Assembly: GCF_902859705.1 (NCBI RefSeq)
Contig: NZ_CADIJO010000003.1
Location: 310,001-374,000 of the forward strand
Direction: 5' to 3'
From: Achromobacter deleyi
Lineage (GTDB): Bacteria; Pseudomonadota; Gammaproteobacteria; Burkholderiales; Burkholderiaceae_B
DNA: 64,000 bases
Part shown: positions 1 to 64,000 of the stretch, in pieces
How the letters are laid out: every line of letters starts with the position of its first letter
Position numbering within the stretch: the first letter of the stretch is position 1
Notes under the pieces: model-generated
The model's database searches: none
Seen by the model: the letters and a program-made list of their open reading frames with translations, nothing else
What the model was told of the DNA's origin: nothing
Translations under genes and position numbers: made by a program

Positions 1-154
1 CACGCTTGTAACGCGGGTTAAAGTGAGGGAATGCGCTCATTTTATAATTGAGCGATTTTGCCCTTGATTTTGCCCCGGCGCACCCGTCGATTTCCCGGCG
101 CGGCGCTTCAGGGTTCGCCTTTACCAGGCTAGACGCCGCACTTCAGGATGCCCC
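1..154. other. Left-edge intergenic region, possible start of a reverse-strand gene
   Basis: Upstream region of the rhodanese gene. A reverse-strand ATG at 38-40 reads 13 codons without a stop off the left edge, so a divergent gene may begin here. It has no clear ribosome binding site and too few residues to identify. A short dyad (cgctca 34-39, tgagcg 49-54) surrounds a TATAAT-like hexamer at 43-48 and could be part of a promoter for either direction. Confidence 0.3.
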
Positions 155-577
155 GTGGACCTTCTGCAATTCTTGCTCGATAAAAACAACATCTTCATTG
201 TCGCCGTAACCCTCGTTTCGGGCGTCATGCTGGCCATTCCGGCCCTGCGCAAGGGCCGTACCGGCTCGGCCGTGAGCACCACGGAAGCCATCCAGATGGT
301 CAACCAGCGCCAGGCCGTCTGGGTCGACGTGCGCCCCGCCGAACAATTCCAGGCCGGCCACATCGCCCAGGCCCGCAGCCTGCCGGCCGCCGACCTGGAA
401 CAAAAGATCGCTTCGCTGCCCAAGAACAAGCCGCTGGTCGTGGTTTGCGACAATGGCCGCGATTCGGCCCGCGCCGCCACCAAGCTGCGCGCCCAGGGCT
501 TTGCCGACGTAGTGCCGCTGGAAGGCGGCATGCGCGCCTGGCTGGCCGCCAGCCTGCCGGTCACCCAGAAGGGTTGA
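155..577 (+). CDS. Membrane-anchored rhodanese-like sulfurtransferase
   Basis: A 140-residue protein with one N-terminal hydrophobic segment (about residues 12-30) followed by a single rhodanese domain. The active-site loop CDNGRDS places the catalytic cysteine at residue 98, so persulfide transfer chemistry is plausible; the physiological donor and acceptor are unknown. The N-terminal segment suggests anchoring to the inner membrane with the domain in the cytoplasm. The start is GTG, supported by AGGA about six bases upstream; no in-frame ATG is better placed. It opens a forward run with grxC and secB, an arrangement also known in other betaproteobacteria, and may be cotranscribed with them (50-bp gap). 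Confidence 0.88.
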   Translation: MDLLQFLLDKNNIFIVAVTLVSGVMLAIPALRKGRTGSAVSTTEAIQMVNQRQAVWVDVRPAEQFQAGHIAQARSLPAADLEQKIASLPKNKPLVVVCDNGRDSARAATKLRAQGFADVVPLEGGMRAWLAASLPVTQKG

Positions 578-627
578 ACCCGCGCGCCGCGCCCCCACCT
601 TACCGATAGAATCCGCCTGGAGCGCCT

Positions 628-885
628 ATGAATAAAGTTGTCATGTACAGCAAGGACTATTGTCCCTATTGCGCCCGCGCCAAGGCGCTGCTGGAGCAGC
701 GCGGCGTGACCGACCTGGAAATCATCCAGATCGACCGGGAACCCGGCCAGCGCGATCTCATGATCGAACGCACCGGCCGGCGTACCGTGCCGCAGATCTT
801 CATCGGCGATACCCATGTCGGCGGTTGCGACGACCTGATGGCCCTGGACCGCTCGGGCGGCCTTGCCCCCTTGCTCAACGGCTAA
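628..885 (+). CDS. grxC: Glutaredoxin 3
   Basis: An 85-residue single-domain glutaredoxin of normal GrxC length. The dithiol active site CPYC is at residues 12-15, directly after the first beta strand. The cis-proline motif TVPQIFI and the glutathione-binding GGCDD motif follow. It reduces disulfides and glutathione mixed disulfides in the cytoplasm using glutathione. It lies 50 bp after the rhodanese gene and 57 bp before secB. The linkage of grxC to secB is common in proteobacteria and fits roles in redox control and protein export. Confidence 0.95.
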   Translation: MNKVVMYSKDYCPYCARAKALLEQRGVTDLEIIQIDREPGQRDLMIERTGRRTVPQIFIGDTHVGGCDDLMALDRSGGLAPLLNG

Positions 886-942
886 GCGCCCCGGCCCTGG
901 CCCATCGCCCCTTTTTGCCCCCTCCCACCAACGGAAACACTC

Positions 943-1482
943 ATGGCTGATCAAGACCAAAACACCCAGCAAGAAGGCGGCAACGACGCGCCCTCGTTCA
1001 ATCTGCAGCGCGTCTACCTGAAAGACCTTTCGCTGGAAATGCCGAACGCGCCCCACGTCTTCCTGGAACAAGAAGCGCCCCAGGTTGAAGTGAGCATCAC
1101 CGTGGGCGGCCAGCGCCTGGCCGAAACCGTGTTCGAAACCACGGTCACCGTCACCGTCACCACCCGCGTCAACGACAAGGTCGTGTACCTGGTCGAAGGC
1201 ACGCAGGCCGGCATCTTCGAAGCCGCGAACATCCCCGAAGAGCAGCTCGACCCGCTGCTGGGCATCGTTTGCCCGACCATGCTGTACCCGTACCTGCGCG
1301 CCAACATCGCCGATGCGATCACCCGCACCTCGATGCCGCCGCTGCACCTGACGGAAGTCAACTTCCAGGCCCTGTACGAACAACGCCTGGCCGAACTGCA
1401 GCAGCAGCAAAGCGGCGCCAACGGCAACGGCAATGGCAGCGACTCGGGCATCATCCTGCCCGCCAGCGCCACCCGCCAGTAA
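943..1482 (+). CDS. secB: Protein-export chaperone SecB
   Basis: A 179-residue SecB homologue. The acidic, Q/N-rich first 15 residues precede the conserved core beginning near [19 protein letters not shown], and the tail is low-complexity ([17 protein letters not shown]) as in many betaproteobacterial SecBs. As a homotetramer it holds preproteins unfolded and delivers them to SecA for Sec-dependent export. The gene lies between grxC and gpsA, 18 bp upstream of gpsA, consistent with a shared transcript. Nothing in the sequence is unusual apart from the glycine/asparagine-rich tail. Confidence 0.96.
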
Positions 1483-1500
1483 GGCACGCCGCGGCACCCC

Positions 1501-2553
1501 ATGAACCTGCCCAATCCGCCCAGCCTGCGCGTCGCCGTCCTGGGCGCGGGTAGCTGGGGCACCGCGCTGGCGGCGGCCGCAAGCCGCCGCCACCCCACCG
1601 TACTGTGGGCCCGCAATCCCGCGCAAGCCGCCGACATGGCCGCTCGCCGCGAAAACGCGCGCTACCTGCCCGGCATCGCCCTGCCCCAGTCGCTGGACAT
1701 TTCTTCCGACCTGGACGCCACGCTGCACAGCCTGCAGCAAGCCGGCGCCACCCCCTTGATCGTGCTGGGCGTACCCGTGGCCGGCCTGGCCGCCACCTGC
1801 GCTGAACTCTCGCGCCGCCTGCCCGCCCTGGGCCTGCAAGACACCCCCATCGTCTGGACGTGCAAAGGCTTCGAAGCCGACACGGCCAGACTGCCCCACG
1901 AAATCATCCGCGAAGCCCTGCCCGGCGCCGTCGGCGGCGCCCTGTCCGGCCCGTCCTTCGCCCGCGAGGTTGCCCAAGGGCTGCCCGTGGCCCTCACCGT
2001 CGCCAGCGACAGTGCCGCGCTGCGCGCCGCCACCACCCAGGCCTTTCACGGCGCCGCGCTGCGCGTCTACGCCAGCAGCGACCTGGTCGGCGTGGAAGTC
2101 GGCGGCGCCCTCAAGAACGTCATCGCCGTGGCCTGTGGCATCGGCGACGGCCTCGCCTTGGGCACCAATGCCCGCGCCGCCCTCATCACCCGCGGCCTGG
2201 CCGAAATGACCCGCTTCGGCGTCGCGCTGGGCGCGCAAGCCGAAACCTTCGCCGGCCTCACCGGCCTGGGCGACCTGGTGCTGACCGCCACGGGCGAACT
2301 CTCGCGCAACCGCCGCGTGGGCCTGGAAATCGGCGCCGGCCGCAAATTGGCCGACATTCTCGCCAGCGGCATCACCGCCGAGGGCGTGCGTTGCGCCCGC
2401 GCCGCCCTGGAACGCGCGCGCGCCATCAACGTCGAGCTACCGATCACCGAGGCCGTCTGCGCCGTGCTGTTCGACGGCGTGGCCCCCATGACCGCGGTGT
2501 CCGCCCTGCTGGCGCGCAACGCCCGTGACGAACAAAGCGACGGCGGCGGCTGA
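1501..2553 (+). CDS. gpsA: Glycerol-3-phosphate dehydrogenase [NAD(P)+]
   Basis: A 350-residue protein, close to the usual 330-340. The N-terminal Rossmann motif [10 protein letters not shown] (about residues 15-24) binds NAD(P)H. The conserved segments [20 protein letters not shown] (with the catalytic lysine) and TGLGDLVLT follow in family order. It makes sn-glycerol 3-phosphate from dihydroxyacetone phosphate for phospholipid synthesis in the cytoplasm. The gene starts 18 bp after secB with a weak ribosome binding site, suggesting translation coupled to the upstream genes. Confidence 0.96.
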
Positions 2554-2625
2554 TTCCCGCCCGCCGCCAGGCCCCCTTCCCGTCCAAGAACAACACGACG
2601 CACGACACCCCAGGAGACATCCTTC

Positions 2626-3621
2626 ATGACGCAAACCCGCAAATTCCGGGTCGGCCCCCTGCTGCGCGGCCTTTGCCTGAGCCTGGCGGCCATTCTGCCC
2701 GCCGCCGCCCACGCCGATTGGCCCGATCGCCCCATCCACATGGTGGTGCCGTTCCCGCCCGGCTCGTCGCCCGACATCCTGGCGCGCACCATCGCCGAAC
2801 CGCTGGCCCAGGCGCTGGGACAACCCATCGTCATCGACAACAAGACCGGCGCCGGCGGCAACATCGGCACCCGCATCGTCGCCCAGGCCAAGCCCGACGG
2901 CTACACCCTGCTCTACACCATCAACGGCCCCCTGGTCACCGCCCCCACGCTCTACAAAAAGACCCTGGGCTACGACCCCCTCAATGACCTGGCCCCCGTG
3001 ACCCTGGTCGGCACCAGCCCCAACGTACTGGCCGTGCCCGGCAACCTGAAGAACGTCAACAACGTCCAGGACTTCGTCAAGATGGTCAAGGAACACGGCA
3101 GCTCGCTGAACTACGGCTCCGTCGGCCCCGGCAGCTCGGCCCACCTGGCCATGGAAATGTTCAAGGAACGCGCCGGCATCGACATGGCGCACATCCCCTA
3201 CGCAGGCTTCCCGCAGGTCATCAGCGCCATCATCGGCGGCGACATCCAGGCCGGCTTCATGGTCCCCGCCATCGCCATGCCCCAGACCCGCGACGGCAAA
3301 GTCAAAGTCCTGGCCGTCACCAGCCTGGAACCCAGCGACACCCTGCCCGGCATCCCCACCATGGCCTCCCAGGGCTACCCCGACTTCGAGGCCATCTCCT
3401 GGAACGCCATCCTGGCCCCCGCCGAAACTCCGATGCCCATCATCGACCGCCTGAACAGCGAACTGACCCGCATCATCAACAGCGACACGGTCCGCAAGCA
3501 GATGGCCCTGCAATACTTCACCCCCGCCCCCTCCACCCCCGAAGCCCTGACCGTCCGCATCCAGGACGAAAAGGCCCGCTGGGACCAGGTGATCCAAAAG
3601 CTGAACCTGTCGCTGGACTAG
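2626..3621 (+). CDS. Bug-family (TctC-like) tripartite tricarboxylate transporter substrate-binding protein
   Basis: A 331-residue periplasmic binding protein. A signal peptide occupies about residues 1-29, ending in AAAHA before DWPDRPIHMVVPFPPG, the hallmark start of mature Bug proteins. Family motifs GGNIGTRIVAQAKPDGYT and the HIPYAGF segment are present. Such proteins bind carboxylates or related small ligands; the ligand cannot be read from sequence. No TctA/TctB membrane genes are adjacent, so it is an orphan receptor, as is typical of the large Bug families in Bordetella and relatives. The ATG is preceded by CAGGAGA eight bases upstream. Confidence 0.9.
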   Translation: MTQTRKFRVGPLLRGLCLSLAAILPAAAHADWPDRPIHMVVPFPPGSSPDILARTIAEPLAQALGQPIVIDNKTGAGGNIGTRIVAQAKPDGYTLLYTINGPLVTAPTLYKKTLGYDPLNDLAPVTLVGTSPNVLAVPGNLKNVNNVQDFVKMVKEHGSSLNYGSVGPGSSAHLAMEMFKERAGIDMAHIPYAGFPQVISAIIGGDIQAGFMVPAIAMPQTRDGKVKVLAVTSLEPSDTLPGIPTMASQGYPDFEAISWNAILAPAETPMPIIDRLNSELTRIINSDTVRKQMALQYFTPAPSTPEALTVRIQDEKARWDQVIQKLNLSLD

Positions 3622-4050
3622 GCAAATAACCGACGCCCCCCTGCGCGCAATCACCCGCCCCCCCCAACCGCGCGCAGCGGCATCGGCACCCGCAAGACAC
3701 CGCGTAAGCCTCGTAAGGCCGCCCGCGCGGCCGGCACGAGGCGGGCACCGTCCCACCCCGCCAACCCCCTCCGATGTTGGCTAGCATGCCAAGCACACCG
3801 CCCGCCCCAACGTCCGGCAGTAAGGCACATCAAGAGCGCGTGACGGGGCAGGCGGGTGAGGGCGGGGCGTGTAGATGCGCCCGAGGGAATCTGAAGGAAC
3901 CGCCGAAGGCGGTGACGAAGATGACGAAGGGGCAGTCCGGAGCGAAGGCTCCGGACCGCAATCGTAGCCCCGCCCTCACCCGCCTGCCCCGTCACGCGCG
4001 GCTCAAGAACTCAAACCGACGCAAAAAAACCGCCTCAAGCTCACAAAAAC
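3622..4050. other. Intergenic region holding the 164-bp inverted-repeat element
   Basis: A gene-poor 429-bp stretch between the Bug gene and trmL (convergent). Apart from the element at 3836-3999, the left part is C-rich and the right part (4000-4050) is an A/C-rich low-complexity sequence. Reading frames crossing it have no family features and are best treated as spurious. Confidence 0.6.
3836..3999. repeat. Nested inverted-repeat element with 33-bp perfect arms
   Basis: Arm 3836-3868 (gcgcgtgacggggcaggcgg...) is the exact reverse complement of 3967-3999, all 33 positions matching. Inside lie two further perfect hairpins: accgcc 3899-3904 with ggcggt 3908-3913, and gtccggagc 3935-3943 with gctccggac 3948-3956. 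The 164-bp unit has no coding gene. It resembles, from memory, a dispersed intergenic element of Achromobacter genomes whose shadow translations are sometimes annotated as small hypothetical proteins. It sits between two convergent genes and could fold into a large cruciform or stop transcription from both sides. Confidence 0.75.
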
Positions 4051-4521
4051 TCAAACCCCACCCTCATATCCCTGCTGCCTCCAAGCCTCAAACACAGTAA
4101 CCGCCACCGCATTAGAAAGATTCAAGCTCCGCTGCCCCGCCCGCATCGGCAACCGCAACCGCTGCTGCGGCGCAAACATCGCCTGGTGTTCATCCGACAA
4201 CCCCGCGGTCTCCCGCCCGAACACAAACACATCCCCCGGCTCGAACCGCACATCCCCCACACTGCGCTGCGCGTGCGTCGTCAACGCATAAATGTGCGAC
4301 GCCTCAGCCCCCGTATCCTGCAGCGCCTCTTGCAACGTATCGTGCACCCGCACCGGCTGCCACTCGTGGTAATCCAGCCCGGCGCGCCGCATGCGCGCAT
4401 CGTCCAGCTCGAACCCCAGCGGGCGCACCAGGTGCAACTGCGCGCCCGTATTGGCGCATAGACGGATGGCGTTGCCCGTGTTGGGCGGAATCTCGGGGCA
4501 GACGAGGATGACGTGGAACAT
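4051..4521 (-). CDS. trmL: tRNA (cytidine(34)-2'-O)-methyltransferase
   Basis: A 156-residue SPOUT-class methyltransferase starting at [17 protein letters not shown], the canonical TrmL N-terminus. An upstream in-frame start would add 13 unsupported residues. The C-terminal knot motifs [11 protein letters not shown] and [11 protein letters not shown] form the S-adenosylmethionine site. It methylates the ribose of the wobble base in leucine tRNAs. It lies 69 bp downstream of the ComF-family gene on the same strand and may be cotranscribed with it. No clear Shine-Dalgarno sequence precedes the chosen start. Confidence 0.93.
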
Positions 4522-4590
4522 CGCGATAGGGCCGAAAACGTTGAAAGACTTGCGGCCCACACGGGCCGCGCATGGCGGATTGTCGCCGAT

Positions 4591-5346
4591 TTACCCAGGC
4601 GCCCGCGGCGTCCGCGCCGCCACCAGCACCGTCACGCTGACCGCTCCCGCCGCCCGCAACGCCTTGGCCGCCGCGTGCACCGTACTGCCGGTGGTCATCA
4701 CGTCGTCCACCAGCCCGACATGGCGCCCGGCAAGATTTCGCACACAGTGAAACGCCCCCGTCGCCCCTCGCACCCGGGCATGCCGCCCCAGCGCCGTCTG
4801 CCGGGGCGTCTCGCGCCGCCGCCTGAGCGCGGTGCACGCCAGCGGCAGCATCAACTGCGCGGCCAGGCCGCGTGCGATCTCTGCCGCCGGGTTCATGCCG
4901 CGGCGGCGCAGCGACGCCCGGCTGGCAGGCACCGGCACCAGCAACAGGCCTGGCGGCAACGCCTCGTGGCGCCGCACCGCCTGCGCCAACAAGTGCGCCA
5001 GCACCGGCGCCGCGCTGAGCCGCAACTGGGTCTTCAGCTGGCTGACCAGCGCATCGGCCGGCGGTTCGTAGTCGAACGCCGCGATCGTCCGCGCGAAGGC
5101 CCGCGGCATCGCCAGGCAGGCCGTGCAGTGCGGCGCAGTCAGGCCCAGCCGCAATGCGCAGCGCCGACAACGAGGCGTTCGCGGATCGATGGCCAGGTCT
5201 GTCTCGCACCCTTCGCACAGCCTGGCACCGCGCACCCGCGCCCCGCACAGCGGGCAATCCCCAGGCACCCGGGCGAGCAGCCCCCGCCCCATGCCCAGTA
5301 GGGACAATCGGCGGTGGCCGCCGGGATGCGCAATAATGTCTGTCAT
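4591..5346 (-). CDS. ComF-family phosphoribosyltransferase-like protein
   Basis: About 251 residues. The N-terminal part has four CxxC-like cysteine pairs (CPLCG, CEGC, CRRC, CTAC) forming a zinc-ribbon-like region. The C-terminal part has the PRPP-binding motif LVDDVMTTGST of type I phosphoribosyltransferases. ComF proteins are needed for DNA uptake in naturally competent bacteria and are widely conserved elsewhere; the reaction is not established. The start could be ATG at 5346 or 5361, both in frame and only five codons apart. It is transcribed away from the BioC-like gene, with a short divergent spacer. Confidence 0.85.
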   Translation of the reverse strand: MTDIIAHPGGHRRLSLLGMGRGLLARVPGDCPLCGARVRGARLCEGCETDLAIDPRTPRCRRCALRLGLTAPHCTACLAMPRAFARTIAAFDYEPPADALVSQLKTQLRLSAAPVLAHLLAQAVRRHEALPPGLLLVPVPASRASLRRRGMNPAAEIARGLAAQLMLPLACTALRRRRETPRQTALGRHARVRGATGAFHCVRNLAGRHVGLVDDVMTTGSTVHAAAKALRAAGAVSVTVLVAARTPRAPG

Positions 5347-5397
5347 CCCCCATGAAATCATGATCCGCCCCGCGCCGCAGGCCCGGGCGCGACCGAA

Positions 5398-6330
5398 ATG
5401 TCCCTGCCAGCACCCGCCACCCCGCCTTCCCTTCCCCTCGTTGCCGCCGATGTGCCGCGCCAGTTCGCTCGCCGCGGCGACCTGTCCGACGCGCAATTCC
5501 TCTATGGCGAGGTCGCCCGGCGCATGCTCGGCCGGCTGCAATACATCCGCGTGCAGCCGCAGGCCATGCTGGATGCCGGCTGCGGCGCGGGCGACAACCT
5601 GCCCCTGCTGCGCGAACGCTATGCCGACGCCGCCTACACCGGACTGGACAACTGCGAGGCCTTGCTGGACATCGCCCGCAAGCGCCACGCCCCCGCCGGC
5701 CTGACCGCCTGGATCGGCAAGCTGGCCCGGCGTGGCCCGGCCGTCGGCTTCGTCAATGCCGACCTGGCCGCAACCGGCCTGGCGCCGGAATCGCTGGAAC
5801 TGGTGTGGTCCAACCTGGCGCTGCATTGGCATCGCGAACCGCATGCCGTGCTGGCCGAATGGCGCCGCATCCTGAAAGTGGGCGGCCTGGCCATGTTTTC
5901 CTGTCTGGGGCCTGCCACGCTGCGCGAGCTGCGGCAGGCGCTGACCGATGCCGGCCTGCGCACCGCCACGCCGGCCTTCGTGGACATGCATGACTTTGGC
6001 GACCTGCTGGTCGAGAACGGTTTCGCGGACCCGGTGATGGACCAGGAAATCCTGACCCTGACCTACCGGACCCCTGAAAAACTGCTGCAGGACGTGCGCG
6101 CCCTGGGCGGCAACCCGGCAGAAGGCCGCCGCGGCGGCCTGGTCGGACGCGATTGGCAGCAGCGCCTGTGCGCGGCACTGGAAGCGCAGCGCCGGCCCGA
6201 CGGCGTCATCGCCTTGAGCATCGAAGTGGCCTATGGCCATGCCTGGCGCGCCGCGACCCATCGCGGCATCGCGGGAGAAACCCGGCTGTCGGTCAGCGCC
6301 ATCGGCGGCCGCCAGCGCGGCACGCCCTGA
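5398..6330 (+). CDS. bioC: BioC-like S-adenosylmethionine-dependent methyltransferase
   Basis: A 310-residue class I methyltransferase. Motif I, LDAGCGAGDN, lies near residue 60. The acidic strand YTGLDNCEALL follows, then the post-motif region LELVWSNLALHW, a sequence typical of BioC/Methyltransf_11 proteins. BioC methylates malonyl-ACP to start pimelate synthesis for biotin. No other bio gene is in the window, so the assignment rests on sequence resemblance and on my memory of how relatives are annotated. The protein is longer than E. coli BioC (251). The gene diverges from the ComF-family gene and ends at a strong shared terminator. Confidence 0.7.
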   Translation: MSLPAPATPPSLPLVAADVPRQFARRGDLSDAQFLYGEVARRMLGRLQYIRVQPQAMLDAGCGAGDNLPLLRERYADAAYTGLDNCEALLDIARKRHAPAGLTAWIGKLARRGPAVGFVNADLAATGLAPESLELVWSNLALHWHREPHAVLAEWRRILKVGGLAMFSCLGPATLRELRQALTDAGLRTATPAFVDMHDFGDLLVENGFADPVMDQEILTLTYRTPEKLLQDVRALGGNPAEGRRGGLVGRDWQQRLCAALEAQRRPDGVIALSIEVAYGHAWRAATHRGIAGETRLSVSAIGGRQRGTP

Positions 6331-6335
6331 GCCCA

Positions 6336-6373
6336 CAAGAAATAGGGCCGCCCATCGGCGGCCCTATTTCTTG
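6336..6373. terminator. Bidirectional rho-independent terminator
   Basis: A perfect 17-bp stem: 6336-6352 (caagaaatagggccgcc) pairs with 6357-6373 around the loop catc. The stem ends are A/T-rich, giving the uridine-rich side on each strand. It lies between the convergent BioC-like and ybdK genes and should serve both. Confidence 0.9.
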
Positions 6374-6398
6374 CGTGGCCCTTCTATTGGCCTTGTCC

Positions 6399-7643
6399 CT
6401 AGTGCAGGCGTTCCGGCAAGGGTGCCGTCACGCCCGGCTCCGCCGCCGAGAGGGGCTGCATGGGTTCAGAGTTGGCCCGGATACGCCGCCGCAACACCGC
6501 GGTCGGCTCGGCCGGCGCGGCCGCCTGGGGCGCCTCGCCACGCCAGGCGTGCGACATCGATTCCACCACCAACGGCAGATCGCGCAGGCGATGGAACTGG
6601 CTGCGCAGCCAGCGCGCATCGTTGCCGCTGCGCATGGCTTCGTCGCGCAGCGCGGCAATCATGTCGCCCGTGCCCAGTTCTTCGGCCACCGGCATCAGCC
6701 GCTGGAACAGCGCGCGCAGGTGGTCCATCAGGCGGGTACGCTGGCCGTCCGGCGTGACGTAGCTGCCCTGCAGGCCAAAGCGGCAGGCCTGGAAGTGGTT
6801 GCTGCGGTAGGACAGCCAGGCCTTGTCGCTGGGATCGTCCTCACGCATCAGCAGCACCGCCAGCGCCTGGGCGAAGGCAGCGATCTGGCAGGCGCGCTCG
6901 ACCGTCAGCGGGGTGTCGCAGACGCGGATTTCCACCGTGCCGAATTCGGGCTTGGGGCGGATGTCCCAGTACAGGTCCTTGATGCTCTCGGCCAGGCCAT
7001 AGGCGCGCAACTGCGACAGGTGGGCCTCGAACTGATACCAGTCCTTGACCTCGGGCGGCATGTGGCCGGCCAGCGGGAAGCTGTTGACCGCGTTCAGGCG
7101 CGAGCACGAGAACAGGGTATCCACGCCTTCGCAATACGGCGACGAGGCCGACAGCGCAATGAAGTGGGGCACATAGGGCGACAGCCGGCGCAGCAGCTTG
7201 ATGGCGTCGTCGCCGCTTTTCACGCCCAGGTGGATGTGCTGGCCGAAGACCGTAAATTGACGCGCCAGGTAACCATACATTTCTGCCAGGTACTGGAAGC
7301 GCGGGGTATCCGAGATGGAGCGCTCTTGCCAGCGCATGAAGGGGTGAGCGCCGCCGCCCGCCACCGAAACGCCGACGGCATCGGCCGCTTCGACCAGGGC
7401 GTCGCGCATTTCGCGCATTTCGGCCAACAGGCCCATCGGGTGCTCGTGCACCGAGGAATTCAGTTCAATCATGGACCGCGTGATTTCCGGTTTGACGCGG
7501 TCGGCGATGGGGTGATTGGCCATCTGGGCCAGCAGCTCGTCCGAAGCTGCGGTGAGGTCAAAACTGCGGGGGTCGATCAGTTGCAGCTCGAGTTCGATGC
7601 CCAGGGTGTTGGGGGCCGACGAAATGAACGGGATCTGTTCCAT
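6399..7643 (-). CDS. ybdK: YbdK-family carboxylate-amine ligase (glutamate-cysteine ligase type 2)
   Basis: A 414-residue member of the GCS2 family. Near the N-terminus, [11 protein letters not shown] gives the ATP/metal-binding E-x-E signature. Downstream are [31 protein letters not shown] and the [10 protein letters not shown] segment. YbdK proteins have weak glutamate-cysteine ligase activity in vitro; the natural substrate is unknown. The start at MEQIPF is favoured by AAGGAG (reverse strand, 7650-7655) seven bases upstream; a start five codons earlier would overlap that site. The C-terminal tail after about residue 370 is proline/alanine-rich and poorly conserved in appearance. Confidence 0.88.
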
Positions 7644-8055
7644 CTCGGACTCCTTCAATGTGTGATGAGGGGGTGCGCCGTTCGACCTTGAAGCCCGGCA
7701 ACTTCCCGGGGGGCACTAGACGGCGGCTTGTGAACGCATAATAGCCGCATGTTTGTGGCAAAACGATTGAAAATAGTGACATTTGTGTGCAACATCGCGA
7801 AGCATTCGGTTTTGCCCTCTAGAACAAAGTGAGCAAGCACTCACAAGCTAGAAACGATGGGGCTTTCCGGCCGATGCCGCCCGAAATCGCAGTCTGGATG
7901 GGGCTTTTGGCCGCGGGTGGGATAACCCTTATAAGGGTTTACCCGCACAAATTTTGCCCACAAAAATAGCCACCCGGACGCCCGGCCGCCCGAAGGCCGG
8001 GTAGCCCCCTCGGGGGGCAGCAAAGCCGCGCAGCGGCTGCAGCGTGGGGGCCCCT
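7644..8055. other. Intergenic region upstream of ybdK and downstream of trkH
   Basis: A 412-bp non-coding stretch. The side next to ybdK (about 7735-7850) is unusually A/T-rich for this genome and probably holds its promoter. It contains the dyad GTGAG (7829-7833) / CTCAC (7840-7844), the size and form of a TetR-type operator. A perfect 16-bp palindrome AACCCTTATAAGGGTT lies at 7924-7939. The side next to trkH is taken up by the C/G-rich repeat described separately. Confidence 0.5.
7981..8054. repeat. C/G-rich dispersed intergenic repeat, copy 1
   Basis: A block of three consecutive hairpins ends one base before the trkH stop codon. They are cccggcc 7981-7987 with ggccggg 7995-8001, CCCCC 8005-8009 with GGGGG from 8012, and gccgc 8025-8029 with gcggc 8033-8037. 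The block closes with cagcgtgggggcccc. A second copy lies at 51757-51829 inside a coding sequence, and the third-hairpin stem differs there with both arms changed (cccgc/gcggg). From memory, similar sequences are scattered through Burkholderiales intergenic regions. As the 3' trailer of trkH it may act in transcript termination or stability. Confidence 0.75.
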
Positions 8056-9525
8056 CTACTTTCGCCAGAAGATGGGGGTGAACAAGACCAGGACGGTCAG
8101 CAGTTCTAGACGACCGATCAGCATCGCGAACGTGCAGACCCAGATCTGGAAGTCCGACAGCACCGCGAAGTTGCCCATGGGGCCAACCGGCCCCAGGCCC
8201 GGGCCGGTGTTGTTGACACTGGCGAAAACGGCCGAGAAGGCCGTGATGGGGTCCAGCCCGGACAGGAGCAGCAGGCTGGTGAAGACGGCGATGGACAGGC
8301 CGTAGAACAGCATGAACGCCAGCACCGACGACATGGTCCGGGATTCCACGGCCCGGCCGTTGATCCGCACCGGGCTGACCGCGTGCGGATGCAACATTGT
8401 TACCAGCTCGTTGCGCGCCTGCTTGACCAGCAGGATGGCCCGGATCATCTTGATGCCGCCCCCGGTCGACCCCGCCGACGTCGCAAAACCCGACAGCAGC
8501 AGCATCGTCAGCGGCGCGAACAGCGGCCACTGGGCGAAATCGGTGTTGGCGTAGCCCGTGGTTGTGGCCATGGAAATGGTGTTGAACATGCCGTAGCGCA
8601 GCGCTTCCAGGGGTTCCTGGTATACGCCCTTGACGTACAGGAACACCGAAATCACCAGCCCCACGCCCAACACCACGACCAGGTACGGAATGGCCTCGGG
8701 GCAACGCAGGTAGGCCCGCGGACTGCGCTGGCGGAACGCATTGAAGTGGGTGGCGAAGTTGATGCCGGCGATCAGCATGAACACCATGGCCACCATTTCG
8801 ACCGCAACCGAATCGAAATGCGCGAAACCGTCGTCCCAGGTGGAAAACCCGCCCAGGCCCATGGTGGTGGCCATGTGGCACCAAGCCTCGAACCACGACA
8901 GGCCGACCGCGCGGTAAGCCAGCAGGCACAGGATCGAAAACGCAAAGTACACCGCGTACAGGGCCTTGGCCGTGCTGGCGATGCGCGGCGTCAGCCGTTC
9001 ATCTTTCATGGGGCCGGGCGTTTCGGCCCGCACCACCTGGTGGCCGCCCACGCCCAGCAGCGGCAGAATCGCCACCGCCAGCACCAGGATGCCCATGCCC
9101 CCGATCCAGACCAGCGTCGCCCGCCACAGGTTGATCGACGCCGGCAGCGCGTCCAGGTTGGTCAGCACGGTGGCGCCGGTGGTGGTCAGCCCCGACATGG
9201 CCTCGAAATACGCCCCGGTGAACGACAGCGGCAGGCCGGCGCGGTGGAAATAGATCAGCAGGGGTATCGCCGCCAGCAGCGGCAGGCCGGCCCACACGGC
9301 CGACACCAGCACGAAGCCGTCGCGGGCCCGCAGTTCGCTGCGCGCGCGCCGCGTCACCGCGGCCAGCACCACGCCGATGCCGATGGAAATCAGGAAGCCG
9401 TGCAGGAAGGCGTCACGTGCCGCATCGCCGCCCACATAGGCGACCACCAGCGGAATGAGCATGGTGAGTGCGAACATCACCATGGTCAGGCCCAGGATAT
9501 GCAGAGTGGCCAGAACGCGCTTCAT
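8056..9525 (-). CDS. trkH: Trk potassium uptake system membrane subunit TrkH
   Basis: A 489-residue polytopic membrane protein of normal TrkH length. It shows the pore-loop repeats of the family: LTTTGATVLTNL, FSTWDDGFAHFDS, TTTGYANTDF and NNTGPGLGPVGP. The TrkH channel moves potassium across the inner membrane and is gated by the cytoplasmic TrkA ring. The gene is the last in a reverse operon, 52 bp after trkA. Its stop codon abuts a C/G-rich repeat that may serve as its trailer. Confidence 0.96.
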   Translation of the reverse strand: MKRVLATLHILGLTMVMFALTMLIPLVVAYVGGDAARDAFLHGFLISIGIGVVLAAVTRRARSELRARDGFVLVSAVWAGLPLLAAIPLLIYFHRAGLPLSFTGAYFEAMSGLTTTGATVLTNLDALPASINLWRATLVWIGGMGILVLAVAILPLLGVGGHQVVRAETPGPMKDERLTPRIASTAKALYAVYFAFSILCLLAYRAVGLSWFEAWCHMATTMGLGGFSTWDDGFAHFDSVAVEMVAMVFMLIAGINFATHFNAFRQRSPRAYLRCPEAIPYLVVVLGVGLVISVFLYVKGVYQEPLEALRYGMFNTISMATTTGYANTDFAQWPLFAPLTMLLLSGFATSAGSTGGGIKMIRAILLVKQARNELVTMLHPHAVSPVRINGRAVESRTMSSVLAFMLFYGLSIAVFTSLLLLSGLDPITAFSAVFASVNNTGPGLGPVGPMGNFAVLSDFQIWVCTFAMLIGRLELLTVLVLFTPIFWRK

Positions 9526-9577
9526 GGGAGTTATCCAGCCGCCCCGGGCCTGCGGCAGAGGGTGGCGTGCGGGTTCA

Positions 9578-10957
9578 TCAGAAGAACGACGCCGACACTT
9601 GGAACAGCTTTTCCACGCGCGGCATCTGCTTGCGCGAGGGCACGAAGACGATCACGTGGTCGTCGGTTTCGATCACGGTATCGGCATCGGGCAGGATGAT
9701 TTCGTCTTCGCGCACCAGGGCGCCGATGCTGGCACCCTTGGGCAGGCTGATCTCGCCAACCCGCCGGCCCACCACCTTCGAGGTGGACCGATCGCCGTGG
9801 GCGATGGCCTCGAGCGCCTCGGCCACGCCCTGGCGCAGCCGGTGCACGGCCGCGACGTCGCCGCGGCGCACGTGGCGCAGCAGTTCGCTCATGGTGGCCT
9901 GCGACGGCGACACGGCGATATCGATATGGCTGCCCTGCATCAGTTCGCCATAGGCCTGGCGGTTGATCAGCGCGATCACCTTGCGCGCCCCCAGCCGCTT
10001 GGCCAGCAGCGACGACATGATGTTGTCTTCGTCGTCGCTGGTCAGCGCCAGCCAGGTGTCCATGTCTTCGATGTTTTCGCGCTCGAGCAGGGCCTCGTCG
10101 GTGCCGCTGCCGTGCAGCACCAGCACGCTGTCGGGCAATTGCGTGGCCAGGTATTCGCAGCGCTTGAGGTCGCGCTCAATGATGCGCACGCTGTAGTTTT
10201 CTTCGGCCAGTGCGCGCGCCAGCCGCAGGCCGATGTTGCCGCCGCCCGCGATCATCACGCGGCGCACGGCCTTTTCGGCCTCGCGCAGCTGGCGCACGGC
10301 GCGGCGGGCGTGGCGAGTATCGACCACCAGCACGACTTCGTCGCCGGGCGCGATGACCGTGCCGGACCCGGCCCGCAGCGGCCGGCCGCCGCGCAGCACG
10401 TCGATCACGCGCGCGGTGACGTCGGGCCAGACTTCGCGCAGCTTGTCCACGGGATGGTGCGCCATGGGGCTGCCATGGCCGACCCGGACGGTCACGACGC
10501 TGACCCGGCCTTCGGCGAATTCCACGACCTGCAGCGCTTCGGGGAATTCGATCAGGCTGTGCAGGTAGGTGGTGACGCTGCGCTCGGGGCTGATGATGGC
10601 GTCGATGCAGAAGCCTTCTTCGCTCATCAGTTCAGGGTGTTCAGGGAATTCGGCCGAGCGGATGCGGGCGATGCGGCGGGGAATGTTGAACAGCTGCCGT
10701 GCGATCTTGCAGGCCACCATATTGGCCGCGTCGGACGCGGCACAGGCGATCAAGAGGTCGGTGTCGGCAGCGCCGGCCGCTTCCAGCACCGACACCTGCG
10801 AGCCGTCGCCATGGACGACCCGCAGGTCAAAGTGTTCTTGCAGGTACTGGAGCTGGGCCGGGTCCGAGTCGATGACCGTGATGTCGTTCTGTTCCGACAC
10901 CAGGTTCTCGGCCACGCTGGTGCCTACGCGACCAGCGCCCATGATGAGGATCTTCAT
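9578..10957 (-). CDS. trkA: Trk potassium uptake regulatory subunit TrkA
   Basis: A 459-residue protein with the duplicated RCK architecture of TrkA. The first Rossmann unit begins MKILIMGAGRVGTSVAENL, and a second carries MIAGGGNIGLRLARAL near residue 235. Each is followed by a TrkA-C domain. It binds NAD(H) and nucleotides and gates TrkH at the inner face of the membrane. The start codon overlaps the stop of the upstream response regulator gene by four bases (ATGA), so the two are translationally coupled. The C-terminus (RKQMPRVEKLFQVSASFF) is intact. Confidence 0.96.
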   Translation of the reverse strand: MKILIMGAGRVGTSVAENLVSEQNDITVIDSDPAQLQYLQEHFDLRVVHGDGSQVSVLEAAGAADTDLLIACAASDAANMVACKIARQLFNIPRRIARIRSAEFPEHPELMSEEGFCIDAIISPERSVTTYLHSLIEFPEALQVVEFAEGRVSVVTVRVGHGSPMAHHPVDKLREVWPDVTARVIDVLRGGRPLRAGSGTVIAPGDEVVLVVDTRHARRAVRQLREAEKAVRRVMIAGGGNIGLRLARALAEENYSVRIIERDLKRCEYLATQLPDSVLVLHGSGTDEALLERENIEDMDTWLALTSDDEDNIMSSLLAKRLGARKVIALINRQAYGELMQGSHIDIAVSPSQATMSELLRHVRRGDVAAVHRLRQGVAEALEAIAHGDRSTSKVVGRRVGEISLPKGASIGALVREDEIILPDADTVIETDDHVIVFVPSRKQMPRVEKLFQVSASFF

Positions 10958-11643
10958 GCGCCCCGCTTGCGGGCGGATTCGATGCCCAATTGCTTGAGCT
11001 TGCGGTAAAGATGGGTGCGTTCAAGGCCGGTGCGTTCGGACACCCGCGTCATGCTGTGGCTTTCGCGGACCAGGTGGTATTCGAAGTAGATGCGTTCGAA
11101 TTCGTCGCGGGCCTCGCGCAGCGGCTGGTCCAGCGAGATGCTGCCCAGTTGGCCGTTGGCGGTGACCGGGACTTCGTTGGACGGGGCTGCCGACAGCACC
11201 GGCGGATCGAGTTCGTCTTCGAGCGCCACGGCGGCGCTGGCCATGGCGGGCGCCGCGGCCGGCGTCGGATGCGGGGCCCGGCCCCGGGCCAGGCCCGCGG
11301 CCACGGTCTTGAGCAGGCGCTGCAGCGTAATGGGCTTTTCCAGGAAGTCCATCGCACCGATGCGGGTGGCCTCGACCGCCGTATCGATGGTGGCGTGGCC
11401 GCTCATCATGATGACGGGCATGTCCAGCAGGCCCTGCGAGCCCCATTCCTTGAGCAGGCTCACGCCATCGGTGTCGGGCATCCAGATGTCCAGCAACACC
11501 AGATCGGGACGCATGCGAAGGCGCGCGGCGCGCGCTTGCGCCGCGTTTTCGGCCAATTCGACCGTGTGTCCTTCGTCGTAAAGGATTTCCGACAAAAGCT
11601 CGCGAATACCGACTTCGTCGTCAACCACCAGAATTCTGGCCAT
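10954..11643 (-). CDS. NtrX-like response regulator without AAA+ domain (receiver plus Fis-type HTH)
   Basis: A 229-residue response regulator. The receiver domain spans about residues 1-120 with acidic pocket DDE at 8-10, phospho-acceptor Asp52 (LLDIWMP) and the FLEKPI lysine. A proline/alanine-rich linker follows, then a C-terminal Fis-like helix-turn-helix (MTRVSERTGLERTHLYRKL) as in NtrX/NtrC. The sigma-54 AAA+ domain expected between them is absent, so activation of sigma-54 promoters by the usual route is unlikely. It is paired with the NtrY-like kinase 11 bp upstream and overlaps trkA by four bases. A role linking the kinase signal to potassium uptake or envelope state is inference only. 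Confidence 0.88.
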   Translation of the reverse strand: MARILVVDDEVGIRELLSEILYDEGHTVELAENAAQARAARLRMRPDLVLLDIWMPDTDGVSLLKEWGSQGLLDMPVIMMSGHATIDTAVEATRIGAMDFLEKPITLQRLLKTVAAGLARGRAPHPTPAAAPAMASAAVALEDELDPPVLSAAPSNEVPVTANGQLGSISLDQPLREARDEFERIYFEYHLVRESHSMTRVSERTGLERTHLYRKLKQLGIESARKRGA

Positions 11644-11654
11644 AAAGCATCCAC

Positions 11655-13973
11655 CTATTGCGTAGCCGCATTATCCTTTTCTTGCGCGGTCGCGTCCATA
11701 GTATCGGCCCCGGCTGCAAGCCGGGTCAACAAGATGGAAATCCGCGCGCCCCCTTCCTTGCGGTTCGCAAGGTCAATTCGCCCGCCATGCTCTTCCACAA
11801 TCTTGCGTACGATTGCCAATCCTAACCCAGTCCCGTGGGACTTGGTGGTTACGTAGGGCTCGAAAGCGCGCTGCATCACCTGGGGCGGGAAGCCCGGGCC
11901 GGTGTCGGCCACCGTGAAGCGCAGGGCCTGCTGGTCGGCGCGGTCGGGCTGTTCGCTGCGCATCAGCTGGGTCGTGACGCTGACGCGGCCCTCGCCGCCC
12001 TTCTCGGCGATGGCGTCGCGGGCATTGGACAAGAGGTTGTGGATCACCTGGCGCAACTGGGTCGGGTCGCCTTCGATGGCCGGCAGGTCCGGGCCCAGGG
12101 TGACGTCCAGGTTCAAGGCCTTGCCGGCCACACGGGCGGACGCGCCGCCATCGGGGTCCCAGCCGTACAGCGACAGCACGTCCGCCACCAGGGCATTGAA
12201 ATCGATGCGTTGCATCACCGCGGGCGGCGTGCGGGCGTATTCGCGGAAGTCATCCACCATCTGCTTGAGCGAGGCCACCTGGTTGACGATGGTGTTGGTG
12301 GAACGCTCGACGATCTGGGCCTCGGCAGGCTGCAGCTTGCCTTCCAGCTTCATGGCCAGGCGCTCGGCCGACAGCTGGATGGGGGTCAGCGGGTTCTTGA
12401 TCTCGTGGGCCAGGCGGCGCGCGACCTCGCCCCAGGCGACGGTGCGGTTGGCCGAAATGACTTCGGTGATGTCGTCGAACACGACCAGATAGCCATTGCC
12501 GCGGCCGTCCACCCGCAGGTGGGTCCCGCGCGCCAGCAGCGTCAGGGGCTGCGGGCCATTGGGGGTATCGCCCTGCTTGGGCGCGATCTCGAACTGCTGC
12601 TGCCAGTGCTGGCGCTCGGACCCGACCGCCGCGTGGGTCGAAAACGCCTGCCGAACGATGTTCGCAAATTCGAGCATGCCGTCCACGGTTTCCAGGGGCC
12701 GCCCGATCACCGACCGCAGATCGGCCTGCAAAATGGTCTGCGCACCCTGGTTGACGGTGGTGACGCGGAACGACTCGTCAAACACCAGCACCCCGGAAGA
12801 CAGATTGGACAGCACGCTTTCCAGGTAGACGTTGGACCGTTCGAGCTGCTGACGGTTGCTTTCGACCATGCGGCGGGCTTCGTCGAGCTGGCGCGTCATG
12901 GCGTTGAACGACCGGGTGAGCTGGCCGACTTCGTCGCGCTCGGGCGGCTCGGGCAGCGGGCGGTAGTCGCCCACGCCCACCGCCTGGGTGCCGCCGGCCA
13001 GGCTGAGCAGCGGGCGCACCAGCCGCTTGGACAGCGACAGGGCCACGGCAATGGCGCCGAACGCCGCCAGCAGCAGCGCCAGGGTCAGCGTGATGCCATA
13101 GAGCTTGCGCAGGCCCAGCCGCGACAGGGCCAGTTCCTGGTAGTCGCGAAAGCCTTGCTGCACCAGGTTGGCGTTGTGCGCGATCTGCTCGGGCACCGGC
13201 TGCAGCAGTTGCAGCCAGCGGGGTTCGGACGCGGCGCCCAGCAGGTTGTCGTAGCGGTCGGGCCCCGTCAGGGGAATCACGACCCGCAGGTGCAGGCCGC
13301 TGTCCATGCCGGGCTTGACGGGGTCGTCGGCCTCGGCGGCCGAATAGCCGCGCGACAGGCGCAGCTGGTTCATGACGGTGGGCGGGGGCATGGCGGGCAG
13401 CAACTGGCCATATTGGCTGGTCGAAAACGCCACCATGCGGCCGCTGCCGGTGAACACCATGGCTTCCTGTACGCCATTGGCTTCACGCAGGCGCGTCAGC
13501 GCCAGGGTCACGCCGGTATCGGAATTGCGGTTCAGTTCGGCTGCCATGGAACGCGCCCGGGCGTCCAGGTCGGCCAACAGGGAATCCAGCGCCGCGCGGC
13601 CCAGGTTCAGGCCAGCCTCAAGGGCGGTGTCGACCCGCACGTTGAACCAGGACTCGATCGAGCGCGACATGAACTGCACCGAGACCGTATAGATCAGGGC
13701 GCCGGGCACGACGCCGATCAGGGCGAACGCCAGGGAAAACCGGGCCGTGAGCCGGGCGCCGAACTGGCGTCGCCGGATCTGCCGGGCCAGCCGGACCGTC
13801 AGCGCCACCACCCAGACGAACAGCGCCAAGGCAAAGATGCCGTTCAACACCAGCAGGATGTCGTAATAGCGGGCAAAGCGCGAGGCATTGCCGGTGGACC
13901 ATGCCAACAGGCCCAGCAATGCCAGGCCGCTCACGGCGCCGACCATCAGGGCCAGCCGAAGCAGCAGCCTCAT
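11655..13973 (-). CDS. NtrY-like sensor histidine kinase
   Basis: A 772-residue kinase. Three membrane segments lie in the first 100 residues and a fourth at about 293-316, enclosing a large extracytoplasmic region. HAMP (about 315-370), PAS (about 385-505), a HisKA helix with His523 in RLAHEIKNPLTP, and a C-terminal ATPase domain (NLLSNARDAIAE; ADTGPGFPP; GTGLGLAIVRKI) follow. The start at MRLLLRLAL is chosen because it overlaps the stop of the upstream DUF4390 gene as ATGA and places the first membrane helix at the N-terminus. It should phosphorylate the receiver/Fis regulator encoded next. The signal it senses is unknown. Confidence 0.93.
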   Translation of the reverse strand: MRLLLRLALMVGAVSGLALLGLLAWSTGNASRFARYYDILLVLNGIFALALFVWVVALTVRLARQIRRRQFGARLTARFSLAFALIGVVPGALIYTVSVQFMSRSIESWFNVRVDTALEAGLNLGRAALDSLLADLDARARSMAAELNRNSDTGVTLALTRLREANGVQEAMVFTGSGRMVAFSTSQYGQLLPAMPPPTVMNQLRLSRGYSAAEADDPVKPGMDSGLHLRVVIPLTGPDRYDNLLGAASEPRWLQLLQPVPEQIAHNANLVQQGFRDYQELALSRLGLRKLYGITLTLALLLAAFGAIAVALSLSKRLVRPLLSLAGGTQAVGVGDYRPLPEPPERDEVGQLTRSFNAMTRQLDEARRMVESNRQQLERSNVYLESVLSNLSSGVLVFDESFRVTTVNQGAQTILQADLRSVIGRPLETVDGMLEFANIVRQAFSTHAAVGSERQHWQQQFEIAPKQGDTPNGPQPLTLLARGTHLRVDGRGNGYLVVFDDITEVISANRTVAWGEVARRLAHEIKNPLTPIQLSAERLAMKLEGKLQPAEAQIVERSTNTIVNQVASLKQMVDDFREYARTPPAVMQRIDFNALVADVLSLYGWDPDGGASARVAGKALNLDVTLGPDLPAIEGDPTQLRQVIHNLLSNARDAIAEKGGEGRVSVTTQLMRSEQPDRADQQALRFTVADTGPGFPPQVMQRAFEPYVTTKSHGTGLGLAIVRKIVEEHGGRIDLANRKEGGARISILLTRLAAGADTMDATAQEKDNAATQ

Positions 13974-14581
13974 GAGGGGTCTTTCTCCTTGTCGCCGAGC
14001 GAGAACGAGAAGTCCGTCCACGGCGTGCCTTGGGCCCACGAACTGCTGTTCAGGGCATTGACCTGGAATGGCCGGGGCAACAGCGAGGTATCCAGCCGCA
14101 GCCGCAATTGGCCGCCATAGACCACGCCTTCGTCGAAATCATCGGCATCGGCGACCTGCCAATTACGTACGTGGCGGATGACACTCATGGCGTCGTCCAG
14201 CGAGGCCACCGGGAAGGACAGCTCGCCAACCCCGGCCCGCCACTGGCGGGTCAGCGCGTTGTAGATCACCCGCCAGGTGCGCGAGGTGTCCACCAGGGAT
14301 TTGTCGAACCACCACCAGCGCTCGCGCGTGATGGTGACGTCGGCGGTGAAATACAGCGGCACGCCGCGCTGGGCGGCGTCGCGCAGCTGCTGGTTCAGTT
14401 CGAATTGGATATCGGCGTCGATTTCAAGCTTGTCGCCGCGCACCACCGGTTCGACGCGCACGACTTTCGGTTCGGCCGCATGCGCCTGGCCGACCGGCGC
14501 AAACGAAAGCAAGGCAGATACGAACAACAACCCCAGAAATAAGCGTGAAATGATGGACATACGACACCGAAACCCTGTCAT
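13970..14581 (-). CDS. DUF4390 domain protein, exported
   Basis: About 203 residues with an N-terminal signal sequence (hydrophobic core FLGLLFVSALLSF, likely cleavage after AHA-A). The rest is a beta-rich domain of unknown function seen next to NtrY-like kinases in betaproteobacteria. It includes a WWWFDKSLVDTSRTWRV segment and regular alternating strands. The linkage with the kinase suggests it acts in or senses the periplasm on the same pathway; this is inference. A later start (MSIISRLFL, base 14560) is equally possible and would still leave a signal peptide. It overlaps the kinase gene by four bases. Confidence 0.82.
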   Translation of the reverse strand: MTGFRCRMSIISRLFLGLLFVSALLSFAPVGQAHAAEPKVVRVEPVVRGDKLEIDADIQFELNQQLRDAAQRGVPLYFTADVTITRERWWWFDKSLVDTSRTWRVIYNALTRQWRAGVGELSFPVASLDDAMSVIRHVRNWQVADADDFDEGVVYGGQLRLRLDTSLLPRPFQVNALNSSSWAQGTPWTDFSFSLGDKEKDPS

Positions 14582-14599
14582 GCCCCTATTCTTGGCGAT

Positions 14600-15937
14600 T
14601 CAGGACGCCTTGGCAAACAAGGCGTAGAAAAACCCGTCGTGTTGCTCCGCAGGTGTTGCATCGACCGCAACTGGCAGCAATTGGCCGGGCGCGTCCAGTC
14701 GCTGGGCCTCGGGGTGGCGCTGCAGGAATTCCAGCGCCTGGCGCGCGCCCTCGATCGGAAAGACCGAGCACGTCACATAGAGCAGGCGGCCGCCGGGCGC
14801 CACGGTCGCCCACAGCGCGTCCAGGATCCTGGCCTGCAGGGTGGCGGTGCGGCGCACGTCGTTTTCGCGGCGCAGCCAGCGGATGTCCGGGTGGCGCCGC
14901 ACGATGCCCGATGCCGTGCAGGGCACGTCGGCCAGCACGGCGTCGAAGGGCTTGCCGTCCCACCAGGCGTCCAGGTCGGCGGCGTCGGCCGCCTCCAGGC
15001 GCACGCGGTCGCCCGACAGGCCCAGGCGGTCCAGGTTCTGGCCGACCCGCACTAGGCGATCGGCGTCGGCGTCCAGGGCCAGCAGGTCGATGTCGGCCAG
15101 TTCCAGCAGATGAGCGGTCTTGCCGCCGGGCGCCGAGCAGGCGTCCAGCACGCGCATGCCGTCGGCGGGCGCCAGCAGTTCCGCGGCGCGTTGCGCGCCG
15201 GCGTCCTGCACCGACCACCAGCCTTCGGCAAAGCCGGGCAGCTGGGTCACGGGCTTGGGCGAAGCCAGCACCACGCCGGCCACGCCCACGGGATCGGCCG
15301 CCAGACCTGCCGCCTCGAAAGCCGCCAGCACCTGCTCGCGGCTGGCACGGCGGCGGTTCACGCGCAGGGTCAGCGGCGCCGGTACGTTGGCCGACTGCAA
15401 AATCGCCTGCCATTGCTGCGGATAGGCCACGCGCAGTTGCTTGACCCACCAGCCCGGGTGGTTCCACTGGGCTTCCAGGCTGTCCGCCACGGCGGCGTCC
15501 AGCGCCGCCCGCTCGCGCAGGAAGCGGCGCAGGCAGGCGTTGAGCAGGCCCTTGAACGAGGCCAGGCTGCGCGTATTGGACGCGGCCGTCACGGCCTGGT
15601 CCACCACCGTGTGCGGCGCGTAGACCGGCATGCCCGGCATGGCCGCCGCAGCATCGCCCTCGGCTTTGAGCAGGGTCAGCGACACCAGTAACAGGGATTC
15701 AAACAGCACGTTGGGGTAGCGTTGCACCAGCTCGCGGCCCACCGCATCGGCCCAGCCCAGGTAACGCATGGCATGGAACGACACCGCCTGGGTGGCGGGC
15801 CGCAAGGCCGAATCGACATCCACAAGCGCGTCAGTCAGGGACCGGCCGTCCAGGACGTCCTCGACCACCCCCGCGCTGGAAAGCAGGACGGCGGAAAGCG
15901 GCGGGGCGAGATGGGGGGTGTCGGAACGCGTGGACAT
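14600..15937 (-). CDS. rsmB: 16S rRNA (cytosine(967)-C(5))-methyltransferase
   Basis: A 445-residue RsmB with an N-terminal NusB-like RNA-binding domain (about residues 10-150) and a C-terminal Rossmann methyltransferase domain. Motifs include DACSAPGGKTAHLLEL for S-adenosylmethionine, DVPCTASGI with the motif IV cysteine, and VTCSVFPIEG with the catalytic motif VI cysteine. It methylates C967 of 16S rRNA. It heads the reverse cluster that continues with DUF4390, kinase, regulator and trkAH, separated from the DUF4390 gene by only 18 bp. The order is shared with relatives in the Burkholderiales, as far as I recall. Confidence 0.95.
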   Translation of the reverse strand: MSTRSDTPHLAPPLSAVLLSSAGVVEDVLDGRSLTDALVDVDSALRPATQAVSFHAMRYLGWADAVGRELVQRYPNVLFESLLLVSLTLLKAEGDAAAAMPGMPVYAPHTVVDQAVTAASNTRSLASFKGLLNACLRRFLRERAALDAAVADSLEAQWNHPGWWVKQLRVAYPQQWQAILQSANVPAPLTLRVNRRRASREQVLAAFEAAGLAADPVGVAGVVLASPKPVTQLPGFAEGWWSVQDAGAQRAAELLAPADGMRVLDACSAPGGKTAHLLELADIDLLALDADADRLVRVGQNLDRLGLSGDRVRLEAADAADLDAWWDGKPFDAVLADVPCTASGIVRRHPDIRWLRRENDVRRTATLQARILDALWATVAPGGRLLYVTCSVFPIEGARQALEFLQRHPEAQRLDAPGQLLPVAVDATPAEQHDGFFYALFAKAS

Positions 15938-16100
15938 GGCAGGAAATCAAAGGATAAGACCGCTATGGTAGCCCGGCGCGGCCCGCGCGCCCCGGACAGC
16001 GCGCAGCCAGACGCGCCGGCAGCCAGGTTGGCGGCCAGCCCCACCCTCTGGACGAAGCGCCCGGCCCGCGTCACACTGGCCGCTTGCCACGGAGCCCGCC

Positions 16101-16733
16101 ATGTCCACCGCCACGCTGCTGCTGTTCATCCTGGCCTCGGCCGTCGCCATCGTGACGCCCGGCCCCACCGTCCTGCTTGCGATGAGCAACGGCTCGCGCC
16201 ACGGCGTGCGCACCGCCTGCTGGGGCATGGGCGGCGCCATCATGGCGGACCTGATCCTGGTCGCTGCGGTGGCGTCCGGGCTGGGGGTGGTGCTGGCGGC
16301 CTCCGAAGTCGCCTTCCACCTCCTGAAGTGGGCGGGCGCGGCCTACCTGGCCTACCTGGGCTGGAAAATGTTGCGATCGGACGCAGCGCTGGTCATGCCC
16401 GCCGCTGCGCCGGACGCCGCCCGGCCCGACGGTCTGAAGCTCGGCTTGCGCAGCTTCGTCGTGGCGGTCACCAATCCGAAATTGCTGCTGTTCATGTCGG
16501 CATTCCTGCCGCAGTTCATCAATACCCAGGCTCCCTTGCTGCCGCAATACCTGACCGTGGCCTGCGTACTGGCGCTGATGAACCTGGCGACCATGCTGGC
16601 CTATGCCACCCTGGGCGCCCAATTGGTGCGGGCATTCCAGGGGTCGGGCCTGCGCTGGCTGAACCGCGTCTGCGGCACGCTGATGATCGGCCTGGCCGGC
16701 ACCTTGGCGTTGTATCGCCGCAGCGGTTCCTGA
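16101..16733 (+). CDS. LysE/RhtB-family translocator
   Basis: A 210-residue membrane protein of the LysE superfamily. The N-terminal signature IVTPGPTVLLAMSNGSRHG is typical of RhtB-type exporters. About six hydrophobic segments follow, with the conserved AVTNPKLLLFM segment in the middle. The family exports amino acids or related metabolites; the substrate cannot be read from sequence. It stands alone between rsmB (divergent) and the carnitine cluster. A start at 16101 is preceded by ACGGAGC about eight bases upstream. Confidence 0.9.
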   Translation: MSTATLLLFILASAVAIVTPGPTVLLAMSNGSRHGVRTACWGMGGAIMADLILVAAVASGLGVVLAASEVAFHLLKWAGAAYLAYLGWKMLRSDAALVMPAAAPDAARPDGLKLGLRSFVVAVTNPKLLLFMSAFLPQFINTQAPLLPQYLTVACVLALMNLATMLAYATLGAQLVRAFQGSGLRWLNRVCGTLMIGLAGTLALYRRSGS

Positions 16734-17080
16734 GCCGGCCGCGCCATTGGGCGCATGACATACGGGGCACGCCCCAAAAGCGGCATGCTGCCTGCGCCAT
16801 TGCCGTTCCCTGATGGTCGACTGACCCGCCACGGCGGGAATCGGTCTGATATTCCCCACTGGTTTGCCCTGCACGCCGCCGGCGACCTGCCCCCTGCGCC
16901 CCAGGCTAGCCCTGGCCCCACCCGCATTCTGACCCGACACATTCCGTGCCGCTTGGGATTTTCCCTAGCTCGTCGACTTATGGCCTGCGAGTTAATCTAT
17001 GGTTATACGTAAACTATAAGTTAACAACACGACTGCAAGGGGGCTTCCCCCGGACAGCCCCGAGGAGCAGGAGACAACCC
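16734..17080. other. Intergenic region upstream of the carnitine cluster
   Basis: A 347-bp non-coding stretch. The first 240 bases are C/G-rich and I see nothing recognisable in them. The last 100 are markedly A/T-rich and contain the dyad at 16991-17025. The ribosome binding site CAGGAGA of the transporter gene is at its end. It should contain the promoter of the whole four-gene cluster. Confidence 0.5.
16991..17025. promoter_or_regulatory. 35-bp dyad, probable operator of the carnitine cluster
   Basis: Arms GTTAA (16991-16995), TAT (16998-17000) and GTT (17002-17004) are mirrored about base 17008 by AAC (17012-17014), ATA (17016-17018) and TTAAC (17021-17025). Eleven of 17 symmetric positions pair. 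It lies 55 bp before the transporter start in an A/T-rich patch of a GC-rich genome, the position and form of a dimeric repressor or activator site. No regulator gene is directly adjacent, so the protein that binds is unknown. Confidence 0.6.
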
Positions 17081-18706
17081 ATGCACCGCCCCAAGCCAGA
17101 CCTTTTCCTGATAGCCGCCAGCCTGGTGGCCGTCGCCCTTCCCGTCATCGGCCTGGCGGCCTTTCCCGCCGCCGCCGAGGCCTTCGCCGGCACGCTGTTC
17201 GAGTTTTCCACCCGCGCCTTCGGCACCCTGGTGCTGGTGTTCGTGTTCGCGGCGGCGCTGGCCGCCGGGTATCTCGCCTTCAGCAAGTACGGCAACATCC
17301 GGCTGGGCAGCGGCAAGCCCGAATACGCCACCGCCACGTGGGTGTTCATGTTCATCTGTGCCGGCATGGGCTCGTCCACCCTGTACTGGGGCGTCATGGA
17401 ATGGGCCTACTACTACCAGACGCCCGGGCTGCACCTGGCAGCCGGTTCGCGCGACGCGCTTGAGTACAGCATCAGCTATTCGTTCTTTCACTGGGGCATC
17501 AGCGCCTGGGCGCTCTACGCCATCGCGTCATTGGCCCTGGCGTATCACTTCCATGTCCGCAAAAAGAGCGGCCTGGGCATGGCGTCCATCGTCGAAGCCG
17601 TCACCGGCCTGCGCGCCAACGGCTGGGTCGGCCGCCTGGTCGACCTGATCTTCGTCTTCACCATGTTCGGCGCCCTGACGGTGTCGCTGGCGCTGACCGC
17701 CTCGACGCTCACCCGCGGCCTGTCCGCGCTGACCGGCATGCCGGACACCTTCACGACCCAGTTCATCGTCATCGCGATCATCTCGGTGGTGTTCTCGCTC
17801 AGTTCCTACGTCGGCATCGACGGCGGCATGCAGCGCCTGAGCAAGATCGTCTGTATCGGCGCGCTGGCCTATTCCGCCATCGTGCTGGTTGTCGGCCCCA
17901 CGCAGTTCACCATCAACAACATCACCAACGGCCTGGGCCTGATGATCCAGAACTGGGTGCGCATGAGCCTGTTCACCGATCCGTCCGGCGATGGCGCGTT
18001 CACCCGCAGCTGGACGGTGTTCTATTGGCTGTGGTGGATTTCCTACGCGCCGGGCGTCGCCATGTTCGTCACCCGCGTGTCGCGCGGCCGCACGATGAAG
18101 GAAGTGATCGCCGCCCTGGTGCTGGGCGGCAGCGCCGGCTGCTGGTTCTTCTTCGGTGCGCTGGAAAGCTTCAGCATGCATCAGTACCTGACCCAGGCGG
18201 TCGACGTGCCCCGCCTGCTGGCCGAACACAGCGGCGAAACCGCGGTGGTCACCCTGCTGACCAGCCTGCCCTGGGGCGGTGTGTTCCTGGCGGCCTTCCT
18301 TTTCATCATGGCCGTGTTCTGCGCCTCTCACATGGACGCGGTCGGCTACGCCATTGCCGCCACCAGCACCCGCAACCTGAAAGAAGGGCAAGACCCCAGC
18401 CCCACGCTACGATTGTTCTGGTGCGTGATGCTGGCGCTGCTGCCGCTGGCCATGCTGTTCGCCCACGTGTCTCTGAACACCATGAAGACCGCCGTGGTGC
18501 TCACCACCATCCCGTTCCTGCTGGTGCTGGGAATCATGCTGTTCGGCCTGTTCCGCTGGCTGTCGCAAGACTACGGCGCCCTGTCTGCCCAGCAGATCGA
18601 AGAGCAATCCCGCCGCCTGGCAGCCACCGACCCCGTCGGCGCCCCGCCCGCCGAGGCCGCGGCCACGCAAGCCGAGCCGGCCGCCATCCCCGTCCCCCGG
18701 GCCTGA
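17081..18706 (+). CDS. BCCT-family transporter, probable carnitine/betaine uptake
   Basis: A 541-residue member of the betaine-carnitine-choline transporter family with about twelve membrane segments. The family signature around [16 protein letters not shown] is present, as is the tryptophan/tyrosine-rich segment [14 protein letters not shown] that belongs to the substrate cage. The C-terminus ends in an alanine/proline-rich cytoplasmic tail. The start at 17081 is supported by CAGGAGA seven to eight bases upstream; an earlier in-frame start would add non-membrane residues. Its position directly before cntA makes a quaternary-ammonium substrate, most likely L-carnitine, the best guess. Confidence 0.9.
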
Positions 18707-18745
18707 CCCCCGCTTTCCCGTACCCCTGACCTCATGGAGCCCATC

Positions 18746-19882
18746 ATGAATTCCAATACGAACACCATCGAACGCCTGCCCGCCGACTTCTGCACCAATG
18801 TCGACGTGGCGCACACCATTCCCGCCAGCTACTACACCAGCGACGCCATCTACGACTACGAGAAGGAAAAGATCTTCGCCAACAGCTGGATCTGCGTGGG
18901 CCATCGCAGCGAAGTCGCCGACAACAACGCCTACATCACCCGCGACGTCATTGGCGAAAGCATCATCGTCGTGCGCGGCCGCGACGGCGTGCTGCGCGCC
19001 TTCTACAACGTCTGCCCCCATCGCGGCCATCAGTTGCTGCAAGGCGACGGCAAGGCCAAGAACGTCATTACCTGCCCGTACCACGCCTGGACCTTCAAGC
19101 TCGATGGCGACCTGGCCCACGCGCGCAACTGCGACAACGTCGTCGATTTCGACAAGGCCAATTCCAGCCTGGTCGGGCTGCGCGTCGAGGAATATGCCGG
19201 CTTCATCTTCATCAACATGAACGCCGACGCCGGCTCGGTCGAATCCCAGCTGCCCGGCCTGCAGGCGCGCCTGCGCCAGGCCTGCCCGGTCGTCGACGAC
19301 CTGCATCTGGCCGCGCGCTTCGTCACCGAAACGCCGGCCAACTGGAAAAGCATCGTCGACAACTACATGGAGTGCTACCACTGCGCGCCGGCCCACCCCG
19401 GCTTTGCCGATTCCGTCGACGTCGGCCAGTACACGCACACCATGCACGGCAACTGGAGCCTGCAATTCGGCGTTGCCAAGTCGTCCCCCAAGTCGTTCCA
19501 GTTCGACGACAGCGTCAAAGACCCGTCATTCGCCGGCTTCTGGGCCTGGCCGTGCACCATGTTCAATGCGCCGCCCGGGGGCAACTTCATGACGGTCATC
19601 TATGAATTCCCGTCCAGCGCCGGCATCACCCTGCAGCACTACGACATCTACTTCCTGAACAAGGAACTGACCGCCGAGCAGAAATCCCTGATCGAGTGGT
19701 ATCGCGACGTCTTCCGCCCCGAAGACCTGCGCCTGGTGGAAAGCGTGCAAAAGGGGCTGAAGTCTCGTGGCTACCGTGGCCGCGGCCGCATCATGGTCGA
19801 CCGCCAGCGCAGCGGACAAAGCGAACACGGCATTGCGCACTTCCATCATCTGGTGGCCCAAGCGCACCAGGACCGCACCTGA
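18746..19882 (+). CDS. cntA: Carnitine monooxygenase, Rieske oxygenase subunit
   Basis: A 378-residue Rieske non-haem iron oxygenase. The [2Fe-2S] ligands are Cys90, His92, Cys110 and His113 (CPHRGH and CPYHAW). The mononuclear iron site is in NYMECYHCAPAH (His212, His217). Glu209 stands where most Rieske oxygenases have a bridging aspartate; this substitution is a hallmark of CntA/YeaW. Conserved stretches TETPANWK, WPCTMFN and SRGYRGRGRIM also fit CntA from memory. It cleaves L-carnitine to trimethylamine and malic semialdehyde. The second ATG (18746) is preferred because GGAG lies eight bases before it; the first ATG is at 18734. Confidence 0.92.
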   Translation: MNSNTNTIERLPADFCTNVDVAHTIPASYYTSDAIYDYEKEKIFANSWICVGHRSEVADNNAYITRDVIGESIIVVRGRDGVLRAFYNVCPHRGHQLLQGDGKAKNVITCPYHAWTFKLDGDLAHARNCDNVVDFDKANSSLVGLRVEEYAGFIFINMNADAGSVESQLPGLQARLRQACPVVDDLHLAARFVTETPANWKSIVDNYMECYHCAPAHPGFADSVDVGQYTHTMHGNWSLQFGVAKSSPKSFQFDDSVKDPSFAGFWAWPCTMFNAPPGGNFMTVIYEFPSSAGITLQHYDIYFLNKELTAEQKSLIEWYRDVFRPEDLRLVESVQKGLKSRGYRGRGRIMVDRQRSGQSEHGIAHFHHLVAQAHQDRT

Positions 19883-19947
19883 TCTGCCCGCGTGCCCGAG
19901 GCCTTGCCGCCCGGGCACGCCATTTTTCCATTCTGCCCAGGATTCCC

Positions 19948-21396
19948 ATGCGCACGACCGAATCTTCCCTGTTTCGCCAGCAGGCCTTCATTGCCGGCCA
20001 CTGGTGCGACGCCGACAATCACGCCACGGTCACGGTGACCGACCCCGCCACCGGCCAGCCGCTGGGCCAGGTGCCCGACATGGGCGAAGCCGAAACCCGC
20101 CGCGCCATCACCGCCGCCCACGGCGCCCTGCCCGCGTGGCGCGCGCGCCCCGCCCAGGAACGCTCGCACATCCTGCGCCGCTGGTTCGACCTGATGATCC
20201 AGCACGAGGCCGAACTCGCGCACTTGATGACGCGCGAACAAGGCAAACCGCTGGCCGAGGCGCTGGGCGAAATCCGCTATGCCGCGTCGTTCCTGGAATG
20301 GTTCGCCGAAGAAGGCAAACGCGTCTACGGCGAATTGATCCCGGCCCCGCGCGCCGACCGCCGCCTGATGGTGCTGCGTCAGGGCATCGGCGTCTGCGCC
20401 GCCATCACGCCCTGGAACTTTCCGGCCGCGATGATCACCCGCAAGGTCGCCCCTGCACTGGCCGCGGGCTGCACCATGGTGCTCAAGCCGGCCAACGAAA
20501 CGCCCTTTTCCGCACTGGCGCTGGCCGAGCTGGCCGCCCAGGCCGGCGTCCCCGACGGCGTGTTCAACATCGTCACCGGCGACGCGGTCGCCATCGGCGG
20601 CGAGCTGACTCGCCACCCCGATGTGCGCAAGCTCAGCTTCACCGGTTCCACCGCCGTCGGCCGGCTCTTGATGGCGCAGTGCGCGCCCACCATCAAGAAG
20701 CTGTCGCTGGAACTGGGCGGCAACGCGCCGTTCATCGTGTTCGACGATGCCGATCTGGACGCAGCCGTGGAAGGCGCCATCGCGGCCAAGTACCGCAATG
20801 CCGGCCAGACCTGCGTCTGCGTCAACCGCATCTACGTGCAGGATGCGGTCTACGACGCCTTCGCCCGCCGCTTTGCCGACCAGGCCGCCACGTTGCGCGT
20901 GGGCCCCGGCCTGCAGGCCGACAGCCAGATCGGCCCGCTGATCACCCCCAAGGCCCTGACCCAGGTACAGGGGCTGGTCGACGACGCCCGCGCCCAAGGC
21001 GCGCGCCTGCTGACCGGCGGCGATCCGCATGTTCTGGGCGGCACCTTCATGGCCCCCACCGTGCTGGCCGACGTGCGGCCGGGCATGCGGGTGCTGCGCG
21101 AGGAAATCTTCGGCCCTGTGGCGCCGCTGGTGCGCTTTCGCGACGAGCAGGATGTCATCCGGCAAGCCAACGACACCGAGTTCGGCCTGGCCGCGTACTT
21201 CTACACCCGCGACGCCAGCCGCGTATGGCGCGTCGCTGAACAGCTCGAGTACGGCATGGTCGGCATCAACACCGGCATGATCTCGAACGAGGTCGCGCCG
21301 TTTGGTGGCGTCAAGCAATCCGGGCTGGGGCGCGAAGGCTCACGCCATGGCATCGAAGACTACCTGGAAATGAAATATGTATGCCAGGCCGTCTAA
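19948..21396 (+). CDS. NAD(P)-dependent aldehyde dehydrogenase, probable malic semialdehyde dehydrogenase
   Basis: A 482-residue aldehyde dehydrogenase of the succinate-semialdehyde (GabD) type. Catalytic Cys289 (NAGQTCVC), general base Glu255 (LELGGNAP), and Asn157 and Lys180 of the cofactor site are all present. Between cntA and cntB its most likely substrate is malic semialdehyde, the product of carnitine cleavage, giving malate; this is inferred from context. Sequence alone would equally allow succinate semialdehyde. The ATG at 19948 has AGGA seven bases upstream and starts 65 bp after cntA. Confidence 0.87.
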   Translation: MRTTESSLFRQQAFIAGHWCDADNHATVTVTDPATGQPLGQVPDMGEAETRRAITAAHGALPAWRARPAQERSHILRRWFDLMIQHEAELAHLMTREQGKPLAEALGEIRYAASFLEWFAEEGKRVYGELIPAPRADRRLMVLRQGIGVCAAITPWNFPAAMITRKVAPALAAGCTMVLKPANETPFSALALAELAAQAGVPDGVFNIVTGDAVAIGGELTRHPDVRKLSFTGSTAVGRLLMAQCAPTIKKLSLELGGNAPFIVFDDADLDAAVEGAIAAKYRNAGQTCVCVNRIYVQDAVYDAFARRFADQAATLRVGPGLQADSQIGPLITPKALTQVQGLVDDARAQGARLLTGGDPHVLGGTFMAPTVLADVRPGMRVLREEIFGPVAPLVRFRDEQDVIRQANDTEFGLAAYFYTRDASRVWRVAEQLEYGMVGINTGMISNEVAPFGGVKQSGLGREGSRHGIEDYLEMKYVCQAV

Positions 21397-21416
21397 GGCC
21401 TGCGTAGAGATGCCCC

Positions 21417-22388
21417 ATGACTAAAACCCACGAAAACATCGACGTGCGCGTCACCGACGTCGAACAGGTCAGCGCACGGGTCAAGCGCTTTACCCTTGAG
21501 CGCCTGGACGGCGAACCCTTGCCCCCATTCACGGGCGGCAGCCACGTCATCGTGCAGATGCATGATGCCCAGGGCAAGCGGTTCAGCAACGCCTATTCGC
21601 TGATGAGCGACCCGGCCGATACGCGGCAATACCAGATCGGCGTGCGGCTGGAAGAGCAGTCGCGCGGCGGCTCGGCGTTCATGCACGGGCAGGTCAGCAC
21701 CGGCAGCGAGCTGGTCATTACCGCCCCCAACAACCTGTTCGCGCTGGCCGACAGCCACGGACGCCACGTGATGGTGGCGGGCGGCATCGGCATCACGCCG
21801 TTCCTGGCCCAGCTTCCCGAACTGCATCGCCGCGCGGCCAACTACGAACTGCACTACGCCTACCGCGCGCCCGAACACGCCGCGTTTCGCGACGACCTGA
21901 TCGGCAGTCCGTATGCGGCCCGCGTGCGCTTTCACGTCGACAGCCAAGGCGAAAAGCTGGATCTGGCCGCCCTGGCGCAAGGCCTGCAAGAACACGACCA
22001 CCTGTATGTATGCGGCCCCCGGCCGCTGATCGATGCGGTCATTGCCGCGGCCACAGCGGTCGGCATCCCGGCTGACCGTGTGCACTGGGAACAGTTTGCC
22101 GCCGCGCCCGCCCCCGGCGGGGCGTTCACGGTCGTGCTGGCCCGCTCGGGCACCGAGCTGCGCGTAGAGGCCGGCTCGAGCATCTTGCAGGCGATCGAGG
22201 CATCCAACGCCGCCGACGTCGAATGCCTGTGCCGCGAAGGCGTATGCGGCACCTGCGAGACCCGCATCCTGGAAGGCCAGGCCGAACATTTCGACCAATA
22301 CCTCAGCGACGAAGAAAAAGCCGCCCAACAGACCATGATGATCTGCGTGTCCCGCGCGCGCGGAGATCGCCTCGTGCTCGATCTATAA
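21417..22388 (+). CDS. cntB: Carnitine monooxygenase reductase subunit
   Basis: A 323-residue phthalate-dioxygenase-reductase type protein. The flavin-binding barrel (with RFSNAYSLMS) comes first. A NAD-binding domain follows (GGIGITPFLAQL; YVCGPRPLIDAV). A C-terminal plant-type [2Fe-2S] ferredoxin domain is last, with Cys272, Cys277, Cys280 and Cys310. It passes electrons from NAD(P)H to the oxygenase CntA. The gene starts 20 bp after the aldehyde dehydrogenase, closing the operon. The domain order matches CntB/YeaX and VanB-type reductases; the pairing with cntA decides the name. Confidence 0.9.
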   Translation: MTKTHENIDVRVTDVEQVSARVKRFTLERLDGEPLPPFTGGSHVIVQMHDAQGKRFSNAYSLMSDPADTRQYQIGVRLEEQSRGGSAFMHGQVSTGSELVITAPNNLFALADSHGRHVMVAGGIGITPFLAQLPELHRRAANYELHYAYRAPEHAAFRDDLIGSPYAARVRFHVDSQGEKLDLAALAQGLQEHDHLYVCGPRPLIDAVIAAATAVGIPADRVHWEQFAAAPAPGGAFTVVLARSGTELRVEAGSSILQAIEASNAADVECLCREGVCGTCETRILEGQAEHFDQYLSDEEKAAQQTMMICVSRARGDRLVLDL

Positions 22389-22411
22389 GCCGGGCGCCGC
22401 CGGGCCCTATC

Positions 22412-22470
22412 CCCCGTCAACCCACCCCGTCAACCCACCCCGTCATCCCACCCCGTCACCCCCCCCGTCC
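22412..22470. repeat. Tandem 13-bp repeat after cntB
   Basis: Four copies of the unit ccccgtcaaccca (22412-22424, 22425-22437, then variants with cat and cac) plus a partial fifth lie directly after the cntB stop. A short hairpin gcttgcc (22471-22477) / ggcaagc (22482-22488) follows. The array may vary in copy number by slippage; no function is evident. Confidence 0.75.
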
Positions 22471-22526
22471 GCTTGCCTGCCGGCAAGCGGCGCAGACCCC
22501 GTTTTGCCCAGCCAAAGAGAATAACG

Positions 22527-23860
22527 ATGAGAAAGCTGATCTGCCGTTCGTTTGCAGGCGCCGCATTGCTGGTCGCCTTGCTGGCCGCACCGGCCTATCC
22601 ACAGACCTCGCCAGCAGAACCCGACCACACGCCGGTTTTCGTGCGGGATTCGCACCTGGACCTGCTGCTGCGCAATCTCTACTGGAACCACGACCGCAAG
22701 CATGGGCTGCCCGACAACCGCGAGTGGGGGCAGGCCTTGCGCCTGGCGTTCCAGTCCGGCTATACGCCCGGTGTGGTGGGGCTGGGGGTGGATCTGAATG
22801 CCTACGGCGTCGTGCGGCTGGGTGGCGACAGCCAATATCTTGGACGGGCGGGCGTGCTGGTGCCGGACGGCAAGGGCGGCGTGCACGATGAATCCAGCAC
22901 GGCCGAAGGGGCGCTCAAGCTGAAGGGGTTTGCCAGCGAGCTGCGCTACGGCAACAACCTGCGCCCCTACAACCCGGTATTCGCGCCAGCCGACACGCGT
23001 CTGTTGCCCTCGTCTGCCACCGGGCTGTGGCTGACCAGCCAGCCTCGCTCGGACACCTTCCTGGAAGCAGGCCGCATGACCAAAGCCCGCGACTTCAACC
23101 AGGTCAGCCACGACGGCCGCTTCTATGCGTCCTACTCCGGCGTCAGCACCGACCAGGTGGTGTTCCTGGGCGGCCGCCACGAGCTGGACCCTGCCACCCG
23201 CCTCAGTGCCTATGGCAGCGAATTCCGGGACATCTGGAAGCAGCTCTACCTATCGGCAGGCCACACCTGGAAGCTGCCCCGCGACAACGCCTTGAACCTG
23301 GCCTGTCCGCCTACCGGTCGGTCGATGCCGGCGCCAAGCGCGCGGGCGACATCGACGTGACCGCCTGGGGGCTGGCGCTGTCCTACACAGCCGGCGCCCA
23401 TACCTTCAAGATCGCGCGCCAGCAGGTGCATGGCGACCAGCCGCTGGATTACCTGGGCATGGGGCCAGGCACTTATCACGACTCGATATTCCTGCCCAAT
23501 TCATCGCAGCTTGCCGACTTCAATGGCCCGCATGAGAAATCGTGGGGATTCTTCTACGCGCTGGACCTGGGCAAGCTCGACGCCCTGCAAGTGCCCGGCG
23601 CCAGCGTGCAGCTGCGCTACGTGCGCGGTTCGGGCGCCGATGGCAGCCATCTCGACCGTACCAGCCCCTACGCCTACTACGCCAGCGGTGAAAAGCACTG
23701 GGAAAGCGACGTGGACCTGCGCTACTTGGTGCAATCGGGCAGCGCACGCAATCTGGCCATACGGCTGCGCTACGCCGTGCATCGCATGACGCAGGGCACG
23801 TCAGGCGCCTCATCCAATCAATTTCGCCTGATTTTCGAATACCCGCTGCCGATATTCTGA
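22527..23860 (+). pseudogene. OprD-family outer membrane porin, frameshifted
   Basis: The first part starts MRKLICRSF (signal peptide, then HTPVFVRDSHLDLLLRNLYW). It reads through typical OprD strands up to ...RDNALNL near base 23300. The reading then continues only in the next frame: LSAYRSVDAGAKRAGDID..., ending FRLIFEYPLPIF at 23860. Restoring one G in ctggcctgtcc (23298-23308), to read ctgggcctg, rejoins both parts into one protein of about 444 residues, the normal family length. As written the protein would end at about residue 277 with an aberrant tail. OprD porins admit small substrates. Its position after cntB hints at uptake of carnitine-related compounds. It could be a true inactivation or a sequencing error in a short G run. 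Confidence 0.85.
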
Positions 23861-24008
23861 CTGCGCGGCATCGCGGCCGATGGCACGCCAAATACCACGT
23901 TTGAAGCGCTTGAAAAGGCGCTACTGCATTGCATTTTCACTGTCAATAGAAGAGGCTGCATTATGGGACGCTCGGCTATACTGACCGCTGGTCGGGGACA
24001 GCAGAGTC

Positions 24009-25103
24009 ATGACGGAAAACAGCTTTTCACTACACCTCAAAGAATTACTGGAACACCGCAAACTCTCCTTGCAGTCCGTGGCCAACGCCTTGGACGTCTC
24101 CCGCACGGCCGTGCATAAATGGACCCGCGGCGGCGAAATCGATTACGGCAATCTGCGCAAGCTGGCGCAACTGCTGGACGTCAACTGGATCTGGCTGCGC
24201 TACGGCGAAGACGCGCTGCGCGATGTGCAGCAGACCGAAGTCGTCGAACTGCCCATGACAGAAGTGCGCCGTCGCTACACGGCCGAAATCATGGAAAACG
24301 AAGCCCGCATGAAACTGGCGCAGGAAAACGCCCGTATCGTCACGTGGGAATGGAATTGGCTGACGGACGCGGTGTCGTATTCCGCGAACGTGAAAGACGT
24401 GTACGGCTGGCCGGTGCGCCGCAACGAAGACTTCTGGATTCACGTAGTGCCGGAAGACGTCGAAGCGCTGCAACGCATCTATCGCCAATGCATGGAAGAC
24501 GGCAGCAGCTACGAATACGATTTCCGGATCATTCAAAGCGATGGCTCGGTGCGCTGGATCACCTCGCGCGGCGCCTCGCTGCGCGATAGTGCCGGCCGGC
24601 TGGTCAAGATGATCGGCATCAGCATGGAAAGCACCGACCGCAAGCTGGCGGAAGAAAAACTGCGTCGCAGCGAAGAGCGCTTTCGCACCTTCTTCGAGCA
24701 GGCCGGCGTACCGATGGCCTGGCTGGACCTGGACGGCGGCTGGCGGCGGGTCAACCCGCCCTTGTGCGCCCTGCTGGGCTATGACCCGGCGGAACTTGCC
24801 GGGCAGACTTTCCAGGCCCTCACCCACCCCGACGACCTGCCCGCCAACCTGCAGACCCTGTCGCGCCTGCTCAAGGGCGAGATTTCCGAAAGCGTCATGG
24901 AAAAGCGGCTGCGCCGCAAGGACGGCAGCTATACCTGGGTGCGCGTGCACGCGGCGCTGCAACGCGACCAGGCCGATGACGCACAAGGACGTATCCTGTG
25001 CGTCTACAGCGATGTCAGCGACTACCGCCAGCAAGTGGACGCGTTGCAGCAGCGCATCCACGAACTGGAACAGCAGGCAGACAGCGACAAGAAGCGCCGC
25101 TGA
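24009..25103 (+). CDS. XRE-type HTH regulator with two PAS/PAC domains
   Basis: A 364-residue protein. An N-terminal XRE/Cro helix-turn-helix (about 8-65, core LQSVANALDVSRTAVHKW) is followed by a short linker. Next come two PAS_3/PAC sensor units (about 105-225, with YEYDFRIIQSDGSVRWITSR, and about 225-345, with MEKRLRRKDGSYTWVRV). A charged C-terminal coiled coil (QQRIHELEQQ) ends it. No kinase, GGDEF or other output domain is present. The protein probably binds DNA directly in response to a small ligand or redox state sensed by the PAS domains. Its targets are unknown; the porin and carnitine cluster upstream are candidates by position only. Confidence 0.8.
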   Translation: MTENSFSLHLKELLEHRKLSLQSVANALDVSRTAVHKWTRGGEIDYGNLRKLAQLLDVNWIWLRYGEDALRDVQQTEVVELPMTEVRRRYTAEIMENEARMKLAQENARIVTWEWNWLTDAVSYSANVKDVYGWPVRRNEDFWIHVVPEDVEALQRIYRQCMEDGSSYEYDFRIIQSDGSVRWITSRGASLRDSAGRLVKMIGISMESTDRKLAEEKLRRSEERFRTFFEQAGVPMAWLDLDGGWRRVNPPLCALLGYDPAELAGQTFQALTHPDDLPANLQTLSRLLKGEISESVMEKRLRRKDGSYTWVRVHAALQRDQADDAQGRILCVYSDVSDYRQQVDALQQRIHELEQQADSDKKRR

Positions 25104-25209
25104 CACTGCGCCAAAGCGCCTTCGGACCGGCCCTCGCGTCGGCCCCAAGGCCACCCCCTTTCATTTATTCAGGGACGCATTAAATCCGGCGTCCCGCCCG
25201 ACGACCCGC

Positions 25210-25244
25210 TAAAATAACGGCCCCCCGCCCTGCCGCGCTAAAAT
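25210..25244 (+). promoter_or_regulatory. Two TAAAAT hexamers upstream of rimO
   Basis: The octamer GCTAAAAT occurs twice (hexamers TAAAAT at 25210-25215 and 25239-25244) in the 190-bp gap before rimO. Both resemble -10 elements. Neither has a convincing -35 hexamer at 17 bp, so the promoter assignment is tentative. Confidence 0.3.
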
Positions 25245-25293
25245 TGCGCAGTATTTGATCACTGGCGCCGGCTAGCGCCCACCGAGGTATTCC

Positions 25294-26610
25294 ATGTCTT
25301 CCCCCAAAGTCGGCTTTGTCAGCCTGGGCTGTCCTAAAGCCCTGGTCGACTCCGAACGCATCCTGACCCAACTGCGCACCGAAGGGTACGAAGTCACGCC
25401 CGAGTACAACGACGCCGACGTCGTCGTGGTCAACACCTGTGGCTTCATCGACAGCGCCAAGGCCGAATCGCTCGAAGCCATTGGCGAAGCGCTGGCCGAG
25501 AACGGCAAGGTCATCGTCACCGGCTGCATGGGCGTCGAGGAATCGGTGATCCGCAAGGTGCACCCCAGCGTGCTGTCCGTGACCGGACCGCAGCAGTACG
25601 AAGAAGTGGTGCGGGCCGTGCACGATGCCGCCCCGCCCAAGAAAGACCACAACCCCTACCTGGACCTGGTGCCGCCGCAGGGCGTCAAGCTCACGCCGCG
25701 CCACTACGCCTACCTGAAGATATCCGAAGGCTGCAATCACCGCTGCAGCTTCTGCATCATCCCGTCGATGCGCGGCGACCTGGTCAGCCGGCCCGTGGGC
25801 GACGTGCTCAGCGAAGCCGAGCGCCTGGTCAAGGCCGGCGTGAAGGAACTGCTGGTGATCTCGCAGGACACCAGCGCCTACGGCGTGGACGTGAAGTTCC
25901 GCAGCGGCTTCTGGAACGGCCGGCCCGTACGTACCCGCATGACCGAGCTCTGTATGGCCTTGTCCGACATGGGCGTCTGGACGCGCCTGCACTACGTGTA
26001 TCCGTACCCGCACGTGGACGAAGTGATTCCGCTGATGGCCGAGGGCAAGATCCTGCCCTACCTGGACATTCCGTTCCAGCACGCCAGCCCGCGCATCCTG
26101 AAGGCCATGAAGCGCCCGGCCTTTGAAGACAAGACGCTTGCCCGCATCAAGAAGTGGCGCGAGATCTGTCCGGACCTGACCATCCGTTCGACCTTCATCG
26201 TCGGCTTTCCCGGCGAAACCGAGGAAGACTTCCAGTACCTGCTGGACTGGATGCAAGAGGCCCAGCTCGACCGCGTCGGCTGTTTCCAGTATTCGCCGGT
26301 GGAAGGCGCGCCCGCGAACCTGCTGGACAACCCGGTGCCCGACGACGTCAAGCAGGACCGCTGGGAACGCTTCATGGAACTGCAGCAGTCCATCTCGACC
26401 GCGCGCCTGGCCCGTAAGGTCGGCCGCGAGATCGACGTGCTGATCGACGAAGTGGACGAAGATGGCGCCGTGGGCCGCAGCAGCGCCGACGCGCCGGAAA
26501 TCGACGGCTGCGTCTACGTCAGCTCGGACCGCGTGCTCAAGCCCGGTGATCTGGTGCGCGCCCGCGTCACCGACTCGGACGAGTACGACCTCTGGGCCGA
26601 TACGATCTGA
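25294..26610 (+). CDS. rimO: Ribosomal protein S12 methylthiotransferase
   Basis: A 438-residue radical-SAM methylthiotransferase. The N-terminal cluster cysteines are Cys13, Cys49 and Cys78. The radical SAM triad is Cys147, Cys151 and Cys154 (CNHRCSFC). A C-terminal TRAM domain begins near residue 370. The [16 protein letters not shown] start and the RGDLVSRP segment distinguish RimO from MiaB. It adds a methylthio group to an aspartate of ribosomal protein S12. It is a single gene converging on the SMR transporter gene. Confidence 0.96.
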
Positions 26611-26621
26611 GGCAAGACCCT

Positions 26622-26643
26622 GCCGGCGGCCCTGGCCGCCGGC
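26622..26643. terminator. GC-rich hairpin between convergent rimO and SMR genes
   Basis: Perfect 10-bp arms gccggcggcc (26622-26631) and ggccgccggc (26634-26643) lie in the 43-bp gap between the two stop codons. No uridine tract follows on either strand, so termination here is plausible but not canonical. Confidence 0.45.
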
Positions 26644-26653
26644 CGCTGGCCGC

Positions 26654-26971
26654 TCATGCTTCCAGCAGCTTCAAGCCCGCCACCCCGCCCACGATCAGCG
26701 CAATGCATGCCAGGCGCGCGGCAGACGGCGAATCGCCGAACAGCACGATCCCCAACACCGTGATGCCGACCGAGCCGATGCCGGTCCAGACTGCATAGGC
26801 CGTGCCCGCGGGCAGGTTCCGCATCGCCAGCGTCAACAGGAAGATGCTGCCCAAGGCCGCGGCAATGCCGATGGCGCTGGGCCAGAACCTCGTCCACCCG
26901 TCCGCATACTTCAACGCCAGCGCCATCACGATTTCCACCGCGCTCGCGGCCAGCAAGATCCACCAGGCCAT
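26654..26971 (-). CDS. sugE: Small multidrug resistance (SMR) family transporter, SugE/Gdx-like
   Basis: A 105-residue four-helix membrane protein of standard SMR length. The essential proton/substrate glutamate is Glu13 (AVEIV). The segments LKYADGWTRFWPS and GTAYAVWTGIGSVG resemble the SugE/Gdx branch, whose members export guanidinium and quaternary ammonium ions, rather than EmrE. No guanidine riboswitch-like leader is visible. It is transcribed divergently from an HxlR regulator with a 93-bp spacer carrying an inverted repeat, so regulation by that protein is likely. Confidence 0.85.
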   Translation of the reverse strand: MAWWILLAASAVEIVMALALKYADGWTRFWPSAIGIAAALGSIFLLTLAMRNLPAGTAYAVWTGIGSVGITVLGIVLFGDSPSAARLACIALIVGGVAGLKLLEA

Positions 26972-27013
26972 CGCGGCCTCCCAAGAATCAACCAGCGGCC
27001 AGATTAGGACCTA

Positions 27014-27051
27014 TAGTTACCCAGGCACAAGTACGCACCTTTTGGTAACTA
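27014..27051. promoter_or_regulatory. Inverted repeat between SMR and HxlR genes, candidate operator
   Basis: TAGTTACC (27014-27021) and its exact complement GGTAACTA (27044-27051) are separated by 22 bp in the shared promoter region of the divergent pair. The right arm lies 13 bp before the regulator start. A site in this position fits autoregulation by the HxlR protein. Confidence 0.5.
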
Positions 27052-27064
27052 CAGGAAGGCTTCC

Positions 27065-27451
27065 ATGGCACCCCCCTCGCATCGCGCACCGGCAGACGTC
27101 TTTGACGCCGCCTGCCCCTCGCGCCGCGCGCTTGAATTGATTTCCGGAAAGTGGGTGCCGCTGATCCTGCCGGCGCTGGCGCAAGGCCCGCTGCGCAATG
27201 GCGAACTGCTGCGCAGGCTGGACGGCATCTCGCAGAAGATCATGACGCAGACGCTGCGCGAGCTGGAGCGCCACGGGCTGGTGCGGCGCGAAGACCTGCA
27301 CACGGTGCCGCCGCACGTGCGCTACCACCTGACGGAACTGGGCCGGTCGTTGAACGTGGCACTGGTGGCGCTGGACCGCTGGGCCGAGCAGCATCATGCG
27401 CAGCTGGACGCGGCAGCGCGCCGCCACGACGCGGCACACCCGCCACACTGA
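27065..27451 (+). CDS. HxlR-family winged-helix transcriptional regulator
   Basis: A 128-residue HxlR/MarR-like regulator. The conserved N-terminal cysteine (Cys17, in AACPSRRALELISGKW) and the winged helix (LRNGELLRRLDGISQKIMTQTLRELERHGLV) are clear. Members sense electrophiles, oxidants or small ligands, some through this cysteine, and act on a neighbouring gene. Here the divergent SMR exporter gene is the obvious target. The ATG at 27065 is preceded by CAGGAAGG about eight bases upstream. The tail beyond residue 110 is histidine/alanine-rich. Confidence 0.9.
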   Translation: MAPPSHRAPADVFDAACPSRRALELISGKWVPLILPALAQGPLRNGELLRRLDGISQKIMTQTLRELERHGLVRREDLHTVPPHVRYHLTELGRSLNVALVALDRWAEQHHAQLDAAARRHDAAHPPH

Positions 27452-27550
27452 AGGGCAGCGATGCCCTGAAACGTCAACGGCGAACAACCCCGTCGGGATG
27501 CCCGCCGCGCGAACGCCAGGCGGTACCGCCCGGCGCATCCTGCCCCGCGA

Positions 27551-28111
27551 CTAGTGCTTGGCCAGGAAATCCGACATATCGTCGGCGTGCTCTTCCTCGA
27601 CCGCCAGGATCTCTTCGAGCAAGCGGCGCGTGGTCGAATCCTGTTCGCCGATGTACTCGATCATCTTGCGATAGCTGTCGATGGCGATGCGTTCGGCGAT
27701 CAGGTTTTCCTTGATCATCTCTTCGAGCGTCTTGCCTTCGACGTACTCCGAGTGGCTGCGATCAAGCAGGCCCTTGGGCGACAGGTTGGGCTCGCCGCCC
27801 AGCTGCACGATGCGTTCGGCCAGCTTGTCGGCGTGGTCTTGTTCCTGGGTGGCGTGTTCGGCGAATTCGGCGGCCACCGGCTCGGCATTGAGGCCGCGGG
27901 CCATGAAGAAGTGGCGCTTGTAGCGCAGCACACAGACGATTTCGGTGGCCAGCGCTTCGTTCAGCAGCTTGAGCACTTGCTCGCGGTCGGCGCGGTAGGT
28001 ATCGGTGACCGCGCCAGACTCGATGTCCTGGCGCGCCTTGGCGCGGATCGCCTTCACATCCATCTCGAAGGGGCGGTGTGCAGCTTCGCGGTTGCGGGTC
28101 GTGTTTTCCAT
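27551..28111 (-). CDS. Bacterioferritin-like ferritin-family protein
   Basis: A 186-residue four-helix ferritin-like protein. By eye the diiron ligands align as Glu57, Glu90, His93, Glu140, Glu172 and His175. The residue matching the haem-binding Met52 of E. coli bacterioferritin is Gln91, so haem binding by the usual route is not expected. It carries an extra charged N-terminal stretch of about 40 residues. It probably stores or detoxifies iron. The start at MENTTRN is set by AAGGAG nine bases upstream; longer versions from earlier start codons lack support. Confidence 0.85.
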   Translation of the reverse strand: MENTTRNREAAHRPFEMDVKAIRAKARQDIESGAVTDTYRADREQVLKLLNEALATEIVCVLRYKRHFFMARGLNAEPVAAEFAEHATQEQDHADKLAERIVQLGGEPNLSPKGLLDRSHSEYVEGKTLEEMIKENLIAERIAIDSYRKMIEYIGEQDSTTRRLLEEILAVEEEHADDMSDFLAKH

Positions 28112-28339
28112 ATCGTTAGCTCCTTTTGAGTGGGTCATACGACGCTGGACTTCCAGTCGTTCCGAACGATCCAGTCTACCTACCGCTCGAAAAGATGCTG
28201 TGTCCAAACATTGCCCACGGCCCCGTTTGCAGGCCTCGCTTCCCCGGTAAAAACCGCTGGCGACGCTTCTCGTAAACTATCGGCTTCCCGTAAGACCCGT
28301 GACGCAATCTGTAACGGGCTAGGCTATAAATAGCGTCAT

Positions 28340-28927
28340 ATGACACTGAAGAACATCTGCGTGTATTGCGGCTCCAACCCCGGCGCCCGCCCCGAGTACC
28401 TGGAACAGGCCCGTGTGCTGGCCCGAGAGCTGGTCAAGCGCGACCTGGGCCTGGTGTATGGCGGTTCGGTGGTCGGCATCATGGGCGTGATCGCCAACGA
28501 AGTGCTGGCCGGCGGCGGCCGCGTGATCGGGGTCATTCCCGAACTGCTGCAAAAGAAAGAGCAGGCGCACCGCGGCCTGACCGAATTGCACCTGGTGCAG
28601 AGCATGCACGAGCGCAAGGCCATGATGATGGAAAAGGCCGATGGCTTCATCGCGCTGCCCGGCGGCGCCGGCACGCTGGAAGAATTCTTCGAAGTCTGGA
28701 CCTGGGCCCAGCTGAACATGCACCAGAAGCCCTGCGGGCTGCTGAACATTGCCGGCTACTACGACGCCCTGATGCAGTTCGTCGATCACGCAGTCGACGA
28801 AGCCTTCATGCGCCCCCAGCACCGCGACATGCTGGTGGTCGAAAGCGACCCCGCCACGCTGCTGGACCGCTACGCGATCTACGAACCGCCCAACGTCTCG
28901 AAGTGGTTCGAGCCGGTCAAGGCCTGA
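28340..28927 (+). CDS. LOG-family protein (TIGR00730 type)
   Basis: A 195-residue Rossmann-like protein with the lysine-decarboxylase-like signature PGGAGTLEEFFEVW and the conserved start ICVYCGSNPGARPEY. LOG proteins hydrolyse nucleoside 5'-monophosphates of the cytokinin type, releasing the base and ribose 5-phosphate; older annotations as lysine decarboxylase are wrong for the family. TATAAA at 28325-28330 lies only 10-15 bases before the ATG and there is no Shine-Dalgarno sequence, so the mRNA may be leaderless. It heads a forward run of four small genes. Confidence 0.9.
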   Translation: MTLKNICVYCGSNPGARPEYLEQARVLARELVKRDLGLVYGGSVVGIMGVIANEVLAGGGRVIGVIPELLQKKEQAHRGLTELHLVQSMHERKAMMMEKADGFIALPGGAGTLEEFFEVWTWAQLNMHQKPCGLLNIAGYYDALMQFVDHAVDEAFMRPQHRDMLVVESDPATLLDRYAIYEPPNVSKWFEPVKA

Positions 28928-28964
28928 CGCCCCCCTCAACCCCGCCCCAAGGAACGCCCCCGCA

Positions 28965-29525
28965 ATGTCCACCGGCCCGTTGTCTTTCGCCTGCACCGAG
29001 TCTGTATTGCGTGACTACTTCCACGCCAAGGACGAAAACCGCCCGCACTACATGGCGCGCGCCTTCGCCCCACAGGCGGTGCTGAAGATGGCCCTGCGCA
29101 CACAGGCCATCGCCTTTCCCCCTGAATCGCACGGCTTGGCCGCCATCACCGACACGCTGGTGCGCAAGTTCGGCCAGACCTACGACAACGTCTACACCTT
29201 CTACCTGGCCCGGCCCGAGGCCGGCGCGTGCCTGCCGGAATACCGTTGCGACTGGATTGTCGGCATGACGGAAAAGGCCACCGGCAATGTGCGCGTGGGC
29301 TGTGGCCGGTACGACTGGGGCTTCCAGCCGGACCCTTATCGTGCCAACCGCCTGACCATCACCATCGAGACCATGGTGACGCTGCCGCCCGGCGATGCCG
29401 AGGCGGTATTCGGCTGGCTGCTGGCGCTGGAGTATCCCTGGACCAACGCGCAGCGCGTGGTGGCCGGCGCCCCGCCGCTTGAAGACCTGGCCCCCGTGGT
29501 GCAGTATCTGCTTCACCCCATGTAG
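28965..29525 (+). CDS. NTF2-like (SnoaL-type) fold protein of unknown function
   Basis: A 186-residue cytoplasmic protein without signal peptide or membrane segment. The pattern of an N-terminal helix (ESVLRDYFHAKDENRPHYM) followed by strands such as CDWIVGMTEK and RVGCGRYDWGFQ suggests the cone-shaped NTF2/SnoaL fold. I recognise no catalytic motif. It lies 37 bp after the LOG gene and 20 bp before the HAD gene, so the three probably share a transcript. A role in small-molecule binding or hydrolysis is only a guess. Confidence 0.65.
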   Translation: MSTGPLSFACTESVLRDYFHAKDENRPHYMARAFAPQAVLKMALRTQAIAFPPESHGLAAITDTLVRKFGQTYDNVYTFYLARPEAGACLPEYRCDWIVGMTEKATGNVRVGCGRYDWGFQPDPYRANRLTITIETMVTLPPGDAEAVFGWLLALEYPWTNAQRVVAGAPPLEDLAPVVQYLLHPM

Positions 29526-29545
29526 ACCGGCAACGGATTGCTTAC

Positions 29546-30172
29546 TTGAAATACGACATCGCAGCTTTTGATTTTGACGGAACCTTGGCAGACACCATGC
29601 CCTGGTTCAATTCCATCCTGAACACGGTCGCGGACAAGTACGGCTTTCGCAAGATCGACGCGGCCGAACGCGACCAGCTGCGTCACCGCGAAGCCTCGGA
29701 AATCCTGAAATTCCTGGGCATCCCGCTGTGGAAGCTGCCCGCGATCATGGCGCACGTGCGCACGCTCATGCAGGAAATCGACCCCAGCGTTCACCTGTTC
29801 GACGGCATTCCCGATGCCCTGGCGCGCCTGAAGGCCGCCGGCATGCGGTTGGCGGTGGTCAGCTCGAATTCACTCGAGAACGTGCAGCGCGTGCTGGGCC
29901 CCGATACCGTCGCCCTGTTCGACGACTACGAATGCGGCACGGACCTGTTCGGCAAGCCGGCCAAGATCGACCGGCTGCTCAAGCGCCACGACACCGCGCC
30001 CGAACGCTTCCTGCTGGTAGGCGACGAAATGCGTGACATCGATGCCGCGCGCAAGGCCGGCGTACGGGTGGCGTCGGTGGCCTGGGGCTACAACCACGTC
30101 GATGCGCTGCGCGAACGCGGCCCCGACGAATTGTTCCTGCGCGTCGCCGACCTGCCTGCGCTGGCAGACTGA
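29546..30172 (+). CDS. HAD-superfamily phosphatase
   Basis: A 208-residue HAD hydrolase with TTG as the likely start. Motif I FDFDGTLADT (nucleophile Asp9, Asp11), motif II VVSSNS and motif IV GDEMRDIDAARKAG are all present, with a helical cap between motifs I and II. The protein resembles phosphoglycolate-phosphatase-like members of subfamily I; the substrate is unknown. No ATG is available before motif I, which forces the TTG start. It lies 20 bp after the NTF2-like gene and 26 bp before the CYTH gene. Confidence 0.87.
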   Translation: MKYDIAAFDFDGTLADTMPWFNSILNTVADKYGFRKIDAAERDQLRHREASEILKFLGIPLWKLPAIMAHVRTLMQEIDPSVHLFDGIPDALARLKAAGMRLAVVSSNSLENVQRVLGPDTVALFDDYECGTDLFGKPAKIDRLLKRHDTAPERFLLVGDEMRDIDAARKAGVRVASVAWGYNHVDALRERGPDELFLRVADLPALAD

Positions 30173-30198
30173 CGCGCCCGTCGCCAAGGGAAAACCGC

Positions 30199-30714
30199 AT
30201 GGCACGCAATGTGGAAATCAAGGCCCGCATCTCCAGCGTCGACGCCGTCGAACCGCTGGCGGCGGCGCTGTCCGGCAAGCCGCCTGTCACCATCGTGCAG
30301 GATGACACGTTCTTTGCCTGCCCCAACGGCCGGCTCAAGCTGCGCGTCTTTGCCGACGGCACCGGCGAGCTGATCTTCTATCGCCGCGCAGACGCCACCG
30401 GGCCGAAAGAAAGCTTCTACGTCATTTCACCGACCTCATCGCCGGACACCCTGCGCGAGACCCTGACGCTGGCCTATGGCCTTGCGGGCCGCGTACGCAA
30501 GACACGCCTGCTGCATATGACAGGCCGCACCCGCATCCATCTGGACCGGGTCGAAGGGCTGGGGGATTTCCTGGAACTGGAAGTGGTGCTGCGCGACGGC
30601 GAAAGCGTCGAGGCCGGCATGGCCGAAGCCCACGAGCTGCTGGCCAGCCTGCAGGTCAAGCCCGAACAGTTGCTGTCGGGTGCGTATCTGGATCTATTGG
30701 CCACGCAGGGCTGA
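30199..30714 (+). CDS. CYTH-domain protein (class IV adenylate cyclase-like)
   Basis: A 171-residue CYTH domain protein. The N-terminal strand RNVEIKARI supplies the catalytic glutamate and lysine of the ExK core. Alternating charged strands follow (RLKLRVFADG, GELIFYRRAD, RTRIHLDRVEGLGDFLELEVVL), forming the triphosphate tunnel. CYTH enzymes act on triphosphates, either hydrolysing tripolyphosphate or cyclising ATP (CyaB); which applies cannot be told here. It is the last gene of the LOG-NTF2-HAD-CYTH run and faces fmt. ATG has AAGGGA about eight bases upstream. Confidence 0.85.
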   Translation: MARNVEIKARISSVDAVEPLAAALSGKPPVTIVQDDTFFACPNGRLKLRVFADGTGELIFYRRADATGPKESFYVISPTSSPDTLRETLTLAYGLAGRVRKTRLLHMTGRTRIHLDRVEGLGDFLELEVVLRDGESVEAGMAEAHELLASLQVKPEQLLSGAYLDLLATQG

Positions 30715-30740
30715 AACCCTACCCGCTGGAGAGCCGGCGA

Positions 30741-30766
30741 GCGGCGCCTGGAGCGCCAGGGCCGCC
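30741..30766. terminator. Bulged hairpin between convergent CYTH and fmt genes
   Basis: GGC-g-CCTGG pairs with CCAGG-GCC around the loop agcg in the 62-bp gap. The stem is eight pairs with one bulged base and lacks a T tract, so it is only a weak terminator candidate. Confidence 0.3.
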
Positions 30767-30776
30767 ACAAGCAGCG

Positions 30777-31718
30777 TCAGGCCGGCTGCCAGCCCCGCAC
30801 GAACACGTCCACGGGCTGGCGCTTGCCACCCGCCTTCTGCAATTCCAGCAAGCGCAGTACGCCGTCGCCGGTCGCGATATCGATGCCCTGGGCATCCGCG
30901 CGCAGCACGCTGCCAGGCGCGGCCGCGGCGGCCTGGTCCAGCGCCTGGGCGCGCCACACCTTCACCGGGTCGTCCAGGCCGGGCAAGCGGATGCTGGCGC
31001 CAGGCACGGGATTGAACGCACGCACGCGGCGCGCCAACAAAGCGGCAGACTGGCTGCAATCGAGCGCCGCCTCGGCCTTGTCCAGCTTGGCGGCGTAGGT
31101 CACGCCGTCCTCGGGCTGGCGAACCGGCGTCAGGCCGCCTTGTTCCAGCGCGGCCAGCGTGGCGACGATGGCCTCGCCGCCGGCCACGGCCAAGGCATCG
31201 TGCAATTGCGCTGCCGTGGTGTCGTCATGAATGGGCACCACGCGTTCCAGCAGCATGTCACCTGTATCCAGGCCCGCATCCATCTGCATGATGGTGACGC
31301 CGGTACGGGCATCGCCCGCCTCGATGGCGCGCTGGATGGGCGCGGCGCCGCGCCAGCGCGGCAACAGGCTGGCGTGGATGTTCAGGCAGCCCAGGCGCGG
31401 CAGGTCCAGCACCCATTGCGGCAGGATCAGGCCGTACGCCGCCACCACCATGACGTCGGGCGCCACGCGCTCGAGCAGTTCGCGAGCCTGGGCGGCCTCG
31501 TCGGGATAGCGGCCGTCCAGACGCAGGCTGCGCGGCTGGGCGACTTCAATGCCGGCATCCAGCGCGGCCTGCTTGACCGGGCTGGGCGTGAGCTTGAGCC
31601 CCCGCCCCGCGGGACGGTCAGGCTGCGTCATGACCAGGGGAATATCGTGGCCCGCCGCCCGCAAGGCGTCGAAGGCGATACGGGCGAATTCCGGCGTGCC
31701 GGCGAAAACTAGGCGCAT
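30777..31718 (-). CDS. fmt: Methionyl-tRNA formyltransferase
   Basis: A 313-residue enzyme of usual length. The formyltransferase domain shows [12 protein letters not shown] at the start, the catalytic segment [20 protein letters not shown], and [12 protein letters not shown] smaller C-terminal OB-like tRNA-binding domain follows. It formylates initiator Met-tRNA using 10-formyltetrahydrofolate. It is 31 bp downstream of def on the same strand, the classic def-fmt pair that installs and later removes the formyl group. Confidence 0.96.
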
Positions 31719-31749
31719 GGGGGTCTGACCAGAAGAAAGGAAACGGGCA

Positions 31750-32262
31750 TCAGGCGCGCAGCGCTTCGCGCTCGGCCTTTTTCAGCTTGGTCTTGATGCG
31801 GTTCTGCTTCAGCGAAGACAGGTACTCGACGAACACCTTGCCTTCAAGGTGATCCAGTTCGTGCTGCACGCACACCGCCAGGAGGCCGTCTGCGTCGAAT
31901 TCGAAAGGCTTGCCGTCGATATCCAGCGCCTTGCAGCGAATGCGCGAGGCGCGCTCGACTTCATCGTACACGCCGGGCACGGACAGGCAGCCTTCTTCGT
32001 AGATCTTGTGGTCGTCGCTGTGCCAGGTGATCTCGGGGTTGATCAGCACCAGCAGCTGGTTGCCTTCTTCAGACACGTCGATGACGACCACGCGCTCGTG
32101 CACGTCGACCTGGGTTGCGGCCAGGCCCACGCCCGGCGCGTCGTACATGGTGTCGGCCATGTCGCGCACCAGTTGGCGGATGCGGTCATCGACCTCGGCG
32201 ACCGGCTTGGCCACTTTGTGCAAGCGCGGATCCGGGTAGCGAAGAATAGGAAGTAAAGCCAT
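31750..32262 (-). CDS. def: Peptide deformylase
   Basis: A 170-residue deformylase of the bacterial type. Motif I is GVGLAATQ (about 45-51). Motif [10 protein letters not shown], contributes the metal ligand Cys92. Motif [12 protein letters not shown], contributes His134, catalytic Glu135 and His138. It removes the N-formyl group from new polypeptides. The ATG at 32262 lies just inside an A/T-rich upstream region (about 32263-32345) that probably holds the def-fmt promoter and separates it from the divergent dprA. Confidence 0.97.
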
Positions 32263-32510
32263 TGAAAGGGGTCGTCAGTAATAAGTGCCTGGATAAGAGT
32301 TTAATTCATTAGAGTCTTGATTTCTAATAGTTTTCGGCTAAACGGAAGATTGCACGGATCAACCTGCCCCCGTTTTCGGGCACCGATCCGGGACGAATCG
32401 ATCCGCCCCTATCCTGGCCTGTGCCGTGGCCGTGCGACACTCTCGGACGACCGGCGCCGCGCGCCCCTCCCCTGCCCACCGTCCCTGCCGGCCCGCCGGC
32501 GCTCGTTTTC

Positions 32511-33626
32511 ATGCCGCTGACCCACACTGTTGCCGAATTGTCCGCCTGGCTGCGCCTGTCCCTGGAACCCGGGGTCGGCTCCGCCACAGCCTGTACCTTG
32601 CTGGGTGCGCTGGGCCTGCCGGAACAGATCTACGCGCAGCGGGCCAGCGCCCTGATGCGCCAGGTGCCCGACGCGCTGGCGCGCCAGCTGGCCGCCCCCA
32701 TGCCCGCCGACATGGCCGCGCAGGTCGACAGCGCCCTGCAATGGGTCGACACCCCCGGTCACCACATCCTGACCCTGGCCGACCCCGCCTATCCGCAAAG
32801 CCTGCTCACCATCGCCGACCCGCCCATCCTGCTCTACGTGACCGGCGATCCGGCCTATCTGCAAGGACAGGCGCTGGCCGTGGTGGGCGCGCGCAACGCC
32901 ACGCCGGGCGGCCAGGAAAATGCCCGCGCCTTCGCTCGCCACCTGGCGGGCAGCGGCTGGCGGGTCATCAGCGGGCTGGCATTGGGCATCGACGCGGCGG
33001 CTCACGAAGGCGCGCTGGATGCCGGCCCGGGCGGCGCAGGCACGGTCGCAGTGATGGGCACCGGCATCGACCGCATCTATCCCGCCAAGCACCGCGACCT
33101 GGCGCACCGCATTGCCGCCCACGGCGCGCTGGTGTCCGAACTGCCGCTGGGCACGGGCGCCCTGCCGCAGCACTTTCCCAAGCGCAACCGCATCGTGGCG
33201 GGGTTGGCGCGCGGCGTGCTGGTGGTCGAGGCCGCCAAGCAAAGCGGGTCCCTCATCACCGCGCGACTGGCCGGCGAAAGCGGGCGCGAGGTCTTCGCCA
33301 TTCCGGGTTCCATCCATTCGCCGCTGTCGCGGGGCTGCCATGCCCTGATCCGCCAGGGCGCCAAGCTGGTGGAGACCGCCGCCGACATCACCGACGAACT
33401 GGGCGGCGGCCCCACACCCGGCACCGCCCGCACCAAGGCGCCGGCGCCCGCCGCCTTGCCCGACCACCCCGTGCTCGATGCCCTGGGGTTCGACCCCCTG
33501 CACCTGGATGCCATCCAGGCGCGCTGCGGCCTGGATACGGCCACGCTGCAGGCGCAATTGCTGGAACTGGAACTGGCCGCCCGCGTGGCGCGCCTGGACG
33601 ATGGCCGCTTCCAGCGCCTGAAATAG
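32511..33626 (+). CDS. dprA: DNA-processing protein DprA
   Basis: About 371 residues. After an N-terminal helical SAM-like part (ELSAWLRLSLEPGVGSATA) comes the Rossmann-like core. It has VVGARNATPGGQENAR, VISGLALGIDAAAHEGAL, VMGTGIDRIYPAKH, FPKRNRIVAGLA and EAAKQSGSLITARLA. A C-terminal winged helix ends the protein. DprA loads RecA on incoming single-stranded DNA during transformation. The start at MPLTHTVAEL is chosen because the 30 residues before it are proline-rich and unlike the family; 32421 is the alternative. With the ComF-family gene it is the second competence-type gene in the window. Confidence 0.92.
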   Translation: MPLTHTVAELSAWLRLSLEPGVGSATACTLLGALGLPEQIYAQRASALMRQVPDALARQLAAPMPADMAAQVDSALQWVDTPGHHILTLADPAYPQSLLTIADPPILLYVTGDPAYLQGQALAVVGARNATPGGQENARAFARHLAGSGWRVISGLALGIDAAAHEGALDAGPGGAGTVAVMGTGIDRIYPAKHRDLAHRIAAHGALVSELPLGTGALPQHFPKRNRIVAGLARGVLVVEAAKQSGSLITARLAGESGREVFAIPGSIHSPLSRGCHALIRQGAKLVETAADITDELGGGPTPGTARTKAPAPAALPDHPVLDALGFDPLHLDAIQARCGLDTATLQAQLLELELAARVARLDDGRFQRLK

Positions 33627-33700
33627 GCGTTGGCGCTAATATTGACGATGGCGCCGTCGAGTTGCCGCGGCCGCCGCCCGATACCGATACAGGAAGAGAC

Positions 33701-34609
33701 ATGGCTTTGCCCTCCCGCGTCAAGATCGTCGAGGTTTCCCCCCGCGACGGCCTGCAGAATGAAAAAGAATTCGTGTCCACCGACATCAAGGTGGAACTGG
33801 TCAACCGCCTGGCCGCGGCCGGCTTTCCCAATGTCGAGGCGGCCTCGTTCGTGTCGCCCAAATGGGTGCCGCAAATGGCCGACGGCGCCGACGTCATGGC
33901 GCGCATCGAGCGCCGCCCCGGCACGATCTATTCGGTGCTGACGCCCAACATGAAGGGCTTCGAAGGCGCGCTGGCCGCCGGCGCAGACGAGATCGTCATT
34001 TTCGGTGCGGCGAGCGAAGCCTTCTCGCAAAAGAACATCAATTGCTCCATCGCCGAATCCATCGCGCGCTTCGAGCCCGTGGTGCAGGCCGCCCGCGAAG
34101 CCGGCATCCGCGTGCGCGGCAGCATCAGTTGCGCGCTGGGCTGTCCCTACCAGGGCGAAGTGCCGATCGACGCGGTGGTCGACGTGGCCCAGCGCTACCT
34201 GGCCATGCAGGTCGATGAAATCGACGTCGCCGACACCATCGGCGTGGGCACGCCGCAACGTGTGCGCGATGTGATGGCGGCGGTCACCCGCGTGGTGGAC
34301 CCGGCGCGCGTGTCGGGCCATTTCCACGACACCTACGGCCAGGCATTGGCCAACATCCTGGCATCGCTGGAAACCGGCATCTCGATCTTCCACGCGTCGG
34401 TGGCGGGCCTGGGCGGCTGCCCCTATGCCAAGGGCGCCACCGGCAACGTGGCCACCGAAGACGTGCTGTACATGCTGCGCGGCCTGGATATCGACACGGG
34501 CGTGGACTTCGACGCCGTGGTCGACATCGGCCAATGGATGTCGGCCAACCTGAACCGCAAGGGCTCCAGCCGGGCCGGCAACGCCATTGCCGCCAAGCGG
34601 GCCGCCTGA
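33701..34609 (+). CDS. Hydroxymethylglutaryl-CoA lyase
   Basis: A 302-residue TIM-barrel lyase of the HMGL family. SPRDGLQNE near the N-terminus, GHFHDTYGQALAN with metal ligands, and the signature loop GLGGCPYAKGATGN with the catalytic cysteine all match. It splits HMG-CoA into acetyl-CoA and acetoacetate, the last step of leucine degradation. No other leucine-degradation gene is adjacent. The ATG at 33701 follows AGGAAGAGAC, a good ribosome binding site, 74 bp after dprA. Confidence 0.93.
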   Translation: MALPSRVKIVEVSPRDGLQNEKEFVSTDIKVELVNRLAAAGFPNVEAASFVSPKWVPQMADGADVMARIERRPGTIYSVLTPNMKGFEGALAAGADEIVIFGAASEAFSQKNINCSIAESIARFEPVVQAAREAGIRVRGSISCALGCPYQGEVPIDAVVDVAQRYLAMQVDEIDVADTIGVGTPQRVRDVMAAVTRVVDPARVSGHFHDTYGQALANILASLETGISIFHASVAGLGGCPYAKGATGNVATEDVLYMLRGLDIDTGVDFDAVVDIGQWMSANLNRKGSSRAGNAIAAKRAA

Positions 34610-34705
34610 CGCGAAACCTCGTAGAATGGCTGCGCGCGTTTCGCGTGAGCGCCAGGACCGCCTGGCGCGCATCTTCTCGCAACGCTATCGGAATTCCGCA
34701 GCCGC

Positions 34706-35179
34706 ATGACGTCCCCCGTCTCCGCCCCTCCGCCCGAGGAACTTGCCGCCCTGCTGCGCGCCATCGGCCCCCTGCCCCTGTCGGGACAGGCATGGCCGGA
34801 CTGGGTCCGCATCCTGACCTGGGTCATCCTGGCCGTGCTGGGCGTGCAGGTCGTCACGACCGCCATCCGCGCCCCCGCGCAGCCATTCGACGCTGCGCTG
34901 GCCGTGGGCGTGGGACTGTGCTTCATCGGCCTGTTGTTCATCTCCTGGCACATGCAGACATCCATCACCACCATCGACGAACATGGCCTGCGCCAAAGCT
35001 GGTTCGCGCGCCGCGAGGTCGCCTGGGAAGACGTGCGCGGCGCGCGGTTCGTGCCGATGCTGTTTTCCAAGCGGCTGGTGGTGTTCACGCATAGCGGACG
35101 GCCCGTGATCTTCCAGGGCGGCACACGCGAACTGCGCAACGCATTCACCAAGATTGCCGAACTGTACCGGCGCAGTTGA
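34706..35179 (+). CDS. Small two-helix membrane protein with PH-like domain, function unknown
   Basis: A 157-residue protein with two predicted membrane helices (about 33-53 and 63-83). A C-terminal cytoplasmic domain (about 85-157) follows, beginning TSITTIDEHGLRQSWF and REVAWEDVRGARFV, a pattern typical of bacterial PH-like (YdbT/YcxB type) domains. I do not recognise a specific family. It stands between HMG-CoA lyase and the SWIM operon with gaps of 96 and 58 bp, so it could be a first member of that operon; this is uncertain. Confidence 0.65.
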   Translation: MTSPVSAPPPEELAALLRAIGPLPLSGQAWPDWVRILTWVILAVLGVQVVTTAIRAPAQPFDAALAVGVGLCFIGLLFISWHMQTSITTIDEHGLRQSWFARREVAWEDVRGARFVPMLFSKRLVVFTHSGRPVIFQGGTRELRNAFTKIAELYRRS

Positions 35180-35237
35180 GCCGCAAGCCCTCGCGACGGC
35201 AGAGGCCCGTCGCGCCCCTACCCAGGAGCCCTGACGC

Positions 35238-36629
35238 ATGACGGAGCTGGCCTATGCCTATCTTGCCCCCTCCGAATTCGCCCAACGGCAGGGCCAGGCC
35301 GACCTGAGCCTGGCCACCAGCGGCGGGCTTGCCCCGTCGGGCGCGGTGGCGCATCCCTTTTTCTTTTCCGGATTCGTGGCCCAGCCCGCCGTGGTGGCGC
35401 AAGCGCTGCTGATGCAGGCACGGGTGGCGCGCACGCGCTTCTATGTGCCGCCGAACACGCTGGCGGCGGTGCTGCGGGCGGCAGACCCGGTCGTGACGTC
35501 CACGCCCGAGGGCCTGCGCTTCGAGTCCTTCAGTGTGTGCTGCGGCGTGTACGCGCGCCTGGACGTGGACGCGGCGGCGCTGGACGCCACGCACTCGGCG
35601 CCGGGCGTCACCAACGTAGACGTGAATCCCCCGCTGCGCCAGGCGCTGGCCGGGCTGCGCGCGTCCGAACCCCTGCACCTGAACGTGGGCAACGATGCGC
35701 TGCGGGTGGCGACGCCAGCGGGCGAGATCGTCGAAGAGCAAGTCCCGCTGCCCACGCGCTGGCTCAAGGGGTTTGCCGAAACGCAGATGCTGTCGGCGGG
35801 CATGACGGCGCGTCACGAGCTCACCGGCGCCGCACTGCGCCAGTTCGTGCAGGCGCTGCCGCGCTCATCGGCGACCAAGACGGTGATGTGGGCAACCCAG
35901 GCCGCCCGTTCGCTGCGGCTGGCCACGCAGGCGACGCCCGGCGCGGTGTGCGTGGCGGGCCCAGAGCGGCTGCGGGTGCTGGAGCCACTGCTGCGCTACG
36001 CCACGGCGCTGCGCGCCTACGGGGCGGATGTAGCGGCGGGTGGCCAACCCCAGGCCAGCGCCTGGGTGCTGGAACTGCCCGGCGCACGGATCACGTTGGG
36101 GCTGAGCCCGGAGAAATCTCGCGGCTTCTCGGGCGAGGGTTCGGTACTGCATCTGATCGCGGGCGGCGATGCGAACGAGGACGCGGCATTCGTCTCGACG
36201 CTGCTGGCCTTCGAACCCCGCATCGATATTGCCCAATTGGCCGCGCGGGCCCTGCTGCCGCAGGCACAGATCGCGTCTGCGCTGGGCGTGCTGGCGTCGT
36301 CCGGCCAGGTGGGCTTCGATCTGGCGGCGGGCGCGTATTTCCATCGTCCGCTGCCGGTGCAGGCGGGCCTGCTCGACACGCTGCATCCGCGGCTGGCCGA
36401 TGCGCGCAAGCTGTTGACGGACGGCGCGGTACTGCCCGAGGGCGAGGGGCGGTATACGGTGCAGTCGGGGCCGCAGCGCTACCGCGTGGCGCTGGGCGTC
36501 GAACCGTCGCACGATCGCTGCACCTGCCCGTGGAACGCCAAATACCAAGGCGCGCGCGGCCCCTGCAAGCACACACTGGCTGTGCGCATGTTTCTCGATC
36601 CGCTGAACGCGCCTGGAGCCGACGCATGA
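35238..36629 (+). CDS. SWIM zinc-finger protein
   Basis: A 463-residue protein without signal peptide. Near its C-terminus the zinc ligands Cys428, Cys430, Cys443 and His445 form a CxCx12CxH SWIM motif (CTCPWNAK...GPCKHTLAV). Before it lies a large domain with alternating strands and helices that I cannot assign. SWIM fingers bind DNA or proteins. Related SWIM proteins stand next to MoxR/von Willebrand or HEAT-type genes in other bacteria (E. coli YehQ is an example from memory). The next gene starts within its stop codon (ATGA overlap), so the products are probably made together and may form a complex. Confidence 0.85.
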   Translation: MTELAYAYLAPSEFAQRQGQADLSLATSGGLAPSGAVAHPFFFSGFVAQPAVVAQALLMQARVARTRFYVPPNTLAAVLRAADPVVTSTPEGLRFESFSVCCGVYARLDVDAAALDATHSAPGVTNVDVNPPLRQALAGLRASEPLHLNVGNDALRVATPAGEIVEEQVPLPTRWLKGFAETQMLSAGMTARHELTGAALRQFVQALPRSSATKTVMWATQAARSLRLATQATPGAVCVAGPERLRVLEPLLRYATALRAYGADVAAGGQPQASAWVLELPGARITLGLSPEKSRGFSGEGSVLHLIAGGDANEDAAFVSTLLAFEPRIDIAQLAARALLPQAQIASALGVLASSGQVGFDLAAGAYFHRPLPVQAGLLDTLHPRLADARKLLTDGAVLPEGEGRYTVQSGPQRYRVALGVEPSHDRCTCPWNAKYQGARGPCKHTLAVRMFLDPLNAPGADA

Positions 36630-39202
36630 CCCTGAGCCTGACCGAACGCCGCGCGGCGCTGCGCGAGGCCGCTGGCGGCGACGCGACGGACGTCACCGCC
36701 ATTGCCCGCGCGCTGGCCGGCGCGAACGAAGAAGACCGCGCCGCGCTGGCCAAGACCTTGCCGCCATCGCGCCTGTTCAGCGCAGAGGGGCCAACGCCCA
36801 GGGCATGTTTCGTGTTGACCGCGCTGGGCAAGCCCAAGCTCGTGGCCGAGACCCTGGCGCCTGCGGATATGACGCGCAAGCAAGACTATGCCGCACGCCA
36901 TACCGTGATGGCGCCAGCCGTCATCGCGGCAGCGAGCGAACGGGACGCATCCTGGCGGGCCGCATTCGTCGAGCTGTTTGCGGAACAGTCCTGGTGGGCC
37001 GAACCTCTGGTCTGGCCCGTATGCCACGCGCTGGTTCGGCTGGATGACGAGGCGCCGCTGTCCCAGGCCTATCTTCGGTGCTTCGTGCAGCAGGTCAGCG
37101 CCATCGGTGCGGATGGGCAACGGGACGAAGACCATGGCAAGCTCATGGCCGCGCATCTGCAGGCGCACCCCGATTGGGTCGAACGCGAGTTCTGGGCCTT
37201 GTTCCGCGTCGATGGCATGGGCGCCGATTACCAGCTCATCGAGCGCACCGGCCTTGCCTGGGACGCCGCCATCCTGACGCTATGCCAGGCCAGCCCGGTG
37301 TTCCGGGAACGCCTGCTGGCCGAGTCATTGGACGCCTTGCTGCGAGACTTCTCGGCGAAAGTCATTGCCTGGTACTTGCGCGTGCATCGCTTGGCCGATC
37401 CGACCGCGCACGAAGTCGCGGCCAGGCAACACACGTATTTCTCGGTGCTCGCCACGGCGCCCAGCACGGCGGTAGGCCTGGCCCAGGACATGCTCAAGCG
37501 CGCCGCCGCACAACTGGACGTGGACGCGATGATCGAGGCCGCGCCCGCCGTCCTGACCCGTACGGAGAAGAAGCTGGTCAAGGCCCAGCTCGCGCTGCTT
37601 GCCGCGCTCAAGACGGATGCCGGGCAAAGTGATCGCATCTCGCAGATGCTCGGCGAAGCGCTGGAAGGCATGCCGTTGGACCTGGCGCCGCTGGCGCGCA
37701 AGCTCATGGTTGCGACAGACGAGATGCAACCCGCCGATGCAGAGGGCGAGGCTCGCACGAAAGAGGACGACGTCAGCCGCACAATCACGATACCGGCACC
37801 GCGCAGCACGTCGCTGCCGGACCTTCCCGAGCCTGCGCCCGACATCAGCAACGACGAGGCACTGCACGCCTTGATCGGGGCGCAGTTCGAGGGCGTCGGA
37901 CACGGCGCCGAGTTACCGCGCCTCTTCGACTACCTGGCCCGCCGTCCGCAGATTGCGCTGCCTGAGGCGCTGCAACACCGCGCCGCCGAAATCATCGCGT
38001 CGGTGTGGGATGAACACAATGCCTCGCCGCGGCGCCTTCTGGCCGCCGCGCTGCTGGGCCGGGACGACGTCAGTTTCAATGGCTATGCCCGGTATGTCGT
38101 GGCCAGCGCAGGCAAGCCGGACCCCGTGGGCGTGGTATTGCAGGAAAACACCTTCACCAGCAGCGGCTACGACGTCGAGACCGGAGATTGGACGGTCAAC
38201 GAAACCTGGACCTCGCGCTCGGGCTACCAATACCTTCCGACGCATTCGCCGCTGGCCCTGCTGGCGGGGGCTTTCCACGACCTGCGGTCGAGTCGGGCAC
38301 GGGGTGAACCCTTCGTAGCCCCGGCGCCCGTGCCGGCGCATCGCTTCGCCTGGCAGCGAATGGTTGCCACGCCGGGCGAAGGCACGTTCTCGCGCGACCT
38401 GGAGGTGTTGGGAGAGGGCCCCAAGCCGTTCTGGATGCCGACGGACACCGCCGCAGTGACCCACGCGTCCGCCTCGCCGGCCCTGGATGTCGCCGACGTA
38501 GCGGCCGAATTCACCTTCCGCGTCCAGGAGGCCCGGCAGCAGGACGGCTACGACCAGGTCGTGCAATGGACGGCCTGGCTGCTGCGGTTCAACCCCGACA
38601 CGCTGGCCGCGCATTTCCATCCGATGCTGTGCGCGGCGGTGCAGGTCATCAACGTGCGCGGCCTTGCACCGTTGCTGACGGCGCTGGGCGCGTCCCGGCA
38701 GGTGCCCGGTACGCCCGTGTACTCGGCCTTGGCCCTGGCGGCATCGGCGAAGATGTCCGAGCAGCGCGCCCAGGCCGCCGAGGCAATCGCACGCCTGGCC
38801 GACGCCGGCCTGCTCGACCCCGCGCCGTTCGCCGAGCAGATCGCGGCGCATCTGGCGCAGGGCTTCGCCTTGGCCGGACGGCTCGCGCAGACGCTGGCCG
38901 ACGCCGCGTCCATCAGCGCACTTGCCGGTTGCCGCGTACTGCAAACGCTGGCGGCGCTGCTGCCGCATCTGCTCGACGCCCAAGGCAAGCCGCTGGCCCA
39001 GGCGGTCAAGCTCATCGAACTTGCCGCCCGCCTGTCCAATGACTATGGCATGCCGGTGGCGCTGCCCGACGCGCTGGCCGCACGGCGCAACGGTGCGTCC
39101 GTGCTGGCAGTGACCTTGCGCAGCCTGGAAGCCGTCGCATCGCGGGCAACGCCGTTGGCCGAAACCGCCGCAGCCGCCGCGCGGCAGACTCAAGAGGGAT
39201 GA
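36626..39202 (+). CDS. Very large helical-repeat protein, DUF6493-like, SWIM operon
   Basis: An 858-residue, mostly alpha-helical protein with no signal peptide. Long alanine/leucine-rich helix pairs (for example MSEQRAQAAEAIARLADAG) suggest HEAT-like solenoids at both ends. The middle holds a more specific region including YDVETGDWTVNETWTSRSG and HSPLALLAGAFHDLRSSRA. It resembles DUF6493 proteins, which accompany SWIM proteins in other genomes as I recall; function unknown. The ATG overlaps the SWIM stop codon and the stop codon overlaps the next gene's start, so all three are translationally coupled. A short acidic stretch (about 370-415) may be a flexible linker. Confidence 0.7.
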   Translation: MTLSLTERRAALREAAGGDATDVTAIARALAGANEEDRAALAKTLPPSRLFSAEGPTPRACFVLTALGKPKLVAETLAPADMTRKQDYAARHTVMAPAVIAAASERDASWRAAFVELFAEQSWWAEPLVWPVCHALVRLDDEAPLSQAYLRCFVQQVSAIGADGQRDEDHGKLMAAHLQAHPDWVEREFWALFRVDGMGADYQLIERTGLAWDAAILTLCQASPVFRERLLAESLDALLRDFSAKVIAWYLRVHRLADPTAHEVAARQHTYFSVLATAPSTAVGLAQDMLKRAAAQLDVDAMIEAAPAVLTRTEKKLVKAQLALLAALKTDAGQSDRISQMLGEALEGMPLDLAPLARKLMVATDEMQPADAEGEARTKEDDVSRTITIPAPRSTSLPDLPEPAPDISNDEALHALIGAQFEGVGHGAELPRLFDYLARRPQIALPEALQHRAAEIIASVWDEHNASPRRLLAAALLGRDDVSFNGYARYVVASAGKPDPVGVVLQENTFTSSGYDVETGDWTVNETWTSRSGYQYLPTHSPLALLAGAFHDLRSSRARGEPFVAPAPVPAHRFAWQRMVATPGEGTFSRDLEVLGEGPKPFWMPTDTAAVTHASASPALDVADVAAEFTFRVQEARQQDGYDQVVQWTAWLLRFNPDTLAAHFHPMLCAAVQVINVRGLAPLLTALGASRQVPGTPVYSALALAASAKMSEQRAQAAEAIARLADAGLLDPAPFAEQIAAHLAQGFALAGRLAQTLADAASISALAGCRVLQTLAALLPHLLDAQGKPLAQAVKLIELAARLSNDYGMPVALPDALAARRNGASVLAVTLRSLEAVASRATPLAETAAAAARQTQEG

Positions 39203-41607
39203 CCACACGCATGACGCCCTACAAGAACCTCTGGGACTACTACCGCGACACCGCGCGGCTGATTCAAGATGGCGCGACCCTGCGCACCCTGTACGACGCC
39301 CTGCTTCAGGTACAGTCGGACGATATGCGCACAGTGGACGCGTCGCCCAAGCGGCTGCGTGAAATGACGCAAAGCTGGTCCCAGCGCCCGAATTTCCTGC
39401 CGATCCGCCTGAACGAACTGTTCAACGGCCTGCAGGTCGACCCGACGGATGACTACGTGCTGGCCCTGGTCGGCGGGCTGGGCGGACGCCACGAACAGGA
39501 AGTGCGCCTGTTCATGCTGCGCCACGACCACGCGCTGCGGGACAACGTGTTCTGGCGCGTCTTCGAGGTGGAGGGCGGCGGCGAGATCTCGTTGGCGAAC
39601 ATCGACAAGTTCTCGCGCGAGGAATTCAACTGGCACAACACGGTCGTGCTGCTGGCCAACGAAGGCACGCTGGACCGGCGCCGGGTGCTGCGCAGTTGCC
39701 TTGAAGCGCTGAACCGGGATTTCTCCGCCTATCGCGCCGGCTGGTACTCGCGCGTCTATGCCACGCTGGCCCCCACGCCCGACGAGGTGGCAGCCGACCA
39801 GCAACTGCTGCGGCTGTGCCTGGGCTCGTCGATCACTGCCACCGTGTCGCTGGCAGTCAAGCAGTTCGAGACGCTGCACAAGCACGACCTGCTCGACGCC
39901 ACGCCTTTCGTGGACGCTTGCGGCGGCGCATTCTCGGGGCCAAAGGCCGCGGCGCTGTCGGTGCTGCGCATTCTGGAAGCACTGGGCGCACAGGCACGGG
40001 TCGATTCGCAGGCCCTGGCGCAGGCGCTGGCCCTGGGTCTGGGGCATCCGCATGCCGACGTGCAACGGGCGGCGGTAAAGGCGCTGGTGAAGATGGGCCG
40101 GGTGGATCTGGCGCAACAGCAGCGCGACGCCCTGGCGCCAGCGGTGGCCGTCCTACTGCCGCAAGCCGAGGCTGCCGAGACCGAAGAACCGGTGGACAAA
40201 GGTCTTGCAGCAAGCGCCAGTGCCCCAGGCCTGTCGGGCACGCCATCCGATTTGCCATCACCCGCGCCCCTGAATCCCTGGACGGACGACGACGCCCAGG
40301 AACGCTATGCCGCGCTGCTGGAGGCGCCCGCCGACGCCCTGGAATTCGAGCTTGCACTGGCGTGGCTGGCAACGTCCCGGCAGGTGGCGGCGATGATCGC
40401 GCCCTTGGTCAAGCGCGCCCGCCGCCTGGCCGAGCGCGATAGACAGCACTACGCGGCCGCACTGCTGCTGGCGGCGCATGAACCTAAGGTCCCATTCCTG
40501 CCACTGCAGTATTGGCAGAACACCTCCACCAGCCTGGTCAACGGTGAGTGGGTGCAAGAACGCGAGGGCAAACGCCAGGCGCTGCCGAGCGCCGAGCAAT
40601 CCACCCTGCTGCCCAGCTTCATCACCCGCCTGCGCGAGGTGGCCGCGATCGTGCAGGGCCAGGCGTCGCGCCGCCCGCTGCTCGCCACGCCCACCGACAC
40701 GCAGGGTTGGGTCGATGCCGACGCCCTGCTGGCCCGCTTCGAGGCGGGCCGGGAAAGCGGCGCCCCGCTGCCGGTGGATCTCACCCAGGCATTGCTGCGC
40801 GTGCATCCCGAGCATCGGGCCCGGGCGGTCGAGGCGACCGGTGGCGCGTGGCCGCAGATCACCGACACCGTGCAGATCGAATGGCGCAGCCGCGGATCGA
40901 GCACCTTGAAGGCCGACGGCTCGCCGCAGTGGGTGTGGTGGAGTCCCGTGATCCATGCCGCGCCCGACGAAGCGCCTTCGGCCACGCAACCGGCGCTGAT
41001 TGCGTCGGGTCCGCTGCAATACAACGACTGGGGCGACGCCCACGCGCTGGTCTGCGCCGAACTCGGCCTGGCCAACCCCGCGTCGACCTTGCCGCTGGCC
41101 GCAGCCAGCATGGCGATCATGAACACGGCGGCAGGCGACGAGGCCGAGCATCGCGCCCCCACCGTGCTGCGCGTTCTTGCCGGGCATCCGGGCGCGTGGC
41201 ACGCGGAAACCGTCCAGCTGCTTGCCCTGGGCATGGCGGCCAAGCAGGCCGAGGTACGCGCGCAGGCCGTGGAAGCGTTTGCCGCCGCGATTCCGCACCG
41301 CGTGGATGCAACCGCTGCGGCGCAGGCCTACGCCGCCTGCGTGCCCGCGATCGTCCTGACCCGCTGGGCAACGTCCTTCACGGACGCGGCGACAATGGCG
41401 CCTGCGGCCGTCATCGCCGTGCTGGGCGGTCTGCTGCCACGCCTGGACCCCAAGACGCGCGGTATTGGCTCCCTGCTTACCGTGCTGCTGGATGAGTCGC
41501 TGCGCCACGCGCACCCCGTCCAGGCCGCAGACTTGCGCGGCTGGCTGGCGGGCTTTACTGGCACGTCCGCCGCCGCCAAAGCCGCCAAGGCGCTGCTGGC
41601 GTTGTAA
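39199..41607 (+). CDS. Second very large helical-repeat protein of the SWIM operon
   Basis: An 802-residue, alanine/leucine-rich helical protein that looks like a distant relative of the gene before it. The C-terminal half has HEAT-like helical pairs (AEVRAQAVEAFAAAIPHR; QALALGLGHPHADVQRAAVKAL). It also has a central strand-containing segment (NTSTSLVNGEWVQEREG; SSTLKADGSPQWVWWSP) in the same relative place. No catalytic motif, signal peptide or membrane segment is visible. It overlaps the upstream gene by four bases. Such paired solenoids are usually scaffolds; what they hold is unknown. Assignment to DUF6493 is by resemblance and context only. Confidence 0.65.
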   Translation: MTTRMTPYKNLWDYYRDTARLIQDGATLRTLYDALLQVQSDDMRTVDASPKRLREMTQSWSQRPNFLPIRLNELFNGLQVDPTDDYVLALVGGLGGRHEQEVRLFMLRHDHALRDNVFWRVFEVEGGGEISLANIDKFSREEFNWHNTVVLLANEGTLDRRRVLRSCLEALNRDFSAYRAGWYSRVYATLAPTPDEVAADQQLLRLCLGSSITATVSLAVKQFETLHKHDLLDATPFVDACGGAFSGPKAAALSVLRILEALGAQARVDSQALAQALALGLGHPHADVQRAAVKALVKMGRVDLAQQQRDALAPAVAVLLPQAEAAETEEPVDKGLAASASAPGLSGTPSDLPSPAPLNPWTDDDAQERYAALLEAPADALEFELALAWLATSRQVAAMIAPLVKRARRLAERDRQHYAAALLLAAHEPKVPFLPLQYWQNTSTSLVNGEWVQEREGKRQALPSAEQSTLLPSFITRLREVAAIVQGQASRRPLLATPTDTQGWVDADALLARFEAGRESGAPLPVDLTQALLRVHPEHRARAVEATGGAWPQITDTVQIEWRSRGSSTLKADGSPQWVWWSPVIHAAPDEAPSATQPALIASGPLQYNDWGDAHALVCAELGLANPASTLPLAAASMAIMNTAAGDEAEHRAPTVLRVLAGHPGAWHAETVQLLALGMAAKQAEVRAQAVEAFAAAIPHRVDATAAAQAYAACVPAIVLTRWATSFTDAATMAPAAVIAVLGGLLPRLDPKTRGIGSLLTVLLDESLRHAHPVQAADLRGWLAGFTGTSAAAKAAKALLAL

Positions 41608-41626
41608 ATCGATTAAGGAAACTTGC

Positions 41627-42208
41627 ATGACCCAGACCGCCGAACAGTTTCACCAACGCATGTGGGAAATCCTGGAGCCCGTGGACACCCAGTTCTTCGA
41701 GGTCGTCGCCGCGCCCGCCCCCGACGCAGAAGCGATCGGGGCGCTTGAAGCCGCGTTGGGCTTTGCGCTGCCGGCAGCGTTTGCCGCCTTCTGCCAGCGC
41801 ACCAACGGCTTGTGCGTGATGGCGCGCGAAGCTGTCTGGCCACACGCGAAAGAGTTCGAGGTCGGCCCCGCGTGGACGTTCTGGCGCGGCCTGGTGCTGT
41901 TGGGCATCGACACCCCGGACTTGCCCGAATGGGCCAGCATCTCGGCGCAGCAGCGCCGGCTGGCTGAGGCCGGTCTGCCCGGCATCCTGCCCCTGCTGAA
42001 AATCGTGGGCGATGGCGGCCGGATCTGGGGCGTGGATCAGACAGGGACCGTGGTGGTGATCGATGACTTGACCGATCCGCAGCCGCTGGACGGCGACTTT
42101 ACCGACCTCTACGCCGAGCAGATTGCCGACCTGATGCAGCGCCAGCAGGACATGGCGCAGCGGCTGGCCGAACGCGCAACGCGCAAGCCAGGCAAGCTGC
42201 CAGGGTAA
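41627..42208 (+). CDS. SUKH (SMI1/KNR4) family protein
   Basis: A 193-residue protein with the SUKH core. The amphipathic start EAIGALEAALGFALPAAFAAFCQRTNG matches the family helix-loop (ALxxxLGxxLPxxFxxFxxxxNG). Later segments WRGLVLLG and ILPLLKIVGDGGRIWGVD fit the beta sheet that follows. SUKH proteins often serve as immunity proteins against polymorphic toxins, but many are general adaptors. No toxin gene is next to it here. It starts 19 bp after the second helical gene with AAGGAAA as ribosome binding site, so it belongs to the same operon. Confidence 0.75.
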   Translation: MTQTAEQFHQRMWEILEPVDTQFFEVVAAPAPDAEAIGALEAALGFALPAAFAAFCQRTNGLCVMAREAVWPHAKEFEVGPAWTFWRGLVLLGIDTPDLPEWASISAQQRRLAEAGLPGILPLLKIVGDGGRIWGVDQTGTVVVIDDLTDPQPLDGDFTDLYAEQIADLMQRQQDMAQRLAERATRKPGKLPG

Positions 42209-42272
42209 AACGCAGCCGCACGCTGGCCGATCCCTGACGTCATCCATCACATCCAGACACCCAAGACAGGCA

Positions 42273-42908
42273 ATGATCCGTTTACCGCTCAAGACCGCCA
42301 CCCTGATCGCAGGCATCGCGATGACGCTGGCCTGCCAGGGGCAAGCGCCCGCGCAGGCACCCGCATCGGAATCCCCCCCATCGCAGCCGCCCGTCGTCGG
42401 CGCCTGGCGCAAGGTGTCCGATGCCCAGCTCAATCAGCAATACCGCTACTCGATGCTGCCCGCTGTGGCGGCTGCGGGCAGCCGATGGGCCGCCTACGAC
42501 CCCAAGGCCGGCAAGACCGTGTGCTGCCTGGTCGTGGTCGGGCCTGAGATCAGCGAGGCCGAGCTGGACACCACCTACAACATTCCGGGCCCGTGGATCA
42601 CCGATCTGGTGAACGGCTGGAACCTGGACGCCGCGCCATATCGGCCACACGTGCAGTTGCTGCGCGCGGAAGGCGCACTGGTCGATCACGAATTCTCGGA
42701 GATGGCCGACGAACTGGGCGGCCTGCTGCTGCCCGCCCAGGCCCAGGCCGTCGCGCCGAATACGCTGCAGCTGGACGGCAAGCGTTACACCGTAGAGCGC
42801 AAGGAAGAGCCGCTTGCCAGCGACGACGGCGTGGTGCACACCTACGCCCTGCGGCCCGCCCAGGGCGGCAAGCCCTTGGCGGTCGAGGTTCCCTACGGGA
42901 TTTACTAG
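42273..42908 (+). CDS. Putative lipoprotein of unknown function
   Basis: A 211-residue protein with a lipoprotein signal: hydrophobic core LIAGIAMT followed by the lipobox TLAC, with Cys21 as the lipidation site. A proline-rich linker (about 22-42) precedes a domain I do not recognise, with a CC pair near residues 88-89 and a tryptophan-containing region PGPWITDLVNGWNLD. It lies 64 bp after the SUKH gene on the same strand and may be the last gene of that operon. Its stop codon is one base from the stop of the convergent binding-protein gene. Confidence 0.7.
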   Translation: MIRLPLKTATLIAGIAMTLACQGQAPAQAPASESPPSQPPVVGAWRKVSDAQLNQQYRYSMLPAVAAAGSRWAAYDPKAGKTVCCLVVVGPEISEAELDTTYNIPGPWITDLVNGWNLDAAPYRPHVQLLRAEGALVDHEFSEMADELGGLLLPAQAQAVAPNTLQLDGKRYTVERKEEPLASDDGVVHTYALRPAQGGKPLAVEVPYGIY

Positions 42909-42909
42909 A

Positions 42910-43926
42910 TCAGCGGATCGGCAGCGCGTACATCAGGCCGCCCTGCGTCCATTGCGCATTCAGGCCGCGCTTGATCTTGAGCGGGCTGCCCTGGCCGACG
43001 TTGCGCTCGAAGCTTTCGCCGTAATTGCCCACCTGCTTGACGATATTGTAGGCCCACTTTTCGTCCAGCCCCAGGTTGGCGCCGCCGCCGGGCGTGACGC
43101 CCAGGATGCGCTTGATGTTGGGGTTGGCGCTCTTGGCCTGTTCGTCGACGTTCTTGGACGTGACGCCGTATTCCTCGGCTTCGATCATGGCCGACAACGA
43201 CCAGCGCACAATGTTCAGCCAGGCGTCGTCGCCCTGGCGCACGAACGGGCCCAGCGGCTCTTTCGAGATGATCTCGGGCAGCACGACGTAATCGTCAGGA
43301 TTCTGCAGCTTGGAAATGCGGATGGAAGCCAGGCCCGAGGCGTCGGTGGAGAACACGTCGCAACGACCGGCCGCGAACGCGTTGACCACTTCGTTGAAGG
43401 TCTCGATCACGACCGGTTTGTACGTCACGTTGTTGGCGCGCGCCCAGTCAGCCAGCGTGTTTTCGTTGGACGTGCCGGTTTGCAGGCAGATCGTGGCGCC
43501 GTTGATTTCCTTGGCGCTCTTGACGCCCAGCGACTTGGGCACCAGGAAGCCCTGGCCGTCATAGAAATTGATGCCGGCATGGATGATGCCCAGCGCGGTG
43601 TCGCGCTGCTGCGTCACGGTGGTGTTGCGCGTCAGGACGTCGACTTCGCCGGACTGCAGCGCGGTGAAACGCTGCTGCGAATTGAGCGGCACCACCTTGA
43701 TTTTGTCGGCGTCGCCGAACACGGCCGCGGCGATCGCCCGGCACAGGTCTACGTCCAGCCCTTGCCACTTGCCTTGCGCGTCGGGTGCGGAAAAGCCCGC
43801 AAAACCCGTGGTGGTGCCGCAGGCCACCGCCCCGCGCTGGCGCACGACGTCCAGCGTCGCCGCCTGTGCACCCTGTACCGCTGCCAACAGCAGCGCCGCG
43901 CCCACCAACCCTTTAGCAATATTCAT
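42910..43926 (-). CDS. AapJ/BztA-type general L-amino acid-binding protein
   Basis: A 338-residue periplasmic binding protein of the AapJ family. A signal peptide (about 1-22, ending AQA) precedes TLDVVRQRGAVACGTTTGFAGFS, followed by GLDVDLCRAIAAAVFGD and PLNSQQRFTALQSGEVDVL. AapJ proteins deliver many L-amino acids to an ABC importer; no permease or ATPase gene is adjacent, so it is an orphan here. The start at MNIAKG is supported by AGGAATCCAGG upstream. Its stop codon lies one base from the end of the convergent lipoprotein gene, with no terminator between. Confidence 0.9.
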   Translation of the reverse strand: MNIAKGLVGAALLLAAVQGAQAATLDVVRQRGAVACGTTTGFAGFSAPDAQGKWQGLDVDLCRAIAAAVFGDADKIKVVPLNSQQRFTALQSGEVDVLTRNTTVTQQRDTALGIIHAGINFYDGQGFLVPKSLGVKSAKEINGATICLQTGTSNENTLADWARANNVTYKPVVIETFNEVVNAFAAGRCDVFSTDASGLASIRISKLQNPDDYVVLPEIISKEPLGPFVRQGDDAWLNIVRWSLSAMIEAEEYGVTSKNVDEQAKSANPNIKRILGVTPGGGANLGLDEKWAYNIVKQVGNYGESFERNVGQGSPLKIKRGLNAQWTQGGLMYALPIR

Positions 43927-44053
43927 GACCTGGATTCCTGTTGTACCGGGACGCGCCAGCGCCCTGTTGTAGCGGGGCGCGCATGCGCGCCAAGGCGAGA
44001 AGCTTATAGACATGAAGCGCCCGCGCCAAATAACAAGCGCTTATTTAGGTATA

Positions 44054-45295
44054 TCAGGCTGCCAGCGAGATGGATACGGGTTGATTGGCCTCGCAGGCGT
44101 CCAGCGCACGGCTCAGGCGTTGCATGCCCAGCGCGATCTGGCTTTCGTTCATGGTGGCGAACGACATGCGCATGGCATGCACGTCGGCCTGCGCCGCATC
44201 GGCGTAGAACGCCTTGCCGGGCACATAGACCACTTCGTGTTCGATCGCATAGGGCAACAGGCGGGTGGCGTCGACCTCGCCGGTCAGGCGGGCCCAGAAG
44301 AACATGCCGCCCTCGGGCTTGCGAAAGACGATGCGGCCGTTCAATTCACGCGTGAGCGCGTCGGCCATGGCATCGCAGCGCTGGCCGTAGGCCGCGCGGA
44401 TGCGCGGCACGTGCTCTTCGTAGCGGCCGTTGGCCAGGTACTGGGCCACGACTTCCTGGATCCAGGCGGACGAAGCCATGTCGTCGGCAGCCTTGGCGCC
44501 GACGCAGCGGCGGCGGATTTCGGGCGGAGCCACCAGCCAGCCGATACGCAGGGCCGGCGCCATGGTCTTGGACATGCTGGCCAGGTACACGGCCCAGTGA
44601 CGGGCCTCGCCTTCGGCCAGCGCCATGATGGGCGGCACGGCTTCGCCGGCAAAGCGCAGTTCGCTGTAGGGGTCGTCTTCGACGATCAGGAAGCGGTGCT
44701 TGACCGCCAGCTCCAGCAAGCGCAGGCGGCGCTGACGCGAGATGGTGGCGCCGCAGGGGTTCGAGAACGACGCCACCACGCAGACCATCTTGGGCTTGAT
44801 GCGCGCGGCCAGTTCGTCGAGCGCGTCGATGTCGATGCCGTCGGGGCCCGACGGCACCGTGTGCACCGTGGCGCCGGTATAGCGCAGCGCCTGCACGGAA
44901 TTGGGGAAGGCGGGCGATTCGATGATGGCGTGGTCGCCGGGTTGCAGCATCACGCGGGTCAACAGCGCCATGGCTTGCTGCGAGCCGCCGGTGACGGCCA
45001 GTTCGGTATCCGGGTTGCAATGCAGGCCGCGCACCGCCGACAGGCGCGCCAGCTCATTGCGCAGGCTGGCCTGGCCGTCGATGTTGGAGTACTGCAGGCA
45101 GGCGCCCAGGCGCGCCATGACCTGGGTGGAGGCGATCGACAGGCCATCCACGTCGAACAGTTCCTGGGCGGGATAGCCGCCCGCCAGCGAAATCGTGCCC
45201 GGACGCATCGCGTACGGCATGAGCGAGCGGATCGGGGACGCGGGGGGATTCAGGAAAGGCGTGGCGAAAGCGTAGTCGGGCGCGACACTGGACAT
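44054..45295 (-). CDS. PLP-dependent aminotransferase, fold type I (MocR-like domain without HTH)
   Basis: A 413-residue fold-type I enzyme. Conserved pieces include GTISLAGGYPAQELFD, TGGSQQAMAL, SFSNPCGATIS, VEDDPYSELRF and the Schiff-base lysine in SMSKTMAPALRIGW. The best resemblance is to 2-aminoadipate/valine-type (LysN, AvtA-like) aminotransferases and to the catalytic half of MocR regulators; no helix-turn-helix precedes it. The amino donor is unknown. The ATG at 45295 has no clear ribosome binding site, and the A/T-rich region 45350-45440 beyond it probably holds the promoter. Confidence 0.87.
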   Translation of the reverse strand: MSSVAPDYAFATPFLNPPASPIRSLMPYAMRPGTISLAGGYPAQELFDVDGLSIASTQVMARLGACLQYSNIDGQASLRNELARLSAVRGLHCNPDTELAVTGGSQQAMALLTRVMLQPGDHAIIESPAFPNSVQALRYTGATVHTVPSGPDGIDIDALDELAARIKPKMVCVVASFSNPCGATISRQRRLRLLELAVKHRFLIVEDDPYSELRFAGEAVPPIMALAEGEARHWAVYLASMSKTMAPALRIGWLVAPPEIRRRCVGAKAADDMASSAWIQEVVAQYLANGRYEEHVPRIRAAYGQRCDAMADALTRELNGRIVFRKPEGGMFFWARLTGEVDATRLLPYAIEHEVVYVPGKAFYADAAQADVHAMRMSFATMNESQIALGMQRLSRALDACEANQPVSISLAA

Positions 45296-45504
45296 GGCGG
45301 AGGGGATAAGGAAAAGGGATGGACCGCGCAGCCCTTCAAGACCACGCCGGGGTTTTAAAACATTGAAATCTAAACAAATATCCACAAATTCTAAGCCTGC
45401 CGATCAAACAGGGTCAACGAAGATACGGTCCTAGAAGGCCGACTGTGGTGAAACCGGCTGCCCAGGTCCTACACTATGGGACATTCCGACCCCAAGAGAA
45501 CTGC

Positions 45505-46224
45505 ATGACCGCTGTCGACACCCTGGCCGGGCGCCTTGCCCGCATCCAGCAACGCATTGCCCAGGCCTGCGAACGCGCCGGCCGCGCGCCGGACAGCGTG
45601 ACGCTGCTGCCGGTCAGCAAGACGTTCGAGGTGGACGCCGTGCGCGAAGCCATGGCGCTGGGCCTGACCCGTTTTGGCGAAAACAAGACGCAGGAACTGC
45701 GCCAGAAGGCCGCCGCGCTGGCGGGCCAGGGCGTGCAGTGGGTGCTGATCGGCCACTTGCAGACCAACAAGGCCAAGGACGCGGCGCGCGACGCCACCGA
45801 GCTGCAGTCGCTGGACCGCGCGGACCTGGCCGAGGCCCTGCACCGCCGCCTGGTCAATGAGGGCCGGACCCTGGATGTGCTGGTGCAGGTCAAGACTTCG
45901 TCCGAGCCCAGCAAGTTCGGCATGGACGCCGCCGAGGTGCCCGCCTTCCTGCGCCGCATCGCCACCGAATTCCCCACCCTGCGCGTGCAGGGCCTGATGA
46001 CCATGGCGGTCAATTCGCCCGATCCGGCCGAGGTGCGCGCCTGCTTCCGGGCCCTGCGCGAACTGCGCGACCAATTGCGCCAGGACGCCATCGAGGACGT
46101 CTCTCTGGACCGGCTGTCGATGGGCATGAGCGGCGATTTCGAGCTGGCGATCGAAGAAGGTTCCACTGAGGTCCGCATCGGCACCGCCATTTTTGGCGTC
46201 CGCAGCTACCCCGATCCGCAATAA
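45505..46224 (+). CDS. yggS: YggS-family pyridoxal phosphate-binding protein
   Basis: A 239-residue alanine-racemase-like TIM barrel without a catalytic partner domain. Lysine in LLPVSKTFEVDAVREA binds pyridoxal phosphate. The segments FGENKTQEL, WVLIGHLQTNKAK and LSMGMSGDFELAIEEGSTEVRIG are all typical. YggS/PLPBP proteins maintain the vitamin B6 pool and amino acid balance and have no established enzyme activity. The ATG follows AAGAGAA eight bases upstream. It is divergent from the aminotransferase gene, which also uses pyridoxal phosphate, perhaps by chance. Confidence 0.94.
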   Translation: MTAVDTLAGRLARIQQRIAQACERAGRAPDSVTLLPVSKTFEVDAVREAMALGLTRFGENKTQELRQKAAALAGQGVQWVLIGHLQTNKAKDAARDATELQSLDRADLAEALHRRLVNEGRTLDVLVQVKTSSEPSKFGMDAAEVPAFLRRIATEFPTLRVQGLMTMAVNSPDPAEVRACFRALRELRDQLRQDAIEDVSLDRLSMGMSGDFELAIEEGSTEVRIGTAIFGVRSYPDPQ

Positions 46225-46308
46225 GCCGCTGATTCCGGGCCTCGAAACAGACGCATATTGCCCCGGGTGCGGGGCATAATGACGTCGCTAAAAACGAGGA
46301 GACACCCC

Positions 46309-47277
46309 ATGCAAAAGCAAGCACGGCGCCTTCTGGCGCTTGCCGCCCTGTCGCTGGCCGCTACCGCGGCCACCGCCCAATCCTGGCCTGCCCAGCCCGT
46401 CCGCTGGATCGTGCCCTACCCGGCCGGCGGCGGCGCCGACGTGGTCGCGCGCACCGTTGCCAGCGGCATTGAAAAGCCGCTGGGCCAGACCATCGTGGTC
46501 GAAAACCGCCCCGGCGCGGCCACCATCATCGGCGCCACCGCCATTTCGCAGGCCGAACCCACCGGCTACGTGATCGGCACGGCCGACTCGGGCACCCTGG
46601 CCTTCAACCCGTCGCTGTACGCCAAGCTGTCCTACGATCCGTCCAAGTTCACGTACATCGGCGGCATCGCCAAGTTCCCGCTGCTTTTGGCCGTGAACGT
46701 CAATTCGCCGTACAAGACGGTGGACGACGTGATCCAGGCCGCCAAGAAAGAACCGGGCAAGCTGACCGCCGCCTCGGCCGGCGCCGGCTCGCCGCACCAC
46801 CTGGCGCTGGAACTGTTCAAGCAGCGCACGGGCGCCAACCTGCTGCACGTGCCCTACAAGGGCGCCGCCCCGGCCATCCAGGACCTGCTGGGCGGACAGG
46901 TGGACGTGATGTTCATCGACCTGGCCGCAGGCCTGCCCAACGTCAAGGCCGGCAAGCTGCGCGTGCTGGCCTCGGCCACGCCCGAGCGCGTGGCCGTGCT
47001 GCCCGACGCCCCCACCATGGCCGAACAGGGCGTGCCCGACTTCACCGCCTACGCCTGGCAAGGCTTGGTCGCCCCCGGCGGCCTGCCCGAGCCCGTCGTC
47101 AAGAAACTGTCGGCTGAACTGGATGCCGCGCTGAAGTCGCCGGCCGTGTCGCAGAAGATGCTGGACATGGGCGTGATCCCCATGCCGCTGTCGGCCAAGG
47201 ACTTCAAGGCCTACGCCGAACAGGAACGCACCACCTGGGCAGACGTGATCAAGAAGGCGAACATCAAGCTGGAATAA
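46309..47277 (+). CDS. Bug-family (TctC-like) substrate-binding protein
   Basis: A 322-residue periplasmic protein. A signal peptide (about 1-23, ending TATAQ) precedes SWPAQPVRWIVPYPAGGGAD, the Bug signature. GYVIGTADSG, HVPYKGAAPAIQDLLGGQVD and APTMAEQGVPDF follow. The ligand is unknown. It is the second Bug gene in the window and also lacks adjacent tctA/tctB genes. The start is fixed by GAGGAGA eight bases upstream. A strong hairpin terminator begins 28 bp after the stop. Confidence 0.9.
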   Translation: MQKQARRLLALAALSLAATAATAQSWPAQPVRWIVPYPAGGGADVVARTVASGIEKPLGQTIVVENRPGAATIIGATAISQAEPTGYVIGTADSGTLAFNPSLYAKLSYDPSKFTYIGGIAKFPLLLAVNVNSPYKTVDDVIQAAKKEPGKLTAASAGAGSPHHLALELFKQRTGANLLHVPYKGAAPAIQDLLGGQVDVMFIDLAAGLPNVKAGKLRVLASATPERVAVLPDAPTMAEQGVPDFTAYAWQGLVAPGGLPEPVVKKLSAELDAALKSPAVSQKMLDMGVIPMPLSAKDFKAYAEQERTTWADVIKKANIKLE

Positions 47278-47305
47278 GCAGCCCCGGCGCTGCCTGGCAA
47301 TGAAA

Positions 47306-47329
47306 AAACGCGGCCCGAGGGCCGCGTTT
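47306..47329. terminator. Bidirectional rho-independent terminator
   Basis: Stem aaacgcggcc (47306-47315) and ggccgcgttt (47320-47329) encloses the loop cgag. A runs precede it and CTTTT follows, so it can act on both strands. It separates the Bug gene from the convergent FAD/Fe-S oxidase gene. Confidence 0.9.
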
Positions 47330-47378
47330 CTTTTGGCAGGTGCCGTGCGCGCCCCGCGGCGCGCAGGCATTGCACGGA

Positions 47379-50300
47379 TTACACCAGCACGCGCTCGATG
47401 CCGCCCGCGTTGGCGCGGCGCACGTAGTCTTCCATCCAGCCTTCGCCCAGGATGTGGCGCGCCATTTCGACCACGATGTAGTCGGCGTCCATGCCGGTAT
47501 CGCCTTCGTAGCGCGACAGGCCCTGCAGGCACGACGGGCACGAGGTCAGCACCTTGATGTCGCCGGTGAAACCGTCCGTGCGCAGCGCGGCGTCGCCCTT
47601 CAAGAGCTCTTCCTGCTTGCGAAAGCGCACCTGCGTGGAGATGTCGGGCCGGCTGACCGCCAGCGTGCCCGATTCGCCGCAGCAGCGGTCGCTCTTGACG
47701 GCGCCGTCGCCCACCAGCGAACGCACCGTCTTCATCGGGTCCTGCAGCTTCATGGGCGTGTGGCAGGGGTCGTGATACATGTAGCGCACGCCCTTGGCAC
47801 CTTCGAGCTTGATGCCCTTTTCAAGCAGGTACTCGTGGATGTCGATCAGGCGGCAGCCGGGGAAGATCTTGTCGAACTCATATCCCGACAGCTGGTCGTA
47901 GCAGGTGCCGCAGCTGACCACCACGGTCTTGATGTCCAGGTAGTTCAGCGTATTGGCGACGCGGTGGAACAGCACCCGGTTGTCGGTGATGATCTGCTCG
48001 GCCTTGTCGGTCATGCCGTTGCCGCGCTGGGGATAGCCGCAGCACAGGTAGCCCGGCGGCAGCACGGTCTGCACGCCGGCATGCCACAGCATGGCCTGGG
48101 TGGCCAGGCCGACCTGCGAGAACAGGCGCTCGGAACCGCAACCCGGGAAGTAGAACACCGCTTCCGTGTCGGCCGTGGTGGCCTTGGGGTCGCGGATGAT
48201 CGGCACGTAGTTGGCGTCTTCGATGTCCAGCAGCTTGCGCGCGGCCTGCTTGGGCAGCCCGCCCGGCATCTTCTTGTTGACGAAGTGCACCACCTGCTCG
48301 CGCAGCGGCGGCTTGCCCACCGTGGCGGGCGGCGCGGCCGTCTGCTTCTTGACCAGGCCCGACAGCAGGTCGTGCGCGGCGCGCTGCACCTTGTAGCCCA
48401 CGCCCACCATGGCCTTGCGGGTGGCGTTGATGGTGGCCGGGTCCTTGGCGTTCAGGAAGAACATGGCGCTGGCCGTGCCGGGGTTGAACGACTTGCGGCC
48501 CATGCGGCGCAGCACGGCGCGCATGTTCATCGACACGTCGCCGAAGTCGATGTCGACCGGACAGGGGTTGTAGCACTTGTGGCAGACCGTGCAGTGGTCG
48601 GCCACGTCTTCGAATTCTTCCCAGTGCTTCAGGCTGACGCCGCGGCGGGTCTGCTCTTCGTACAGGAAGGCCTCGACCAGCAGCGAGGTCGCCAGGATCT
48701 TGTTGCGGGGCGAATACAGCAGGTTGGCGCGCGGCACGTGGGTCGCGCACACCGGCTTGCACTTGCCGCAGCGCAGGCAGTCCTTGATGGAATCCGAGAT
48801 GGCGCCGATGTCGCTTTGCTGCATGATCAGCGACTCGTGGCCCATCAGGTTGAAGCTGGGCGTCCAGGCGTGACGCAGGTCGGCGCCCGGCATCAGCTTG
48901 CCGGCGTTGAAGTGGCCGTTGGGGTCGACGCGGCGCTTGTAGTCCTGGAACGGCTTCAGTTCGGCTTCCGTCAGGAATTCGTACTTGGTCAGGCCGATGC
49001 CGTGTTCGCCCGAGATGACGCCGTCCAGGTCGCGCGCGATCTGCATGATGCGCTCGACGGCCTGGTGGGCCTCTTGCAGCATGCCGTAGTCGTCGGAGTT
49101 GACCGGGATGTTGGTGTGCACGTTGCCGTCGCCCGCGTGCATGTGCAGCGCCACGAACACGCGGCTCTTGAGCACGCGGCCGTGGATGGCGATCAGTTCG
49201 TCGAGGATGGGCTTGCGCGCCGCGCCCGAGAACGCGGCCTGCAGGCCGGCCAGGACCTCGGCTTTCCAGGACACACGGATCGTGCGGTCTTGCACCACGT
49301 CGAACACGCGCGCCTGCGGCTGGGCCGCCAGGCGCTCGGCCAGTGCGGCCGCCACGGGCGACAGGCCCAGGCCGTCCAGCTGTGGCATGGCTTGCGCCAG
49401 CGGCAGGTCCAGGTTGTCCAGCAGCCACTGCCAGCGCTGGCGCGCGGCAGCCAGCAGGTCAATCGCCTGGCGAGTGCGCTCGGCCAGTACCTGGGCGCGG
49501 GTTTCGTCGTCGTCGGACGCGTCTTCCGCCTTGCCCACCGGCAACGGCGTACAGAGGTAGTCGTCCAGCGCATCGAGCAGCCGCAGCTTGTTGCGGGTCG
49601 ACAGCTCGATGTTGATGCGTTCGATGTGATCCGTGTATTCGCCCATGCGGGGCAGCGGAATCACGACGTCTTCGTTGATCTTGAAGGCGTTGGTGTGGCG
49701 GGCGATGGCGGCGGTGCGCGAACGGTCCAGCCAGAACTTCTTGCGGGCCTCGGCGCTGACGGCCACGAAGCCTTCGCCGTGGCGCGTGTTGGCCAGGCGC
49801 ACCACTTCGCTGGCGGCGGCCGCCACGGCGTCGTCGTCATCACCGACGATGTCGCCGATCAGGACCATCTTGGGCAGCGAGCCGCGCTTGCTCTTGGTGG
49901 CGTAGCCCACCGCACGCAGATAGCGTTCGTCCAGGTGCTCAAGACCGGCCAGGATGGCGCCGCGGGCACGGCCTTCGCCGTCCAGGTAGCCCTTGACCTC
50001 GACGATCGACGGGATGGCGTCGCGCGCCTGGCCGAAGAATTCCATGCAGACCGTGCGGGTGTGCTTGGGCATGCGGTGCAGCACCCAGCGCGCCGACGTA
50101 ATGAGACCGTCGCAGCCTTCTTTCTGGATACCCGGCAGGCCGGCCAGGAACTTGTCGGTGACGTCCTTGCCCAGGCCTTCCTTGCGGAACACGCGGCCGG
50201 CGATTTCCAGCGTTTCGGTCTTGAGCAGGCGCTCGCCGGGCTTGCCGCGGCCATCGAACCACTTGAGCTCGAAGCGGGCCACGTCCACGTCGTGGATCTT

Positions 50301-51341
50301 GCCCATGTTGTGCGCCAGGCGGGTGACTTCCAGCCAGTTGCCGTCCGGGTCGACCATGCGCCACCAGGCCAGGTTGTCCAGCGCGGTGCCCCACAGCACG
50401 GCCTTCTTGCCACCGGCGTTCATGGCGATGTTGCCGCCCACGCACGAGGCTTCGGCCGAGGTCGGGTCCACGGCGAACACGAAGCCGGCCGCCTCGGCGG
50501 CTTCGGAAACGCGCTTGGTGACCACGCCGGCGCCGGCATGGATGACGGCCACGGGCTCGGTCAGCCCGGGCAAGATACAGGACTCGACCTTGCCCAGCTT
50601 GTCGAATTTTTCGGTATTGATGACTGCCGACTTCCAGGTCAGCGGAATCGCGCCGCCGGTATAGCCGGTGCCGCCGCCGCGCGGCACGATGGTCAGGCCC
50701 AGTTCGATACAGGCCGTGACCAGCGCGGCGATCTCGTCTTCGGTGTCCGGCGTGAGCACCACGAACGGGTATTCGACCCGCCAGTCGGTGGCGTCGGTGA
50801 CGTGCGACACCCGCGACAGGCCGTCGAACTTGATGTTGTCGCGCGCCGTGATGCGGCCCAGCACCTTTTGCGCCTGCTTGCGCAGCATGGCGGTCTGGTC
50901 GAACTCGCCTTCGAACGCGGCAATGGCCGAACGCGCCCGGCCCAACAGGCCCACGACCTTCTCGTCGCGATGCGGGTCGTGGCCGGCTTCGGCCGGCGCG
51001 CCGGGTTCGCGGCGGCGGTCGATTTCGCCCAGCCGATGGTGCAATGCATCGATCAGCTGCTTGCGGCGCTTGGGGTTGTCGAGCAGGTCGTCTTGCAGGT
51101 AGGGGTTGCGGCGCACCACCCAGATATCGCCCAGCACCTCGTACAGCATCCGCGCGGAACGCCCCGTGCGGCGTTCGCCGCGCAGGTCGCCCAGGAGGCT
51201 CCAGGCGTCATCGCCCAGCAGCCGGCCGACAATCTCGCGGTCGGAGAACGACGTGTAGTTGTAGGGGATTTCGCGCAGTCGCGCGGGAGCGGCGGGCGGC
51301 ATCGCCCCGTTCAAGATGTGGCTAGCGAGTGGGGCGTTCAT
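47379..51341 (-). CDS. Giant FAD-linked oxidase with Fe-S and CCG domains (DUF3683 type)
   Basis: A 1320-residue fusion. The N-terminal about 170 residues fit DUF3683. A PCMH-type FAD domain follows ([34 protein letters not shown]), with an FAD-linked oxidase C-terminal domain ([29 protein letters not shown]). A bi-cluster ferredoxin module comes next ([23 protein letters not shown]). Two CCG heterodisulfide-reductase-like domains end it ([39 protein letters not shown]). The layout resembles Dld/GlcD plus GlcF fused together, so a 2-hydroxyacid such as D-lactate or glycolate is the likely substrate, feeding electrons to the respiratory chain. It is a single gene. Confidence 0.9.
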
Positions 51342-51473
51342 GGCGGCAAGAGGGGGCCCTTAAAAAATTATTTTATGCCATTGGCCGGAACTGCCCCCGA
51401 ATACCCCCAGGGAAGCGCTCGAAAACCGGAATATTCCGACTCTATACGTCCCCCATTAAGCCCACCGTCAGCG

Positions 51474-52103
51474 CTAGAGCTGCCCCGGGAACAGCCACAA
51501 CAGGCTGGCCGTCATGGCCAGGTAGCGCAGGAACTTGCCGATGGCCATGTAGGCCACGCAGGGCCAGAACGGCAGCCGCAGCCAGCCGGCCACCGCGCAC
51601 AGCGGATCGCCCACCACCGGCAGCCACGACAGCAGCAAGGCCGGCGGCCCCATGCGGTGGATCCAGGCGTGGGCCCGTTCGTTCCAGCGGCCGCGCATGC
51701 GGCCATCTGCGGTGGCATCGGGGTGTGTTTGCTCGACAGCCAGGTGCCTTTCCCCGCCGGGCCGCCCCAAGGGGAAAGCGCCCCCTTGGGGGGCAGCAAG
51801 CCCGCCAGGCGGGTGCGGCGTGGGGGCCCTATCCTCCTTCCAACGGTGGACCGCCTTTTCAGCCCCTAACCCCATCGCGTAGCTGATGGCCCCGCCAATG
51901 GTGTTGCCCACCGTCGCCACCAGGATCGCCGCCCAGAACATATCCGGCGACAGCTTGATGTAGCCGAACACCGCCGGCTCGGACCCCAGCGGCAGCAAGG
52001 TGGCCGAAATCAACGAGACGGCAAAAATGGCGGACAGGCCCACCGAGGGCAGGGCCAACAGGTCCAGCAGCCAGTGAACGGCAAAGAGGAGACTTTCTTC
52101 CAT
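51474..52103 (-). CDS. YqaA/DedA-like membrane protein with a repeat-derived insert
   Basis: A 209-residue membrane protein of the VTT (SNARE-associated/DedA) superfamily, YqaA branch. The N-terminal part (LLPLGSEPAVFGYI, VGNTIGGAISYAMGLGAE) and the C-terminal part (MGPPALLLSWLPVVGDPLCAVAGWLRL) are both typical. Between them, residues about 92-116 are encoded by a copy of the C/G-rich intergenic repeat (51757-51829), read in frame as a proline/glycine-rich segment. The frame is kept on both sides, so the protein may still work with a longer cytoplasmic loop. The start at 52103 is the ATG just before the first membrane segment. It diverges from ilvA. Confidence 0.85.
   Translation of the reverse strand: MEESLLFAVHWLLDLLALPSVGLSAIFAVSLISATLLPLGSEPAVFGYIKLSPDMFWAAILVATVGNTIGGAISYAMGLGAEKAVHRWKEDRAPTPHPPGGLAAPQGGAFPLGRPGGERHLAVEQTHPDATADGRMRGRWNERAHAWIHRMGPPALLLSWLPVVGDPLCAVAGWLRLPFWPCVAYMAIGKFLRYLAMTASLLWLFPGQL
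51757..51829. repeat. C/G-rich dispersed repeat, copy 2, inside the yqaA-like gene
   Basis: The sequence runs from ccgggccgcccc to gtgggggccc and aligns with 7981-8054 over its whole length. Shared cores are cccccttggggggcagcaa (here) versus ccccctcggggggcagcaa, and gcgtgggggccc. The third hairpin is cccgc/gcggg here and gccgc/gcggc in the other copy, so both arms changed together. Unlike copy 1 it lies within a reading frame, in the region for residues about 92-116 of the membrane protein. Confidence 0.8.
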
Positions 52104-52266
52104 AGGGCTATGAGTGTAGCCGCGGCGCGGCCCTGGCCGGCCTGCCAAGCGTGTCCGATGCGTGGCGATCCGCCGCGAAATCGCGGGCTGCCCCGGCTTT
52201 CCCTGCAATAATCAGCCCCACGCCCTCGCGGCCCTCCTTTCTGGCCCCAACCCCCAAGCGCAGTCC

Positions 52267-53775
<1,509 letters not shown>

Positions 53776-53799
53776 CGTTTGCCGCGCGTAGAAAGCGAG

Positions 53800-53821
53800 A
53801 GGGCCTCCAGATGGAGGCCCT
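53800..53821 (+). terminator. Rho-independent terminator after ilvA
   Basis: Arms agggcctcca (53800-53809) and tggaggccct (53812-53821) form a perfect stem 24 bp after the ilvA stop, followed by the T-rich run tcccttcttt. Confidence 0.85.
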
Positions 53822-53938
53822 TCCCTTCTTTGCTCAAGACCCGCCCGGCTGCAACCTGAAGGGGGGGTTCGCTGTCACTCGGCGGCTCACGGAGAATGTG
53901 CCGCGCATTCAGCAAGGTGCAGCCGGACCGGCTTTGGC

Positions 53939-55051
53939 TTAGAACCGGTGACGCACACCCACGGCGAACGCGGTGTCGCGCGCATCCTTCTGGAACGCGT
54001 AGTTGTCGCCATACGAGGCGTACGCGTACAGGTTGGTGCGCTTGGTGAAGTCGTAGGTGTAGCCCAGGCTGTAGACGTTGAACGTTGCATCGTCGCCGGT
54101 CAGCTTGTCGTTGCTGGCCGTGGCGCGCTGCCACGAACCGAACACCGCGTGGCGGCCCAGCGGCACGGTGGCGCCGATCATGTACGAGTTGGCGCGGAAA
54201 CCGTCAGCCAGCTTGAACGAACCCAGCTTCTGCATGCCGTCCGGCGTGGTGCCCATGTTCTGGCCGATGAACCAGCCGTCGCGGGTCTGGCCGAAGGCAG
54301 CAGCCAGCTTCACCACTTCGAAGTCGTACGAACCGCCGATGATGTATTCCTGGATGCGGGCATTGGACTGGCCGCCGGCGCGATCGTTGGACGGATCGAA
54401 ACGGTCATAGGCGGCCGCCAGGTTCAGCGGGCCGTTCAGGTATTGCACGCCAGCGGTGATGACACGGTTGTTGTTGCCCGTGGCAAAGCCGGTCTGCTTC
54501 GAATCATTGACGCTGTCGTCGGCGCTGAACGAGTAGCCCACGCCGGCCTTGAAGCCACCCATGCTGGGGGTTTGGTACAGCACCATGTTGTCCAGGCGCA
54601 TCGTGTTGGCGCTGCCGAACGTGGTACCCAGGTTGGCGGTGTTGTAGCTGATCGAGAACGGGTCGATCGAACCGAAGTACTTCGAAGCCAGGTTGGTCTG
54701 GCGGCCGAATTCCAGGCGGCCCCAGCTATCGCTGTCCAGGCCCACGGTAGCTTGGCGGCCCCACAGGCGGCCGTTCTGCAACGACTGGCCGTTCATCGGA
54801 CCGAAACCGGCTTCCAGGTTGAACACGGCGCGCAGGCCGTCGCCCAGATCTTCCGAGCCGCGCAGGCCGAAACGCGAACCGCTGCTCACGCCCTGCGTGC
54901 CGCCAAAGCGGCTTTGCTTGGCGCCGTCGAACTTCACTTGCTCGTAGCCGACACCGGCGTCGATCAAGCCGTACAGCGTCACGGAGTCGGCGGCTTGCGC
55001 AGCGCCGGCAAAGCCGGCCAGCAACGCGACAGCCAATAGCGTCTTCTTCAT
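53939..55051 (-). CDS. General outer membrane porin (Burkholderiales Omp32/porin_4 type)
   Basis: A 370-residue trimeric porin. A signal peptide (MKKTLLAVALLAGFAGAAQA) is followed by DSVTLYGLIDAGVGYE, the typical first strand. Further motifs are SRFGLRGSEDLGDGLRAVFNLE, FGRQATVG-like loop segments, and the terminal strand ending VGVRHRF with C-terminal phenylalanine needed for outer membrane assembly. Such porins give weakly anion-selective diffusion. The ATG at 55051 begins the signal peptide; an earlier in-frame start lacks sense. The 435-bp region upstream is low in genes and probably carries a strong promoter. Confidence 0.95.
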   Translation of the reverse strand: MKKTLLAVALLAGFAGAAQAADSVTLYGLIDAGVGYEQVKFDGAKQSRFGGTQGVSSGSRFGLRGSEDLGDGLRAVFNLEAGFGPMNGQSLQNGRLWGRQATVGLDSDSWGRLEFGRQTNLASKYFGSIDPFSISYNTANLGTTFGSANTMRLDNMVLYQTPSMGGFKAGVGYSFSADDSVNDSKQTGFATGNNNRVITAGVQYLNGPLNLAAAYDRFDPSNDRAGGQSNARIQEYIIGGSYDFEVVKLAAAFGQTRDGWFIGQNMGTTPDGMQKLGSFKLADGFRANSYMIGATVPLGRHAVFGSWQRATASNDKLTGDDATFNVYSLGYTYDFTKRTNLYAYASYGDNYAFQKDARDTAFAVGVRHRF

Positions 55052-55486
55052 AAAAGTCCCCAAAATGGCAAGATAAAAGGCAATCCGCAACCGCACGGCG
55101 ACAGCCGCCGCGGGTAGCGGGCCGCTACGAAAAAGCGAGCGGCCTGTGCACTGAATCTAGTGTCGATCTTGGAACAATTTGAAGTAACCCGGATTTCGAC
55201 GAACTACTTTCCATGGGTGGGATAATGCCCGTCGCCCGGCTGGGCCCAGCCGGCAGGAATCCGTGTTAACGCCTTGATATCAAATGTGAAGTCTTACTCG
55301 CAATTGCGCTATTGACGGGGTTTGACGCGGCGATTTCGGGCTGTGTCGCGACATCACTTGTTGCGCCGGCCGCACAGTTTTTGCGGCATAAACGCGACAT
55401 CCCGCGCCGTATCGACTCATGCCACTGAGACAAAAAACCCCTAGTCGCGCCAGGGGTTCTGTCCGATCTGCAACGGCGGCGTCGAC
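55052..55486. other. Intergenic region between porin and DUF4148 genes
   Basis: A 435-bp stretch with both flanking genes on the reverse strand. It contains the terminator of the DUF4148 gene (55432-55458). The remaining bases up to the porin start should include the porin promoter, and the A/T-richer part is around 55150-55215. I see no further gene or convincing operator. Confidence 0.5.
55432..55458 (-). terminator. Rho-independent terminator after the DUF4148 gene
   Basis: On the reverse strand the stem AACCCCT (55452-55458) pairs with AGGGGTT (55436-55442) around a nine-base loop and is followed by a T6 tract (the A run at 55432-55437, which shares its last two bases with the stem). It lies about 30 bp after the DUF4148 stop codon. 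Confidence 0.85.
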
Positions 55487-55870
55487 TCAACGGCCCTTGG
55501 GCGGGTAGTCCAGTTCGCCAAACGTGTATTCGCCGCTGGCCTTGGCGCGGGCCAATTCGTCGCGCACTTGTTCGCGGGTCTTGCCCACCGATTCCGGCGC
55601 GGCGGCGCGGGGCGGGTAATCCAGTTCTGCGCTGGTGACCTGGCCGGCAACCTTGGCGCTTTGCAGTTCTTGCTGGACTTGTTCACGCGACAGGCTGGTG
55701 CGCTGCACGGTAGCGGGCGGGTAGTCCTGTTCGCCGAACGTGACCTGGCCTGCGGCCTTGGCGGCTTGCAGTTCCTGTTGAACCTGTTCGCGGGTCTTGC
55801 CGTCGGCGTGGGCGGCGGACATACCCACCAGCGTTGCGGTAACCATGAGTGCGGTAGCTAGGGCTTTCAT
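55487..55870 (-). CDS. DUF4148 protein made of three tandem repeats
   Basis: A 127-residue exported protein. A signal peptide (about 1-22, ending AHA) is followed by three copies of a roughly 27-residue unit of form (T/S)REQVxxELxxAKxxGxxTxxExDYPP. The copies are at about residues 25-52, 60-87 and 97-124, with arginines at 27, 62 and 99. DUF4148 proteins are common and often multicopy in Burkholderiales, usually with one or two units; function unknown. The mature protein is small, hydrophilic and periplasmic or secreted. Confidence 0.87.
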   Translation of the reverse strand: MKALATALMVTATLVGMSAAHADGKTREQVQQELQAAKAAGQVTFGEQDYPPATVQRTSLSREQVQQELQSAKVAGQVTSAELDYPPRAAAPESVGKTREQVRDELARAKASGEYTFGELDYPPKGR

Positions 55871-56253
55871 TGTGATGACTCCATCCTAAACCTTGCATAC
55901 CGTCGGCGGCCGGGACGGCTGCTGCGATATGACAATTTGATTGCTGGGATGAAGTATCTGGTTATTAGGCCCTAGTAAAAACCCTTATTTTGGTGAACAT
56001 ATTTGCACTGATGGGACAATTGCAAGCCGTATCCGGTTCAGTCTGCTCATCAATTGCGCAATCCCCTCGCACAAGCAATGGCGGCAAGGCTGGCAAGCGT
56101 TCAGGCGCCAGCCAGTTAGGTAACGGAAGATGAATTCACCACGTGATGAGGGATTCATTCGGCGTGGCTAAATAGACATTTCCACTGCCGGGACAATAAT
56201 TCCATTTATGATACAAACCTGCCAGAAATGGAATTTTGACTTTCGAGGGCCCC
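55871..56253. other. Divergent promoter region between DUF4148 and LysR genes
   Basis: A 383-bp region of lower G+C content than its surroundings (for example 55920-56000 and 56160-56215). It should hold the promoters of both divergent genes. The only defined structure I find is the inverted repeat next to the LysR gene, listed separately. Confidence 0.5.
56198..56235. promoter_or_regulatory. 10-bp inverted repeat before the LysR gene, candidate operator
   Basis: AATTCCATTT (56198-56207) and its exact complement AAATGGAATT (56226-56235) are 18 bp apart, with the right arm 18 bp before the LysR start codon. LysR proteins often bind dyads overlapping their own promoter, so autoregulation is plausible. 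Confidence 0.5.
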
Positions 56254-57144
56254 ATGGATATCCAGCTTAACGACATCGCGTTGTTTGTCGAAGTCGCCAA
56301 GCGCAAGAACTTCAGCCATGCGGCCGAGGCCCTGAATATTCCGACCTCCACGCTGTCGCGCCGTGTCAGCGAACTGGAACGCAGCGTCGGCATGCGCCTG
56401 CTCAACCGCAGCACCCGCAAGATCGACCTGACCGAGGCCGGCGCCATCTATTTCGAGCGCTGCCGCCACATAGTCGAAGAAGCCCGCATCGCACACGATC
56501 AATTGCTGGACATGGCGGTGCAGCCCAAGGGCCGCCTGCGCATTTCGTTGCCCACCAGCCTGGCGCAATTGTTCCTGCCCGCCGTGATCCGCGAGTTCCG
56601 CGAACAGCATCCGGATATCGAATGCGACTTCGACCTGAGCATGCGGCCGATCGACCCGATCAGCAATCCGTTCGACCTGATCCTGCGCTTTGGCCAGCAG
56701 CCTGATTCCAGCCTGATTTCGCGCAAGATCGTGCTGATGGCCCACCAGCTGTATGCCTCGCCCGACTACCTGGCGCGCCATGGCGAACCGCGCGTGCCCG
56801 CCGACCTGAGCCACCACGAATGCCTGCGCCCCACCATGCGCGAGGAGTCATCCTTCTGGATGCTGCATTCGGGCGAGAAGGTGGAACGCGTGCAGGTATC
56901 CGGCCGACTGTCGGCCAACAACGTCGGCATGCTGGGACGATTGGCCGGGCAAGGCCTGGGCATCACGCCGCTGCTGGTGTTCGATGCAATGGAACGGGCG
57001 ATCAATCAAGCGGGCCTGGTGCGGGTGCTGCCCGACTGGAGCCTCACCCCGCTGCCCTTGTTTGCCTTGCTGCCGTCGCGCATGCTGCCGGCCAAGACCA
57101 AGGCTTTCCTGGACTTCATCCAGCCGCGCCTGTCGGACAACTGA
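56254..57144 (+). CDS. LysR-family transcriptional regulator
   Basis: A 296-residue LysR regulator. The N-terminal winged helix (IALFVEVAKRKNFSHAAEALNIPTSTLSRRVSELE) is of the CrgA/AaeR-like type. A two-lobed ligand-binding domain follows from about residue 90 (GRLRISLPTSLAQLFLPAVI). The ligand and target genes are unknown; the divergent DUF4148 gene is the nearest candidate. The ATG at 56254 is favoured by GAGGG six bases upstream; a TTG six codons earlier is the alternative. It converges on apt. Confidence 0.92.
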   Translation: MDIQLNDIALFVEVAKRKNFSHAAEALNIPTSTLSRRVSELERSVGMRLLNRSTRKIDLTEAGAIYFERCRHIVEEARIAHDQLLDMAVQPKGRLRISLPTSLAQLFLPAVIREFREQHPDIECDFDLSMRPIDPISNPFDLILRFGQQPDSSLISRKIVLMAHQLYASPDYLARHGEPRVPADLSHHECLRPTMREESSFWMLHSGEKVERVQVSGRLSANNVGMLGRLAGQGLGITPLLVFDAMERAINQAGLVRVLPDWSLTPLPLFALLPSRMLPAKTKAFLDFIQPRLSDN

Positions 57145-57173
57145 GCATTGCCTGCCCAGGCACACCGAACGAA

Positions 57174-57725
57174 CTACGCCGTTTCGCTGTCGTATTTACA
57201 GACGGTATAGAGCGGCGTGCCCGTGGCCGCGACCTTGGCCGAACCACCCAGGTCGGGCAGGTCGATGATGGCCGCAGCCTCGACCACGTTGGCGCCCAGG
57301 CGCTGCAGCAGCTTGATGGCGGCCAGCATGGTGCCGCCGGTGGCGATCAGGTCGTCGACCAGCAGGACGCGCTGACCGGTGCGCACGGAATCGGTGTGCA
57401 TCTCGACCGACGCATTGCCGTATTCCAGCGAGTATTCCTCGGCCACGGTGCGATAGGGCAGCTTGCCCTTCTTGCGTACCGGCACGAAACCCAGGTTCAG
57501 TTCATAGGCCAGCACGCTGCCGATGATGAAACCGCGCGCATCCACCCCCGCGACCAGATCCAGGCGCTGGCGCATGTAACGGTAGACGAAGAGATCGATC
57601 AGCACCCGGAATGCGCGAGGATCCTGCAGCACGGGCGTGATGTCGCGAAAAATGACACCAGGTTGGGGCCAGTCTGGAACGCTGCGGATAGTGCGCCGGA
57701 TGTACTCGGCGTTGTCGGTCTGCAT
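57174..57725 (-). CDS. apt: Adenine phosphoribosyltransferase
   Basis: A 183-residue type I phosphoribosyltransferase of normal Apt length. The segments [18 protein letters not shown] and [16 protein letters not shown] are typical. The PRPP loop [16 protein letters not shown] is intact. It converts adenine and PRPP to AMP in purine salvage. It is the last gene of the reverse cydABXDC cluster, 55 bp after cydC, and may be read through from it or use its own promoter in that gap. Confidence 0.95.
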
Positions 57726-57780
57726 GGTAAGACGGCCCTGAAGAATTGAAGCAAGGCGAACTATAACCTTGCCACCGCGC

Positions 57781-59478
57781 TTAAGCCAGGATTGCCGCCT
57801 GTGATGACAATTCATGGAGCCGACCGTCGCGTAATGCATAGCGACGGTCGACCGCGCCGGGCGGCAACACCGCATGCGTCGCGAGCACGACGGTGCGCCC
57901 CTGCACTGCCGGGCCCAGGTCGGCCAGAAATTGCGCCTCGGTCGCCGCGTCCAGGCCCGCCGTCGGTTCGTCCAGCACGATGACGGCGGCGGGCGACAGC
58001 AGCGCGCGCGCCAGGCACAGGCGCCGCGCCTGGCCCGCCGACAGCTGCGAGCCGGTTTCTCCGGCCCAGGTATCCAGGCCGTCGGGCAAGCCGCGCACGA
58101 ACTCGCCCAGGCGCGCGGCATCAAGTGCGCGCCACAGCGCGGCGTCGTCGGCCTGCGGGTCGCCGATCAAGAGATTGGTGCGCAGCGTGCCCAGAAATAC
58201 CGGCGCGTCCTGCGACAAGAGCGCGATGCGCCGATGCCAGTCCGCCTGCGCACACGCGCGAGCATCCACGCCGGCAAAGCGCACGTGGCCGCCCAGCGGA
58301 TCTTCCAGGCGCAGCAATAGATGCAGCAACGTCGATTTTCCCGCGCCGCTCTCGCCGACGATGGCCACGCGTTCGCCCGGCGCCACGCGCAGGTGCAGAT
58401 CCCGCAGCACGGGCACGGCCTGGCCTTGCAGACGTGCCGGATAGGAAAAATCGACGCCATCCAGTTCCAGCGCCCCGCGCAGCGGCAGCGGGCTTGGCAT
58501 GGCAGGGTCCGTCATGTCGGGCTCGCGCTGCGCCACATCACGGATGCGCGCAGCGGCCGACAGCGCCGAACCCATGCGCGAGGCGCCGCGCATGATGGGG
58601 CCCGCGACTTCGAAGATGCCGATGACCGCCAGCAACAGCCCCACCAGCAGCGGCCCCGCCAACGCGCCCGCCTCGAAGGTGTCCAGGCCGAACCACAGCA
58701 GCGCCAGCACCGACAACCCGGCCGCGATCTGCAGAAACCATTGACCGCGCGCGGCGACCCTGGCCTGGCTGGCGCGCGCCCGGGCGCTGGCCGCGCACAA
58801 TTGCTCGAAGTGCTCGCAGGTCTGGGCTTGTGCGTGCAACGCGACCATGTCGGCATGGCCATCGACGGCATCCAGCGTCGCTGCGCGCAGCCCGGCCGCG
58901 CTTTCCTGTGCGGCCGCCCCCGGCTTGCGGGCCGCGCGCACCAGCCACAGCGGTACGAGCAGACAGGCGGTCAACAGGGCCAGCGCGAACGCCAGCGCCG
59001 CCGCCGGCACCCAGTAGCCCAGCACTGCGGTCAGGATTGCGCCGGCCAGGATGGCGGTCGCCAACGGCGCCAACACGAACAGGAACACCGTATCGAGCGC
59101 ATCGACGTCGCCCGTCATGCGGGCCACCAGATCACCGCTGCGGTAGCGGGCCAGCTGGCGCGGCGTCAGCCGGATCAAGGCGTTGAATACGGTCCCGCGC
59201 AGGTCCGCCAGCAGACGCAGCGTGGCCGAATGGCCCACCACCCGGTCGGCATAGCGCGACACGATGCGCAGGAACGACAGCCCGCGCACCAGCGCCGACG
59301 GCGCGAACAGGTTGAACGCGCCGCCCGCCCCGGCCAGCGCCGCGCCGGTCAGGAACCAGCCGGACACGCCCAGCAGCCCCACGCCGGCGGCCACCGTCGC
59401 CAGGGCACAAAACAAGGCCAGCAACAGTCCGCTCTTGCGGCGGACATACAGGGGCAACAGCAACAACAGGTTCTTCAT
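57781..59478 (-). CDS. cydC: CydDC thiol/haem ABC exporter, subunit CydC
   Basis: A 565-residue half-size ABC exporter. Six membrane segments (about residues 10-310) precede an ATPase domain with Walker [10 protein letters not shown], signature LSAGQARR and Walker [13 protein letters not shown]. CydC pairs with CydD in the inner membrane and is needed to assemble cytochrome bd and to keep the periplasm reduced. The start overlaps the cydD stop by four bases, so the two halves are coupled. The signature is LSAGQ rather than the more common LSGGQ, as seen in other CydC proteins. Confidence 0.94.
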
Positions 59479-61232
59479 GCGTCTTTCACTTTCGCGTCGG
59501 CAATGCGCAGCACGCGGGAGAACCGCGCGGCGACGGCGGGCGAATGCGTGGCCAGCAGCAGCGTGCGGCCGGCGGCGAACGCCAGGATTTCATCGAGCAC
59601 ACGCGCTTGCGTGGCCTCGTCCAGGTGGGCGGTGGGCTCGTCCAGCAGGATCAGGCCCGGGTCGCGCAGGAACAGCCTTGCCAGCGCCACGCGTTGCGCC
59701 TGGCCGCCCGACAGGCCATGGCCGCGGCTGCCCAGCGGCGTGGCCAGGCCCTGCGGCAGGCTCTCTGCGAATTCCAGCACGCAAGCGCGGCGCGCGGCCT
59801 CCAGCACCTCGGCGTCGGACGCGGACGGGCGACCCAGCCGGATGTTGTCGGCAATGGACCCTGCCAGCAATTGCGGCTTCTGGCCGATCAGCGCCACTCG
59901 CGCACGCAGGTCGGCTTCACGCCACTGGGTGAGCGGCGCGCCGTCGATCCGCACGTCGCCGGTACAGGGCCGCAGGCGGGCAATGGCTTCGATCAGCGTC
60001 GACTTGCCGATGCCGCTTTCGCCCATCAACGCGACGTGTTCGCCCGCCGCCAGCGACAGCGTGGCATCGGACAGCACCGGCAGCGGGCGGCCGGGCGCGG
60101 TCACGCTCAGGCCCGCCACCGCCAAGGCGGCAGCGCCCGGCGTGACAACCGCAGGCGCGGCCGGCTCGGCCTGGGCGGCTGCGTCTTGCGGCAGCCCTTC
60201 AGGCAGCCCGTCAAAGAGCGTGGCGATCTGCGTCACCGCGGCCAGCGCCGCGGCACGGTCATGGTAGTGGGCCGCGAACTGGCGCAGCGGCGCATAGACT
60301 TCGGGCGCCATCAAGAGGCAGAACAGCCCGGCCTGCAGCGTCAGCGGCGACCAGCGCACGTCCAGGAAGCCCAGGTAGGTCAGGCCGATATAGACGGCCA
60401 CGCCCGCCACGCCCAGCGCGGCGAAAAATTCCAGCACCGCGGACGACAGGAAGGCAATGCGCAGCACCGACATCGTGCGCTGGCGCAGCGCGTCGCTGGC
60501 GGCAGCGACCGACGCCGCCTCGGCTTCGGCGCGGCCGTAGAGCTTCAGGGTGGACAGGCCGCGCAACCGGTCGGCAAAAAAGCCCGACAGGCGTGCAAAC
60601 GCCCGCAGGTGCCGGCGGCTGGCGCCTTGCGCGCCCCACCCCACCAGCGCCATGAACAACGGAATCAGAGGCGCGGTGATCAGCAGCACCAGGCCTGCCA
60701 CCACGTCCACGGGCAACAGCACCACGGCAAAAGCCACGGGCAGCAATGCCGCCGCGGCCATCGCCGGCAGATACTTGGCGAAAAATCCGTCCAGGGCCTC
60801 GACCTGGTCGACCAGCGCGCTGGCGATTTCGCCCGACGCCTTTCTGCGGCTCCAGTCGGGGCCTTTGTCCAGCAAGCGTGTGAACAATGCCTGGCGCACG
60901 TGGCGCTTGATGCGTTCAGAGGCATCGGCCCCCGCGCGCTCGCCCAGCCAGGTGATGCAGGCGCGCACGCCCATCAAGGCCGCGATGGCCAGGATGCCGG
61001 CCAGCAGTTCCTGGCGCGGCACCTGCCTGGCAATGGCCGCGTCGAGCACGTTCGCCAGCAGCCAGGCCTGCACCACCAGCAACACGCCCGACACCAGCGG
61101 CGCGGCCCCCGCCAGCATCAGCGGAAACCGGGCCGCCCGGGCCAGGGACATCAGCCAGCGCGATTGCTCGCGCGGCGGCTTGCGCAGGCTTGCCGAAGGG
61201 TCGTGCTCGAGGCTGCTAGCGCCGCCGCTCAC
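59475..61232 (-). CDS. cydD: CydDC thiol/haem ABC exporter, subunit CydD
   Basis: A 585-residue half-size ABC exporter with six membrane segments, Walker A GESGIGKST, signature LSGGQAQR and Walker B LILLDEPTAHLD. It begins with GTG at 61232, whose last two bases and the following A form the TGA stop of cydX. This GTGA overlap couples the two genes. Together with CydC it is required for a functional bd oxidase, which is encoded just upstream in the same cluster. A linker of about 50 residues before the ATPase domain is alanine/proline-rich. Confidence 0.94.
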   Translation of the reverse strand: MSGGASSLEHDPSASLRKPPREQSRWLMSLARAARFPLMLAGAAPLVSGVLLVVQAWLLANVLDAAIARQVPRQELLAGILAIAALMGVRACITWLGERAGADASERIKRHVRQALFTRLLDKGPDWSRRKASGEIASALVDQVEALDGFFAKYLPAMAAAALLPVAFAVVLLPVDVVAGLVLLITAPLIPLFMALVGWGAQGASRRHLRAFARLSGFFADRLRGLSTLKLYGRAEAEAASVAAASDALRQRTMSVLRIAFLSSAVLEFFAALGVAGVAVYIGLTYLGFLDVRWSPLTLQAGLFCLLMAPEVYAPLRQFAAHYHDRAAALAAVTQIATLFDGLPEGLPQDAAAQAEPAAPAVVTPGAAALAVAGLSVTAPGRPLPVLSDATLSLAAGEHVALMGESGIGKSTLIEAIARLRPCTGDVRIDGAPLTQWREADLRARVALIGQKPQLLAGSIADNIRLGRPSASDAEVLEAARRACVLEFAESLPQGLATPLGSRGHGLSGGQAQRVALARLFLRDPGLILLDEPTAHLDEATQARVLDEILAFAAGRTLLLATHSPAVAARFSRVLRIADAKVKDA

Positions 61233-61354
61233 TCGTCTTCACGGCTGGCACGCGGGTCATGCGAGTGACCTTCGCGCAGCTCGAACCACATGGCGTTGAG
61301 AATAGCGAACGCACACGCCAGCCCCAGGCCGAGTATCCATGAGAAATACCACAT
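61229..61354 (-). CDS. cydX: Cytochrome bd oxidase small subunit CydX
   Basis: A 41-residue single-helix membrane protein starting MWYFSWILGLGLACAFAIL, then NAMWFELREG and a charged tail ending in REDE. The start is marked by AAGGAG eight bases before the ATG. CydX (YbgT) binds the side of CydA and stabilises the haems of cytochrome bd. The position directly after cydB, the W-Y-F-x-W-x-L-G start and the conserved ...NAMWFE segment agree with the family. Its stop codon overlaps the cydD start. It is short enough to be missed by routine gene calling. Confidence 0.93.
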   Translation of the reverse strand: MWYFSWILGLGLACAFAILNAMWFELREGHSHDPRASREDE

Positions 61355-61369
61355 GGTGCAGGCTCCTTG

Positions 61370-62524
61370 TCAGTATGAGTTGGGCGTGTCGCCCACGGAT
61401 TCATGGGTCACCTTGCCGCGCATGACGCGGTACACCCAGGCGGTGTAGAGCGTCACGATCGGCAGGAAGATGACGACGGCGATCACCATGATCCACAGCG
61501 TCATGTGGCTGGACGACGCGTCCCAGACGGTCAGGCCGGCCTTGGGATTGGTCGAGGACGGCATCAGGAACGGGAACAGCGAGAAGCCCACCGTCAGGAT
61601 GACGCCGGCAATCGACACCGACGACGCCAGGAACGACAGCACGTTGGCGCGCAGCGTCAGGAACAGCAGCACCAGCACCGCACCGGCCACGCCCAGGATG
61701 GGCGCGATCCACATCAGCGGCCAGGTGGCGTAGTTGGCCATCCAGGCGCCGGTCTGCACCGCGACCGTCTTGAGCATCGGGTCCGACGGACCTTGCATGT
61801 CGACCGTGCTGGTGATGGCGTGGCCGCCGATGCCGCCAGCCACCCAGAAGCCGCCCGCGATGAACAGCGCCAGTGTCAGCAGCGCGCCCAGGCGGCCCCA
61901 GTTGCGCGCCCGCGACGAGATCGGGTCTTCGGTGCGCCATGCCAGCAGCACCGCGCCGTGCATGGCCAGCATCACCACGCTCAGCACGCCGCACAGCAAG
62001 GCGAACGGCGTGAACAGCTGGTAGAAATGGCCCTGGTAGACCATGCGCAGCGCGTTGCCGTCGAACGTGAAGGGCACGCCCAGGATGATGTTGCCGACCG
62101 CCACGCCGAACACCAGCGAGGCCACCACACCCGAGAAGCACAGCACGCCGTCCCAGGTATTGCGCCAGCGGGTGCCTTCCATCTTGCTGCGGTACTTGAA
62201 GCCCACCGGACGCAGGATCAGCGCGATCAGCGCCAGCATCATCGCCAGGTAGAAGCCCGAGAACGATGCGGCATACAGCAAGGGCCATGCGGCGAAGATG
62301 GCGCCGCCCGCCGTGATCAGCCACACCTGGTTGCCTTCCCAGACGGGGCCGACGACGTTGATGACGACCCGGCGCTCGGCGTCGGTCTTGGCCACCACCG
62401 GCAGCAGCGCCGCCACGCCCAGGTCAAAGCCGTCCATGACGGCAAAGCCGATCAGCAGCGCGCCCAAGAGCGCCCACCAGACCACCCGCAAGGTGGCGTA
62501 GTCGAAAGGAATAAGGGTATCCAT
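61370..62524 (-). CDS. cydB: Cytochrome bd ubiquinol oxidase subunit II
   Basis: A 384-residue membrane protein, the usual CydB length, with about eight to nine helices. The start DYATLRVVWWALLGALLIGFAVMDGFDLG and the VVNVVGPVWEGNQVWLITAGGA-like segment (VINVVGPVWEGNQVW) are diagnostic. It forms the heterodimer with CydA in the inner membrane that reduces oxygen with quinol at low oxygen tension. It lies 13 bp after cydA and 15 bp before cydX. Confidence 0.96.
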   Translation of the reverse strand: MDTLIPFDYATLRVVWWALLGALLIGFAVMDGFDLGVAALLPVVAKTDAERRVVINVVGPVWEGNQVWLITAGGAIFAAWPLLYAASFSGFYLAMMLALIALILRPVGFKYRSKMEGTRWRNTWDGVLCFSGVVASLVFGVAVGNIILGVPFTFDGNALRMVYQGHFYQLFTPFALLCGVLSVVMLAMHGAVLLAWRTEDPISSRARNWGRLGALLTLALFIAGGFWVAGGIGGHAITSTVDMQGPSDPMLKTVAVQTGAWMANYATWPLMWIAPILGVAGAVLVLLFLTLRANVLSFLASSVSIAGVILTVGFSLFPFLMPSSTNPKAGLTVWDASSSHMTLWIMVIAVVIFLPIVTLYTAWVYRVMRGKVTHESVGDTPNSY

Positions 62525-62537
62525 GGCTTCTCTCCCC

Positions 62538-64000
62538 TTAAGCGCGCACGGCGGCGCGGACAGGATCGGCGGCGGCGCCGGCAGGCGCGGGCGCGTCGGA
62601 TTTCGGTCCGGCCTTGATCGCGTGCAGCATCACCTTGACGCCGATGATGAGCAGCACCGTGTACAGCACCAAGAAGATCGCCAGGCTGATGGCCAGGTCG
62701 GCGATGGTCAGGCCGGATGCCGCGTAATACGTCGGCAGCACGCCTTCGATCACCCAGGGCTGGCGGCCGTATTCCGCCACGAACCAGCCGCTTTCAATCG
62801 CCACCCACGGCAACGGCAAGCTCCACAGCGCAACCTTGAGCAGGCCGCGGCGGCTGTCCAGGCGCCCCCGCGAGGCCAGCCAGAACGCCACGCCGAAGAA
62901 CAGGATCAGGTACATGCCCACAGCCACCATGATGCGGAACGCCCAGAACAGCGGCGCCACGTTCGGCACGGTGTCCACGGCCGCCTTCTTGATGTCGTCT
63001 TCCGTGACCTTGCTCATGTCGGGCTGATGCCGCTTGACCAGCAGTGCGTAGCCCAGGTCCGGCCAGGTCCGGTCGAACACCATGCGCGCATCGGTATCCT
63101 TGGGATTGGCACGGATCTTCTGCAGGGCGTCATACGCCACCATGCCATCGCGGATGCGGTTTTCTGCGCGCAGGATCAGGTCGTCGATACCCAGCAGCGG
63201 CGTGGTCAGCGAACGCGTGCCGATGATGCCCATGACGTACGGGATCTCGATGGCGAAGTCGTTCTTGCGCTCGGCCTGATTGGGAATCGCGATCAGGTTG
63301 AAGGAAGCGGGCGCGGGCTCGGTGTGCCACATGGACTCCATGGCCGCGATCTTCATCTTCTGGTGTTCGGTCGTGAGGTAGCCGCTTTCGTCCCCCAGCA
63401 CGACCACCGACAGCGCGGACGCCAGGCCGAAGCTGGCCGCCACCGCCATCGAGCGCTTGGCCAGGTCGGTGTGACGGCCCTTGAGCAGGTACCAGGCGCT
63501 GATCGACATGACGAACATGGCGCCGGCCACGTAGCCCGCGCTGACCGTGTGCACGAACTTGGCCTGGGCCACCGGGTTGAAGATCACCGCGGCGAAGTCG
63601 GTCATTTCCATGCGCATCGTGTCCGGGTTGAACACGGACCCCACCGGGTTCTGCATCCAGCCGTTGGCGATCAGGATCCACAGCGCCGAGAAGTTGGTGC
63701 CGAACGCCACCAGCCAGGTCACCACCAGGTGGCTGACCTTGGACATGCGGTTCCAACCAAAGAAGAACAGGCCGACGAAGGTGGCTTCCAGGAAGAAGGC
63801 CATCAGCCCTTCGAGCGCCAGCGGCGCGCCGAAGATGTCACCCACATAGTGGCTGTAGTAGGACCAATTCATGCCGAACTGGAACTCCATGACCACGCCC
63901 GTGGCCACGCCCAGCGCGAAGTTGATGCCGAACAGGGTGCCCCAGAACATGGTCATCCGCTTCCAGATGGGGCGGCCGGTCATGACGTACACGCTTTCCA
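62538..64000 (-). CDS. cydA: Cytochrome bd ubiquinol oxidase subunit I, 5' end beyond the window
   Basis: The C-terminal 487 or so residues of CydA; the frame runs through the right edge with the codons for E-S-V-Y-V-M-T-G-R, so about 40 N-terminal residues including the first haem ligand are outside. Haem ligand His in KFVHTVSAGYVAGAM, the quinol loop region (GLVAYD... DALQKIRANPKD) and the haem methionine region FWAFRIMVAVG are seen. The long segment before DTVPNVAPLFW suggests the long-Q-loop (E. coli-like) type. It is the first gene of the cydABXDC-apt cluster on this strand. Confidence 0.95.
   Translation of the reverse strand, partial: ESVYVMTGRPIWKRMTMFWGTLFGINFALGVATGVVMEFQFGMNWSYYSHYVGDIFGAPLALEGLMAFFLEATFVGLFFFGWNRMSKVSHLVVTWLVAFGTNFSALWILIANGWMQNPVGSVFNPDTMRMEMTDFAAVIFNPVAQAKFVHTVSAGYVAGAMFVMSISAWYLLKGRHTDLAKRSMAVAASFGLASALSVVVLGDESGYLTTEHQKMKIAAMESMWHTEPAPASFNLIAIPNQAERKNDFAIEIPYVMGIIGTRSLTTPLLGIDDLILRAENRIRDGMVAYDALQKIRANPKDTDARMVFDRTWPDLGYALLVKRHQPDMSKVTEDDIKKAAVDTVPNVAPLFWAFRIMVAVGMYLILFFGVAFWLASRGRLDSRRGLLKVALWSLPLPWVAIESGWFVAEYGRQPWVIEGVLPTYYAASGLTIADLAISLAIFLVLYTVLLIIGVKVMLHAIKAGPKSDAPAPAGAAADPVRAAVRA

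Follow-up and report, generated by a model that had tools for sequence, protein, structure and literature searches.

A SWIM zinc-finger protein and DUF6493 putative solenoids as a linked gene module, sporadically inserted in Achromobacter and related to a retron type XIII protein

The window analyzed here, i.e., the whole stretch of 64,000 nucleotides from Achromobacter deleyi, holds a block of five genes on the forward strand, which is enclosed by two genes whose 3' ends face each other. The features of the block and of its flanks are as follows.

Up to 35179: bPH-like gene, left flank of the block
35180..42907, + strand: inserted block, between the 3' ends of the bPH-like and the ABC-transporter substrate-binding-like genes
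35238..36629, + strand: SWIM protein gene, 463 aa, with a predicted clamp-fold domain, a winged helix, and a SWIM zinc finger
35361..36119, + strand: predicted two-domain PCNA-type sliding-clamp fold, SWIM protein residues 42-294 (AlphaFold2 model)
36147..36347, + strand: probable winged helix, SWIM protein residues ~304-370 (DprA_WH, PafC HTH, secondary structure)
36519..36572, + strand: SWIM zinc finger C428-x-C430-x12-C443-x-H445 (invariant motif, Pfam SWIM)
36626..39202, + strand: putative solenoid protein A, 858 aa, with DUF6493 plus DUF7825
39199..41607, + strand: solenoid protein B, 802 aa, DUF6493, with an ARM/HEAT-type model
41627..42208, + strand: SUKH (SMI1_KNR4) protein, 193 aa, optional accessory
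42273..42908, + strand: putative lipoprotein, 211 aa, optional accessory
42910-43926, minus strand: putative ABC-transporter substrate-binding-like gene, right flank, convergent

The SWIM and protein A genes share an ATGA overlap at 36626-36629, as do those of proteins A and B at 39199-39202, and 19 bp (41608-41626) separate protein B from the SUKH gene; these coordinates, overlaps, and gap agree exactly with those given in a preliminary description of this DNA. The block from the SWIM gene to the lipoprotein gene is an insertion of sporadic occurrence across Achromobacter, because the 29 relative loci examined, L109-L137 from as many genomes, all have an empty site, with 19-357 bp between the bPH-like and ABC-type genes, because 6 of 43 Achromobacter genomes carry the SWIM gene, and because the flanks are not shared, those of the remaining five copies differing entirely from the window's. 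Positions 35180-42907 gave no blastn match in the same 29 empty-site loci, no terminal inverted repeat joined both ends of the insert among the 25 longest of 149 pairs, and an Rfam search of 34500-43500 at E<=1 matched no structured RNA. The genes look functional since pairwise dN/dS among the Achromobacter copies is low, namely 0.10-0.15 for the SWIM protein, 0.16-0.27 and 0.14-0.32 for the proteins of 858 and 802 aa, and 0.14-0.18 for the SUKH protein. These whole-gene values denote purifying selection, and at this level no diversifying selection was seen on the solenoids, with omega <0.33 for every pair.

The conserved part of the block emerges from 80 loci retained after a species-wide scan with at least 571 relatives. 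A DUF6493 gene adjoins the SWIM gene in 78 of these 80 loci (67 downstream, 7 divergent, 3 upstream on the same strand, and 1 convergent), the next commonest neighbour families reaching 21 of 80, and the linkage extends across phyla. Exceptions are SWIM without DUF6493 (L016) and DUF6493 without a nearby SWIM gene (L143 and L171). When a class sample of 296 genomes around Streptomyces was considered, eight of nine DUF6493 places adjoined a SWIM gene, with three of the eight genomes being already known SWIM carriers, and the ninth place was a second copy. Within Streptomyces itself, 39 of 101 genomes carry the SWIM gene. Four neighbour families recur in 21 loci each, mostly Streptomyces by their printed names, and therefore inheritance may be stable there. 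In the open-licence literature, none of the titles and abstract openings listed for SWIM in combination with retron, HEAT/ARM, MoxR, PCNA, or sliding clamp describes the SWIM-DUF6493 pair, and no paper was found for DUF6493.

Regarding the two remaining genes, the SUKH-type core was recognized correctly from the letters, as SMI1_KNR4 matches with an E of 1.2e-5, just over the cut-off. The SUKH gene occurs in three of the six Achromobacter SWIM cassettes and is adjacent to the cassette in 3/3 genomes that have both, while ten Achromobacter genomes have SUKH without SWIM and the other three SWIM genomes are without SUKH. Judged from this distribution, the SUKH and lipoprotein genes are accessory and outside the conserved core. 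In a phmmer search, a relative of the window's SUKH protein was found in 1 of 80 SWIM loci, that one from Achromobacter, a count of close relatives, since the query was the window's own protein and distant SUKH proteins would therefore be missed. The putative lipoprotein, whose sequence has a lipobox-like LAC, matched no family in the searches, and it accompanies SUKH in two loci of genomes without SWIM (L156 and L158). The preliminary description had taken the genes for one system and looked to a neighbourhood survey for a conserved four-gene set; the SWIM and solenoid genes do form a unit, and a conserved four-gene set is not supported. An operon of four or five genes is thus rejected as the unit.

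Proteins A and B had been described as two related alpha-helical proteins. Their kinship is borne out by 35% identity over 132 aa and by a shared match to PF20103 (DUF6493), with E values of 2.5e-15 and 1.2e-18 and scores of 56.9 and 67.8 bits, respectively, for a cut-off of 25; the helical character is upheld for the 802-aa protein, which is modelled as an ARM/HEAT-type helical-repeat solenoid whose two halves are connected through a variable linker at about residues 321-350. No hidden enzyme was recognized in solenoid B, whose model gave only generic ARM/HEAT fold matches among those listed, the best with Z 11.3, a value within the range that the tool deems uninformative for repeat proteins, so that an unlisted fold is possible. 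Among these weak matches are the HEAT solenoids FANCD2 and condensin, which have roles on DNA. NCBIfam gave no lead. The solenoids are less conserved than the SWIM protein (mean pairwise identity 0.29 vs 0.57), their identity being the lower one in 465 of 465 pairs from 31 loci (r 0.82).

The SWIM protein is built of three parts. The CxCx12CxH motif already noticed in the preliminary description corresponds to C428, C430, C443, and H445, which are invariant in 46 aligned homologues; Pfam SWIM matches 46/46 of them at E<=10 (best 3.7e-7), the window copy falling under the curated cut-off (E 0.0026, 17.7 vs 19.6 bits). Ahead of the finger lies a probable winged helix, matched at E<=10 by DprA_WH in 27/46 homologues (best 2.2e-6) and by PafC HTH in 17/46 (best 0.0015). 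Residues 42-294 are predicted to adopt a two-domain PCNA sliding-clamp fold. The basis of this assignment is one prediction, an AlphaFold2 model with pLDDT 85.6 and pTM 0.84, for which Foldseek against the PDB returned PCNA as the best match of the SWIM protein model (E 3.5e-10), and VIA gave Z 16.9-18.1 with rmsd 3.1-4.2 over 210-226 residues across the 50 matches listed, the clamp match of Z 18.1 having rmsd 3.3 over 213 aligned residues. PCNA/DnaN are also among the best viral structure matches of the model. A conserved Arg lies in or adjoins each putative pore helix (R67, R134, R174, and R244), and the region as a whole is not strongly basic. By sequence, PCNA/DnaN models are absent from the 19 Pfam families matched by the 46 SWIM members at E<=10, and none of the three PDB matches of the SWIM protein is a clamp.

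The PADLOC labels RT_XIII, SWIM_XIII, and WGR_XIII/HEAT-ARM_XIII refer, we presume, to retron type XIII, reportedly first described by Mestre et al. in 2020, and we know of no established mode of action for its accessory pair. SWIM_XIII matches the window SWIM protein over residues 81-452 (E 4.5e-49), and hhalign against the SWIM protein of retron XIII aligns 364 columns over residues 82-454 (prob 99.9, E 5.8e-33); this profile alignment starts at residue 82 and thus leaves out the 40 residues with which the clamp region begins. A conflict role, which the preliminary description had suggested, is made plausible by this homology. Membership of the SWIM-DUF6493 block in the retrons was rejected, as neither a reverse transcriptase (RT) nor a homologue of the retron HEAT protein was detected: PF00078 had 0 matches across the whole genome, the retron RT and HEAT queries found nothing in the 80 loci kept, neither DUF6493 protein matched any PADLOC family at E<=1, WGR_XIII/HEAT-ARM_XIII included, and hhalign of DUF6493 against the retron HEAT protein gave prob 0.1. 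Five retron-type loci have the gene order HEAT-SWIM-RT, and the four retron rows of the SWIM tree sit apart on a long branch. In an excerpt of PMC11953036, Variovorax is reported to carry a type XIII retron as called by PADLOC, whereas excerpts of PMC7159879 and PMC12548924 have no mention of SWIM and of type XIII, respectively. The insertion, the retron XIII kinship, and the predicted clamp fold go beyond the preliminary description.

The defence-island context is weak. Of 151 near neighbours listed for the non-Streptomyces loci (Streptomyces loci were excluded), 119 were scanned and matched 51 PADLOC families, and the 25 listed, each with one neighbour, include no recurrent defence family. 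Only L030, with type IIG R-M and PDC-S05, showed a clear defence neighbourhood, the neighbours of SWIM loci are mostly ordinary genes, and the SWIM protein had no match in phage records or viral contigs.

Taken together, we favour, with a probability of about 0.5, a mobile two-component conflict module, which may have an antiphage function. The first component would be the SWIM protein, with its first ~300 residues clamp-like, followed by the winged helix and the SWIM finger, and the second would consist of one or more DUF6493 ARM/HEAT solenoids. The SWIM protein may bind or encircle DNA at replication or invader structures, while the faster-evolving solenoids would keep it inactive and provide recognition. 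Upon a trigger, for which the replication of a phage or plasmid is the likeliest candidate, the clamp-SWIM protein would lock onto DNA, whereby replication could be blocked or marked. In the type XIII retron the msDNA/RT would be an extra sensor, without which the solenoids of the window's module would act. SUKH and the lipoprotein are optional neighbours, the former perhaps immunity-like. No catalytic domain was found in the module, and therefore a killing step is missing from the conflict model.

A rather unlikely alternative is that the genes serve the host in DNA replication or repair, as an additional clamp-like factor, for processivity or for a checkpoint, which HEAT proteins regulate and which is gained and lost sporadically, without a part in immunity. 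It would fit the predicted clamp fold and winged helix, FANCD2 and condensin among the weak solenoid matches, the purifying selection, and the ordinary neighbours with their few PADLOC matches and families recurring in 21 loci; however, presence is sparse (6/43 Achromobacter and 39/101 Streptomyces genomes), the cassette sits at differing sites, and the SWIM homologue is part of a retron in the PADLOC models.

Quite improbable is a polymorphic-toxin or interbacterial-competition locus, with SUKH as immunity protein and the large proteins as the toxin side. According to PMC3482391, SUKH proteins are the immunity proteins that span the widest range of toxins; a few loci have SUKH, DUF4303, DUF4304, or SMI1/KNR4 genes in the vicinity of the module or of a lone DUF6493 gene, and the SUKH adjacency in Achromobacter points the same way. 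Against this stand the single close SUKH relative among 80 SWIM loci, the ten genomes with SUKH without SWIM, the absence of SMI1_KNR4 from the families matched by at least two of the 119 neighbours, and the Pfam matches of the SWIM and DUF6493 proteins, which include no toxin domain. That the block is a type XIII retron decayed to a working remnant by loss of its RT would account for the SWIM homology, but we regard it as very improbable: the scan yielded 571 or more relatives, conservation is strong, the HEAT family differs from the retron's, and 0/80 loci match the retron RT or HEAT queries, which speaks for a lineage of its own. Scarcely credible is the preliminary suggestion of a MoxR/VWA (yeh-type) quality-control system in minimal or derived form. 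In its favour, both loci have a SWIM finger protein with large uncharacterised proteins next to it; it was rejected because YehQ, unmatched by the SWIM_XIII model, aligns over the finger only (prob 0.8; near the N-terminus at residues 56-88 of 614, whereas the window's finger is near the C-terminus), and because phmmer at E<1e-4 found relatives of YehL, YehM, YehP, and YehQ in 0/80 loci and, with single sequences, none of E. coli YehL (MoxR), YehM (DUF5682), or YehP (VWA) in the window, where the absence of MoxR and VWA genes had been correctly noted.

Within the conflict module that we prefer, a further step is speculative, and we hold it doubtful: that a two-domain PCNA-type clamp with an attached winged helix and SWIM finger is a bacterial immune component, a DNA ring controlled by HEAT solenoids that becomes locked onto invader or stalled replication forks or is misloaded there, either alone, as in SWIM-DUF6493, or wired to a retron, as in type XIII. 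If true, clamp-based immunity would be a new mechanism and would explain the type XIII retron effector, and sliding-clamp architecture would serve bacterial conflict systems. A family that has a homologous SWIM protein and no RT sets this protein apart, and its predicted fold of clamp, winged helix, and finger offers a direct structural hypothesis for type XIII. The SWIM zinc finger family and DUF6493, neither of which has an assigned function, would then gain a joint and testable function, in Streptomyces as well as in numerous further genomes.

Among known systems, yehL-yehM-yehP-yehQ likewise has a SWIM finger protein, but the window block holds no close MoxR, DUF5682, or VWA relative. The window's SUKH-1 domain is that of the SUKH/SMI1-KNR4 immunity proteins, whereas here its gene is an optional neighbour outside the conserved core. 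The PCNA/DnaN clamps resemble the SWIM protein in the two-domain fold predicted for residues 42-294 (Z ~18) and differ in sequence (~10% identity, no sequence-profile match) and in that the clamp region of the SWIM protein continues into a winged helix and a SWIM finger. Retron type XIII differs in its RT, which is found neither in the 80 loci nor in the window genome, in its solenoid, as DUF6493 is without detectable kinship to WGR_XIII, and in that no Rfam RNA was found at the window locus; it is alike in a SWIM homology that spans most of the clamp-like region, the winged helix, and the finger, and in the pairing of this protein with a large HEAT-type protein, and the SWIM-DUF6493 block looks like an RT-free cousin of retron type XIII.

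The genes of this locus form a two-gene mobile module, a SWIM gene with one or more DUF6493 genes, which is a relative, lacking reverse transcriptase (RT), of the accessory pair of type XIII retrons; a SUKH gene and a lipoprotein gene are accessory to it. The preliminary description had observed the locus correctly: its placement of all five genes, with two ATGA overlaps and a 19-bp gap, proved exact on re-check, and its view that the two large proteins, A and B, are related to each other agrees with the 35% identity over 132 aa between these paralogues and with the Pfam DUF6493 match in both. The same five genes were recovered by a purpose-built codon-usage gene caller whose training set included SWIM, A and B, and the named copies nearest to those of the window, among the best 80 of at least 571 relatives, are from Achromobacter kerstersii, A. 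anxifer and A. animicus.

Genes of the cassette in the window (gene calls)
35238-36629, + strand: SWIM gene (463 aa, zinc finger)
36626-39202, + strand: solenoid A gene (858 aa; Pfam DUF6493)
39199-41607, + strand: solenoid B gene (802 aa; Pfam DUF6493)
41627-42208, + strand: SUKH gene (193 aa)
42273-42908, + strand: putative lipoprotein gene (211 aa)

The cassette is an insertion. A DNA query made of the upstream gene (34706-35179, with a weak bacterial PH match) and its putative HMG-CoA-lyase-like neighbour was matched in all 43 Achromobacter genomes, and in 29 of 29 relative loci, each from a different genome, 19-357 bp separate the upstream gene from a convergent ABC-transporter-like gene, which in the window begins only at 42910. 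Nothing of 35180-42907 was found between the flanking genes in any of these 29 loci, and therefore the five genes fill this interval with no gene broken; one of the empty-site genomes, G029, has the module at another place. A hairpin flanked by runs of A and T, present between the flanking genes in 7 of 13 relatives inspected, is absent from the window, where the 58 bp from the upstream stop codon to the SWIM start contain a different, GC-rich inverted repeat. The composition of the inserted genes is unremarkable (GC3 0.83-0.85 vs 0.86-0.88 in four neighbours).

SWIM occurs in six of the 43 Achromobacter genomes (the number 43 comes from the DNA query; 101 genomes were searched, with 7 matches, one of which belongs to a retron from another family). 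When the part of the window from 24 to 56 kb was compared by blastn with the other five copies, the module alone matched and the flanks never did; two of these five, L022 and L023, have flanking genes that are alike. In L019, L020, L022 and L023, at differing loci, SWIM is preceded at 100-200 bp by a stretch that looks similar by eye and holds an imperfect inverted repeat, CCAATGA...TCATTGG; it was not seen in the copy of the window, where 58 bp separate SWIM from the preceding gene.

Forms of the cassette in Achromobacter
SWIM-A-B-SUKH-lipoprotein: window, L020
SWIM-A-B-SUKH: L021
SWIM-A-B: L022, L023
SWIM-A: L019

Of the 43 genomes, 13 have SUKH, and SWIM is missing from 10 of these; phmmer, which would miss distant SUKH proteins, found a relative of the window's SUKH in one of the 80 best SWIM loci (L025, A. 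anxifer). The conserved four-gene system proposed earlier thus gives way to the two-gene module. SMI1_KNR4 was not among the Pfam families matched by at least two of 119 neighbours, and on a Diaphorobacter plasmid an integrase is directly followed by SWIM-A-B, a toxin-antitoxin pair lies 2-3 kb upstream, and the annotation shows no SUKH. Where a genome has both, SUKH stands directly behind the cassette (3/3), which exceeds chance and suggests that the SUKH set and the cassette travel or insert together. Outside the window, eleven SUKH loci were read, two in SWIM carriers: ten of the eleven have a gene of 338-342 aa, whole or in part, and three have the lipoprotein. In genomes without SWIM, Achromobacter loci L151-L153 and L155-L159 pair SUKH with this membrane-like protein of 338-342 aa, again whole or in part, and the lipoprotein joins the set in L156 and L158. 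Small or unknown families also lie close to the module or to lone DUF6493 genes (L034, L143, L144, L028, L029), such as DUF4303 in Arachnia, DUF4304 in Hymenobacter, SMI1/KNR4 in Streptomyces cadmiisoli and DUF6138 in Comamonas.

The linkage of SWIM to DUF6493 is established. When 84,980 species genomes were scanned with a SWIM alignment, at least 571 relatives were confirmed, and in the best 80, which were kept (three being the Achromobacter copies named here L019, L021 and L022), a DUF6493 protein adjoins SWIM in 78; of the two others, L094 ends 84 bp past the SWIM frame, and in L038 the SWIM gene is truncated and lies at the end of a contig. Relative to SWIM, the partner gene on the same strand lies downstream in 67 loci and upstream in 3, and it is divergent in 7 and convergent in 1, so the link survives rearrangement. 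Neighbour clustering placed SWIM in 79 of the 80 loci and DUF6493 in 77, with the next four families in 21 each, these being, among the loci listed, from Streptomyces or Kitasatospora, bar one Cellulosimicrobium. The converse test, on 296 genomes of the class around Streptomyces, found nine DUF6493 places in eight genomes, three of which (G369, G811, G830) were SWIM carriers known beforehand: SWIM is adjacent at eight places (six by HMM on DNA, two by coordinates), and the remaining place holds an extra copy in a genome with the pair elsewhere. Against the linkage stand DUF6493 genes without SWIM in the DNA read, in a Pseudomonadota genome (L171) and on a Hymenobacter plasmid (L143), and a Streptomyces plasmid holding the two genes far apart. 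DUF6493 is rare: with the genome of the window counted each time, it was found in 1 of 300 genomes searched in the order and in 2 of 398 in the phylum. Its Pfam model is insensitive and failed to match in 3 of 20 genomes where the pair is known to occur.

In 465 of 465 pairs drawn from 31 loci, the SWIM proteins resemble each other more closely than their DUF6493 partners do (mean identity 0.57 vs 0.29), and the two sets of identities correlate (0.82); hence, the partners share a history, the solenoid being the less conserved of the two. At the whole-gene level, selection is purifying. More than one DUF6493 match is found in 14 of the 80 loci, some being frame-split genes. In Rothia aeria (L039; L104, L105, G363:C1:1596001-1630000; L106, L107), about nine DUF6493 genes stand in tandem behind one SWIM gene, over about 23 kb, and many of them, like this SWIM gene, are apparently split by frame shifts through decay or sequencing error; elsewhere the genome has another array, of about three, and one more copy. 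SWIM is present in 39 of 101 Streptomyces genomes, one a weak 56-residue match, a sporadic occurrence that fits defence genes, but other accessory traits equally.

The most valuable new point is a predicted PCNA-type clamp in the SWIM protein, of which no description was found among the titles and abstract openings listed from the open-licence literature. The model is confident (pLDDT 85.6, pTM 0.84) and has 483 Foldseek matches at E<=0.001 (best E 3.5e-10); the 50 shown are all entries of PCNA, alone or together with the clamp loader, or of the 9-1-1 clamp. In the 50 VIA-align matches shown (Z 16.9-18.1, rmsd 3.1-4.2), 210-226 residues are aligned, mostly spanning SWIM residues 42 to 292-294, and PCNA and DnaN predominate among the named best matches in the viral library. 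Sequence searches did not detect the clamp, which is to be expected at an identity of about 10%. A conserved Arg lies in or next to each of four putative pore helices (R67, R134, R174, R244), and the clamp region overall is not strongly basic. The winged helix is backed by sequence, DprA_WH matching 27 of 46 homologues at E<=10 (best 2.2e-6). The alpha-helical solenoid nature is borne out for B by an ARM/HEAT-type model in two halves (pLDDT 86.8), with generic fold matches only. A clamp, a winged helix and the finger are predicted in one chain, with an ARM/HEAT partner.

On an immune reading, the clamp-SWIM protein would bind DNA, the solenoids would restrain it and provide recognition, and the outcome would be interference with replication of an invader. 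No catalytic domain was found, so that a stoichiometric block, by a decoy or a locked clamp, is most likely within this reading. Against the reading, the neighbours are mostly ordinary genes with few PADLOC matches; one betaproteobacterial copy adjoins a type IIG restriction enzyme and a PDC-S05 gene.

The idea of a minimal yeh-type locus is not supported, the finger being the sole part that E. coli YehQ has in common with the SWIM protein. In the SWIM tree, the betaproteobacterial proteins are nested in a clade of full support whose other members include Gordonia, Corynebacterium, Nocardioides, Paeniglutamicibacter and Propionibacteriaceae, which points to acquisition by transfer from Actinomycetota; the nine betaproteobacterial proteins group at 91/81, under the tool's starred support level. 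The family may reach archaea: in Methanosarcina acetivorans, a control genome, the PADLOC model SWIM_XIII matches, possibly through the finger alone.

SWIM_XIII also matches the SWIM protein of the window (E 4.5e-49), and we take its "XIII" to be retron type XIII, which fits retron-like loci matched by RT_XIII and WGR_XIII. One such locus, in a genome of the same order, matches WGR_XIII (2.4e-236, a HEAT/WGR protein), SWIM (5.5e-215) and RT_XIII (2.6e-189) and, judged by these protein models, fits a type XIII retron; the order HEAT/WGR-SWIM-RT recurs in three more genomes and a Methylobacterium plasmid. Profile comparison of 46 SWIM proteins from RT-less loci with four from retrons establishes homology (probability 99.9, E 5.8e-33, 364 columns, residues 82-454), whereas DUF6493 and the retron HEAT protein reach a probability of 0.1, and the window's genome, unlike these retrons, has no detectable RT (no PF00078 match at E<=0.001). 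Compared with the accessory pair of type XIII retrons, then, the SWIM protein is homologous and the solenoid analogous.
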